Assembly: GCA_947626075.1 (NCBI GenBank)
Contig: CANQQW010000007.1
Location: 1-43,860, forward strand
DNA: 43,860 bases
Direction of reading: 5' to 3'
From: an uncultured Clostridia bacterium
GTDB lineage: Bacteria > Bacillota > Clostridia > UBA1381
Shown: piece by piece, positions 1-43,860 of the stretch
How the letters are laid out: each line of letters begins with the position of its first letter
How positions within the stretch are numbered: the first letter of the stretch is position 1
Translations under genes and position numbers: made by a program
The notes under the pieces: model-generated
What the model was told of the DNA's origin: nothing
Seen by the model: the letters and a program-made list of their open reading frames with translations, nothing else
Database searches by the model: none

Positions 1-880
1 TGACCGCAATTTTTATCGGTTTTTTTATGCCGCGCGCGCGTTTTTCAACCTCATTGGCTATGGGTATAAGGTCAATCTGTGTTCTGCCGCAGGTAGGGCA
101 GGAAATAATTTCCGCATTCGTTTTTCTTAAACCGAGCACTTTCTGTATATCGTATGCCGCGTAGACCTCCTCCACAGGGTCAGCCGTAAGCGATACGCGC
201 ATGGTGTCGCCTATTCCGTCAGCTAACAGCGCGCCTATTCCGACGGCTGACTTTATCGTTCCGAAACGCATCGTCCCCGCCTCGGTAACGCCGATATGTA
301 ACGGTATATTGCTCGCTTTGCTGAATTTGCGGTATGCCTCAACAGTGGTCGGAACATCGGACACCTTGATGGAGACGACTATATCATCAAAATTCAAATC
401 CTTTAAAATTGCGATATGTCCCGCCGCGCTCTCAATAAGCGCGTCAGCTGTGACGCCGCCGTACTTTTTTAACAGGTGCTTTTCAAGCGAGCCGCCGTTC
501 ACGCCTATCCGTATCGGGATTTGCCGTTCCTTAGCCGCTTCGACGACCTGACGCACTCTGTCCCGGTCGCCGATGTTGCCGGGGTTTATCCTGACCTTAT
601 CCGCTCCGTTTTTAATACATTCCAGCGCCAAACGGTAATCAAAGTGTATATCAACCACAAGCGGTATACGGATTTTTCTTTTTATCTCCTTTACCGCGCG
701 AGCCGCGTCCATATCCGGCACGGCTACGCGGATAATCTCGCAGCCCGCGTCGGTAAGTTTCGCTATCTGTTCTACCGTCGCGTTGACGTCGCGCGTATCG
801 GTGTTACACATTGACTGTATTGCAACGGGATTTCCTCCGCCGATTTTCACTCCGCCTATATTTACTACTCTTGTTTTCAT
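1..880 (-). CDS. ispG: 4-hydroxy-3-methylbut-2-enyl diphosphate synthase (IspG/GcpE), 3' end outside window
   Basis: Penultimate enzyme of the MEP isoprenoid pathway; it reductively opens MEcPP to HMBPP using a 4Fe-4S cluster. My translation of the minus strand from the ATG at 880 gives 293 residues with no stop before the window edge. It starts [20 protein letters not shown] and carries the family segments [12 protein letters not shown] and [21 protein letters not shown] near residues 261-266 supplies two cluster cysteines; the third lies outside the window. A GAGGGGAG ribosome site precedes the ATG. It is the last visible gene of the pyrH-to-ispG operon, 32 bp after rseP. Dxr of the same pathway is two genes upstream. 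Confidence 0.96.
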
Positions 881-912
881 ACGTTACTCCCCTCTTGTCC
901 CTATCTTGCCCG

Positions 913-2064
913 CTAACTTACAAGACGCATTATGTCCTTAAAGGATATGAACAGAATGAACAGCATCAGGAGCATAAGTCCTATGCCATGCACAACGCCC
1001 TCTTTGTCGGGAGGTACCGGCTTTCTTCTTAGAATTTCAATCAGCACGAAGAATATCCTGCCTCCGTCCAGCGCCGGTATCGGCAACAGGTTAAATATGC
1101 CGAGGTTTATAGTAAGCAGCGCGATAAGGTTCAAAACATTTAACCAACTGTATTTACCCGAATTTACCGCGTTATTTACCTCACTCACTATACCTACCGG
1201 TCCCGACATTTCATCAACGCCGATTTTACCCGTAATCATCTGCCAGAACGACCGATATACCAGTCTTACGACAAATTTTGTTTCGTTCAGCGCTTCACCC
1301 CAAACGTTAAAGAAATTTATCTCCTCTTGCATAGGATTGAAGCCTATAATATAGCGCGTCGCAGTCCGCGTCTCGCCTACGAGCGAGTCGTTTTTTGGCA
1401 CATTTTCCGAATACGGCACAAACTCGCCTGTAGTATACCCGTTTATCGTATCGTTTACCTGAACGCCGTCCTCACCGTAAATCTGCTCAATGTACTGCTC
1501 GGATAATTTGAACGTAAACTTCATTTTCTCATCGCCGCGTTTTACTGTAACGGTTATGTCCTCGTCTTTGTCCACGCTCTGCTTATACAGTTCTATGTCA
1601 TTGTAAAATCCGACATGCTTACCGTTTATTTCTACAATCTCGTCACCGGGTCTAAGTCCCGCCTGCTCAATGTTGCTGTGCTCCACTATCGTATCTATGA
1701 CGTTTGTACTGACAGGCGAAACAGCCGGTACAATCACAAGAAAAAGCATAAATCCCAGTATAATATTAAAAACACCTCCCGCGAGCAGTACGAGAAGCCT
1801 TTTCCACGGTTTTTGGTTGACGAACGCTCTTTGGTCGGTATTGTCGGCATCGTCCTCGCCGTCGAATTTACAGTAACCGCCAAGAGGCAGCGCCCTTACC
1901 GAATATTGAGTCTCGCCCTTTTGTTTTTTGAAAATGGCGGGTCCCATACCTATTGAAAATTCGTCAACCTTGAATTTCAGGAGCTTTGCCACAATAAAGT
2001 GTCCAAACTCGTGCAGCGAAACCATGACAAGAAACATTATTATTGATACAAGCGCAGTTATCAC
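913..2064 (-). CDS. rseP: RIP metalloprotease RseP (site-2 protease)
   Basis: Intramembrane zinc protease that cleaves membrane-bound anti-sigma factors and remnant signal peptides. It has 383 aa. The zinc motif HEFGH is at residues 18-22 inside the first membrane helix. A PDZ domain lies mid-protein (GLRPGDEIVEINGKHV). The second metal and active-site segment NLLPIPALDGGR is near the C-terminus, followed by a last membrane helix. The start is GTG at 2064, nine bases after AGGAGG. It sits between dxr and ispG, the usual Firmicutes order. The 100 bp before it show no clear promoter, so it probably relies on the operon promoter. Confidence 0.96.
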   Translation of the reverse strand: MITALVSIIMFLVMVSLHEFGHFIVAKLLKFKVDEFSIGMGPAIFKKQKGETQYSVRALPLGGYCKFDGEDDADNTDQRAFVNQKPWKRLLVLLAGGVFNIILGFMLFLVIVPAVSPVSTNVIDTIVEHSNIEQAGLRPGDEIVEINGKHVGFYNDIELYKQSVDKDEDITVTVKRGDEKMKFTFKLSEQYIEQIYGEDGVQVNDTINGYTTGEFVPYSENVPKNDSLVGETRTATRYIIGFNPMQEEINFFNVWGEALNETKFVVRLVYRSFWQMITGKIGVDEMSGPVGIVSEVNNAVNSGKYSWLNVLNLIALLTINLGIFNLLPIPALDGGRIFFVLIEILRRKPVPPDKEGVVHGIGLMLLMLFILFISFKDIMRLVS

Positions 2065-2164
2065 TTAATTAAGCCTCCTAATAAATAATATATCCCGATA
2101 CATCACAGTTATCGGTAATGCGGCGGTCTTAGAGCAGCCCTCCCTACGCGTTTACGCGCGGAAA

Positions 2165-3310
2165 TCATTGCATGCAGAATACAAATTCCCTTGCCGCCTT
2201 ATCTGTCTCGAGTATATCCTCCAAAGACGGATTTTCGATATTTTGAATCTTGCTCATAGCCTTTGCTATAGCCTCCGATATGCCAAGATACGGTATTTTA
2301 CCCCTCATAAACAGTTCTACCGCCGCTTCGTCCGCGCTGTTAAACACTGTGGGCATTATACCACCCGCCTTAAGCGCGTCAAACGCAAGCGTAAGCGCGA
2401 AAAAAGTGTCCGTGTCCGGCTCTTCAAACGTGAGCGGCGAGTACTTTAATAGGTCAAGCTCGTTACCTTTCATAGGGAGTCTCGCGGGATACGTCAGCGC
2501 GTACTGTATCGGCAGGCGCATATCCGGCGCGCCGAGCTGAGCTATAACGGCGTTATCCGTAAATTCAACCATTGAATGTACAACACTCTGACGGTGTACA
2601 AGTACCTTTATGTTCTTCGTGCCAAACAGCCACCTTGCCTCGATTACCTCTAAGCCTTTATTCACGAGCGTTGACGAGTCGATTGTGACTTTCGCGCCCA
2701 TGTCCCAGTTAGGGTGCTTCAATGCGTCCTGCGGCGTGATGTTTCTTAACTCATCTCGTTTTTTACCGAAAAACGGTCCGCCGGACGCAGTTAATAGTAT
2801 GCGTTTTATTTCCCGATTATTACGGCAGCCTTGAAGCGACTGAAAAATCGCGCTGTGCTCGCTGTCTACGGGAAGTATTGTTACGTTGTTGCCGCGTGCC
2901 AGTTTCGTCACGATATGTCCGCCCGTGACAAGCGTTTCCTTGTTGGCGAGCGCTATATTTTTCTTCGCCTTAATCGCCTCGATGGTAGGTTCCAAGCCGG
3001 AAATTCCCACCACCGCCGTAACCACAGTATCTGCTCCGTCAATGCACGCGGCTTCAATAAGTCCGCCTCGTCCCGACACAACCTTTATCGGAGTATCGGC
3101 TAATTTTATTTTAAGCTCCGCCGCTCTATCCTCGTCCGTAACACAAACAAGCTCCGGCGAAAACTCCCTCGCCTGCGCTTCAAGCAACCGTATATTCGAC
3201 CGCGCCGACAGCGCGCGGATTTTTATATGCTCATACGCGCGCGCGATTTCAAGCGTCTGCGTACCGATCGAGCCTGTCGAACCCAAAACGGATATGTGTT
3301 TTTCTTCCAT
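2165..3310 (-). CDS. dxr: 1-deoxy-D-xylulose 5-phosphate reductoisomerase
   Basis: NADPH-dependent enzyme making MEP from DXP, the committed step of the MEP pathway. About 381 aa, normal for the family. The N-terminal Rossmann motif reads VLGSTGSIGTQTLEIAR. Metal and substrate residues lie in LPVDSEHSAIFQSLQG, and the catalytic loop in LLTASGGPF. The start is ambiguous: ATG at 3310 fits homologues, while an in-frame TTG at 3316 overlaps the cdsA stop. Coupling to cdsA is likely either way. The C-terminus EFVFCMQ ends normally. Confidence 0.96.
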   Translation of the reverse strand: MEEKHISVLGSTGSIGTQTLEIARAYEHIKIRALSARSNIRLLEAQAREFSPELVCVTDEDRAAELKIKLADTPIKVVSGRGGLIEAACIDGADTVVTAVVGISGLEPTIEAIKAKKNIALANKETLVTGGHIVTKLARGNNVTILPVDSEHSAIFQSLQGCRNNREIKRILLTASGGPFFGKKRDELRNITPQDALKHPNWDMGAKVTIDSSTLVNKGLEVIEARWLFGTKNIKVLVHRQSVVHSMVEFTDNAVIAQLGAPDMRLPIQYALTYPARLPMKGNELDLLKYSPLTFEEPDTDTFFALTLAFDALKAGGIMPTVFNSADEAAVELFMRGKIPYLGISEAIAKAMSKIQNIENPSLEDILETDKAAREFVFCMQ

Positions 3311-3312
3311 GA

Positions 3313-4191
3313 TCAATCTATAAATGCCCCCACTACCGTCACGATCAACATTATAAAGTGTATGATCGGCGCAATATACATAACACTGTCAAATCTGTCC
3401 ATAAACCCGCCGTGTCCCGGAAATATCCACCCAAAGTCCTTAATTCCCGCGTCGCGTTTTATCGCGGACGCTGTCAAATCACCTATCTGCGACAGCGTTC
3501 CGCAAACAAGCCCGTATATTGCCACTATAACATACGAGTTCGGATTTGTCTTAAAAATTAAATTCCAATCTCCGGAATAATGGAAATACCTATTTACAAT
3601 AAATGTGTATATCAAGCAAGCAATTATCGCGCCGATCACTCCGCCTATTGAGCCTTCTACTGTCTTTTTCGGGCTTACATTCGGTATCAGCTTATGCCTT
3701 CCCAAAAATCTTCCGGAAAAATACGCGAATGTGTCACACGACCATGCGCATATAAAAATCAATAGCATATACGGCGTTCCGTACACAGCCTTTGCCAGCC
3801 ACACGCAGCCCATTGATACTACGATATACAGCGTCATAAACCCGCTTGACAAAATATCCTTATAATCACGTTTGCCGTGTTCAAACACAGCCAACGCCAT
3901 ATAAAGCATAATTGACACAATGACCATTGCAAATACATATACATATGATATTGTAAGTATTCCGACATGATCTTCAAATAATGAAGAAACCATGGGTACG
4001 GCAAGGATAAGCGCAGCCGAAACAAATCCGACTGCTTTCGTCGCAGTATCGGCTTTGGTCGCGGTGTAGCACTCTAAAAGCATCATAAATATCACCGCCG
4101 CGAGCGCTATTGTGAATACGGCGGGCGGTGCGAGCAGCACCGCTATAAATACCGCCAAAGCGACCGCCGCAGTTATAATTCTCGTTTTCAT
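3313..4191 (-). CDS. cdsA: Phosphatidate cytidylyltransferase (CDP-diglyceride synthase)
   Basis: Integral membrane enzyme forming CDP-diacylglycerol from CTP and phosphatidic acid, feeding phospholipid synthesis. It has 292 aa with about eight hydrophobic segments. The family signature lies near the C-terminus: SAIKRDAGIKDFG, then PGHGGFMDRFDS. The ATG at 4191 follows uppS after 3 bp, so the two are probably coupled. This uppS-cdsA-dxr-rseP order is widely conserved in Firmicutes. Confidence 0.95.
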   Translation of the reverse strand: MKTRIITAAVALAVFIAVLLAPPAVFTIALAAVIFMMLLECYTATKADTATKAVGFVSAALILAVPMVSSLFEDHVGILTISYVYVFAMVIVSIMLYMALAVFEHGKRDYKDILSSGFMTLYIVVSMGCVWLAKAVYGTPYMLLIFICAWSCDTFAYFSGRFLGRHKLIPNVSPKKTVEGSIGGVIGAIIACLIYTFIVNRYFHYSGDWNLIFKTNPNSYVIVAIYGLVCGTLSQIGDLTASAIKRDAGIKDFGWIFPGHGGFMDRFDSVMYIAPIIHFIMLIVTVVGAFID

Positions 4192-4194
4192 TTG

Positions 4195-4932
4195 TTATAT
4201 ACCCCCAAATCGTCTGCCCCTATTCTGAAAATCCAGTACCGCCTGTCTGAAATCGGCGGGCGTGAAATCAGGCCACAGCTTATCCGTAAACCACATTTCC
4301 GCGTAACTTACCTGCCACAGCATGAAGTTTGACAGCCTCTGCTCGCCGCTCGTGCGTATAAGCAGATCCACGTCAGGCTGATTGGCGGTGTAAAGCGCGT
4401 TTTCAAAGTCCCGTGCCGTAATTGAATCGGGATTTATTTTACCCTCTTTTGCGGCAGAGGCAAGCTTTTTAGCCGCGCGCACTATTTCCTCTCTCGCTCC
4501 GTAGTTTAAGGCGATGTTCATAACAATACCGTCGTTTTTGCTTGTGAAATTCTCGGTCTTTATAATCTGTTCCTGAATTTCTTCGCTTAACTCCATGCGT
4601 GAACCTATAACCTTTATTTGTACGTTTTCACCCGCCAAGTCGCGCTCGGCGTTACGAAGATACCCCAAAAGCAGGTTCATCAGGTAATCGACTTCCTCTT
4701 TTGGACGCTTCCAGTTTTCTGTTGAAAACGCGTAGACGGTAATGTATTTGATACCCATGTTATTGGCCTCTGTGATGATTTTTTTCAGACTGTCCGCGCC
4801 CGCGCTGTGTCCCGCGCTTCGCGGCAGACCGCGCTTTTTTGCCCAGCGTCCGTTACCGTCCATTATCACGCCTACGTGTTTCGGCAGACGCGTCAAATCT
4901 ATTTCTTTGTTTGTTTTACGCTTAAACAGCAT
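4195..4932 (-). CDS. uppS: Isoprenyl transferase (undecaprenyl diphosphate synthase)
   Basis: Cytosolic cis-prenyltransferase that elongates farnesyl diphosphate with isopentenyl diphosphate to the C55 carrier lipid for cell-wall and surface-glycan assembly. It has 245 aa. The substrate motif VIMDGNGRWAKKR places catalytic Asp at residue 25. YAFSTENWKRP and the C-terminal RTSGEQRLSNF are family hallmarks. The ATG at 4932 has an AGGA site eight bases upstream. A 96-bp gap separates it from frr and holds a dispersed palindromic repeat. Confidence 0.96.
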   Translation of the reverse strand: MLFKRKTNKEIDLTRLPKHVGVIMDGNGRWAKKRGLPRSAGHSAGADSLKKIITEANNMGIKYITVYAFSTENWKRPKEEVDYLMNLLLGYLRNAERDLAGENVQIKVIGSRMELSEEIQEQIIKTENFTSKNDGIVMNIALNYGAREEIVRAAKKLASAAKEGKINPDSITARDFENALYTANQPDVDLLIRTSGEQRLSNFMLWQVSYAEMWFTDKLWPDFTPADFRQAVLDFQNRGRRFGGI

Positions 4933-4971
4933 GTTCTATTCCTTTCGGATTTATTTTTTTAATACGCAAAA

Positions 4972-4998
4972 CGGGCGACCGCGAGGGTCGCCCCTACG
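4972..4998. repeat. Dispersed palindromic repeat (GGGCGACC hairpin with CTACG flank)
   Basis: A perfect 8-bp inverted repeat, GGGCGACC (4973-4980) and GGTCGCCC (4986-4993), with a 5-base loop and a CTACG flank. The same core and flank recur at 30417-30442, with a variant at 30457-30479, so this is a family of short interspersed hairpins. It sits between frr and uppS inside an operon. There is no strong T-run on the minus strand, so it is unlikely to be a full terminator. Confidence 0.75.
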
Positions 4999-5028
4999 AT
5001 TTTACAATTTTAATGCGGACGTGCGCCA

Positions 5029-5580
5029 TTATACCTCTAATATTTCTTTCTCTTTCGCGGCGCATATATCATCTATTTCCTTGATATACTTGTCCGTCAA
5101 ATTCTGAATGTCTTTCTCCGCGCCCTTAACGTCGTCCTCGGTCATTTCGCCGTCCTTTTTCTGCTTCTTAAAGTCCTCAAGAGCGTCGCGTCTCGCGTTG
5201 CGTATCTGTACCTTGGCTTCCTCGGTGTACTTCTTAACCGTTTTTACAAGTTCTTTTCTTCTTTCCTCCGTAAGCGGCGGAAAGTTCAGTCTGATAACTT
5301 TACCGTCGTTTTGCGGAGCTATACCTATATCGGACGCGTTTATAGCCTTTTCTATATCTTTCAAAACAGACGCGTCCCACGGCTGAATTACGAGAAGCCT
5401 CGGTTCGGGCGACGAGATAGAGCCTACCTGCTGGATAGGCGTCATTGTGCCGTAGTAGTCGATAGACACCTTATCGAGTACGGACGGATTTGCGCGTCCG
5501 GCGCGTATAGTCTTTAACTCGCTTGCGTAGCCGTTTATTCTTTTTTCCATTCTTGCTTCCACTTCGGGATATTTGCCCAT
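5029..5580 (-). CDS. frr: Ribosome recycling factor
   Basis: Works with EF-G to split post-termination ribosomes. 183 aa from the chosen start, the normal length. Hallmarks are LKTIRAGRANPSVLDKV near the N-terminus, PPLTEERRKELVK in the second half, and a long charged helix to the C-terminus. Two in-frame ATGs (5586 and 5580) follow AGGAGGAA. The second has proper spacing of about 8 bases, so 5580 is preferred. It lies 31 bp downstream of pyrH in the pyrH-frr-uppS order. Confidence 0.96.
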   Translation of the reverse strand: MGKYPEVEARMEKRINGYASELKTIRAGRANPSVLDKVSIDYYGTMTPIQQVGSISSPEPRLLVIQPWDASVLKDIEKAINASDIGIAPQNDGKVIRLNFPPLTEERRKELVKTVKKYTEEAKVQIRNARRDALEDFKKQKKDGEMTEDDVKGAEKDIQNLTDKYIKEIDDICAAKEKEILEV

Positions 5581-5611
5581 AATCATTTCCTCCTATACCG
5601 TTACTTTATTT

Positions 5612-6331
5612 TTACAGCACACCGCTGTCGTTTACAAGTGTTCCTATTCTGTCGCCTTTTACCGCTCTTACAATATTGGCGGGGTCGTTAAGTCCGAAAA
5701 CGAGAATAGGCACGTTATTGTCGCGGCAAAGCGACGCCGCCGTGGAATCCATAACTCCGAGATTTTTTGAAAGAATATCGCTGAAAGAAAGTACATCATA
5801 TTTCTTGGCGTTCGGGTTAATGTTGGGGTCGCTGTCATATACCGCGTCAACCTTTTTCGCAAGAAGTATTACGTCTGCGTCCGTCTCGACTGCCCTCAAA
5901 GCTGCCGCCGTATCGGTTGACATGAACGGGTTGCCTGTTCCGCAGCCGAAAATGACTACTCTGCCTTTCTCCAAATGTCTCTCCGCCTTGCCTCTGATAT
6001 ACGGTTCCGCTACCTGACGCATTTCTATAGCTGTCTGCACTCTCGTCGGAACGTCAAAGTTCTCAAGCGCGCTGCAAAGCGCCAGTGCGTTTATCGCGGT
6101 GGCGAGCATACCCATGTGGTCGGCTCTTGTTCTGTCCATATTCTCGCTGCTTCTGCCGCGCCAAATGTTACCGCCTCCCACGACTATGGATACCTGTACT
6201 CCCATATCAACGACCTTTTTGACATTTTCGCTGATACGTTCCAGCGTACCCTCGTCGAGACCGAAGCCGTTGGCGCCCGCAAGTGCTTCACCGCTTATCT
6301 TTAAAAGCACCCTTTTGTACTTAGCCTTCAT
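5612..6331 (-). CDS. pyrH: UMP kinase
   Basis: Amino-acid-kinase-fold enzyme phosphorylating UMP to UDP, usually a hexamer controlled by UTP and GTP. It has 239 aa. The N-terminal phosphate-binding motif is [14 protein letters not shown], followed by the [11 protein letters not shown] loop. UMP and ATP binding segments are [19 protein letters not shown] and [11 protein letters not shown]. The ATG at 6331 follows a strong GGAGG. It is the first gene after a clear SigA promoter, so it leads the seven-gene operon ending in ispG. Confidence 0.96.
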
Positions 6332-6362
6332 AAGTAATATCCTCCTTTGTTTAGCTATATTT

Positions 6363-6391
6363 ATTATACATTAGTTCTTCGGAAAATGCAA
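6363..6391 (-). promoter_or_regulatory. SigA promoter of the pyrH-frr-uppS-cdsA-dxr-rseP-ispG operon
   Basis: On the minus strand, TTGCAT (6386-6391) is followed by 17 bases and a perfect TATAAT (6363-6368), about 32 bases before the pyrH start. It lies between the tgt stop and pyrH, so the pyrH operon can be transcribed independently of queA-tgt. Confidence 0.8.
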
Positions 6392-6416
6392 CCATGAATA
6401 TTGATTATTTTACGTG

Positions 6417-7565
<1,149 letters not shown>

Positions 7566-8591
7566 TTATCTTATAAACATAGCGTCTCCGAATGAGAAAA
7601 AGCGGTACCTTTCCCTTACCGCCTCATCGTAGGCGTTAAGCACATTTTCCCTGCCCGCAAACGCGCTTACGAGCATGATAAGCGTCGATTCGGGCAGATG
7701 AAAGTTCGTTATAAGCGCGTCGATAACGTGAAACTTCTTACCCGGATAAATGAATATGTCCGTCCAGCCGGTGCTCGCGTGAAGCTCCTTGTCCTCAGCC
7801 CCCGCCGTTTCAAGCACACGCGTAGCCGTAGTTCCGACCGCCAATATCCGTCCGCCGTTTTCCTTTGTCCTGTTCACAAGCTCCGCCGTTTCCTTTGGCA
7901 GTACATAAAATTCCGAGTGCATTTTATGGTCAAGTATATCGTCCGCCTTTACGGGACGAAATGTGCCAAGTCCCACATGGAGAGTAAGATAGCCGATATT
8001 AACGCCCTTTTCCTGTATTTTTTTTAATAATTCGGGCGTAAAATGCAGTCCCGCCGTCGGCGCGGCGGCGCTGCCGCTGTTCTTGGCGTACACCGTTTGA
8101 TAACGGTCCTTATCGTCAAGCTTCTTCGTTATATAGTGCGGAAGCGGCATTTCTCCAAGCTTATCAAGCACTTCTTCAAAAACGCCGTCGTACTTGAATT
8201 TAACGATACGGTTACCATCGTTTACAATGTCCAGTACCTGCGCTTCCAGCTCGCCGTTGCCGAATACAAATTCCGCTCCTATCTTAGCCTTACGTCCCGG
8301 CTTTAAGATGACCTCCCATTCGTCGAGTGAGCGTTTATTAAGCAAAAGGAACTCAATCGCGCCGCCGCTGTATTTCTTGTTTCCGTACAGTCTGGCGGGG
8401 ATCACCTTTGTGTCGTTTAATATGAGCGCATCGCCCGGGTGAAGCTCATCTAAAATGTCGTAAAAGCGCTTGTGCTCTGTCTTTCCGCTTACTCTATCAA
8501 GTACCATAAGACGCGATGAACTCCTGTCTTTAAGGGGTTCCTGAGCTATAAGCTCCTGCGGCAACTCGTAATAAAAATCTGACCTTTTCAA
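7566..8591 (-). CDS. queA: S-adenosylmethionine:tRNA ribosyltransferase-isomerase
   Basis: Transfers and isomerises the ribosyl part of SAM onto preQ1-tRNA to give epoxyqueuosine-tRNA. It has 341 aa. It starts [20 protein letters not shown], and [10 protein letters not shown] and [11 protein letters not shown] are diagnostic segments. C-terminal [20 protein letters not shown] is conserved. The start is TTG at 8591, eight bases after AGGAG; no ATG fits better. No convincing promoter was seen in the repeat-rich 400 bp upstream. Confidence 0.96.
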
Positions 8592-8668
8592 CTTTTTTTC
8601 TCCTTTTTTTCTCTAATTACGAACAAAATCAGGTGTTTTTTCACTCAAAAACAGCCAAATTTTATTTA

Positions 8669-8920
8669 ATATCCGCGCGGCGAGGCTGCTTTCGGGGAAA
8701 CGGAAGCTGTCCGGCAATCCGTGCGGCGGGGGCTGCTTTCGGGGAAACGGAAGCTGTCCGGCAATCCGCGCGGCGAGGCTGATTTTGGGGGAACGGAAGC
8801 TGTCCGGCAATCCGCGCGGCGGGGGCTGCTTTTGGGGAAACGGAAGCTGTCCGGCAATCCGCGCGGCGGGGGCTGCTTTTGGGGAAGCGGAAGCTGTCCG
8901 AAAATCCGCGCGGCTAAAAA
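8669..8920. repeat. Minisatellite of about 5.5 copies of a 46-47 bp unit in a 418-bp intergenic region
   Basis: The word CGGAAGCTGTCCG starts at 8701, 8748, 8794, 8841 and 8888 (spacing 47, 46, 47, 47), with a partial unit before the first and a diverged end after the last. Each unit contains the palindrome CCGCGCGG and G-runs. Because 47 is not a multiple of 3 and stops are absent, several frames stay open on both strands. These give spurious Pro/Arg-rich reading frames such as 8613-8978 minus, with no ribosome site or family match. The rest of 8592-9009 holds only a short duplicated segment (see the GUS-tail finding). Confidence 0.9.
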
Positions 8921-9009
8921 GCGCGGGAGAATCCTGTTTCGCTCCAAATTTTCCAAATATTTCCTTGACATGCCGCACATGATTTTGGAAAACGCATATG
9001 GCGGGGATT

Positions 9010-10671
9010 TTATTTCACTCTGTGTTTTCCAAATATTTCCCTAACTGTGTCATACGCGATTTTGGGGCGGCGGTACTCGTCGACGACGCCCTTGTTGTTA
9101 TGGCAGCGTGCGCGGCTTTGGAACCACTCGCCCTCCTCCGTGACGCGGCAGTCGGCAAACTGCCATACGAATACGCCGCTTATCCTATCGTCATTCAGGT
9201 ACACATCGAGATTATCGCGCAGTATGTCCGACTGACCCTCCTCGCTCCATTTGCAGCGGGAGGGGTCACGGCAGCCGTAAATCGCAGCCGCGCCGACCTC
9301 GCTTACGATTATCGGCTTGTCCGCGCCGCCCGATTTATAGATCCACTCTATCTCCTCGTCGTTTCGCTTTGCAATATCGCAGTTTTGGTACCAGTTCGAG
9401 TACATATTAAATGACACCACGTCGGGCAAATCGAGGCAAATATCGGTAAAGTGGCGGCACGTCGCGGAGGTTGTCGGACGCGTTTTATCCATAGCTTTGA
9501 TTTGTTCGTACTGCTTTTTATACATTCTCCGCCCCTCGTCGGTCTCGGACGCGCACTCGTTCAATATGCCCCATATCACGATCGAGGGGTGGTTATAATG
9601 ATTTTCAATCATCTCGCGTATGCAGCCCTCACATTGACGCTCGAAATTCGGGTTCTGCATATCCTTTAGGAGAAGTCCGCGCGCGTGGTTTTCCTCCCAG
9701 ACCATTATGCCGCGCTCGTCGCACAGGTCGAGAAAACGCTCGTCGTTGGGGTAGTGGCAGGTGCGGACGGCGTTCGCGTTCGCGGCTTGCATTAAGTCCA
9801 TGTCCTGTACCATGTGCTGCAAAGAAACCGCGCAGCCGTCTACGGCGTAGTCCTCGTGGCGGTTAAAGCCTTTGAGAAATACTGGCTTGCCGTTCATGTA
9901 AATTTTAGTGTCCCTTACCTCTATTACGCGGAAGCCGACGCGCTCAATAAGGTCGTCAACCGTTTTGCCGCCGACCGAGAGCGCCGCAGTAAGCTCGTAC
10001 AAATTCGGCTCGCCGACGAACCACGGCTTTATATTGTCAAATTCCCGGGTAAACGTCACGGTCGTATCGGACGCGGCGGGTACTTTGATTTCACGCTCCG
10101 TCTCCGTACCTGCCAGCAAAGTCTTTACCGTTACTGTCCGCGCTTTATACGAAATATTTTTAATTATTATCTCCGTCGCCGCGCTCCATTTGCCGTCTGT
10201 AAGTGACGGCGTGAAACGCACGCGCTCGATGTACACATCGCCGATATATTCAAGCGCGACGGGGCGCGTTATGCCGCCGTAGGTGTAGTAGTCGTTGGGA
10301 ATGTGCAGCGCGCTGCGTTCGCTAAAGGAGTTGTCAACTTCGACGCGTATCTCATGCTCACCCGCGCTCACGTCGGGAACAACAGCCGAAAACGGCATGA
10401 ACGCGTTGTAGTGGTGCGCGGTTTTTACGCCGTCAAAGTACACGTCTGCGGTGTGGCTCACGCCCTTAAATTCAAGGCGGATATTGCCTGACCGTTTTAT
10501 GTAAACCTTTTTCGTGTACGTACCCTGTCCGCGGTAATTGAGCAAATCGGGGTGTTGCTCCCAGCACCCGGGAACGGGCAATTTATACGTTTTTCCCTTT
10601 GTCTCAAAATCCCATATTCCGTCAAGTTCGCGCGTTTCTCTTACGCGGTGCGTGTCAAAAAGTCTTATCAT
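9010..10671 (-). CDS. Glycoside hydrolase family 2, probable beta-glucuronidase
   Basis: Predicted to release glucuronic acid from glycosides. It has 553 aa: an N-terminal jelly-roll sugar-binding domain (about 1-145), an immunoglobulin-like domain (about 150-250) and a TIM barrel (about 255-553). The acid/base is Glu372 (WGILNE) and the nucleophile Glu458 (IVSE). The N-x-K motif that recognises the glucuronate carboxylate is present as Asn525-Asn526-Lys527 (HNNKG), favouring beta-glucuronidase over beta-galactosidase. There is no signal peptide, so it is cytoplasmic. Its ATG overlaps the stop of the upstream hydrolase by 4 bp. No sugar transporter is nearby. Exact substrate is inferred. Confidence 0.88.
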   Translation of the reverse strand: MIRLFDTHRVRETRELDGIWDFETKGKTYKLPVPGCWEQHPDLLNYRGQGTYTKKVYIKRSGNIRLEFKGVSHTADVYFDGVKTAHHYNAFMPFSAVVPDVSAGEHEIRVEVDNSFSERSALHIPNDYYTYGGITRPVALEYIGDVYIERVRFTPSLTDGKWSAATEIIIKNISYKARTVTVKTLLAGTETEREIKVPAASDTTVTFTREFDNIKPWFVGEPNLYELTAALSVGGKTVDDLIERVGFRVIEVRDTKIYMNGKPVFLKGFNRHEDYAVDGCAVSLQHMVQDMDLMQAANANAVRTCHYPNDERFLDLCDERGIMVWEENHARGLLLKDMQNPNFERQCEGCIREMIENHYNHPSIVIWGILNECASETDEGRRMYKKQYEQIKAMDKTRPTTSATCRHFTDICLDLPDVVSFNMYSNWYQNCDIAKRNDEEIEWIYKSGGADKPIIVSEVGAAAIYGCRDPSRCKWSEEGQSDILRDNLDVYLNDDRISGVFVWQFADCRVTEEGEWFQSRARCHNNKGVVDEYRRPKIAYDTVREIFGKHRVK

Positions 10672-11150
10672 GATTTTCCTCCTTGCTCCCGCGCGCCGCT
10701 CCGCAATACCGCATTGCCCAAAAGATTATTAAGCGTCCACAGTCCTTTTTTGTGATGGTCCGCGCCGCTGTCTGAGTAGCAGTAGTCGGCAAGGACGTTA
10801 AAGTCATATCCTCTGTCAAACAAGTCAAGCGCGACCTTTAAGACGCACGCGCCCGTATTAAAGCCTATAATATCGTAGTGGGCGTCCTTTTTAAGCACGG
10901 AGTAATCGTCCATACCGTATCCCTTTTTCTCGTACTTGCGGTCATAATCAAATTCGAGAGGTTTTGCGCCGTCCATGAGATTTGTCCAATTCTGATATTT
11001 TACCCACGCGCTGTTTGGGCTGTTCACGCACTGCGTAGCCACAATCTCGTCATAACGGCTGTTTTTTATAAAGTCTAAAATGCGTCCGTAATGACCGTCC
11101 TTATCCGCAAATTCCGGCTGCACGTCAACCGCGAGTAATATTTTATTCAT
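10668..11150 (-). CDS. Isochorismatase-fold cysteine hydrolase
   Basis: 160-aa member of the isochorismatase/nicotinamidase superfamily. The expected catalytic triad is visible: Asp9 (AVDVQPEF), Lys75 or Lys76 (EKKGYG) and Cys102 (NTGACVLKVALDLFDRG), with the following helix typical of the fold. Substrate cannot be read from the sequence; amidases for nicotinamide, ureides and other small amides share this fold. AAAGGAG precedes the ATG at 11150. The 4-bp ATGA overlap with the beta-glucuronidase gene implies translational coupling. Start region is 72 bp after the pyruvyl-transferase gene with no terminator visible. Confidence 0.85.
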   Translation of the reverse strand: MNKILLAVDVQPEFADKDGHYGRILDFIKNSRYDEIVATQCVNSPNSAWVKYQNWTNLMDGAKPLEFDYDRKYEKKGYGMDDYSVLKKDAHYDIIGFNTGACVLKVALDLFDRGYDFNVLADYCYSDSGADHHKKGLWTLNNLLGNAVLRSGAREQGGKS

Positions 11151-11222
11151 TGTTATTTCTCCTTTTCAGCGTTTTTGGTTTATCTTGCCCGCATATTCAA
11201 AATACGATACGAACCGCAAGGA

Positions 11223-12200
11223 TTACTTATACCCGTCAAGAAATTCGTTCAGCGCTTTAACATGACCTTTGGCGTCCTCAAAGACTGATTTGTCAAGATT
11301 TAACGGCTCCGCTCCCATAAGCGCATCAACCGCGCCGCGCGCGTCAAAGCTTTCCAAGCGGAATATTTTAGCCTTAAAGCCTATATCGCTGAGCATATGG
11401 TCTGTTTTTTCCGAGTAAGCGAGCGGTACGAACGGTATATTCATACGCGCCGCCAATACGCAGGAATGGAAGCGCATACCGAGAATAACGGCGCAGCTTT
11501 TCATTTTTTCAAGCATATCGTAAGACGTTTCATACTTTACAATTTCAATCATATCACGCCTTTTTGACATATCCCGCACGCGCATTGCGGCAGAAATGTC
11601 GTCCTCGCTGCCGCCGTCAAAGCACAGCAGCAGCGTCTTTTTACCCGTTTCATTCACATAGCGGTCGGCTGTTTGCGCCAATGACGCGTATGGAGCGCCG
11701 CGCATTACGCTTATACCGAGCATACCGCAATTCTCGGCGGACGGTATCATCTCGTCCGGCAGGGAAAAAACTATGTCCGGGTATTTTTCGCAGCGCACAT
11801 GCGGCGCGTTTTTTCGTATATAATCAAGCGAGAAGCTGTCGCGCACGGTCATAAAATCGAAGCTGCGTATGTGGGCGCGAACCGCGCTTTGCGCGGCGCG
11901 GTTTATGAAGGCGCTTATATTGCATCCAATCACCGCGCGTATCGGCGCATAGCGTCTTTCCTTTGCAATATCGCGCAGGCGGTACGCTATTCCCATATTA
12001 TCGTATATCTGAAAGCCCGAGCCTATTACCTTGAGGTAACAGTCAAAGCCTCTCTTTCTTTCCGTTTGCAGCGCGTTTTGAACAGCGGGCATATCGGGAG
12101 CGGTATAAATTTCATGTCCGTCAAGTCCGCGAGCGGCAAGCGCGAGCATTAAATCGTCGCCCAAATTACGGTCGGAGTAGCCGTCGAGGAATATCTTCAC
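11223..12200 (-). CDS. Polysaccharide pyruvyl transferase family protein
   Basis: 325 aa. The family transfers pyruvate from PEP onto sugar residues of surface polysaccharides as ketals. The N-terminus KIFLDGYSDRNLGDDLML matches the usual GY.G..N.GDD pattern. The C-terminal lobe has VILGMRFHSCVLAARMNIPF and PLAYSEKTDHML, matching the conserved R-x-H...A...PF...YS.K segment. The frame is open upstream to 12347, but the GTG at 12200 has GGAGGTGGGAGCA just before it and overlaps the previous stop as GTGA, so it is the likely start. CsaB of this family pyruvylates wall polymers that bind SLH domains; an SLH protein is encoded at 23578, but the link is inference. Confidence 0.85.
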   Translation of the reverse strand: MKIFLDGYSDRNLGDDLMLALAARGLDGHEIYTAPDMPAVQNALQTERKRGFDCYLKVIGSGFQIYDNMGIAYRLRDIAKERRYAPIRAVIGCNISAFINRAAQSAVRAHIRSFDFMTVRDSFSLDYIRKNAPHVRCEKYPDIVFSLPDEMIPSAENCGMLGISVMRGAPYASLAQTADRYVNETGKKTLLLCFDGGSEDDISAAMRVRDMSKRRDMIEIVKYETSYDMLEKMKSCAVILGMRFHSCVLAARMNIPFVPLAYSEKTDHMLSDIGFKAKIFRLESFDARGAVDALMGAEPLNLDKSVFEDAKGHVKALNEFLDGYK

Positions 12201-13171
12201 TGCTCCCACCTCCGTCCGTAACGTTCTGCGAGCGCTGTTTTCATCATTTTCGGCGACAGGAGCATTGCGGTAAGAAACAGTCTGTGATTTGCCTTGCAGC
12301 CGCGTGTAAGGGCTGTTTTTACGTAAGCCTTGTACTCCCTGCCGCAAAGCGTATCCGACGCCGCTTGCCTGCTAACCGAAACGCACTGTCCCGCGTTGTA
12401 CGCTATTATCATAGATGCCGTGTACGACGCGGCGCTTTTCATTTCCTCGTCCGCGCCGCTTATAAAGTCGCGAAACAGCACGCAAATCGACGCGAGCCGT
12501 TTTTCCAAATTCTTGTGAAGGTGGCTGTTCTCGTGCCGATAGTAATTATAATACGATTTCTCAATAAAGCTGATTTTGTTTATGTAAGGTATCAGTTCCA
12601 TGTTAAACATTAAGTCCTCGGAAAAGCAGCGTTTTGTATCGCGGAAGCGTATGCCCGAGGCTGTTATAAAGCCGCGTCTTATGAGCTTGTTGCAGACCTC
12701 GTAGCTGTGAATACAGGGCGTAAAATACTTGTCCATGTACGCGCCTTTGTTTGTTACGGTTACGGTTTTGTCTATGGCGGCAAGCTGGGCGGCGCGTTTT
12801 CCGTCGGGGTACACATCGGTTATGCCGCACTGCACAACATCCGCGCCCGTTTCTTCCGCCCTTTCGTACATGACGCGCAGCATTTCCGGCTCTATTGTAT
12901 CGTCGGAGTCGGCAAAGGCTATATATTTACCGCTCGCCGCGTCCATACCGCGGTTTCGCGCAAAGCCCTGCCCTAAGTTATCCTGCCGTATTACCGTTAC
13001 GCGCGCGTCATCAATCTTTTCCAGTACGGAGGGAGTCGCGTCGGTCGAGCCGTCGTCAACGACTATGATTTCAATGTCCCGAAGCGTTTGCGCCGCGACG
13101 CTTTTTACGCACCGCTCTATTGTGTCAGCGCGGTTATAGGTCGGTATTATTACGCTTACCTTTGTTTCCAC
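12197..13171 (-). CDS. Family 2 glycosyltransferase
   Basis: 324 aa, GT-A fold. N-terminus VSVIIPTYNRADTIERCVKS, nucleotide-binding IIVVDDGSTD (Asp39-Asp40) and the metal-binding FADSDDT (Asp88-Asp90) are all present. Sequences of this type add sugars to surface polysaccharide or teichoic-acid-like chains on the cytoplasmic face. No membrane helix is evident. The start is GTG at 13171 after GGGGGAG. It has its own SigA promoter in the divergent 167-bp gap and overlaps the pyruvyl transferase by 4 bp. Donor and acceptor sugars cannot be predicted. Confidence 0.92.
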   Translation of the reverse strand: METKVSVIIPTYNRADTIERCVKSVAAQTLRDIEIIVVDDGSTDATPSVLEKIDDARVTVIRQDNLGQGFARNRGMDAASGKYIAFADSDDTIEPEMLRVMYERAEETGADVVQCGITDVYPDGKRAAQLAAIDKTVTVTNKGAYMDKYFTPCIHSYEVCNKLIRRGFITASGIRFRDTKRCFSEDLMFNMELIPYINKISFIEKSYYNYYRHENSHLHKNLEKRLASICVLFRDFISGADEEMKSAASYTASMIIAYNAGQCVSVSRQAASDTLCGREYKAYVKTALTRGCKANHRLFLTAMLLSPKMMKTALAERYGRRWEQ

Positions 13172-13207
13172 GGTCTCTCCCCCTCGCTTTAAATATTTGT
13201 TAAGGTT

Positions 13208-13236
13208 ATTTTAGCATAAATATTATTTTTTGTAAA
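13208..13236 (-). promoter_or_regulatory. SigA promoter for the minus-strand glycosyltransferase operon
   Basis: Minus strand: TTTACA (13231-13236), 17 bases, TAAAAT (13208-13213). It lies about 37 bases before the GTG start at 13171, in an AT-rich divergent intergenic region. Confidence 0.75.
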
Positions 13237-13272
13237 TAGCGCGGAAAGGTTTGCGTTTAGTGATAACAGACA

Positions 13273-13301
13273 TTGACTAAGCGGGCAAATCATGGTATAA
13301 T
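13273..13301 (+). promoter_or_regulatory. SigA promoter for the plus-strand glycosyltransferase-flippase pair
   Basis: TTGACT (13273-13278), 17 bases, perfect TATAAT (13296-13301). AAAGGAGG follows at 13322-13329 and the ATG at 13339. The divergent promoter at 13208-13236 is only 36 bases away, so the two could share control. Confidence 0.85.
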
Positions 13302-13338
13302 ATATAATCGGAGTAAAATGTAAAGGAGGCGCGGATAA

Positions 13339-14376
13339 ATGGAACCAACACTCAGCATAATTGTACCGGTTTATAATGTCCGCGCTTTTTTGGAGAAGTG
13401 CATAAAAAGTATTCTCGCTCAAACGTTCACCGACTACGAGCTTATACTCGTTGACGACGGCAGTGATGACGGCAGCGGAGAAATATGCGATAAATTCGCC
13501 GTCACGGACGGCAGAATAAGGGTAATACATAAGGAAAACGGCGGAGTAGTCAGCGCGCGCAAGGCGGGTATAAGCGCCGCGCGCGGTATGTATGCGGGGT
13601 ACGTTGACGGCGACGACTGGATCGACAGCGGTATGTACGAAAAAATGGTGCATTATATGCAAAAATACTCGTGCGACCTCGTAATGTGCGATGTGGCGCA
13701 CGAGAGCAAGTCTCTGCCGCTCTCTTCCGGCGCGACAAGCGCGGATTTGGAGGCGGGCTACTACGGCGCGGAGGATTTAAAGTCAAAAATATTCCCTAAG
13801 ATGCTCTATGCGGGAGATTTCTACACGTTTGGGATTTATCCCGTAATATGGAACAAGCTATACAGGCGCGAGAAGCTTATTAAGCATCAAATGGCGATAG
13901 ACGAAAATATACGCACGGGCGAGGACGCGGCTTGCGTTTACCCGTACCTGCTCGACTGCGAAAGTCTGTACTTTATAAAGGATATGTCGCTTTACCATTA
14001 CAGACACTCCGAAACGCAGATGACCGCGGCGTATGACGATATGTACTTTGAGCGCTTTAAATTACTCTACGAGTTCTTTTCGCGCTCGCGTATCGCGTCG
14101 TCACCGTATGCCTCGCAGCTTGATTATTACTATGCGTACCTCGTCAAGACGTCGATAAGCAACGAGCTGAAAAAGGAAAACAGCTTGCCGTTTTTCAAAA
14201 AACTCGATAATATAAAAAAAATATGCGATTTTACGAAGAAAGAAGCGTTTCTCGAGCGTGTAGACGTATCTCCGTTCCATCACAGGCTGTATTTCGCGCT
14301 TCTTAAGCTTAACAAGCCTCTCCCTATCGTCGCGGGAGTGTATATAACAAGATTTATTCAAAGGATTTTCGGGTGA
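13339..14376 (+). CDS. Family 2 glycosyltransferase
   Basis: 345 aa, GT-A fold. LSIIVPVYNVRAFLEKCIKS opens the domain. ELILVDDGSDDGS (Asp39-Asp40) and YVDGDDW (residues 89-94) are the nucleotide-sugar and metal sites. The C-terminal third is helical and basic, ending with a short hydrophobic stretch that may touch the membrane. ATG at 13339 has an ideal AAAGGAGG site. The stop overlaps the flippase start, so sugar addition and export are coupled. It shares family but not close sequence with the divergent glycosyltransferase at 12197. Confidence 0.93.
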   Translation: MEPTLSIIVPVYNVRAFLEKCIKSILAQTFTDYELILVDDGSDDGSGEICDKFAVTDGRIRVIHKENGGVVSARKAGISAARGMYAGYVDGDDWIDSGMYEKMVHYMQKYSCDLVMCDVAHESKSLPLSSGATSADLEAGYYGAEDLKSKIFPKMLYAGDFYTFGIYPVIWNKLYRREKLIKHQMAIDENIRTGEDAACVYPYLLDCESLYFIKDMSLYHYRHSETQMTAAYDDMYFERFKLLYEFFSRSRIASSPYASQLDYYYAYLVKTSISNELKKENSLPFFKKLDNIKKICDFTKKEAFLERVDVSPFHHRLYFALLKLNKPLPIVAGVYITRFIQRIFG

Positions 14377-15866
14377 AACGCATGAAATCATCTTATATTA
14401 AATCCGGCTTCATATTGTCTTACGCGGCAATATTTATTCAAAGCGTAATAAGCATAGCCTACACGCCCGTTATGCTCCGTCTGCTCGGCGGCAGCGATTA
14501 CGGGCTTTTGCAGCTTGCGATTTCCACTATAGCAAACCTCGGTCTGCTGAGTTTCGGCTTCGGCAGCTCGTATCTGCGCTTTTACTCGCAGTACAAGTCG
14601 GAGGGTAACGAATACGGTATCGCCGTATTAAACGGTATGTTTACCGTTATTTTCGCGCTCGCGTCGCTCGCGGCGCTCATAGCGGGCGCGGTCATAACGC
14701 TTAACGCGGACGTAATTTTTTCCGCGTCAACGTCGGAAAGCGAATTGTCCGTGCTGAAGCCGCTGCTCGCCGTTATGACGGTAAATCTCGCGCTGACTTT
14801 GCCGGTTAATATATTCGATTCGTACATAATATCGCAGGAACGGTTCGCGTTCCAAAAGGCTATCGTTATTATTACCGCCGTCCTTAATCCGATGCTTACG
14901 CTTCCCGTTATGCTCTTGGGTAAAGGCTCTGTCGGCGTGGCGGTATGTATGACGCTCATATCGTTTATAAAGCTTATCGCGTCTATGATTTTCTGTCTTG
15001 TAAGGCTTGGTATGCGTTTTCGCTTCGCGTTTGACGCGAAGCTGTTTAAGCGTCTTTTTACGTTTTCGTTTTTTATATTCCTGAATATAGTAAGCGATCA
15101 AATAAACTGGAACGCGGATAAAACCATTCTCGGTATAGTAAAAGGTTCCGTAAGCGTCACGGCGTACTCGCTCGGCTCGCAGTTTAACTCTTATTTCCTT
15201 ACCGTCTCATACGCGCTTGCGTCGCTATGTTCGCCGAAGGCGTATTCGCTCGCGGCGTTTAAAAGGAGCGACGCGGAGCTTACGCGGTTCTTTGCGCGTT
15301 TCGGCAGGCTGCAGCTTTGCGTTATGGCGTATATATTTACAGTATTCGTAGGCGTGGGCAGACCGTTTATGCGTCTTTGGTCGGGGCTTCAAAGCGACAT
15401 ACCTTACTATACCGCTCTTTTGCTCATGTCGCCGCTGCTCGTTACGTCAATTCAGTCAATCGGTATAGAAATACAGCGCGCGAAGGATATGCACAGGTTC
15501 CGCTCCGTGCTGTATTTTGTCATCGCGACATTCAATATCGCGGTAAGTATACCGCTGTGTGTACGTTTCGGTGAGATAGGCTGCGCGCTCGGCACGTGCG
15601 TTTGCATATTTGTCGGTAATATCATAATAATGAATATCTACTACCAAAGGCGCGTAGGGCTCGATATGGCGTATTTTTGGAAACAAATACTGCGTCTCGC
15701 GCCTTCGCTGGTACCGCCCGCCGCAGCGGCAGTTTTGGCGGTTATGCGCGCGCGCGTCAGTATTGGGTCGGTAATTGCGTGGGGAATTGTAATAACGGCG
15801 GTCTACGCGCCGTCGGTATGGTTTTTGGGTATCGGTAAGGATATTAAAAAAACGGCTTTGTATTAA
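14373..15866 (+). CDS. Oligosaccharide flippase (Wzx-like polysaccharide biosynthesis protein)
   Basis: 497-aa membrane protein with about 12-14 hydrophobic helices across its length, of the MOP superfamily that flips lipid-linked oligosaccharides to the outer face. The N-terminal IAYTPVMLRLLGGSDYGLLQ is characteristic of this group (positive residues plus GxxDYG). The start is either GTG at 14373, overlapping the previous stop as GTGA, or ATG at 14382. No Wzy polymerase is seen, so the locus may handle short glycans, or the polymerase is elsewhere. A terminator overlaps the end of the gene. Confidence 0.9.
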   Translation: MKRMKSSYIKSGFILSYAAIFIQSVISIAYTPVMLRLLGGSDYGLLQLAISTIANLGLLSFGFGSSYLRFYSQYKSEGNEYGIAVLNGMFTVIFALASLAALIAGAVITLNADVIFSASTSESELSVLKPLLAVMTVNLALTLPVNIFDSYIISQERFAFQKAIVIITAVLNPMLTLPVMLLGKGSVGVAVCMTLISFIKLIASMIFCLVRLGMRFRFAFDAKLFKRLFTFSFFIFLNIVSDQINWNADKTILGIVKGSVSVTAYSLGSQFNSYFLTVSYALASLCSPKAYSLAAFKRSDAELTRFFARFGRLQLCVMAYIFTVFVGVGRPFMRLWSGLQSDIPYYTALLLMSPLLVTSIQSIGIEIQRAKDMHRFRSVLYFVIATFNIAVSIPLCVRFGEIGCALGTCVCIFVGNIIIMNIYYQRRVGLDMAYFWKQILRLAPSLVPPAAAAVLAVMRARVSIGSVIAWGIVITAVYAPSVWFLGIGKDIKKTALY

Positions 15867-15877
15867 GCCGTTTTTTT
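15851..15877. terminator. Bidirectional intrinsic terminator between the flippase and HPr genes
   Basis: AACGGCTT (15851-15858) and AAGCCGTT (15865-15872) form an 8-bp stem. T-runs follow on the plus strand (15871-15877) and, through the A-run at 15845-15850, on the minus strand. It serves both convergent genes and overlaps the flippase stop codon. Confidence 0.85.
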
Positions 15878-16133
15878 ATAGATTAGCCTTTAAAAATTCT
15901 TCGATAGCCGCCGCGGCAAGCGCCTCGTCAACTCCCTCGACCTTTACGCTGACGGTTTGACCGCATTTCGCGCCCAGTCCCATTACGGAAAAAATTCTTT
16001 TCGCGTCACCTGATTTCCCGTCCTTTTCAAGAGTAATCGACGATCGGTACTTTACGGCTTCGCGTACAAGTATACCCGCCGGTCTCGCGTGTACGCCGTC
16101 GGGATCCGTTATTGTATAGTCAAATTCACGCAT
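15876..16133 (-). CDS. HPr-like phosphocarrier protein lacking the regulatory Ser46
   Basis: 85 aa, the normal HPr length. The active-site motif GVHARPAG places phosphorylatable His at residue 15. Ungapped alignment to B. subtilis HPr puts Arg46 (AKRIFSVMGLG) where the HPr-kinase target Ser46 (LKSIMGVMSLG) lies. A Ser three residues later is not the equivalent site. The gene lies 25 bp after 1-phosphofructokinase and shares its promoter, so a role in fructose PTS phosphotransfer, rather than in carbon-catabolite control, is inferred. No PTS permease is in the window. Confidence 0.9.
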   Translation of the reverse strand: MREFDYTITDPDGVHARPAGILVREAVKYRSSITLEKDGKSGDAKRIFSVMGLGAKCGQTVSVKVEGVDEALAAAAIEEFLKANL

Positions 16134-16158
16134 GACACCCCTCCATATGGTTCCTGTC

Positions 16159-17061
16159 TTATAATTGCCCGTATATTTTCTTTATCATTTCTCGCGGCGC
16201 TATCTCCTCGCAAAACGCGCTCGCGCTGCCTGCCGCCACTCCCGTTTTAAGCGCTTCCTCAAAATTTCCGCTTTTAAAAAAACCGGCTATAAATCCGGCA
16301 ACCATAGAATCTCCCGCGCCGGTGGAATTTACGACCGCGCCTTTGGGCGCTTCTTTTTCGTACACCGTACCATCGCCGCGTACAAGCACCGCGCCGCTGC
16401 CCGCCATGGAAACGAGCACGTTTTGCGCGCCCATATCGCAGAGCTTTGACGCGAAATGCGCAGCCTCCCTGCGCGAGGTTATATTCGCGGAAAATATTTC
16501 GCCAAGCTCCTTATGGTTCGGCTTTATTAAAAACGGCTTGTATTTCAGCGCGCTCATAAGCAAATCGCCCGACGCGTCCACTACCGTTTTTATTTTTTTG
16601 TCTTTAAGCGCGTTCATTATGTCGCCGTATATGCTTGACGGAAGCGACGGGGGCGCGCTGCCTGACAGCACGAGTATGTCGTTTTCGCTGAGGTTGCCGA
16701 GCTTTTTTACGAGCGCGTCCGTGTCGGCGCGCGTAATCACGGGTCCGTTACCGTTTATCTCGGTTTCAGCGCCGCCTTTTATCTTTACGTTTATTCGCGA
16801 AAAACCGCCGTCAAGCTCGATAAAGTCAGTATCGCAGCCCCTTTGGGCGAGTATTTTCCTTATTTGCGCGCCAGTAAAGCCCGCCGTAAAGCCGAGCGCG
16901 GTATTCCTTACTCCCATATTATTCAGCGCGAGCGAAACATTTATTCCTTTTCCGCCGGCCGATATTCTTTCCGTTTCCGCTCTGTTGACCTCGCCCTCTA
17001 TGTACTCGGGAACATTTACAATATAATCAAGCGCCGGATTCAGAGTTACGGTATAAATCAT
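16159..17061 (-). CDS. fruK: 1-phosphofructokinase (PfkB family)
   Basis: Phosphorylates fructose 1-phosphate to fructose 1,6-bisphosphate. 300 aa. The N-terminus IYTVTLNPALDYIV and AGGKGINVSLALNNMG are signatures of the 1-PFK / tagatose-6-phosphate kinase subgroup. The C-terminal NSTGAGDSMVAGF holds catalytic Asp251. The frame is open to 17079, but the ATG at 17061 has GGAGGGG seven bases upstream and fits homologues. It leads a two-gene operon with the HPr-like gene. Tagatose-6-phosphate kinase is the main alternative. Confidence 0.88.
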   Translation of the reverse strand: MIYTVTLNPALDYIVNVPEYIEGEVNRAETERISAGGKGINVSLALNNMGVRNTALGFTAGFTGAQIRKILAQRGCDTDFIELDGGFSRINVKIKGGAETEINGNGPVITRADTDALVKKLGNLSENDILVLSGSAPPSLPSSIYGDIMNALKDKKIKTVVDASGDLLMSALKYKPFLIKPNHKELGEIFSANITSRREAAHFASKLCDMGAQNVLVSMAGSGAVLVRGDGTVYEKEAPKGAVVNSTGAGDSMVAGFIAGFFKSGNFEEALKTGVAAGSASAFCEEIAPREMIKKIYGQL

Positions 17062-17081
17062 AAGTACCCCTCCATACATAT

Positions 17082-17110
17082 ATTGTACGACAAACGGCGC
17101 AAATAATCAA
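17082..17110 (-). promoter_or_regulatory. SigA promoter for fruK-HPr
   Basis: Minus strand: TTGATT (17105-17110), 17 bases, TACAAT (17082-17087). It is about 20 bases before the fruK start, leaving a very short leader. Confidence 0.7.
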
Positions 17111-17132
17111 GCCGCTTTTTTTGTTATTGCTC

Positions 17133-17161
17133 TTGTAAATATGTGAGAAATATGGTATACT
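17133..17161 (+). promoter_or_regulatory. SigA promoter for the monooxygenase and ATP-grasp genes
   Basis: TTGTAA (17133-17138), 17 bases, TATACT (17156-17161), about 30 bases before the ATG at 17192, with AAGGAG between. Confidence 0.75.
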
Positions 17162-17191
17162 TAAAGGCAGAATATTAAGGAGTGAATATCT

Positions 17192-17491
17192 ATGATTACA
17201 ATAATAGCAAAATTCAGCGTATGTTCGGATAAAATTGAGGAGTTTAAAAAGTACACGATGAACGTTGTGCGTGAGACGCGCAAGGAAAAGGGTAATCTCG
17301 CGTACAAGATTTATCAGGCGAGAGATGACGCGTCGCGTTTTACTTTTATAGAGGAGTGGCTTAATGACGCGGTCATAGAGGAGCATAATAACTCCAAGCA
17401 TTTTTTGAAGTTCATGAATGAAATAAAGCATATTACAAACGGTGAGGCAAGTATCGAACAGCTTACCACCGTTCCGTCGGTATTCCGCTGA
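17192..17491 (+). CDS. ABM-domain (antibiotic biosynthesis monooxygenase / YgiN-type) protein
   Basis: 99 aa with the dimeric ferredoxin-like ABM fold: a first strand MITIIAKFSV, helix IEEFKKYTMNVVRETRKEKGNLAYKIYQ, then FTFIEEWLNDAVIEEHNNSKHF, the family's W...A...H..S.HF pattern. Relatives oxidise quinols or act as small cofactor-free monooxygenases, and many are uncharacterised. It has a good AAGGAG site and its own promoter, and lies 39 bp upstream of the ATP-grasp gene in the same direction. Substrate unknown. Confidence 0.85.
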   Translation: MITIIAKFSVCSDKIEEFKKYTMNVVRETRKEKGNLAYKIYQARDDASRFTFIEEWLNDAVIEEHNNSKHFLKFMNEIKHITNGEASIEQLTTVPSVFR

Positions 17492-17530
17492 TATGTCCGC
17501 GCCTACACGTTACATAAGGAGAGGATTTAT

Positions 17531-18862
17531 TTGCAAAAGGCTTTGGAGCATTACAAACGGATTATTGATGAAAGCTTTGAGGAAAGTGTCGAAAGCGCCT
17601 CGCGTCAGCAGGAGTACATAAAAAAGTACACCGCGCGATACCACGGATATTATGTGCATACGCTCTATATACCTAAGATGTTTACGGAGGATATGCTTAA
17701 ATATTTCGAGGAAATAGCCGATGTTATATACGGTATACTCGTAAAGGTAATACACGCGTACCGCGCCGACGAAAAGTACCGCGCGCTGTTCGGCTTTGAC
17801 AAGCGGCTCGAAAATCTTATTCTTCGTCCCGAGCATTACGCCTGTCCTCTGCCTATCGCAAGAGTTGACATATTCTTCAACGAGGACGATTTTTCGTTTA
17901 AGTTCTGCGAGTTCAACACAGACGGTTCAAGCGCGATGAACGAGGACAAGGAGCTTAACGAGGCTCTTAAGCTGACGAGCGCGTACAAGAAATTTGTAAA
18001 AGCATACGATGTGCGCACGTTTGAGCTGTTTAACTCGTGGGTAAAGACCTTTGCAAAGATATACAGTACCTACGACAGGGCTGTCCAGAATCCGTACATA
18101 GCTATCGTAGATTTCTTCGGCGGAGACATAAGCCGCGAATTTACGGCGTTTAAAAAGGCGTTTGAGGATAACGGCTTCGAGTGTGAAATATGCGAGATGA
18201 CGGAGCTTTCGTATGACGGTAAAAATCTCATTTCGCCCACGGGGAGAAAAATTGACGCGGTATACCGCCGAGCGGTAACATGCGATATAATGCGTAACTA
18301 CGACAAGGCGCTTCCGTTTATACGGGCGGCGCAAAACAACGACGTATGTCTTATAGGGGATTTTGAGACGCAAATCGCGCATAACAAAATCGTGTTCAAG
18401 GTACTTCATGACGATATGACCTCCGCCTTTCTCACCGACAGTGAGAGGGAGTTTGTAAAAAAGCATATCCCCTACACCGCATCGCTCACGGCAGAGGAAA
18501 TCGCAAAGCATGACGTGCTTAACACAAAGGACAAATGGGTCATAAAGCCCGAGGATTCCTACGCTTCCAAGGGTGTGTACGCCGGAGTTGAGGGTATGAC
18601 GGACGATGAGTGGCGAAAAGCGGTTACGGAAAACACGGACAATAACTATCTTCTTCAGGAATACTGCGAGCCGTATTCATCGCTTAATATAGATATAACT
18701 CACGACAAAAACGCGAGGTATAAGGAGTACAGCAACATCACGGGGCTATACCTGTACGGCGGTAAGCTTGCGGGAGTGTATTCGCGTATCGCGAAGAACA
18801 GCATTATATCAACACAGTACAGCGAAATGTCGCTGCCGACTGTTATAGTAAAGGAAAAATAG
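17531..18862 (+). CDS. ATP-grasp protein of the glutathionylspermidine-synthase-like family
   Basis: 443 aa. The segments FCEFNTDGSSAMNEDKE (near the middle of the N-terminal half), DKWVIKPEDSYASKGVYAG and LLQEYCEPY fit the ATP-grasp fold of glutathionylspermidine synthases: a nucleotide-binding KP lysine, a flexible glycine loop and the QEY strand. It should ligate a carboxylate to an amine using ATP, but no amidase domain is attached and the substrates are unknown. The start is TTG at 17531 with GGAGAGG upstream. TAG is its true stop, followed at once by a terminator. Confidence 0.82.
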   Translation: MQKALEHYKRIIDESFEESVESASRQQEYIKKYTARYHGYYVHTLYIPKMFTEDMLKYFEEIADVIYGILVKVIHAYRADEKYRALFGFDKRLENLILRPEHYACPLPIARVDIFFNEDDFSFKFCEFNTDGSSAMNEDKELNEALKLTSAYKKFVKAYDVRTFELFNSWVKTFAKIYSTYDRAVQNPYIAIVDFFGGDISREFTAFKKAFEDNGFECEICEMTELSYDGKNLISPTGRKIDAVYRRAVTCDIMRNYDKALPFIRAAQNNDVCLIGDFETQIAHNKIVFKVLHDDMTSAFLTDSEREFVKKHIPYTASLTAEEIAKHDVLNTKDKWVIKPEDSYASKGVYAGVEGMTDDEWRKAVTENTDNNYLLQEYCEPYSSLNIDITHDKNARYKEYSNITGLYLYGGKLAGVYSRIAKNSIISTQYSEMSLPTVIVKEK

Positions 18863-18864
18863 CG

Positions 18865-18900
18865 AAAAAGGTCATGGAGCGCACCCCATGACCTTTTATT
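18865..18900. terminator. Bidirectional intrinsic terminator between the ATP-grasp and mazF genes
   Basis: AAAGGTCATGG and CCATGACCTTT form an 11-bp stem with a GC-rich loop. A T-rich tail follows on the plus strand, and the A-run at 18865-18869 gives a T-run on the minus strand. It closes both convergent operons. Confidence 0.85.
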
Positions 18901-18923
18901 TTTTATGTAGTCCATGCTACAAT

Positions 18924-19274
18924 TTATATACCGCCGAGACCGAAGCTTACAGACAGCGCGTCGTTTACGCTGTCCATAAGCTTATCGTCTATGCGTCCTA
19001 TTCTTTCGCGTAGTCTTCGTTTATCTATTGTCCTGATTTGTTCAAGCAGTATCACCGAATCCTTGTTAAGCCCGTATTCCTTAGCCGTAAGCTCAATATG
19101 CGTCGGCATTTTAGCCTTGCTCACGCGGCTTGTTATAGCCGCCGCGATGACCGTGGGACTGTATTTATTACCTATGTCGTTCTGGATTATGAGTACAGGG
19201 CGTATACCGCCCTGTTCGCTCCCGACAACCGGACTTAAATCGGCGTAATAAATATCTCCTCTTTTCACAATCAC
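18924..19274 (-). CDS. mazF: MazF/PemK-family mRNA interferase (EndoA-type toxin)
   Basis: 116 aa, like B. subtilis EndoA (NdoA). Starts [22 protein letters not shown]. The catalytic pair of the family is conserved as Arg25 ([12 protein letters not shown]) and Thr48 (AAAITSR), so the toxin looks active. It cuts single-stranded mRNA at short motifs; the recognition sequence cannot be predicted. The start is GTG at 19274, two bases after the stop of the small upstream ORF. The alr-antitoxin-toxin order matches B. subtilis alr-ndoAI-ndoA. The partner gene is unusually short. Confidence 0.95.
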
Positions 19275-19276
19275 AT

Positions 19277-19438
19277 TTATTCACACTCCGTCAGTTTTTC
19301 CTCACACAGCGAAAGACTCTCGTTATCCGCCTCTACACACATCTGCGCTATTTCAAGATTGATATCCGCCATTTCTTTATAACCGTCCTTGAGTTTTTTA
19401 ATAAGCTCTTTTTTATCGGTTTTTTTGATTTGTGACAA
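19277..19438 (-). CDS. Miniature MazE/EndoAI-like antitoxin lacking the ribbon-helix-helix domain
   Basis: About 53 aa, found by translating the gap between alr and mazF. Residues 19-31, [13 protein letters not shown], match the toxin-binding segment of EndoAI-type antitoxins (GYxEMAxINLxI), followed by an acidic tail ending EEKLTECE. The TTG at 19438 is ten bases after a GGGGG site; the frame stays open back to the alr stop at 19497, with no better start. EndoAI proteins are about 90 aa with an N-terminal ribbon-helix-helix DNA-binding domain; there is no room for one here. It ends 2 bp before mazF, as antitoxin genes do. The exact start is uncertain. Confidence 0.7.
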
Positions 19439-19496
19439 AGCAACCAGGCCCCCTTTTACCTTTACCCTTGCGCGCTTTGCGCCGCTCCTTAAGGAC

Positions 19497-20654
19497 TTAC
19501 ATGAGGTAGTTTAATACCTTTACCGCCTCTCCGTTTTTCGTATAAATCCTCGGGATACGCTTGCCTATTACGCACGACACCTCATAATTGATGGTGTCCA
19601 GCCACCGAGCAAGGTCGTCTATCGTAACTCCCTCGCGTCCGAAAATGATTACCTCGTCACCTTTATCAATATTATGGACATTTGTAACGTCAATCATACA
19701 TTGATCCATACAAATTCTTCCGATAATAGGAACTTTTACTCCGTTTACAATCATTTTCCCCTCGCGGGCAAGCTTTCTTAAATATCCGTCGGCATAACCG
19801 ATAGGTACGGTCGCAATCTTTGTCCGTCTGTCGGTTATGTACTCTCTGCCATAGCTTACGCCTCTGCCTGCCGGAACCTCCTTTACGTGCGTAACGGTGG
19901 ATTTCAGAGTCATGGCGCTTACAAGATGCAGTTTTGATTTATCCACTTCGTCGGAAGGATACATGCCGTAAAGTATCACTCCCGGGCGCACCATGTCAAG
20001 GTGCATTTCGGGATACATCATTATTCCCGCGCTGTTACAGATATGCTTTATCGGTATGCGTACCCCCCTCTCCTCAAGGGCTTGGCACACATTCATAAAC
20101 CTTTCAAACTGCAAAAGCGTGTATGTCTTATCAGCCTCGTCGGACGCGGCGAAATGTGAGAAAATACCCTCTATCTCTATATAGGGAAGCTTTGAGATTT
20201 TAAATATCTCATCAACTATTTCTTCGTCATTATCGCCCGCCAAAAATCCTATACGGCTCATACCCGTATCTATTTTAATATGAATCTTCACGACCTTTTC
20301 TTTTCTTTCCGCCTCGTAAGAAAGCGCTTTCGCGAAGTCGTAGCTGAAAACGCTCGGCGTTATGTCAAAATTAATTAAATCCTCCGCGGTTTCGCCGCCC
20401 AAAGCGCCCAGTACCAGTATGGGTACCGTAACGCCGCGGCTTCTAAGCTGCTTCCCCTCTTGGAGCATGGCTACCGCCAAACGGTCGGCGCCGTTTTCCA
20501 AAAGCGTCCTCGTGACTTCAAGGAAGCCGTGACCGTATGCGTCAGCCTTCACCACCGCCATTATCTGCGCGTCAGGGTTCGTGATTTTCCTTATTTCTTT
20601 TATGTTATGGGCTATGGCGTCAAGGTCAACCTCAGCCCATGTCCGCTTATCCAT
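19497..20654 (-). CDS. alr: Alanine racemase
   Basis: PLP enzyme converting L- to D-alanine for peptidoglycan. 385 aa. The PLP lysine is in MAVVKADAYGHG (Lys36 from the chosen ATG). The catalytic tyrosine segment is GRGVSYGREY, and GRICMDQCMIDVTN is a family hallmark. The ATG at 20654 is eight bases after GGAG; an in-frame TTG at 20660 is too close to it. It lies between nnr and the mazEF-like pair, the classic Firmicutes arrangement. Confidence 0.96.
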   Translation of the reverse strand: MDKRTWAEVDLDAIAHNIKEIRKITNPDAQIMAVVKADAYGHGFLEVTRTLLENGADRLAVAMLQEGKQLRSRGVTVPILVLGALGGETAEDLINFDITPSVFSYDFAKALSYEAERKEKVVKIHIKIDTGMSRIGFLAGDNDEEIVDEIFKISKLPYIEIEGIFSHFAASDEADKTYTLLQFERFMNVCQALEERGVRIPIKHICNSAGIMMYPEMHLDMVRPGVILYGMYPSDEVDKSKLHLVSAMTLKSTVTHVKEVPAGRGVSYGREYITDRRTKIATVPIGYADGYLRKLAREGKMIVNGVKVPIIGRICMDQCMIDVTNVHNIDKGDEVIIFGREGVTIDDLARWLDTINYEVSCVIGKRIPRIYTKNGEAVKVLNYLM

Positions 20655-20684
20655 TTTCAATTCTCCTTAATTATAGCACATCAT

Positions 20685-22232
20685 TTAACGTTTTTCTACC
20701 TGTAATATTTGCCGCAGCGCGCAGGGAATGTTCTCCATAACGCTCGTCGCGGTGACCGATTCTTCACCGTATTTCCGTTTCGCAATATCGCCCGCCGCGC
20801 CGTGTATATACACAGCCATTGCCGCTGCCTTTGTTTCGTTTATGCCTCTCGCCGCCATTGACGCGGTTATTCCGGCAAGCACGTCGCCGCTGCCGCCTGT
20901 CGCAAGACCCGGGTTGCCTGTAATATTAATATATTGTTCTCCGTCCTGACCTGTGACTATAGTGTGATGTCCCTTTAATATGAGGGTTACCCCGTATTCC
21001 TCGGCAAATTCCTTGGAAACCATAAGCCTGTTTTCCTCTATATAGTCCGTATCAAGTCCCGTAAGACGCGACATTTCAGCCGTGTGCGGCGTGAATATGA
21101 CGGGGCAGGTGCAGTCGCTTAATACGTCCATATTTTTCGCTACGGCGTTTATACCGTCCGCGTCGATTATAACGGGTACCCCCGACGCCCCCAGCACGGC
21201 TTTTATAACTTTAGCCGCGTCGGAGCTTCTTCCTATTCCCGGTCCTATAAGCACCGCGTCCGCGCCCTCGAGCTTTTTTAGAACAGTCTCGCACGCGTCA
21301 GAGCTGATATGACCGTATATATCGGCTAACGGAAGCGTCATTACCTCGGTGGTTTTTGCCTCCATAGCCGCGTTCAGAGACGCAGGCAGCGCAAGCGTGA
21401 CAAGACCGCTGCCCGATATTACGGCGGACTGTGACGACAAATACGCCGCGCCGGAAAGTCCCTCGCTTCCGGCGATTACAAGCACCTTGCCGTAGTCGCC
21501 CTTATGCGAGTTGTCGGCGCGCCGAGGCAGATTATCGCGCACAAGCTTGTCGTCGGTCACGTTTATGCAAATACCCATGTCATTTATTATATAGTCGGGT
21601 ATGGAAATATCCGCGACGGTCACCTCGCCCACGAAGTCAGCCGCCGGAAACATCAGCATACCGACCTTGTACGCGGCGAATGTAACCGTCTTATGCGCCT
21701 TCACGCATATGCCGCATATCTCGCCGCTGTCGCTGTCTATGCCGCTCGGCACGTCCACCGACAGCGTGTAGGACGAGTTTTCGTTTATCTCGTTAATTAC
21801 GTCATAGCTTATTCCGTCTACCGTGCCGTGGATACCCGTGCCGTATATCGCGTCCACAATAATGTCGTTGGAACGTATGATGTATTTGAGGTTTTCCGTA
21901 TCGGAAATAACGTCCGTATTGACGTTCATTCTTTTTATAATGTCGAAATTTATCTTCGCGTCGCCTTTGAAGTCGTTTCCGCATACAAGGTATACGGAAA
22001 CGTCCGCGCCGAGATTATGCAGATGGCGCGCAGCGGCAAAGCCGTCGCCGCCGTTGTTGCCTTTGCCGCAGAAAACGGCTATACGCTTATTCTCCACGCT
22101 GCCAAAGTCTTTTTCAAGCTCTCTGACACACGCAATCGCCGCGTTTTCCATAAGTACTATACTCGGTATGCCGCCCTTTTCGCTCGCAGCCCTGTCAACC
22201 TCGCGCATCTCACGCGCAAAACACGCTTTCAT
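20685..22232 (-). CDS. nnr: Bifunctional NAD(P)H-hydrate epimerase / ADP-dependent dehydratase
   Basis: Repairs damaged NAD(P)H hydrates. 515 aa from the ATG at 22232, which fits homologues (MKACFAREMREVDRAA) better than the open frame to 22256. The N-terminal YjeF_N epimerase domain (about 1-210) contains FCGKGNNGGDGFAAARHL. The C-terminal ribokinase-like dehydratase domain (about 220-515) contains GSEGLSGAAYLSS, DADGINAV, FTPHTAEMSRL and the catalytic GNPGLATGGSGDVLAG. It is followed by alr after 30 bp. Confidence 0.95.
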   Translation of the reverse strand: MKACFAREMREVDRAASEKGGIPSIVLMENAAIACVRELEKDFGSVENKRIAVFCGKGNNGGDGFAAARHLHNLGADVSVYLVCGNDFKGDAKINFDIIKRMNVNTDVISDTENLKYIIRSNDIIVDAIYGTGIHGTVDGISYDVINEINENSSYTLSVDVPSGIDSDSGEICGICVKAHKTVTFAAYKVGMLMFPAADFVGEVTVADISIPDYIINDMGICINVTDDKLVRDNLPRRADNSHKGDYGKVLVIAGSEGLSGAAYLSSQSAVISGSGLVTLALPASLNAAMEAKTTEVMTLPLADIYGHISSDACETVLKKLEGADAVLIGPGIGRSSDAAKVIKAVLGASGVPVIIDADGINAVAKNMDVLSDCTCPVIFTPHTAEMSRLTGLDTDYIEENRLMVSKEFAEEYGVTLILKGHHTIVTGQDGEQYINITGNPGLATGGSGDVLAGITASMAARGINETKAAAMAVYIHGAAGDIAKRKYGEESVTATSVMENIPCALRQILQVEKR

Positions 22233-22269
22233 ATATAAGCCGCCTTTCTCAAACAAAAAATCGTATACG

Positions 22270-22833
22270 TTACTCCATTACGAAAATATTTCTCGGGTTG
22301 TAGCGCTTCGCGGAGCTTATCATCTTGTAAGTCGGCTGAAAAAGTACTCTCGACGTACCGTTTTCCTCGGGGAAGTCCGCGTAGTAAATATTGCTCGCCG
22401 ACGGGTCTCCGATAAGGTTGTATGTCTTTGCCGGAGTTATGTTTTTGTAGTCATGGTTATGGTCGCTGTCGTTTATGTTGGCGCATATTGTCACGTCCTT
22501 GAAGTCAAAACCGACTATATGTTTTCTGCCTTTCTTAGACATAATCTTGTCAAGGTCTATCTCACTGTTTGTTAATATATATTCGTACTCGATATTTTGC
22601 ATGCCTATGAGCAAATACGCGCCGTACCACATAAGGGCGATAAGCACGAAGCCTATGCTGAACGCGAACGAGCCGAGCTGTGTGCCGGCAAGGTAAAGCG
22701 CGAATCCGTAAATAAGCGCGAGCATCACGAGAGACAACATAGCGCCTCCCGCCACTATAAGTATGATAAGCGCCTTTTGAGAAGCGCTTTTCTTTTTCTT
22801 GACCATGTACTCCAAATAAATATCGTCCATCAT
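22270..22833 (-). CDS. Uncharacterised two-helix membrane protein (clostridial family, possibly DUF6106)
   Basis: 187 aa. Begins MMDDIYLEYMVKKKKSASQK, then two adjoining hydrophobic helices (about 22-52 and 56-78) and a roughly 110-residue soluble C-terminal domain containing YILTNSEIDLDKIMSKKGRK. This layout and the start resemble the DUF6106 family of Clostridia, which I recall but cannot confirm here. It resembles a PH-like or bacterial PH domain protein in having a strand-rich region after the helices; that is speculation. It starts 2 bp after rdgB and is in the rdgB-to-mazF operon. Function unknown. Confidence 0.75.
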   Translation of the reverse strand: MMDDIYLEYMVKKKKSASQKALIILIVAGGAMLSLVMLALIYGFALYLAGTQLGSFAFSIGFVLIALMWYGAYLLIGMQNIEYEYILTNSEIDLDKIMSKKGRKHIVGFDFKDVTICANINDSDHNHDYKNITPAKTYNLIGDPSASNIYYADFPEENGTSRVLFQPTYKMISSAKRYNPRNIFVME

Positions 22834-22835
22834 AA

Positions 22836-23426
22836 TTATCTTACCTCCAACATTTTAAGCTTTTCATACAGATTTTTAAGCGCCCTGCCCCTGTGGCTGA
22901 CGCTGTTTTTTTCTTCGTCGCTTGCCTGGGCAAACGTCTTGTTTAGTTCCAAACAGTAAAATACGGGGTCGTAGCCGAAGCCGTTTTCACCTTTCGGCGC
23001 GTCGGTTATAACGCCGCGCACCTCGCCTGACGCGGTTATTTCCCGACCGTCCGGGAATATAAACGCCACAGAAGTGACAAATTTCGCGTTTCTGTCCGTC
23101 TTACCGTCCATTTCCGCAAGAAGTTTGTTTATTCTGTCGCTGTCCGTGGCTCCGTCTCCGGCGTATCGCGCGCTCCTTACCCCGGGTGCGCCGCCGAGCG
23201 CGTCCACACAAAGTCCGCTGTCGTCGGCAAGCACGGGATAGTCGCAAATCATCGCTACCGCGCGCGCCTTTATAATCGCGTTCCTTTCAAAGGTGTCGCC
23301 GGTTTCCTCCGCGTCCACGTCAATACCTATCTCCCGCTGTGATATTATCTCGATATTCAAGGGTGACAGTATTTCCTGAATTTCCCTGATTTTGCCCTTG
23401 TTCTTTGTAGCCGCTATTACTTTCAT
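22836..23426 (-). CDS. rdgB: RdgB/HAM1-family non-canonical purine NTP pyrophosphatase
   Basis: Removes dITP, XTP and related nucleotides from the pool. 196 aa. MKVIAATKNKGKIREI at the N-terminus, then DTFERNAIIKA, LADDSGLCVDALGGAPGV with the catalytic Asp, and ENGFGYDPVF plus SHRGRAL at the C-terminus are diagnostic. The ATG at 23426 has GGAG eight bases upstream; the longer frame from a TTG at 23432 is less likely. It is the first gene of an operon with a clear promoter. Confidence 0.96.
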   Translation of the reverse strand: MKVIAATKNKGKIREIQEILSPLNIEIISQREIGIDVDAEETGDTFERNAIIKARAVAMICDYPVLADDSGLCVDALGGAPGVRSARYAGDGATDSDRINKLLAEMDGKTDRNAKFVTSVAFIFPDGREITASGEVRGVITDAPKGENGFGYDPVFYCLELNKTFAQASDEEKNSVSHRGRALKNLYEKLKMLEVR

Positions 23427-23462
23427 ACGCAATTCTCCGTTTGCAAATTTATTTCTTTGAAT

Positions 23463-23491
23463 ATTGTACTACATATGGGATATTTTTTCAA
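23463..23491 (-). promoter_or_regulatory. SigA promoter of the rdgB-nnr-alr-mazEF-like operon
   Basis: Minus strand: TTGAAA (23486-23491), 17 bases, TACAAT (23463-23468), about 37 bases before the rdgB ATG. It lies between the upstream terminator and rdgB. Confidence 0.8.
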
Positions 23492-23534
23492 GTATAAAAA
23501 AAGAAACGAAAGCTGTTTTGAATAAATTAATCAT

Positions 23535-23562
23535 CAAAAAAGGCGGGATTTGAATCCCGCCC
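23535..23562 (-). terminator. Intrinsic terminator after the SLH protein gene
   Basis: Minus strand: GGCGGGAT and ATCCCGCC with a 4-base loop (23542-23561), followed by six T residues (the A-run at 23536-23541). It ends the lonB-lon-engB-SLH transcription unit. Confidence 0.88.
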
Positions 23563-23577
23563 GAAATATATTTTGAT

Positions 23578-25962
23578 TTAAACCGCATCGTAAAGACGCA
23601 TTATCGTTGATATGGACTGCTCGTTTGTATAACTCGACTTCGGGGAGAAGGCGTCATTGCCGACGCCTGTCATAATACCCAAAGCGTTCATTTCATAAAC
23701 AGCGCCCTTTGCCCAATCTCCGATTTTATTATCGTCGGCGTACTTATACCCATTATAAGCCGTGCCGTTTGCAAGTCCCATGTACCATGCCGCGTTATCG
23801 AGAAGCATTGCCGCTTCCTCCCGCGTTATGGGATTGTCCGGCGCGAACGTGTACTCGTCATAGCCCGATATTATTCCCGCGTTCCACAGGCGCGAAACGT
23901 TTTCGCTGTCGGTATCGGTAAACTTCATTTCACCCGTCTCGGGAAGAACATTCTTTATTTTGAGCATACCCGCGAGAACATCGCAGAACATTCCGCGCGT
24001 CATATTATCGGTGTAAACGAGCTTATCTTTCTGCTTATACGGCGCGGCGCCTATCTCGTATGCGCGGCTCACATCCTCCATTGCCCACTCCGACGGCTTT
24101 GAGGCGTTAAACGTAACCTCAGGGAGCGGCATACGTCCGCCGTATGCCTCCCATTCCTTACCGTCAACCGTTCTTAAGTGGTTGCCGTCCGCGTCCTCAA
24201 CGTAGTAGTAGCCATCGTAGAACATGGCAAGTCTTGCAATCTTTGAGGGCGTGTATCGGTCAAGTATTTTGAAGTCCTTGTCGAGGAAGTAGATATTCTT
24301 TACAAAATCCCAGCGGCTGCCGCAGTAGTACGGGCTTCCGTCCCACGCTATCCAGCGCATTACGTAGCCGTTATCCGTCTCCACAAGCTCAAAGCAGTCG
24401 TAGTCGCCGTCTATTATCTCCTTTACCTCGTCAGAAAGCTTATCCTTTAACTCGCTCGCGATAATGCCGCGCGACATAGGTCCTTCCGCCGCCCTCGGGT
24501 CGCTTAAAAAGTCCTCGTATGTTCTGCCCGTATGCTTTTCGTCCGATATTTGGAATGAATTGCGTATTCCGCCGAAGTAGTTTATAGGCAGCACGAGGTT
24601 AAAGGAAAATTCCTTTTCTTCGCCCGCCGGTATAAGCACGCTCGCCATAACCTCTCTCGGCGCGTCGCCCTTCTCGCCCTTAAAAATGCCGCTGTGCTTT
24701 CCGTTTTCGTCCTCCACAAACACGGCTACATTCGAGCTTGTTTCAACAAGATACTCAAAATACTTATCCTGATTTGTGACGTTTTTCACTTTCAGATTAT
24801 AACATTCCGTCACGCCGTAGTTGCCCATGCTGCAGGCGTAGCCCTGGTTGCTGCGTCTTTCGGACAGCTCGTAATTCGGCACGTACTCGTCCGCCGTGTA
24901 CCATGTCACATCGCCCTCGTAATACGTGGTGTCGCTGTGGAACGGGTCGAACTGCCAAACATTGTCCTTTTTCTTGCTCTTTACGGACGAGCCGTAATAG
25001 GTGAGCTTGGAGTCGTCCGTGTACTTATAGTGCAAAAGATCGGACTCCACAGCCGTTGTCTTTGACCATAAATCGTCCTGCGGATTCAGGTGGGTACACC
25101 AAGAGTCCGTGACGTTTCCCTCCGGCTTATACTGGTTAAATACCTTATTGTAAACAAGGTCTCCGTCCTTGTAGGAATAATCTATTTTGTACTCGAGATT
25201 GGCATTTACCTTAGGCAGCGAATCCGCTATACCTTTTTGCGCGCGGTCGTAGGCGTACTCGCCGAACTTCGCGTCGGGCGTGAAAGAGCTTCTGTCTCCC
25301 ACTTCCTCGCCCGATTTAAAGGCGGCAACGTTAAAATTCATTTTACCCGAATTTATTGCAATCTCGCCCATTATCTGCACGGGCTTGCCCCAGCTTACGG
25401 GTCTGTAACCGTCCATGTATGAGCTTAGCCATACGGTTTCGCCTTTTTTTATTTCCAGCGTCACGGCTTCGTAAGGCTGCGCCTCGTACAAGCAGGCGCC
25501 GTTCATTTCCGCAAGGTTTACGCCCAAAAACGACGCAAGTCCGTTAAGACAGCCCGCTTTATTCATAACCTTTGCCCATGTTCCGTCGCTGTAAATGTAC
25601 GCGTCGTCCAGAGGTGTTTCAAAAAATGCCTTGTTTATTGTTATTTCGCTGTCCTCAACCGCCGTAAGCTCCATGTCAAGCTCAACGTTATAGCCCTTTC
25701 CGTAGCCGTCATTCGTATCCGTCGCGTTTATATGGCATAGCAGAAAATCATATAAGTCAGGTTCAAGATTTTCATTGTTCATTATGTATGACGGCGGATT
25801 TTCGTCACTGTTCATAAGATTACGGTTTTTTATATCCTCGGGATTGTTGCAGTAAATCCACTTTCCTCCGCCCTCCGGCGTGAACGTAAGGTCAGCCGCA
25901 AACGCGCTTATTCCCGCGCATACGGCGCACAGCGCCGCAAGTATGGCAATTATCCTCTTCAA
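23578..25962 (-). CDS. Secreted S-layer-homology (SLH) domain protein of unknown function
   Basis: 794 aa. Signal peptide at about 1-22 (basic start, hydrophobic core, AFA cut site). A long central region (about 25-620) of no recognised family is rich in aromatic and acidic residues. Three SLH repeats occupy about 625-794: FTDTDSENVSRLWNAGIISG, then YADDNKIGDWAKGAVYEMN and others. SLH domains bind pyruvylated secondary wall polymers, so it should sit on the cell surface. The start is TTG at 25962 after GGGGAGG. It follows engB by 30 bp and ends in a strong terminator. What the central region binds or cuts is unknown. Confidence 0.88.
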   Translation of the reverse strand: MKRIIAILAALCAVCAGISAFAADLTFTPEGGGKWIYCNNPEDIKNRNLMNSDENPPSYIMNNENLEPDLYDFLLCHINATDTNDGYGKGYNVELDMELTAVEDSEITINKAFFETPLDDAYIYSDGTWAKVMNKAGCLNGLASFLGVNLAEMNGACLYEAQPYEAVTLEIKKGETVWLSSYMDGYRPVSWGKPVQIMGEIAINSGKMNFNVAAFKSGEEVGDRSSFTPDAKFGEYAYDRAQKGIADSLPKVNANLEYKIDYSYKDGDLVYNKVFNQYKPEGNVTDSWCTHLNPQDDLWSKTTAVESDLLHYKYTDDSKLTYYGSSVKSKKKDNVWQFDPFHSDTTYYEGDVTWYTADEYVPNYELSERRSNQGYACSMGNYGVTECYNLKVKNVTNQDKYFEYLVETSSNVAVFVEDENGKHSGIFKGEKGDAPREVMASVLIPAGEEKEFSFNLVLPINYFGGIRNSFQISDEKHTGRTYEDFLSDPRAAEGPMSRGIIASELKDKLSDEVKEIIDGDYDCFELVETDNGYVMRWIAWDGSPYYCGSRWDFVKNIYFLDKDFKILDRYTPSKIARLAMFYDGYYYVEDADGNHLRTVDGKEWEAYGGRMPLPEVTFNASKPSEWAMEDVSRAYEIGAAPYKQKDKLVYTDNMTRGMFCDVLAGMLKIKNVLPETGEMKFTDTDSENVSRLWNAGIISGYDEYTFAPDNPITREEAAMLLDNAAWYMGLANGTAYNGYKYADDNKIGDWAKGAVYEMNALGIMTGVGNDAFSPKSSYTNEQSISTIMRLYDAV

Positions 25963-25992
25963 AATATTGTCCTCCCCTTTTATCCTTTATTT

Positions 25993-26616
25993 TTACTCGC
26001 CTTCGCTGTCCGCCTCGTACGGAAACAGTTCTCCGGCGCGCATCATTTCAATCATATCCCATACGGAATACTTACCCTCGTCGTCATTTATCGAGAACGG
26101 TACCAAGAGGTCGTCCTCTCCCATTTCAAGCGTTTCCCATATACGCTCCAAATTTGGCTCTATCTCTTTCTTTTTGAGCTTATCCGTCTTGGTAGCCACA
26201 ACTATAAGGTTGTCATGGTAGTGACGTATCCACTCCGCCATCTGCACGTCGTCTGCTGTGGGCTTATGGCGGCTGTCAACAAGCAGAATTGTCTGCACAA
26301 GCGTTTCGCGCGACGAAAGGTAGTCCTCCATCATTTTGCCCCATTTCTCCGTCTCACTCTTTGAGCGCTGCGCGTAGCCGTAGCCGGGCAGGTCTACAAG
26401 GTAAATTGTATCGTCTATATTGTAAAAGTTTATAGTCGCGGTCTTGCCGGGAGTAGACGATACGCGCGCGAGTGATTTTCTGTTTAAAAGCTTGTTTATC
26501 AGCGACGATTTACCCACGTTGGAACGTCCGGCAAACGCAAATTCCATATACCCCGTAGTCGGGTACTGGTTGGGACGCACTGCACTGACAGTCAGGCTCG
26601 CGTTATGTAAATTCAT
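25993..26616 (-). CDS. engB: Ribosome-assembly GTPase EngB (YsxC/YihA)
   Basis: Essential GTPase in assembly of the 50S subunit. 207 aa. G1 AFAGRSNVGKSSLINKLL, G3 VDLPGYG, G4 TKTDK and the SSTPGKT switch I segment are all present. It lies 12 bp after lon; lonB-lon-engB (lonB-lonA-ysxC) is a conserved Firmicutes order. Confidence 0.95.
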   Translation of the reverse strand: MNLHNASLTVSAVRPNQYPTTGYMEFAFAGRSNVGKSSLINKLLNRKSLARVSSTPGKTATINFYNIDDTIYLVDLPGYGYAQRSKSETEKWGKMMEDYLSSRETLVQTILLVDSRHKPTADDVQMAEWIRHYHDNLIVVATKTDKLKKKEIEPNLERIWETLEMGEDDLLVPFSINDDEGKYSVWDMIEMMRAGELFPYEADSEGE

Positions 26617-26628
26617 GTATTATCCTCC

Positions 26629-28938
26629 TTATCTTAAAGCGTTCCTAAGCACCGTGTCCATACTGCTTACGGGTATGAAATTCAGCTTGTCGCGTATCTC
26701 ACGCGGCACGTCGTCAATATCGGGTTTGTTTTCCTCCGGTATTATTATATCGGTTATACCCGCGCGGTATGCCGCGAGCGACTTCTCTTTAAGTCCGCCT
26801 ATAGGCAGAACGCGTCCGCGAAGAGTAATCTCACCCGTCATGGCTATATCGTTTCTTACCGGGCTTTCGGTGAGCGCAGACACAACCGCGGTCGCCATTG
26901 TGATACCTGCCGATGGTCCGTCCTTTGGTACAGCGCCCTCGGGTACGTGTATATGTATATCTTTTGTTTTATGAAATGTCTCGCTTATGCCAAGCGTTTT
27001 AGAGTTGGCGCGTATATAGCTTATTGCCGCGCTCGCGCTCTCTTTCATCACGTCGCCGAGCTTACCGGTAAGTTCTACCTTGCCGCTGCCCGGCATTACA
27101 CTTACCTCTACCGACAGCGTTTCTCCGCCCACAGACGTCCACGCCAGTCCGCGCGCAACGCCCACCTCGTCATGCTCGTTCATCGCGTCAAAGTGAAAAC
27201 GCTCCTTGCCTAAGTATTCTTCGAGGTTTTTTACGGTTATTCTTACCGACTTTTTATTTGTTTCAAGAAGCTGTTTCGCAGCTTTTCGGCATATCTTTCC
27301 TATGCTCTGCTCCAGCTTTCTCACGCCCGCCTCGCGCGTATAACAGTCGATTATGCGTTTAAGCGCGGCGTCGGTTATGTTTATCTGTGTCTCCTCGAGA
27401 CCGTTATTCTTTACCGCCTTTTTTACGAGGTAATCCTTGGCTATATGAAATTTTTCGCTGCTCGTATATCCCGAAAGCTTTATTACCTCCATACGGTCGA
27501 GCAAGGGTCTTGATACAGTATCAAGAGTATTGGCGGTCGTTATAAACAACACCTTAGACAAATCGAACGGTACTTCTATGTAGTGGTCGCGGAAAGCGGC
27601 GTTTTGCTCGCAGTCAAGCACCTCCAAAAGCGCCGCCGACGGGTCGCCCTTATAGTCCGCGCCCATTTTGTCAATCTCGTCAAGCAGTATAAGCGGATTT
27701 TTTGTCTTGGCTTCTTTCATCGCCGCCATTATTCTGCCTTCCATTGCGCCGATGTACGTCTTTCTGTGACCGCGTATGTCGCTTTCGTCGTGTATACCGC
27801 CGAGCGAAATCCTTACGTACTTTCTTCCGAGCGCACGCGCGACAGATTTCGCAATCGACGTCTTTCCGACGCCCGGAGGTCCGACAAGACAGAGTATCGC
27901 GCTGCTTTTGCCGTTTGTAAGACGGCGTACCGCAAGGTATTCCAATATCCGTTCCTTTACTTTTTCAAGACCGTAGTGGTCCTCCTCCAAAATACTCTCC
28001 GCTTTCTTTATGTCAAAGTCTTCTTTCGTGCTCTTATTCCACGGCAGGTCGAGCACGGCATCAAGGTAATTGCGTATAACCGCGCTTTCCGAGGAACTTG
28101 CCGGCATCTTTGAGAAACGGTCCGCTTCCTTTAAAAGCTTTTCCTTTGTCTCTCTCGGAGCTTTGAGTCCGTTTATTCTTTTCGTGTACTCCTCGGTTTC
28201 CTCTCTCACTCCGTCGCCGTCGCCCAATTCCTCCTGTATTACGTGCAGCTGTTCACGCAGATAGTACTCGCGTTGGTTTTTGTCTATACGCTCCTTTACT
28301 TTCTGCGCTATCTGACGTTCGATACGCAGCACCTCAAGTTGATTTTGTATGAAAATGATAAGCTGTTCTACTCTTTTGTATACCTCGATTTCGTCAAGCA
28401 GCCTCTGCTTGCTCTTTACGTCAAGCTCCACATCGGCGGCTATTGTGTCGCACAGCTCGCCCAAATCGTACACCGACATTACGTGCATGAAATTATCGGC
28501 TGTAAGCTTCGGGTTCTGTGAAAAGTATTCCTCGTATGACTTTCTCAGTCTTTTCGCGTACGCTTCTTTCATAAGCGCGTTGCCGTCGTAGGCATCGTCG
28601 CACTCGATAACTCCGGCGCGCAGATAGTCCTTGTCCTCGCGGCACTCCGCGATTACCGCGCGCTTTATTCCGCGCACAATAACGCGCGTAACGCCGCCCG
28701 GCATACGCATTACTTGCTTTATAACCGCTATTGTGCCTATTTCGTACAAATCTTTAAACAACGGTTTTTCCGTATTCATGTCCTTTTGCGCGGCGAGAAG
28801 CACCGTCGAGTTCTCGGCAGCCGCAGCTTCGAGCGCCTTTACGGACATATCGCGTCCTGCGTCAAAATTCAGCGTCATATGCGGGAAAAGTACCATTCCG
28901 CGCATAGGTACGACAGGTATATATATAATTTCTTCCAA
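26629..28938 (-). CDS. lon: ATP-dependent protease Lon (LonA)
   Basis: Cytosolic AAA+ protease. 769 aa: N-terminal substrate-binding domain (about 1-300), Walker A GPPGVGKT (353-360), Walker B ILLDEID, and a C-terminal Ser-Lys protease with Ser676 (PKDGPSAG) and Lys719 (GGLKEK). All catalytic elements are intact. The start is TTG at 28938, eight bases after GGGGTG. It has its own SigA promoter, whose -35 overlaps the stop of the LonB-like gene and whose start site sits in a perfect inverted repeat. Confidence 0.96.
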   Translation of the reverse strand: MEEIIYIPVVPMRGMVLFPHMTLNFDAGRDMSVKALEAAAAENSTVLLAAQKDMNTEKPLFKDLYEIGTIAVIKQVMRMPGGVTRVIVRGIKRAVIAECREDKDYLRAGVIECDDAYDGNALMKEAYAKRLRKSYEEYFSQNPKLTADNFMHVMSVYDLGELCDTIAADVELDVKSKQRLLDEIEVYKRVEQLIIFIQNQLEVLRIERQIAQKVKERIDKNQREYYLREQLHVIQEELGDGDGVREETEEYTKRINGLKAPRETKEKLLKEADRFSKMPASSSESAVIRNYLDAVLDLPWNKSTKEDFDIKKAESILEEDHYGLEKVKERILEYLAVRRLTNGKSSAILCLVGPPGVGKTSIAKSVARALGRKYVRISLGGIHDESDIRGHRKTYIGAMEGRIMAAMKEAKTKNPLILLDEIDKMGADYKGDPSAALLEVLDCEQNAAFRDHYIEVPFDLSKVLFITTANTLDTVSRPLLDRMEVIKLSGYTSSEKFHIAKDYLVKKAVKNNGLEETQINITDAALKRIIDCYTREAGVRKLEQSIGKICRKAAKQLLETNKKSVRITVKNLEEYLGKERFHFDAMNEHDEVGVARGLAWTSVGGETLSVEVSVMPGSGKVELTGKLGDVMKESASAAISYIRANSKTLGISETFHKTKDIHIHVPEGAVPKDGPSAGITMATAVVSALTESPVRNDIAMTGEITLRGRVLPIGGLKEKSLAAYRAGITDIIIPEENKPDIDDVPREIRDKLNFIPVSSMDTVLRNALR

Positions 28939-28956
28939 AACGGTTTCACCCCTAAA

Positions 28957-29002
28957 ATAATAGTAACATTACTATTATATAATCTTTTTATCCATTTTTC
29001 AA
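28957..29002 (-). promoter_or_regulatory. lon promoter with a perfect 10-bp inverted repeat centred on the start site
   Basis: Minus strand: TTGAAA (28997-29002), 17 bases, perfect TATAAT (28974-28979). A dyad, ATAATAGTAA and TTACTATTAT separated by 2 bases (28957-28978), overlaps the -10 box and is centred about where transcription should begin. A repressor bound there would block initiation. It does not match CIRCE (HrcA) or the direct-repeat CtsR site. The regulator is not identified. Confidence 0.75.
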
Positions 29003-30084
29003 CTGTTTTTTTCTTTTGGCTTTATAACGGATATATCTATTATCTTTTCTTTGCCGTCAAAATACATTCCGTTTGTGTACCTGCATGCTCCGAGCGTCCA
29101 TGCCGCGTCGTCCGCGCTTACGCGCCGTCTGCCGTCAAGAAGCACGGTATTTTTTGCCATTTGAAGAAGCTTTACCGCGTCGCGTCCGCTTTTCGCGTAG
29201 CGCGACAGTATGTTTACCGCGCCGTCGTCTATAAATATATTCAGTTTTTCGGCTGTTTTGCGTATTATTTTTTCAATATTTTCACGCGTGAGGGGGCTGA
29301 AATATATCTCGACGCACCGTGAGCGTATCGCCTCGGGTATTTCCTCGGGCTTGCGCGTCGTCGCACCTATAAGGCGGAAGTCGGCGGGTATGCCGTTTTT
29401 GAATATGTCGTGAATGTATTCGGGGATATTTTTGTTCGCGCTGCTGTAGTACGCGCTTTCAAACATTACGCGTCTGTCCTCAAGTACTTTGAGCAGTTTG
29501 TTTATCTGACACGCGGGCAGCTCGCCTATTTCGTCGATAAAAAGTACGCCGCCATGCGCCTTGGATACAGCGCCCTCCTTTGGCTGCGGTACGCCCGCCT
29601 GACCGTACGCGCCCGCGCCCTGGTATATCGGGTCGTGTACGGAGCCTATGAGTGGATCGGCAATCGAGCGTTCGTCGTAGCGCATAATCGTTGCGTCGGC
29701 TTCGATAAATTTCGCGTCGGGTTTAAACGGCGTTCCGTCGCTCTTTTTCGCGTACTCCAACGCGAGCCTTGCCGCCGCAGTTTTGCCCACTCCCGGAGGT
29801 CCGTATATCAGCACGTGCTGAGGGTCGGAGCCGCACAGTGCCGCGCGCAGAGCGCGTATGCCATCGTCCTGTCCCACTATCTCGTCAATCTTTTGCGGAC
29901 GCGCCGTTTCGGTCATCGGTTCCGTGAGGGATATTCGCCGCATCGCGCAAAGGTGCTCCCATTCTTTCTTTGAATTTTCCTCAAACGCGCGCGTGTCCGT
30001 TTTTTCGCCGCGCAGCTTCGCGAGGAAGTACATGCCTATAATCAGCGTGAAAAACAGCTGTGTCACCATTATCGCTCCGCCCAT
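28999..30084 (-). CDS. LonB-like membrane-anchored AAA+ ATPase without a protease domain
   Basis: 361 aa. A membrane helix at about 5-24 is followed by a LonB-type AAA+ module: GQDDGIRAL, Walker A GPPGVGKT (95-102), Walker B VLFIDE (180-185), sensor and arginine residues in PEAIRSRCVEI, and a helical lid. LonB proteases of Bacillus are about 550 aa, with a Ser-Lys protease domain after GRYT; here the chain ends 26 residues past CRYT, and no protease sequence follows in any frame before lon. The ATG at 30084 has GAAAGGAGTG upstream; the frame is open to 30123. It may be a lone unfoldase or adaptor, or a decayed lonB. Confidence 0.85.
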   Translation of the reverse strand: MGGAIMVTQLFFTLIIGMYFLAKLRGEKTDTRAFEENSKKEWEHLCAMRRISLTEPMTETARPQKIDEIVGQDDGIRALRAALCGSDPQHVLIYGPPGVGKTAAARLALEYAKKSDGTPFKPDAKFIEADATIMRYDERSIADPLIGSVHDPIYQGAGAYGQAGVPQPKEGAVSKAHGGVLFIDEIGELPACQINKLLKVLEDRRVMFESAYYSSANKNIPEYIHDIFKNGIPADFRLIGATTRKPEEIPEAIRSRCVEIYFSPLTRENIEKIIRKTAEKLNIFIDDGAVNILSRYAKSGRDAVKLLQMAKNTVLLDGRRRVSADDAAWTLGACRYTNGMYFDGKEKIIDISVIKPKEKNS

Positions 30085-30154
30085 AATTTCACTCCTTTCA
30101 CTCAATAATTTTATTTTTTTCAAAGATGTGTGTATTATTCAGAAAATTTATGTC

Positions 30155-30183
30155 TTTACAAGCTCAGGGATTTATGGTATATT
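30155..30183 (+). promoter_or_regulatory. SigA promoter of the first structured RNA
   Basis: TTTACA (30155-30160), 17 bases, TATATT (30178-30183). The predicted start near 30187-30190 coincides with the 5' end of the long closing stem of the RNA. The second RNA has the same -35 and spacing. Confidence 0.8.
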
Positions 30184-30186
30184 ATA

Positions 30187-30400
30187 GTTGCTACAAATTC
30201 TTATCATTAATAAATATTGTGCTTCCTTTTGTGCATAATACTTTTCGTGGGTTTGCGCTTGTTAAAAAGCGCACGCTTTGATTGTTATTCCTGCGAGTGG
30301 TATTATTGCGGCACAAGTGAATAAAGATAAGAATGCGTAGCAACATTTTAAATCAAAGCTGCGTTTTATGCGTAGCTTTGAAAAAGGCTACGCATTTTTT
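30187..30400 (+). ncRNA. Structured RNA 1: long closing stem plus bistable terminator module
   Basis: Closing stem: GTTGCTAC and ATTCTTATC (30187-30205) pair with GATAAGAAT and GTAGCAAC (30326-30344), 17 pairs around a 2x2 loop. Inside, TTGTGC-ATAATAC (30229-30241) pairs with GTATTAT and GCACAA (30300-30316), and GCGCTT/AAGCGC forms a hairpin. At the 3' end ATGCGTAGC (30368-30376) and GCTACGCAT (30387-30395) plus T-run make a terminator. An alternative helix TCAAAGCT/AGCTTTGA (30353-30360 with 30374-30381) uses the same AGC. No ORF or adjacent downstream gene. Length and closing stem recall 6S RNA, but I do not recognise a family. Confidence 0.72.
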
Positions 30401-30415
30401 AATGCGGCAGCGAGG

Positions 30416-30479
30416 CGGGCGACCGTGAAGGTCGCCCCTACGGTGGAGGAGGCAGCGGGCGGCCAATGACCGCCCCTAC
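30416..30479. repeat. Two dispersed palindromic repeats of the GGGCG family in tandem
   Basis: GGGCGACC/GGTCGCCC (30417-30424 and 30430-30437) with CTACG flank, then GGGCGG/CCGCCC (30457-30462 and 30470-30475) with a CTAC flank. The first is nearly identical to the copy at 4972-4998. They separate the two structured RNAs. Confidence 0.78.
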
Positions 30480-30519
30480 TCAGCGCCTTTTTGATGGTTA
30501 AAAAAACTTTTCCAAAATG

Positions 30520-30548
30520 TTTACAACCTTCAAAAAGTATGATATAAT
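30520..30548 (+). promoter_or_regulatory. SigA promoter of the second structured RNA
   Basis: TTTACA (30520-30525), 17 bases, perfect TATAAT (30543-30548). The predicted start near 30554 coincides with the 5' strand of the closing stem. No other promoter is seen before the LRR gene at 30806, so it probably also drives that gene. Confidence 0.85.
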
Positions 30549-30553
30549 TTTTC

Positions 30554-30773
30554 TACCACATATTTTTTTGAATACAATTTAATATATTTCAAAGATATTC
30601 TTATTTTAAGAATGTTCTTTTGAGGTTCCAAATAAAAGTTTGTAATGGCTAAAAATGCAGGCTTTATATCGGAATACTTTTATTTGGAATATCCGTATTC
30701 AAAAAATGTGTGGTAACATTAAATCTAAGCCGCGTTTTTGTGCGTGGCTCGGATTTGTGCCACGCATTTTTTA
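30554..30773 (+). ncRNA. Structured RNA 2: three-way-junction leader with bistable terminator, upstream of the LRR gene
   Basis: Closing stem of about 21 pairs with one bulge: 30554-30575 with 30695-30715. Inside are a hairpin at about 30587-30625 and a perfect 14-bp stem TTCCAAATAAAAGT/ACTTTTATTTGGAA (30626-30639 with 30676-30689) capped by a 36-base loop. The 3' module (30716-30773) is homologous to that of RNA 1. TGCGTGGC/GCCACGCA (30741-30748 with 30759-30766) plus six Ts is a terminator; AATCTAAGCC/GGCTCGGATT (30722-30731 with 30746-30755) is the mutually exclusive alternative. The LRR gene's GGAGG follows about 20 bases after the T-run, so this may be an attenuator for it. No T-box or known riboswitch core was recognised. 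Confidence 0.72.
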
Positions 30774-30805
30774 ATGCAAAAATTTAATTTCACGGAGGTA
30801 AAGAG

Positions 30806-32608
30806 ATGAAAAGAAAGATGTTAATTTTATTCGCGGTTTTAATTGTTATGTTCGCTGTGCCTGTTATCGCCAACGCGGCAAGCGTGGACGATTTAACGTT
30901 TGACGCAGCAACGGGAACGATTACAGGTTGCAATAGCCGTGCTAAAGGCGAGCTTGTCATTCCTGAAGAAATTGGTGGAGTAAGAGTAACAAGCATTGGC
31001 GAAAATGCATTTTGGGGTTCATCATTGACAAGTGTAAAAATACCTGAAAGTGTAGAAAATATCGGCGGTGCTGCATTTAATAGATGTCAGTCTTTAACAA
31101 ATATCACAATACCACATGGCATAACTAATATAGAAGCATGGACATTTAAAGAATGTTCATCATTAACCAATATTACATTACCACCAAGCTTGACAAACAT
31201 AGGTGGTTGTGCATTTTACGGTTGTGCGGCTTTGTCGAATATCACAATTCCCGATAGTGTGGAAAATATCGGTGTTCGCGCATTTTATGGTTGCAAATCC
31301 TTTACGGATATAACAATTCCCGATAATGTAAAAACCATTGAAGATCACACGTTCGCAGGATGTACGTCCTTAATAAGTGTCAATCTGCCTGACCGCTTAA
31401 CGAATGTCGGCGAAAGTGCGTTTATGGGATGTTCTGCTTTAGATAGATTAAATATACCCGATAGTGTGGAAAATATCGGTGGTCGTGCATTTGCTGATTG
31501 TACATCTTTGACAGCTGTTACAGGGTTAAATAGAATAGAAAACATTGAACCATATACATTTAATGGCTGTATATCATTAACAAATATTATACTTCCCAAC
31601 AGTGTGACAAACATAAAAGAAAATGCATTTGACGGTTGCACGTCACTGACAAATATCACAATACCATTCGGTGTGACAAGTATTCATGATTGGGCATTTC
31701 AAGGTTGCACATCATTAACCGATATTATAATTCCCGACAGTGTGACAAATATTAGCAATTATGCATTTAAAGACTGTAATAGTCTAAATATAAAAGTAAC
31801 AGAAAATAATCCGAGTTACAGTGACATAGACGGAGTCCTTTTTGACAAAGATAAAACAGAAATTATAGCATATACAAAAGATAAGATACATCCGAATTAC
31901 ATAATTCCCGATGATGTGAAGAAGATTGGACCTGCTGCATTTGAATTTTGCAAATTTTTAACAGGTGTTACAATACCCGACAGTGTGACAATTATTGAAG
32001 ACGGCTATGCTTTTGCCTGCTGTTCGTCTTTAACAAATGTTATAATAGGAAATAGTGTTACACATATTGGCGACTACGCGTTTTATGAGTGCTCATCCTT
32101 AATGAATATTATAATTCCTGACAATGTAACTCACATCGGAGATACTGCATTTAATGGTTGTTCATCGCTTACAGGTATAATAATTCCCGACAGTATAAAA
32201 GATATCGGTTGGAGTGCGTTTTATGCTTGTACATCATTAACCGACGTATACTACACCGGCAGTAAAGCTGATTGGGAGAATATTGAAATGGGAGAATATA
32301 ACGATCCTCTTCTCGATGCCACAATTCACTACAATTACATTAAATACGATCCAATCACTCCCGCCGCTCTAACCGTCACACCCTCGGGCAACAGCTATGT
32401 GCTCACAGCCGAAACGGACTACGACGGTGATGCGTATGCGGCGGCGTATGACGCGGATGGCAGACTTTTAAATGTCGTGAGCAAACCGTTTACCGGCGGG
32501 ACGGCGACCGTTACTCCCGACACGACAGGTGCGGCGAAAATTAAATTCTTCGTGTGGACGAACACGCTGCAGCCGGTGACATATACGAAAACAATGGCTC
32601 TGCAGTGA
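30806..32608 (+). CDS. Secreted leucine-rich-repeat (LRR_5, BspA-like) protein
   Basis: 600 aa. Signal peptide at about 1-25 (hydrophobic core ending ANAAS). Residues about 40-505 hold roughly 18-19 LRR_5 repeats of about 23 aa of the form SLTNITIPDSVTNIGDYAF. The C-terminal domain (about 510-600) is strand-rich and ends KFFVWTNTLQPVTYTKTMAL. No SLH repeats, LPXTG motif or membrane anchor follow, so it may be released or held by its C-terminal domain. BspA-like repeats commonly mediate adhesion. GGAGG is at 30794-30798. The coding DNA is clearly more AT-rich than most neighbours, apart from the C-terminal domain. Confidence 0.9.
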   Translation: MKRKMLILFAVLIVMFAVPVIANAASVDDLTFDAATGTITGCNSRAKGELVIPEEIGGVRVTSIGENAFWGSSLTSVKIPESVENIGGAAFNRCQSLTNITIPHGITNIEAWTFKECSSLTNITLPPSLTNIGGCAFYGCAALSNITIPDSVENIGVRAFYGCKSFTDITIPDNVKTIEDHTFAGCTSLISVNLPDRLTNVGESAFMGCSALDRLNIPDSVENIGGRAFADCTSLTAVTGLNRIENIEPYTFNGCISLTNIILPNSVTNIKENAFDGCTSLTNITIPFGVTSIHDWAFQGCTSLTDIIIPDSVTNISNYAFKDCNSLNIKVTENNPSYSDIDGVLFDKDKTEIIAYTKDKIHPNYIIPDDVKKIGPAAFEFCKFLTGVTIPDSVTIIEDGYAFACCSSLTNVIIGNSVTHIGDYAFYECSSLMNIIIPDNVTHIGDTAFNGCSSLTGIIIPDSIKDIGWSAFYACTSLTDVYYTGSKADWENIEMGEYNDPLLDATIHYNYIKYDPITPAALTVTPSGNSYVLTAETDYDGDAYAAAYDADGRLLNVVSKPFTGGTATVTPDTTGAAKIKFFVWTNTLQPVTYTKTMALQ

Positions 32609-32610
32609 TC

Positions 32611-32642
32611 AAAAAAGGCTTGAGATTATCTCAAGCCTTTTT
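32611..32642. terminator. Bidirectional terminator between the LRR gene and the redox-protein gene
   Basis: GGCTTGAGA (32617-32625) and TCTCAAGCC (32629-32637) form a perfect 9-bp stem with a 3-base loop. T-run 32638-32642 on the plus strand and A-run 32611-32616 (T-run on minus) serve both convergent units. Confidence 0.9.
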
Positions 32643-33088
32643 CAGTCTAACAAATATTTCTCGACTATTTTTGCGCAGTCGGTAATGCAGTGTTCGCACG
32701 GGCGCGTTTTATAAAAATGCGCGTCCCTGTCGGACGGCTTCGCGCCGTCGTCTTTCGGTCTGCTTGCGCCCAAAAGGTCGGCGCACGTTATTGAACCGTT
32801 CATTTTCTTAAACTCGTCTGCCAAAAATCTGACGGTCGTGTAGACCTTTGTGCGCGTTTCTATGTCGTTCGCTTCGCCTTTGCTGTATTTCAGTCCCGCG
32901 AGCATAAACATTCCGCTTACAGCGCCGCACGTGAGGCGCATACGTCCCATGCCGCCGCCAAACGGTTCGCTTACGCGCATAGCCGTATTCTCGTCCATAC
33001 CGAACAGGTCGCAGTACGCGCACAATACCGCCTGTGAGCAGTTGCAGCCCGAGTTAAACAGTTCCCTTGCCCTTTGTACTCTGTCCAT
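32642..33088 (-). CDS. C_GCAxxG_C_C family putative redox protein
   Basis: 148 aa. The family's cysteine pattern is clear: CNCSQAVLCAYC (Cys15, 17, 23, 26), CGAVSGM (Cys54), and C-terminal Cys residues in ITCADLLGA and RPCEHCITDCAK. Members are thought to bind a metal or an iron-sulfur cluster and occur widely in anaerobes, often near redox genes; no biochemical function is settled. The ATG at 33088 has AGGAGAG upstream. It is the last gene of the DUF5685-to-pfkA transcription unit. Confidence 0.88.
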   Translation of the reverse strand: MDRVQRARELFNSGCNCSQAVLCAYCDLFGMDENTAMRVSEPFGGGMGRMRLTCGAVSGMFMLAGLKYSKGEANDIETRTKVYTTVRFLADEFKKMNGSITCADLLGASRPKDDGAKPSDRDAHFYKTRPCEHCITDCAKIVEKYLLD

Positions 33089-33111
33089 GTGTTCTCTCCT
33101 ATGCGCGAATA

Positions 33112-34191
33112 TCAGTCGCCGAATGAAATACCTATTTCCTTAGCCGCTTCTATAACATCGCTGTCAGTAGGTACTTTTTTGAGCTTACCCGCCACCTCGC
33201 CGAGCGGTACGGGTACGATTCTTTCGTTTTGCAGCGCGACCATATATCCGTATTGTTCGCTCTTTATAAGCTTCGCCGCAGCCGCGCCGAAACGCGTACA
33301 CAGTACTCTGTCATACGCGCACGGGCTTCCGCCGCGCTGGAAGTGTCCCGGTACGGTCACGCGGATCTCATGCCCCGTAAGGTCTTCAAGCTCCTTAGCG
33401 ATTTTATATGATATCGACGGGTATGGCATCTCGGCGCGCAGCGCCTTAAACTCTTTCTTTTTAAGCTTGGCTTCCTCCTTGGAAATCGCGCCTTCCGCTA
33501 CGGCAAGTATCGAAAAGCGTTTGCCGGCGCTCTCGCGCTTGTCTATTACTTTCGCGACCTCGTTAATGTCGTACGGTATTTCGGGTAGAAGTATAATGTC
33601 CGCGCCGCCCGCGATTCCCGCGTAGAGGTTGAGCCAGCCCACCTTGTGTCCCATTACCTCGACTATGAATATACGCCCGTGCGATGTGGCGGTGGTGTGG
33701 ATACAGTCTATAACCTCCGTCGCTATGTCCACCGCACTTTGGAAGCCGAATGTCATTTCCGTGCCCCATACGTCGTTGTCAATAGTTTTCGGCATGGACA
33801 CGACGTTAAGTCCTTCCTCGCTTAAAAGGTTAGCCGTCTTATGCGTGCCGTTGCCGCCGAGTATTACAAGACAGTCCAAATTCATTTGGCTGTAATGCTC
33901 TTTCATAGCCTGTACCTTGTCAATACTGTTCTCGTCCTCCCTGACGCGCATCATCTTGAACGGCTGGCGCGACGTACCCAAAATTGTGCCGCCGACGGTC
34001 AGTATACCCGAAAAATCCGACTTGCTCATCTTCTTATAGTCGCCGTGGATAAGACCGGCATAGCCGTTCTGTATGCCAAAAATCTCAACGTCGTCAATTT
34101 CCTCATAAAGTCCTTTTGCGACTCCGCGTATCGCCGCGTTCAGTCCCTGGCAGTCGCCGCCGCTTGTGAGAATACCTACTCTTTTCACCAT
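33112..34191 (-). CDS. pfkA: 6-phosphofructokinase with a mixed ATP/PPi-type active site
   Basis: Phosphorylates fructose 6-phosphate. 359 aa from ATG 34191 (GTG starts at 34197 and 34188 are alternatives). LTSGGDCQGLNAAIRG opens the Rossmann fold. Relative to E. coli PfkA, GGDGS is replaced by GGNGT (Asn114, Gly115) and LPGTIDND by MPKTIDND (Lys135, catalytic Asp138). Gly at position 104 is ATP-type, while Lys at 124 is PPi-type; this combination is known from group III ATP-dependent enzymes. Asn in place of the Mg-binding Asp103 is unusual. Phosphoryl donor is therefore uncertain. Confidence 0.93.
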   Translation of the reverse strand: MVKRVGILTSGGDCQGLNAAIRGVAKGLYEEIDDVEIFGIQNGYAGLIHGDYKKMSKSDFSGILTVGGTILGTSRQPFKMMRVREDENSIDKVQAMKEHYSQMNLDCLVILGGNGTHKTANLLSEEGLNVVSMPKTIDNDVWGTEMTFGFQSAVDIATEVIDCIHTTATSHGRIFIVEVMGHKVGWLNLYAGIAGGADIILLPEIPYDINEVAKVIDKRESAGKRFSILAVAEGAISKEEAKLKKKEFKALRAEMPYPSISYKIAKELEDLTGHEIRVTVPGHFQRGGSPCAYDRVLCTRFGAAAAKLIKSEQYGYMVALQNERIVPVPLGEVAGKLKKVPTDSDVIEAAKEIGISFGD

Positions 34192-34201
34192 GTTCACCCT
34201 T

Positions 34202-35035
34202 TCATTTTAAAATTCCCGTTACTACTCTGTCGTTATCCGCTAAATCACGTATCACACGTATGTCCGTAAATTTATCGGTCATTAGCGCGGTTACGCTTTT
34301 TGCCTGATCATACCCTATCTCGAACGCTAAAAGAGCGTTTTCTTTAAGTATTTTATCGGCTATGGAAATTATTCGCCTGTAGAATAAAAGTCCGTCATCG
34401 CCGCCGTCAAGCGCGAGACGCGGCTCGTAGTCTTTTACGGAAGTGCTTAGCGCGTCTATCGTGTCCGTTTCTATATACGGCGGATTTGATACCGCTATGT
34501 CGTACTTTTTATCGGGATATTCATTGAGTATGTCCGCTTTAATCAAATTTACTCTGTCTGATACATTATTTCTGATAATATTTTTCCGCGCCGTTTCCAA
34601 AGCCGTGTCGCTTACGTCAAGCATATCGACCGCAGCGTTTGGCAGATAGTGCGCGAGACTTATTCCTATACAGCCGCTGCCCGCGCATATGTCAATAATA
34701 TTAAGCTCGCTTTTTTTGTCCGCGGCGCTAATTACCGTTTCGACAAGCGTTTCCGTATCGGGGCGCGGTATAAGCACCCCTTTTGACACGTAAAAGTCGA
34801 GCGACATAAAGGAGCACTCGCCTATTATATACCAAAGCGGCTCACCGTTTTTGCGCCGCGCCGTCATTTTACGGGCGGCGCGTATTTGGGCGTCGGAAGC
34901 CTTGACGTCTTTACCTTTAAGTATAAGCTCGCCGTGCGTTATGCCGACGGCTTTCATAACTATCTGCTCCGCCTCGAACCTCGCGTTTTCCGTAAGCTGT
35001 GACGCAACGCGGCGCACAAGCGCGTCAATTACCAT
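34202..35035 (-). CDS. prmC: Release factor N5-glutamine methyltransferase
   Basis: Methylates the GGQ glutamine of RF1 and RF2 using SAM. 277 aa. An N-terminal helical domain is followed by SAM motif I DICAGSGCIGISLAHYLP (about 115-132) and the catalytic NPPY (184-187). VLIPRPDTETLVE is a family hallmark. The ATG at 35035 overlaps the end of the YqhQ-family gene by 7 bp. In related genomes yqhQ-prmC is usually followed by prfA; here pfkA follows instead. Confidence 0.95.
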   Translation of the reverse strand: MVIDALVRRVASQLTENARFEAEQIVMKAVGITHGELILKGKDVKASDAQIRAARKMTARRKNGEPLWYIIGECSFMSLDFYVSKGVLIPRPDTETLVETVISAADKKSELNIIDICAGSGCIGISLAHYLPNAAVDMLDVSDTALETARKNIIRNNVSDRVNLIKADILNEYPDKKYDIAVSNPPYIETDTIDALSTSVKDYEPRLALDGGDDGLLFYRRIISIADKILKENALLAFEIGYDQAKSVTALMTDKFTDIRVIRDLADNDRVVTGILK

Positions 35036-35814
35036 TTGTCGTCCTCTTTGTTTTCAGGTATGCACGGCTCCATAGACGCTATTGCTACCTCTATCATACT
35101 TTCGTCCGGCTCGCGCGTGGTGAGCTTTTGGAGCCAAAGTCCGGGCTTTGACAGCCATTTTACGCACACGTTGGAGCTGCGTCCCGCCCATTTTATAAGC
35201 TCGTATGAAATACCCGCGACCACCGGCAGCAGCGCAAGGCGCATGAGTACGCGCAAAATAACCATGTCCACCCTCGGCAAAAGCGCGAACAAAAGTATGC
35301 TGACTATCATTACGAACAGGAGAAAGCTCGTTCCGCATCTGGGGTGGAAGCGTTGGAATTTCTTTATATTCTCAACTGTAAGCTCCTCGCCCGCTTCGTA
35401 GCATGCTATCGTCTTATGCTCCGCGCCGTGGTACTGGAAAACGCGCTTTATTTCTTTCATGTTCGACACAAGCGCAAGGTAACCGATAAATATAGCCATA
35501 CGTATTATACCCTCAAAAAGGCTCGTGAACAGGTGCGAGTCGGTAAACGCCGAAAGCGGCGGTATAAGCGCGCCCAATCTTTCTGCGCCGCGCGTCAAAA
35601 ACGTCGGTAAAATCATGAATAAGAGTATACTGAACACGAGAGATATGGCTATCGACACGTATATCACTATGTCTTTTATCTTGTCGCCGAACTTGTCGTC
35701 AAGCCACTTGTCGAATTTACTCTCGCTCTCCCCCTCTTCTTCCTCTATGTCCACAAACTCGGCGCTGTACATAAGCGCTTTCATGCCGATAACAAGGCTG
35801 TCGATAAAATTCAC
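35029..35814 (-). CDS. Downstream open part of the TAG-split YqhQ (DUF1385) gene
   Basis: 261 aa if translated separately from the GTG at 35814, which has AAGAGG five bases upstream. It contains the membrane helices (about 48-72, 100-118, 160-180 and 185-205 by eye) and the conserved FQYHGAEHKTIACYEAGEELT and FHPRCGTSFLLFV segments. It lacks the conserved N-terminal [14 protein letters not shown] found in the 38-codon fragment before the TAG. The family's function is not established; members are multi-pass membrane proteins. Overlaps prmC by 7 bp. Confidence 0.75.
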   Translation of the reverse strand: MNFIDSLVIGMKALMYSAEFVDIEEEEGESESKFDKWLDDKFGDKIKDIVIYVSIAISLVFSILLFMILPTFLTRGAERLGALIPPLSAFTDSHLFTSLFEGIIRMAIFIGYLALVSNMKEIKRVFQYHGAEHKTIACYEAGEELTVENIKKFQRFHPRCGTSFLLFVMIVSILLFALLPRVDMVILRVLMRLALLPVVAGISYELIKWAGRSSNVCVKWLSKPGLWLQKLTTREPDESMIEVAIASMEPCIPENKEDDKW

Positions 35815-36000
35815 GCAGCCTCTTATTATCGGCAGGCGGAAAAACTTCGAGCGTGTTTTTGTGCCGTTATCCTCAATTTTACGCTAAATCTCTCCGTCCG
35901 GCTTTCTTACGGCTACGGCGGTCTTGTACGGTCCGCGCATCATTACGCCTTCCATTACCGCCTGTCCGCCTATTGATGTTATATGCTGTTCCTTTTTCAT
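35029..36000 (-). pseudogene. YqhQ-family (DUF1385) membrane protein gene interrupted by an in-frame TAG
   Basis: The full family architecture is in one continuous frame from the ATG at 36000 (AGGAGAA upstream) to the stop at 35029, except for a TAG at 35884-35886 (codon 39). Before it lies the conserved N-terminus [18 protein letters not shown] and then AVRKPDGEI. After it RKIEDNG and FRLPIIRGCVNFIDSL continue in register with the family, which runs on through KPDGEI at this point. Thus a single codon breaks an otherwise intact gene of about 323 codons. Options are recent pseudogenisation, stop readthrough, reinitiation downstream, or a sequence error. TAG is a genuine stop elsewhere (18860-18862). 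Confidence 0.85.
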
Positions 36001-36020
36001 TTAAATTCTCCTATCGTTAC

Positions 36021-36611
36021 TTAATAACACGGACATATACAGTCCATACACATGCACGCTGTACATAAATTGCACGGCGAGCAGCAGCCCGAGGACGTCA
36101 TACCTGTCGGCGTGCTTCTGTAAGCCGCGTTTCGGTTCAGTACGTTATCAAGCGCGTTTCTGTATTCAATGTTGTTTGGATCCATACTGACAGCCGTGCG
36201 CAAAAACGTAATCGCTTGGTCGTACCAGCCTATCTGCATACGCGCCCGCCCGGACAGATAATACCATTCGGCTGTCTTGGGAAGTACTTCAAGCATAGCC
36301 ATAGCCTCGGGTATGCGCGACTGCGATATTAGTACGCGAACGTTTTGAAACGTCGCCTGAGTACCCGCCGCGCCGCCATGACGCGAGTAAGTACCTTGCC
36401 GCGAATAAGTGCTGTCCTGTCCGTCTGAGGTTTTATTCATTATCATGTCGTATGCACGGTTGATTTCCTTTATCTTTTCGCTTGCAAGGTCGGCAAGCGG
36501 ATTGTTGACATACCTGTCTGGATGGTACTTCTTGACAAGCGCCCTGTATGCTTTTTTTACGGTTTCTTCATCGGCGTCCTCGCTTACGCCGAGTACTTCA
36601 TAAGGATTCAT
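36021..36611 (-). CDS. J-domain protein with TPR-like repeats and a cysteine-rich tail
   Basis: 196 aa from ATG 36611 (GGGAGAG upstream; the frame is open to 36629). J domain at 1-65 with the HPD motif at 30-32 (KKYHPDRY), so it should stimulate a DnaK ATPase. A low-complexity linker follows, then TPR-like helices (about 105-165; [20 protein letters not shown]). The last 20 or so residues are packed with cysteines ([18 protein letters not shown]). This layout recurs in Clostridia, and the tail may bind metal or attach to membranes; its role is unknown. It overlaps the DUF5685 gene by 14 bp. Confidence 0.88.
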
Positions 36612-37461
36612 TATTCTCTCCCAAAACATAGTCCTGTTTATTTTTCAGCGCGACGTATATTATATTGTCCAATACCTCGCGGTTTTTTCTTATGCTGAGT
36701 AAATTGTACGCCGAAGCCGCGTTTTCGAGCGTAAACGTCATTGAGACGGTAAGGCGCTCTTTTAAAGTATTCTTTATTTCCTCAGTGGGTTTTTCGCTGC
36801 AGCCCATAAGAAACGGATTGTACTCGCCTCGCTTGGCGTCCTTTTCAATGTCGTTGTACGCGTCCATAACGTAAATCCATCTGCCGATGTTATATCCGAG
36901 CCACGCGAGAGTTCGTCTTTCCCGCGCGTTCTTAATAAAGTCGGGCGTAAAAAGTATTTCAAGAATTTTCGCGAAACAGTCCGCAGTTTCATCTATGTCG
37001 CCGCAGCCGTTCTTCTCAAGCTCGCAAAGCTTTTTAAGATGCACTTTTATATTGCCGTAAAGCGTCGGTAAGCGTTTTCTTGCGCGTCTCATTCCGAAAT
37101 AAAACAGCGGCACGGCGAAAAGTGATTTTATATTTTTGCCGTCTCTTAAATCGTCAAGCAGCTTCAGATATGCGAGTATTACTCCCGCGTCGGCAGAATA
37201 GTCCATTGCGCGGCTTATCGGTACACGCACCGCGTCGCGGCGCGGATGCATGAGACATTTTTTCTTTATTGTTCTCTCGTCCTCCGTATCAACCGCCGAC
37301 AGCAAAAGCGCGAGAAATGTTATATCGTAGCTTAGTCCCACGCGGGATAAATGCGAACAGCGTTTACCCATAGTTTTGCATAAGCCGCAGTAATAGCCGC
37401 GAAACACGCGGTAAGCCTCTTCGCTCAGTCCTTCTTTACATACCGTCACATATCCGAACAT
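36598..37461 (-). CDS. DUF5685-family protein
   Basis: 287 aa. The N-terminus [20 protein letters not shown] then [19 protein letters not shown] and [14 protein letters not shown] match the clostridial DUF5685 family, with a conserved CGLC motif and further cysteines. The rest is helical and basic. Function unknown. It is first in a unit with the J-domain protein, a pairing common in Clostridia, so the two may work together. It has its own promoter at 37499-37527. Confidence 0.82.
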
Positions 37462-37498
37462 ACACCGCGCGTCCTTTGCAAAAATTCTGTACGGAATA

Positions 37499-37527
37499 AG
37501 TATATATCAAAACGAAGTAAAATTCAA
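37499..37527 (-). promoter_or_regulatory. SigA promoter of the DUF5685-J-domain-yqhQ-prmC-pfkA unit
   Basis: Minus strand: TTGAAT (37522-37527), 17 bases, TATACT (37499-37504), about 38 bases before the ATG at 37461. The divergent spoVAC promoter should lie at 37530-37640. Confidence 0.75.
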
Positions 37528-37648
37528 CCTGTACGCTTTATTTTTTTTACAAAATTTATTTTTTCTTCATAAACTCGGCATATTTTACGGATTATTCGGA
37601 ATGATAATTTTATACGAAATTCCTACGGCATAGAAAGGCTGTGATATT

Positions 37649-38098
37649 ATGAAAAACGACATGACAAACAAGGAATACAACGAATATATAAAAACAAAAA
37701 CACCAAATTCAAAGATATTTTCCAACTGTGCAAAAGCGTTTTTGATAGGCGGAATTATATGCGTCATAGGTCAGTGCCTTATGTGGCTCTATGAAAAATG
37801 GGGGCTTGACAAGGAAAGCGCGGGTACGTGCGCGTCAATAACGCTGATATTCTTCGGCGCGCTGCTCACGGGGCTTGACATTTATCCGAAAATAGCGAAA
37901 TTCGCGGGCGCGGGTACAATAGTGCCTATTACCGGCTTCGCGAACTCCGTAGTCTCCCCCGCGCTCGAAGCGAAAACGGAGGGTATGGTCTTGGGTGTTG
38001 GCGCTAAAATTTTCACGATAGCCGGACCGGTTATACTGTACGGTATTTTCGCATCGGCAATCGCCGGAACGGTTTACTGGATCATAAGTTTATTTTAA
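37649..38098 (+). CDS. spoVAC: Stage V sporulation protein AC
   Basis: 149-aa membrane protein of the SpoVA channel that takes up dipicolinic acid into the forespore and releases it at germination; SpoVAC acts as a mechanosensitive channel. Three to four hydrophobic helices; KAFLIGGIICVIGQCLMW and FAGAGTIVPITGFANSVVSP are hallmarks. First of spoVACDE. A forespore SigG-type promoter is expected; GGCATA at 37577-37582 with AATGATAA about 17 bases on is a weak candidate. The spoVAA, AB and AF genes are absent here, as in many Clostridia. Confidence 0.95.
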   Translation: MKNDMTNKEYNEYIKTKTPNSKIFSNCAKAFLIGGIICVIGQCLMWLYEKWGLDKESAGTCASITLIFFGALLTGLDIYPKIAKFAGAGTIVPITGFANSVVSPALEAKTEGMVLGVGAKIFTIAGPVILYGIFASAIAGTVYWIISLF

Positions 38099-38109
38099 GG
38101 AGTGACGGT

Positions 38110-39117
38110 ATGAATACAAGAATAGGCAGACAGACGGTCAAGATAGAAAATCCGCCCGTAATACTGGACGCGGCGGCAATAGCGGGCGTAAAGGAGGGTC
38201 AGGGGCCGCTAAAGGACAGCTTTGACAAAATACTCACCGATGACACGCTGGGTGAAAAGTCGTGGGAAAAGTCGGAGAGTACGCTGCAGCGCCAGACTGC
38301 GCTTTTGGCGCTCGAAAAGGCGCATTTAAAGCAAAACGAAATAGACTATATACTTGCGGGCGACCTCTTAAATCAGTGCGTTGGCGCGCACTACAGCGTC
38401 CGCGACCTCGATATACCGTTCCTCGGTCTTTACGGCGCTTGCTCGACTATGACGGAAAGTCTTTCAATTGCAAGTATGCTCATAGGCGGAGGCGGCGCGG
38501 AGCGCGTAATGTGTCTTACGTCAAGCCACTTTTGTTCCTCGGAAAGACAGTTCCGTAACCCGCTTGAATACGGCGGTCAGCGTACTCCGTCCGCACAATG
38601 GACCGTGACCGGCGCGGGCTGCGCGGTGCTTGGCGCAAAGGGTGACGGACCGCGGGTAACTCACGTTACGACAGGTAAAGTAATAGACAAGGGCGTTACC
38701 GATATAAGCAATATGGGCGCGGCTATGGCTCCCGCGGCGATAGATACTCTTTTGGCGCATTTTAACGAAACGGGTATGAATCCGTCGGAGTACGACATGA
38801 TTTTAACGGGCGACCTCGGCGTTATAGGCTCCGATATTCTGACTGAGCTTATGCTAAAGGAAGGATTTGATATACGTCAAAACCACCGAGACTGCGGCAA
38901 GCTTATATTCGATATTGAGAAGCAGGACGTGCATGCGGGCGGAAGCGGCTGCGGCTGCTGCGGAAGTGTGCTGTGCGGCTATATATTCAAGGAACTTAAA
39001 CGCCATAATCTCAAAAAAATACTTGTTATGGCGACCGGCGCGCTGATGAACCCGATGGTCGTTGAACAGGGTGAAAGCATACCGGCAATTGCGCACGCGG
39101 TAACGATAGAAAACTGA
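38110..39117 (+). CDS. spoVAD: Stage V sporulation protein AD
   Basis: 335 aa, thiolase-like fold; the peripheral SpoVA subunit that binds dipicolinic acid. Hallmarks are PPVILDAAAIAGVKEGQGPL at the N-terminus, LGLYGACSTMTESL in the centre, NPLEYGGQRTPSAQWTVTGAG, and the C-terminal GSGCGCCGSVLCGYI. It lies 11 bp after spoVAC with GGAGTG upstream of the ATG. Confidence 0.96.
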   Translation: MNTRIGRQTVKIENPPVILDAAAIAGVKEGQGPLKDSFDKILTDDTLGEKSWEKSESTLQRQTALLALEKAHLKQNEIDYILAGDLLNQCVGAHYSVRDLDIPFLGLYGACSTMTESLSIASMLIGGGGAERVMCLTSSHFCSSERQFRNPLEYGGQRTPSAQWTVTGAGCAVLGAKGDGPRVTHVTTGKVIDKGVTDISNMGAAMAPAAIDTLLAHFNETGMNPSEYDMILTGDLGVIGSDILTELMLKEGFDIRQNHRDCGKLIFDIEKQDVHAGGSGCGCCGSVLCGYIFKELKRHNLKKILVMATGALMNPMVVEQGESIPAIAHAVTIEN

Positions 39118-39131
39118 TTGGAGGGATCAGC

Positions 39132-39488
39132 GTGATATTTTTAAAAGCGTTTATAGTCGGCGGGCTTATATGCACCGTCGGACAAATACTTATTGACAAA
39201 ACCAAGCTCACTCCCGCAAGGATACTTGTAACTTTCGTGGTGCTCGGCGTGTTTTTGCAGCTTTTGCGCGTCTATGAGCCGCTCGTAAACTTTGCGGGCG
39301 CGGGCGCGACTGTGCCGCTTACGGGATTTGGGTACAATCTCTGCAAGGGCGCAGCGAAAGCGGTAAGCGAGCAGGGATTTCTCGGTATATTCACGGGCGG
39401 CTTCACCTCGTCCGCCGGAGGAATCGCGGCGGCGCTTATTTTCGGATTTCTCGTGTCCGTCATTTTCAGGTCAAAACCGAAAAAATAA
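39132..39488 (+). CDS. spoVAE: Stage V sporulation protein AE
   Basis: 118-aa membrane protein, third part of the SpoVA complex. KAFIVGGLICTVGQILID and VNFAGAGATVPLTGFGYNL mirror SpoVAC segments, and GIFTGGFTSSAGGIAAAL is characteristic. The start is GTG at 39132 after GGAGGGA. No terminator is visible between it and aroE. Confidence 0.95.
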   Translation: MIFLKAFIVGGLICTVGQILIDKTKLTPARILVTFVVLGVFLQLLRVYEPLVNFAGAGATVPLTGFGYNLCKGAAKAVSEQGFLGIFTGGFTSSAGGIAAALIFGFLVSVIFRSKPKK

Positions 39489-39499
39489 TAAAAAAAGTC

Positions 39500-39528
39500 T
39501 GTTCAAACAAAGAAATATATGGTATACT
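39500..39528 (+). promoter_or_regulatory. Possible SigA promoter for aroE-aroK
   Basis: A good TATACT (39523-39528) is preceded at 17 bases by a weak TGTTCA (39500-39505), about 37 bases before the aroE ATG. It would let aroE-aroK be expressed in growing cells although they follow a sporulation operon. Confidence 0.5.
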
Positions 39529-39565
39529 TTATTAAAATATATCTTAAAATGAACGGAGAAAAAAT

Positions 39566-40423
39566 ATGTTTGAAATAAACGGACATACGAAACAGCTCGG
39601 TATAATCGGATATCCTGTTGAGCATACGTTTTCACCCGCTATGCACAACTTCATATCCGATACGATACATAATAATTACGTGTACTGCGCGTGGCGCGTA
39701 CACCCCGATAATCTCAAAGAAGCCATAGACGCCATACGCGCTCTCGGTATAAGCGGAGTGAACGTGACCGCGCCGCACAAAAAAGAGGTTATGAAGTACC
39801 TTGACGTTGTGACGGACGGCGCGAAGGAGCTTGGCAGCGTCAACACGATAGTAAATCGCGGCGGCAAGCTTTGGGGATACAACACCGACGCTGACGGCTT
39901 CTGTATGGCTCTTAAAAAGGCTGGGATAGAAATTGGCGGCAGCCGTATACTTATTCTCGGCGCGGGCGGCGTTACGCGCCCTACAGTGATACGTCTTATT
40001 GACAACGGTGCGGCTGAAATTACCGTGGTAAACAGAACGATGTCCAAAGCGGTAAGCCTTGGCGAGGATATATTGAAATGCAAAAATTTCAAAGTAAATA
40101 CTGATATTTGCAGTCTTGATTTCGATATTGTCATAAATACCACATCGGCGGGTATGGAGCCGCAGGAAAATGTTTTGCCCACGGACAGCATAGATGCTTT
40201 ATCCGATTTGTCGTTTATCGGCGCGAATACCGCCGTCGTAGATATGATATATAATCCCGACGAAACACTGTTTCTGAAAAAAGCCCGCAAGGCGGGCGCT
40301 AAAACACTCAACGGGCTTGGTATGCTCATATATCAGGGCATTATCGCGTATGAGCTTTTTACAGGCGTCACTCTCCCGTCCGACATGGGCGAGCGCATTA
40401 AAAGAGAGGTGTTTGGGAGATGA
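39566..40423 (+). CDS. aroE: Shikimate dehydrogenase
   Basis: NADPH-dependent step of the shikimate pathway. 285 aa. The N-terminus LGIIGYPVEHTFSPAMHN binds shikimate; VNVTAPHKKEVM holds the catalytic Lys; the Rossmann loop is ILILGAGGVTRPTV (normally GAGGAARA) and VVNRT follows. GGAG precedes the ATG at 39566. It overlaps aroK by 4 bp. Confidence 0.95.
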   Translation: MFEINGHTKQLGIIGYPVEHTFSPAMHNFISDTIHNNYVYCAWRVHPDNLKEAIDAIRALGISGVNVTAPHKKEVMKYLDVVTDGAKELGSVNTIVNRGGKLWGYNTDADGFCMALKKAGIEIGGSRILILGAGGVTRPTVIRLIDNGAAEITVVNRTMSKAVSLGEDILKCKNFKVNTDICSLDFDIVINTTSAGMEPQENVLPTDSIDALSDLSFIGANTAVVDMIYNPDETLFLKKARKAGAKTLNGLGMLIYQGIIAYELFTGVTLPSDMGERIKREVFGR

Positions 40424-40926
40424 ACATAGTCCTTACAGGCTTTATGGCGACGGGTAAAACGGAAATAAGCAAGGCTATTGCGGAAATGTCGCAGTACAAA
40501 TTGGTTGACACGGACGATATGATTACTTCAAAGCTCGGTATGAGCGTCAACGAGATATTTGAAAGGTACGGCGAAAAGTATTTCAGAAGCATTGAACGTG
40601 AAACGGTGAAAGAAGCGGCGGCTATGAATAACGCTGTAATCGCCACCGGCGGCGGCGTTGTGATGGATAAAGAAAATATCAGGGCGCTGCGTGAAACGGG
40701 TATGATATTTAATCTCTCCCCCGACTTTTCCGTAATACGGGAACGGTTGGAGGAAGCAAAAAAAACAAGACCTCTTATGCGGCGTGACAGTATAGAAGAT
40801 ATAGAAAAGCGATTTAACGACCGCCAGCCGATGTATGACGACTGTGACTGTAAAATAAAAATTATAAGCGGCAGAACGCCGCGTTCCTACGCAATAGAGA
40901 TTTTAAAAATTGCGGAGTGCAAATAA
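40420..40926 (+). CDS. aroK: Shikimate kinase
   Basis: 168 aa, next-but-one to AroE in the route to chorismate. Walker A is GFMATGKTEISKAIA; DTDDMI binds Mg and shikimate; FRSIERETV and IATGGGVVM are the shikimate-binding segments; RPLMR closes the lid. ATGA overlap with aroE indicates coupling. The gene is followed by a strong terminator. Confidence 0.95.
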   Translation: MNIVLTGFMATGKTEISKAIAEMSQYKLVDTDDMITSKLGMSVNEIFERYGEKYFRSIERETVKEAAAMNNAVIATGGGVVMDKENIRALRETGMIFNLSPDFSVIRERLEEAKKTRPLMRRDSIEDIEKRFNDRQPMYDDCDCKIKIISGRTPRSYAIEILKIAECK

Positions 40927-40930
40927 GTAA

Positions 40931-40966
40931 ACAGGGAACGCCAAAATTCGGCGTTCCCTGTTTTTA
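40931..40966. terminator. Terminator after aroK, shared with rubrerythrin
   Basis: ACAGGGAACGCC (40931-40942) and GGCGTTCCCTGT (40950-40961) make a perfect 12-bp stem followed by TTTTT on the plus strand. It lies between convergent aroK and rubrerythrin; the minus-strand tail is weaker. Confidence 0.9.
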
Positions 40967-40977
40967 GTATCCTCGAA

Positions 40978-41520
40978 TCAATAGTTTTCGGCGTGAACCT
41001 CAAAGAAGCTCTGCGGGTGGTTGCATACGGGGCAAACCTCGGGCGCTTTTGTGCCGACGCAGATATGACCGCAGTTACGGCACTCCCAAACCTTGACCTC
41101 GCTCTTTTCAAATACCTGAGCCGTTTCGATGTTTTTGAGCAACGCGCGGTAACGTTCCTCGTGATGTTTCTCGATTTCGGCAACAGCGCGGAATTTAGCC
41201 GCAAGCTCCGTAAAGCCTTCCTTTTCGGCAGTATCCGCGAAACCGGCGTACATATCCGTCCACTCGTAGTTTTCGCCCTCGGCAGCGTCTTTCAAATTTT
41301 CGGGAGTATTGCCGATGCCGTTAAGCTCCTTGAACCACATTTTCGCGTGTTCTTTTTCGTTGTCGGCGGTTTTTAAAAACAGCGCCGACATCTGCTCGTA
41401 GCCCTCTTTCTTCGCGACCGACGCAAAGTAGGTGTACTTATTTCTCGCCTGCGACTCTCCGGCAAATGCCGCCTCAAGGTTCTTTTCCGTCTGTGTTCCC
41501 GCGTACTTGTTTGTTTTCAT
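40978..41520 (-). CDS. rbr: Rubrerythrin
   Basis: Non-haem di-iron peroxidase protecting anaerobes from hydrogen peroxide. 180 aa. The four-helix domain has the iron ligands in [22 protein letters not shown] and [10 protein letters not shown]. The C-terminal rubredoxin-like domain has CRNCGH and CPVCNH. The ATG at 41520 has GGAGG upstream, and the gene has its own promoter. Confidence 0.96.
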
Positions 41521-41559
41521 TTTCCTTTACCTCCTCTTATTTTTACGCCGTGCCGGCGT

Positions 41560-41588
41560 TTTATACCGATTTCTAAATTTAAAGTGAA
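41560..41588 (-). promoter_or_regulatory. Probable SigA promoter of rubrerythrin
   Basis: Minus strand: TTCACT (41583-41588), 17 bases, TATAAA (41560-41565). A small ACGCCG/CGGCGT hairpin (about 41545-41559) falls in the leader, between the promoter and the ribosome site. Confidence 0.6.
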
Positions 41589-41600
41589 TTAAAATAACCG

Positions 41601-42878
41601 TCAAAATACAAAGTCAAACTCTAAATCGCCTATTCTCACAGTGTCGCCCTCGCGTATGCCCATGTTTATAAGATCCTCTATCACGCCGCGGTTAAGAAGC
41701 GCACGCTGGAAGTACTGTAGCGACTCGCTGTCGGAGAAGTTTACGCTGCCGCCGACAGCTTCTATCCACGAGCCGCTTATTACGTAAACCTCGTTGTCGC
41801 GCGTTATCTCGTAGCCCTTGCCGTCATCCGTGAACTCGTCCTCATAAATGTCCATTTCAGGTTCGAACACCGTTACGGGCGGTAACTTCGTAAGCTCCTC
41901 GTACGTTTTTTGCATAAGCTCCTTAACGCCCTTATTTGTGGCGGCGGAGATTTCGTACACCGTCACGCCGCGTTTTTCCATTTCGGCAAGAAATGCATTG
42001 TACGCGTCCGCGTCCTGTATTATGTCGGTCTTGTTCGCCGCGACGATCTGCGGACGTTCTTCGAGAGCCATGTCGTACGCCGCAAGCTCCGCGTTTATGA
42101 TGTCAAAGTCCTCGATTGGATTTCTGCCCTCAACTCCCGAAATGTCAACTACGTGAATGAGTATCCGCGTGCGCTCTATGTGGCGCAGAAACTCGTGTCC
42201 AAGTCCCACGCCCTCGCTCGCGCCCTCGATAATTCCGGGAATGTCGGCAAGCACAAAGCTGCGTCCCTCGCCCAGATCCACAACGCCGAGGTTGGGCTCA
42301 AGCGTCGTGAAATGGTAGTCGGCGATTTTCGGGTCGGCTTTCGTCGTCATGGACAGCAGCGTCGATTTACCGACGTTCGGGAAACCGACAAGTCCTGCGT
42401 CGGCGAGTAACTTTAATTCGAGTATTATCTCGCGCTCGTCGCCCGGCTGACCGTTTTTCGCGAAATTCGGCGTTTGACGCACAGCCGTCGCGAAATGCGC
42501 GTTGCCCCAGCCGCCGTTGCCGCCGCGCGCAAGCACAAAGTCTCTGTCCGTGGAGGACAGGTCGGCGATTATGCGGTTACTCTCCGCATCGCGAACGACC
42601 GTACCCTGCGGCACTTTGATTATTATGTCGTCGCCCTTTTTACCCTTGCGGCGCTTACCCGCGCCGTCCGAGCCCGACTGCGCGGCGTATTTTCTCTTGT
42701 AGCGGAAGTCCATGAGCGTAGTCATGCCCGTTTCGACGCGGAAAATAACGTCGCCGCCCTTACCGCCGTCGCCGCCGTCAGGCCCGCCGGCAGCCACGTA
42801 TTTTTCACGGCGGAAAGAGATCGCGCCGTTGCCGCCCTTACCCGCCTGTATGAATATTTTAGCCTTATCCGTAAACAT
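41601..42878 (-). CDS. obg: GTPase Obg (CgtA)
   Basis: Ribosome-associated GTPase with roles in 50S assembly, stress and sporulation entry. 425 aa from ATG 42878. The glycine-rich Obg domain (about 1-158) contains GGPDGGDGGKGGDV. The G domain has GFPNVGKSTLLS, DIPGIIEGAS and NKTD. The C-terminal OCT domain (about 345-425) ends RIGDLEFDFVF. The frame is open to 42917, but homologues begin FTDKAKIFIQAGKGG. It starts 4 bp after the FeoB-associated gene, rather than beside rplU-rpmA. Confidence 0.96.
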   Translation of the reverse strand: MFTDKAKIFIQAGKGGNGAISFRREKYVAAGGPDGGDGGKGGDVIFRVETGMTTLMDFRYKRKYAAQSGSDGAGKRRKGKKGDDIIIKVPQGTVVRDAESNRIIADLSSTDRDFVLARGGNGGWGNAHFATAVRQTPNFAKNGQPGDEREIILELKLLADAGLVGFPNVGKSTLLSMTTKADPKIADYHFTTLEPNLGVVDLGEGRSFVLADIPGIIEGASEGVGLGHEFLRHIERTRILIHVVDISGVEGRNPIEDFDIINAELAAYDMALEERPQIVAANKTDIIQDADAYNAFLAEMEKRGVTVYEISAATNKGVKELMQKTYEELTKLPPVTVFEPEMDIYEDEFTDDGKGYEITRDNEVYVISGSWIEAVGGSVNFSDSESLQYFQRALLNRGVIEDLINMGIREGDTVRIGDLEFDFVF

Positions 42879-42882
42879 ATCC

Positions 42883-43038
42883 TTAACCTTTCCTGTCGTT
42901 TTCCCCGCACCCGTCACAGCCTTCGCAGCTCTGCGAGCAACAGCCTTTACCGGCGCGTCTGCGCTTTATTGTTACCGCCGCCGCTATTACAACGGCGAGC
43001 AAAATCACGCCGATAATTATAAAATCAACCGTATTCAC
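42883..43038 (-). CDS. FeoB-associated Cys-rich membrane protein
   Basis: 51-aa gene found by translating the gap between feoB and obg. Starts GTG at 43038 with GAGGTG eight bases upstream. One N-terminal helix (about 5-24, VDFIIIGVILLAVVIAAAV), a basic KRRR stop-transfer stretch, then six cysteines in CCSQSCEGCDGC. Position right after feoB and this layout match the FeoB_associated family (PF12669), proposed to aid ferrous-iron transport or to bind iron at the membrane. It has not been widely characterised. Confidence 0.9.
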   Translation of the reverse strand: MNTVDFIIIGVILLAVVIAAAVTIKRRRAGKGCCSQSCEGCDGCGENDRKG

Positions 43039-43047
43039 ATTATCACC

Positions 43048-43860
43048 TCATAACCCGGCAGCCATACATATAAGCCGTACAACAAGCGCCGCCGCCCACG
43101 CTATGACGCACTGCCACACCGCTACGCCGACAGCCCATCTGCCGCCGAGTTCTCTCTTTATCGAGGCTACCGCCGCAACGCACGGCGAATAAAGCAGGCT
43201 GAATACGAGCAGCGACGCGGCTCCGGCGGTGCTAAGTGCAGCCGTCACGCCTCCGGCGAACAGCACTTCGAGTACCGACACGACGCTTTCCTTTGCCATA
43301 AATCCGCTTATGAGAGCCGTCACAATTCGCCAGTCGCCCAGTCCTATCGGCGCGAAAAGCGGCGCGATAAGTCCCGAAACGGACGCGAGTATGCTGCCGT
43401 CCGAGTCGGGCACGTACTGCAAATGCCAGTTAAAGCTCTGCATAAACCATATTATAACCGTCGCGATGAATATTACCGTAAAGGCGCGCGTCAAAAAGTC
43501 CTTCGCCTTTTCCCACAGAAGCTGCGCGACGTTTTTCGCCGTCGGCATGCGGTAGTTCGGCAGCTCCATTACGAACGGCACCGGTTCGCCCTTGAATATC
43601 GTCTTTTTGTAAAGGAACGCCGCGAGTATGCCTATCACGATGCCCAGAAGGTAAATACCCGTCATTATCGGCGCGGCGTATTTCGGGAAAAACGCGTTTA
43701 CGAAAAACGCGTAAATCGGCAGCTTCGCGGTACAGCTCATGAACGGCGTTAATATAATCGTCATTTTACGGTCGCGCTCACTCGGAAGCGTGCGCGTCGC
43801 CATTACGGCGGGTACGGAGCAGCCGAAGCCTATGAGCATCGGTACAATGCTTCTGCCCGA
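43048..43860 (-). CDS. feoB: Ferrous iron transport protein B, C-terminal part (5' end outside window)
   Basis: The frame runs to the window edge (270 residues visible). It contains the FeoB core signature GRSIVPMLIGFGCSVPAVMATRT (residues 3-25 visible, given in two parts by family as the first Gate motif and its Cys), then MTIILTPFMSCTAKLPIY. Several membrane helices and a second Gate-like segment (LLYSPCVAAVASIKREL) follow. The N-terminal G domain lies outside the window. Fe(II) uptake across the cytoplasmic membrane is the known role. The stop is 9 bp before the Cys-rich gene. Confidence 0.95.
   Translation of the reverse strand, partial: SGRSIVPMLIGFGCSVPAVMATRTLPSERDRKMTIILTPFMSCTAKLPIYAFFVNAFFPKYAAPIMTGIYLLGIVIGILAAFLYKKTIFKGEPVPFVMELPNYRMPTAKNVAQLLWEKAKDFLTRAFTVIFIATVIIWFMQSFNWHLQYVPDSDGSILASVSGLIAPLFAPIGLGDWRIVTALISGFMAKESVVSVLEVLFAGGVTAALSTAGAASLLVFSLLYSPCVAAVASIKRELGGRWAVGVAVWQCVIAWAAALVVRLICMAAGL

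Follow-up and report, generated by a model that had tools for sequence, protein, structure and literature searches.

Two tandem structured leaders of an uncultured Clostridia bacterium point to a multi-copy family of candidate two-state RNA attenuators

The window (the whole 43,860-nucleotide stretch analyzed here, contig CANQQW010000007.1 of an uncultured Clostridia bacterium) carries on its forward strand two tandem units (30155-30400 and 30520-30772). In each, a sigma-70-type promoter is followed by a long stem from the predicted transcript start and then by a module of ~70 nt that ends in a terminator. The second unit stops 33 bases short of the start codon of a gene on the same strand (30806-32608, with GGAGG at 30794-30798), whose product is a BspA-type leucine-rich-repeat protein (LRR_5) of 600 aa with a signal-like N-terminus. 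The gap between the units (30405-30490) holds GC-rich REP-like repeats (GGGCGACCGTGAAGGTCGCCCCTACGG and similar), and repeats of this kind separate the RNA from its gene at L025, L028, L035 and L036. An earlier note on this DNA had described two tandem, promoter-driven structured RNAs, each with a long closing stem at its predicted transcript start. Both statements were borne out: the promoter sequences and T-runs are there, the minimum-energy folds are far better than those of 200 dinucleotide shuffles (z -6.31 for unit 1 and -8.02 for unit 2, with 0 shuffles as good), and the closing stems 30187-30205/30326-30344 and 30554-30575/30695-30715 are both present in these folds. The same note had suggested collecting homologues upstream of lonB as well, but the lonB-type gene here runs divergently on the opposite strand and so is not a target.

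The promoter of unit 1 (30155-30183; seen in the sequence and in a promoter-anchored scan) consists of a -35 box TTTACA (30155-30160), N17 and a -10 box TATATT (30178-30183). The 5' strand of the closing stem P1 is sited at the predicted transcript start (30187-30205; fold and promoter-anchored scan), and its 3' strand (30326-30344; fold and covariation) includes strand A (30333-30341), whose alternative partner is strand D. A core hairpin (30244-30297; family models and alignment) holds the short stem P4 (30254-30259 with 30268-30273) and, at 30275-30283, the 5' strand of a pseudoknot, GCUUUGAUU; the 3' strand of the latter, AAUCAAAGC (30351-30359), is formed by the linker and the 5' half of strand B, both strands being supported by a permutation test. 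Strand B (30355-30363; fold and covariation) forms the antiterminator B:C with strand C (30369-30379), which pairs with B or D, and the terminator (30387-30400) joins strand D (30387-30395) to a T-run (30395-30400), both C and D being placed by covariation. Unit 2, assigned on the same grounds, has its promoter at 30520-30548 (TTTACA 30520-30525, N17, TATAAT 30543-30548), the P1 strands at 30554-30575 and 30695-30715 (with strand A at 30706-30715), a core hairpin at 30632-30683 found with the family models (P4 30641-30644 with 30656-30659), strand B at 30727-30734, strand C at 30741-30748 and a terminator at 30759-30772 (strand D 30759-30766, T-run 30767-30772). Its proposed pseudoknot strands, GGCUU (30660-30664) and AAGCC (30727-30731, within B), are placed by inference from the family, not from its own subtype. 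The interiors of the two units had been thought alike merely in length and layout; this was wrong, as a homologous core, at 30244-30297 and 30632-30683, is common to the two and recurs in other members.

To follow these units further, each was used as a query against its own genome, and from 15 of the copies found, window pair included, two separate models were built, R1 for the core and R2 for the 3' module. Of the 23 R2 matches in the own genome at E<=1, 17 score below 1e-5. At E<=0.01 R2 has matches in 46 of 61 genomes (the own genome and 60 relatives), with none in G010 and G013, although both belong to the own genus. Matches occur in 34 of 95 genomes of the own order and, class-wide at E<=1e-5, in 39 of 391 sampled genomes, 31 of those 39 outside the own order. 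The named records with R2 matches are those of uncultured Monoglobus sp., of uncultured Clostridia and Eubacteriales MAGs, of an Oscillospiraceae MAG and of Lachnospiraceae bacterium MD329, the last not labelled as a MAG; a pattern search of named genomes yielded 33 loci, 28 with an R2 match at E<=0.01 and five without (L173, L181, L183, L187 and L194), which are probably chance. At E<=0.05 the R1 model matches 75 times in the 87 fetched sources (68 once four double-counted in overlapping loci and three model-training units are removed). At E<=0.1 it matches 27 times among 40 class-wide loci, always directly 5' of the 3' module, so that the two separately built models co-occur; 22 of 103 own-order units and 13 of the 40 class-wide loci have no R1 match upstream. 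Judged by their sequences, both window units are members of a widespread multi-copy bacterial RNA family that is apparently unnamed. One exact module pattern had 0 matches in viral contigs, which is weak evidence against a phage origin.

Tandem units are common, in arrays of two or three (L093, L116, L147, L151, L152, L154, L155 and L171, the last with three units and outside the promoter scan). Most of the tandem units scanned have their own recognizable promoter, with none convincing at L116_1801 and L151_2073. In the own genome, three tandem units at L053 (contig C59) precede a gene of the 38-59 aa protein family described below, and a further unit on the opposite, minus strand (L053:1084-1407) precedes a Cro/CI-type HTH gene. 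At L093 of genome G001, a window-like unit pair stands before a gene 54% identical to the LRR gene of the window.

The position of P1 relative to the promoter is nearly constant: its 5' strand, which pairs with strand A, begins 4-6 nt after the -10 box in 137 of 144 units and exactly 5 nt after it in 94 of the 144, with ~80-260 nt from the start of P1 to the end of A. Its variants are compensated (TGCTAC/GTAGCA, TACCAC/GTGGTA, TGCGAC/GTCGCA, TGCAAC/GTTGCA and GTCAC/GTGAC), and a permutation test on 137 of the 144 units (112 distinct pairs) gave z -25 with 0/2000 permutations as strong, a figure that is inflated because the promoter was chosen partly by pairing and that in its fixed-offset version reuses the chosen promoters.

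The four strands A, B, C and D lie 3' of the P1 5' strand and core, at and beyond the closing of P1, and each has two alternative covarying partners: the transcript 5' end or D for A, the core or C for B, B or D for C, and C or A for D. Counted over 109 distinct module sequences, in an alignment that was fitted to C:D and not to A:D or B:C, C:D is 98.4% paired with 90 double-change cells, A:D is 92.3% paired with 60 (13-70% when slid by 1-3 columns), and B:C, of which eight pairs were counted and the ninth, outermost one omitted, is 85.9% paired with 42. The two outermost counted pairs of B:C are weak, being unpaired in 32/93 and 52/101 cells. Permutation gave z values of -9.5 for A:D, -12 for B:C, -16 for C:D and -5.1 for A:B, with +1.0 for the control A:C; all of our permutation and covariation tests count related units as independent. 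When A:D was compared with 500 shuffles, two of five measures were often reached (double-change pairs in 32/500, further pair types in 59/500) and the other three by none. A small predicted hairpin between A and the linker (e.g., AAUGU-GUGGUA-ACAUU) also has some compensated bases.

The note's argument for the competing helices turned on a single base difference: A30374 in unit 1 stands opposite U30360 or U30389, its counterpart G30746 in unit 2 opposite C30731 or C30761, and the bases named in the note are correct. The claim that one change is compensated in two helices holds and generalizes over the 109 sequences, in which this C-strand column pairs with D as GC 64, AU 12, CG 7 and UA 4 times and with B as CG 48, UA 11 and GC 5 times, plus wobbles; the D column that faces it pairs with strand A as GC 53, AU 17, CG 10 and UA 3 times, with 16 unpaired. 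Lack of covariation in either helix of a wider alignment had been named beforehand as grounds for giving up the antiterminator-terminator pair, and both helices carry compensated changes there. These changes also bear on the idea of a repeat family copied along with paralogous LRR genes, whose conservation would reflect recent duplication rather than function. The modules of the own genome are indeed near-identical (up to 95%), but compensated changes in P1, the pseudoknot, A:D, B:C and C:D extend over loci from ten labelled families, before downstream genes of different kinds, and we consider this explanation extremely improbable.

Four strands with alternative pairings also recall ribosome-mediated attenuation at a leader peptide, as in Leu_leader, for which one locus (L151) has a sub-threshold match of 32 bits (cut-off 50), the best within-unit match to Rfam below gathering in the laxer scans. 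Of 137 units, 33 have an ORF of at least 8 codons with a Shine-Dalgarno sequence, a slight excess over the mean of 26 for 20 mononucleotide shuffles. Against this reading, P1 starts from +1 and the core and the pseudoknot are conserved, and we consider attenuation by a leader peptide extremely improbable.

In that core hairpin, a variable outer stem is followed by a YU, the short stem P4 (with G-C/A-U and C-G/U-A exchanges) and a loop carrying an almost invariant A run, and then by GGCUUU or similar. The strand 3' of P4 has its pairing partner in the linker and the 5' half of B, as in GCUUUGAUU with AAUCAAAGC in unit 1; further pairs are GGCUUGGAU with AUCCGAGCC, ACUUUGUUUC with GAAACAAAGU, and GCUCUGA with UCAGAGC. 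In the own order, native partners are stronger than partners swapped between units (z -8.6, 0/1000, 71 distinct pairs); this test began with 104 units of at least 40 bits and, after loss of L149 (loop not recognizable), then of 22 units without an R1 core and of L153 (segment not parsable) from the remaining 103, used 80, with the linker of L142 corrected by hand. Outside the order, class-wide, the result was z -7.4 (0/2000 permutations, 37 distinct pairs) on 39 of 40 loci, L229 being left out for lack of a readable core, with segments picked by eye, which may favor pairing. A reversed-strand control was also below chance in the two tests (z -3.1, 1/1000, and z -2.7, 12/2000), so that composition contributes to the signal. 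Covariation of the pseudoknot was not significant in the GUGUGGUA subtype, which includes unit 2 and has a pseudoknot of only ~5 pairs (z -1.2, 121/1000, 38 distinct pairs); the remaining subtypes gave z -7.2 (33 distinct pairs). The pseudoknot of unit 2 is thus a proposal by analogy with the rest of the family.

Folding was used to ask how these pairings compete. RNAfold, which ignores pseudoknots, gives P1 and B:C for both window units, and the 3' module folded by itself takes up A:D with B:C in 123 of 144 cases. With strand A and the pseudoknot strand both blocked, the terminator C:D forms in 143 of 144 modules; with the pseudoknot strand alone blocked it forms in 138, and with A alone blocked in 81, B:C being retained in 62. 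Because blocking the pseudoknot strand yields more C:D than blocking A, the modelled folds suggest that the pseudoknot decides more than P1 does, a comparison that is partly built in, since with B blocked C has only D or A left.

From these pairings we propose the following switch. Transcription would start at P1. In the OFF state, P1 would be closed and the GCUUUGAUU-type core strand would be held in the pseudoknot, opposite the linker and the 5' half of B; with A and B thus occupied, the C:D terminator would form. In the ON state, A:D would enclose the B:C hairpin, no terminator would form and the downstream exported-protein gene would be read. OFF is most likely selected by a cellular signal that binds to the core and pseudoknot and that, by stabilizing them, would cause termination; that the units switch in cells, that the signal is a small molecule and that its binding favors OFF is what we infer from this arrangement. 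Comparative sequence and folding support P1, the core, the pseudoknot, A:D, B:C, C:D, the promoter position and the gene context, and it is probable, on this comparative and modelled footing, that the units act in cis as two-state transcription attenuators, each with an aptamer-like core, and belong to an orphan riboswitch-like class. The observation in the window is confirmed as real and is larger in extent than first described: the core, its pseudoknot with the antiterminator, the A:D helix, the occurrence in many copies and the link to exported-protein genes had all been missed, and of the earlier description the tandem switching leaders stood while the 6S idea, the statement on the interiors and the link to lonB were not borne out.

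The genes downstream are biased toward exported proteins. Own-order units, to which this count is confined, have 92 distinct first downstream ORFs, 80 of at least 60 aa (a few picks are doubtful), and a crude hydrophobicity rule finds a signal-like N-terminus in 67 of the 80, compared with 3 of 27 ORFs of the window and 63 of 216 others in the fetched sequence. The latter control also counts repeated records and genes behind class-wide units, which should push it up. For 90 downstream proteins, the families listed include LRR_5 (29), CHAP (6), ricin-type lectin (5), Cu_amine_oxidN1 (3), SLH (2) and HTH_3 (2), and no metabolic theme is evident among those listed (25 of 42). A family of proteins of 38-59 aa with a EYEEMYKTLFNKITDVIEELKEVQKQTEEMY-like pattern also recurs after the RNA (e.g., L024:2938-3051, and at L100, L102, L104, L112, L115, L141, L145, L147 and L241); three of them were compared with Pfam and had no match. 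The bias toward exported proteins argues against regarding the units chiefly as short, stable trans-acting RNAs (multi-copy sRNAs, 6S-like) with incidental read-through, as does the maintenance of B:C and A:D, which a plain sRNA would not need, and the lack of a 6S match at gathering. Each window unit does have its own promoter and terminator, units stand in arrays of two or three, and inserted repeats part the RNA from its gene at several own-genome copies, so that we hold a trans-acting role to be unlikely rather than negligible.

If the units are attenuators, as we favor, the signal could instead be an RNA-binding protein (antitermination of the BglG/LicT or ANTAR type). The core is of modest size with a conserved loop A run and GCU, and the regulon has no metabolic theme among the families listed, both of which would suit a protein; the long-range pseudoknot and the closing of P1 at +1 are aptamer-like, however, and the core lies far upstream of the terminator without overlapping it, whereas known antiterminator-protein sites overlap the terminator. 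A protein signal is therefore a reading we doubt, if less than a trans-acting role. Surface-protein regulons are typical of c-di-GMP riboswitches, and a new class of c-di-GMP riboswitch would fit both the exported, surface-type targets and the own genome, which encodes 6 GGDEF domains and has no c-di-GMP-I match at E<=0.01. GGDEF domains, however, are absent in 7 of 22 carrier genomes (in 4 of 16 when carriers are restricted to those >=90% complete with <=5% contamination, e.g., G357 with 9 units and G167 with 2), and on account of these carriers c-di-GMP is unlikely as the ligand and a new c-di-GMP class very improbable. The c-di-GMP families of Rfam had no match at gathering in the window or in 11 loci, and the whole-genome scans covered c-di-GMP-I. 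The DAC domain (c-di-AMP) is present in 27 of 29 carriers, the two without it being G388 (93% complete) and G219 (88%).

According to PMC7266159, each riboswitch class that senses a signaling molecule either started out as an orphan or came to light inside another class. The lack of an evident metabolic theme in the regulon points likewise to the sensing of a signaling molecule. We give an even chance to the larger reading, that this is a new riboswitch class with one to ~20 copies per genome, in roughly one in ten of the genomes sampled from the class Clostridia, that senses a signal other than c-di-GMP and acts as a gate for the exported and surface proteome; copies in tandem, each with a promoter of its own, would then serve as multi-input gates. 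If this is right, leucine-rich-repeat, CHAP-domain, lectin-domain and other exported-protein genes of Clostridia are preceded by a widespread riboswitch-like class, an orphan that Rfam 15 does not contain. Its four-strand design, with two supported partners per strand, would offer a clean natural test case for co-transcriptional RNA switching.

The earlier note had recognized no named family, and indeed Rfam 15, with all families including 6S, T-box and c-di-GMP, gives 0 matches at gathering in the window and in 11 loci; under laxer settings, the window stretch and 6 loci showed sub-threshold matches only. T-box and any other described riboswitch class are thereby set aside at gathering for these sequences, and so is 6S RNA, which the note had thought possible for unit 1. 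We recognized no description of the element in Rfam 15 or in the open-access literature, where, judged by title and abstract opening, none of the papers listed is about it, most subscription papers, preprints and supplementary tables lying outside the search; passages of PMC8040213, a paper with 3161 candidates, and of PMC7266159 hold nothing that matches it, and a prior mention is possible.

Among known systems, 6S RNA has a long closing stem, a length of roughly 160-260 nt and its own promoter, all of which the units share, but they differ from it in having no match at gathering, many copies per genome, a built-in switch and linkage to genes. The c-di-GMP-I riboswitch (RF01051), present at E<=0.01 in 16 of the same 61 genomes, resembles the family in its surface-protein regulons; it has no match in the window or the 11 loci, however, and carriers without GGDEF exist. 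Leu_leader and other amino-acid attenuators (RF00512) likewise have four strands with alternative pairings, and one locus shows sub-threshold similarity, whereas here scores stay below gathering, a leader-peptide signal is not clear and the core is pseudoknotted. The general traits of riboswitches are present, namely a conserved core with covarying helices in a 5' leader and (from comparison and computation) mutually exclusive structures that include an expression signal. With terminating riboswitches that have pseudoknotted aptamers, the units share the 5' leader, the conserved core, the alternative antiterminator and terminator and the position in cis near the gene start; they depart from them in belonging to no Rfam family at gathering, in a P1 that starts from ~+1, in a homologous expression platform conserved together with the core, and in tandem units that each have their own promoter.
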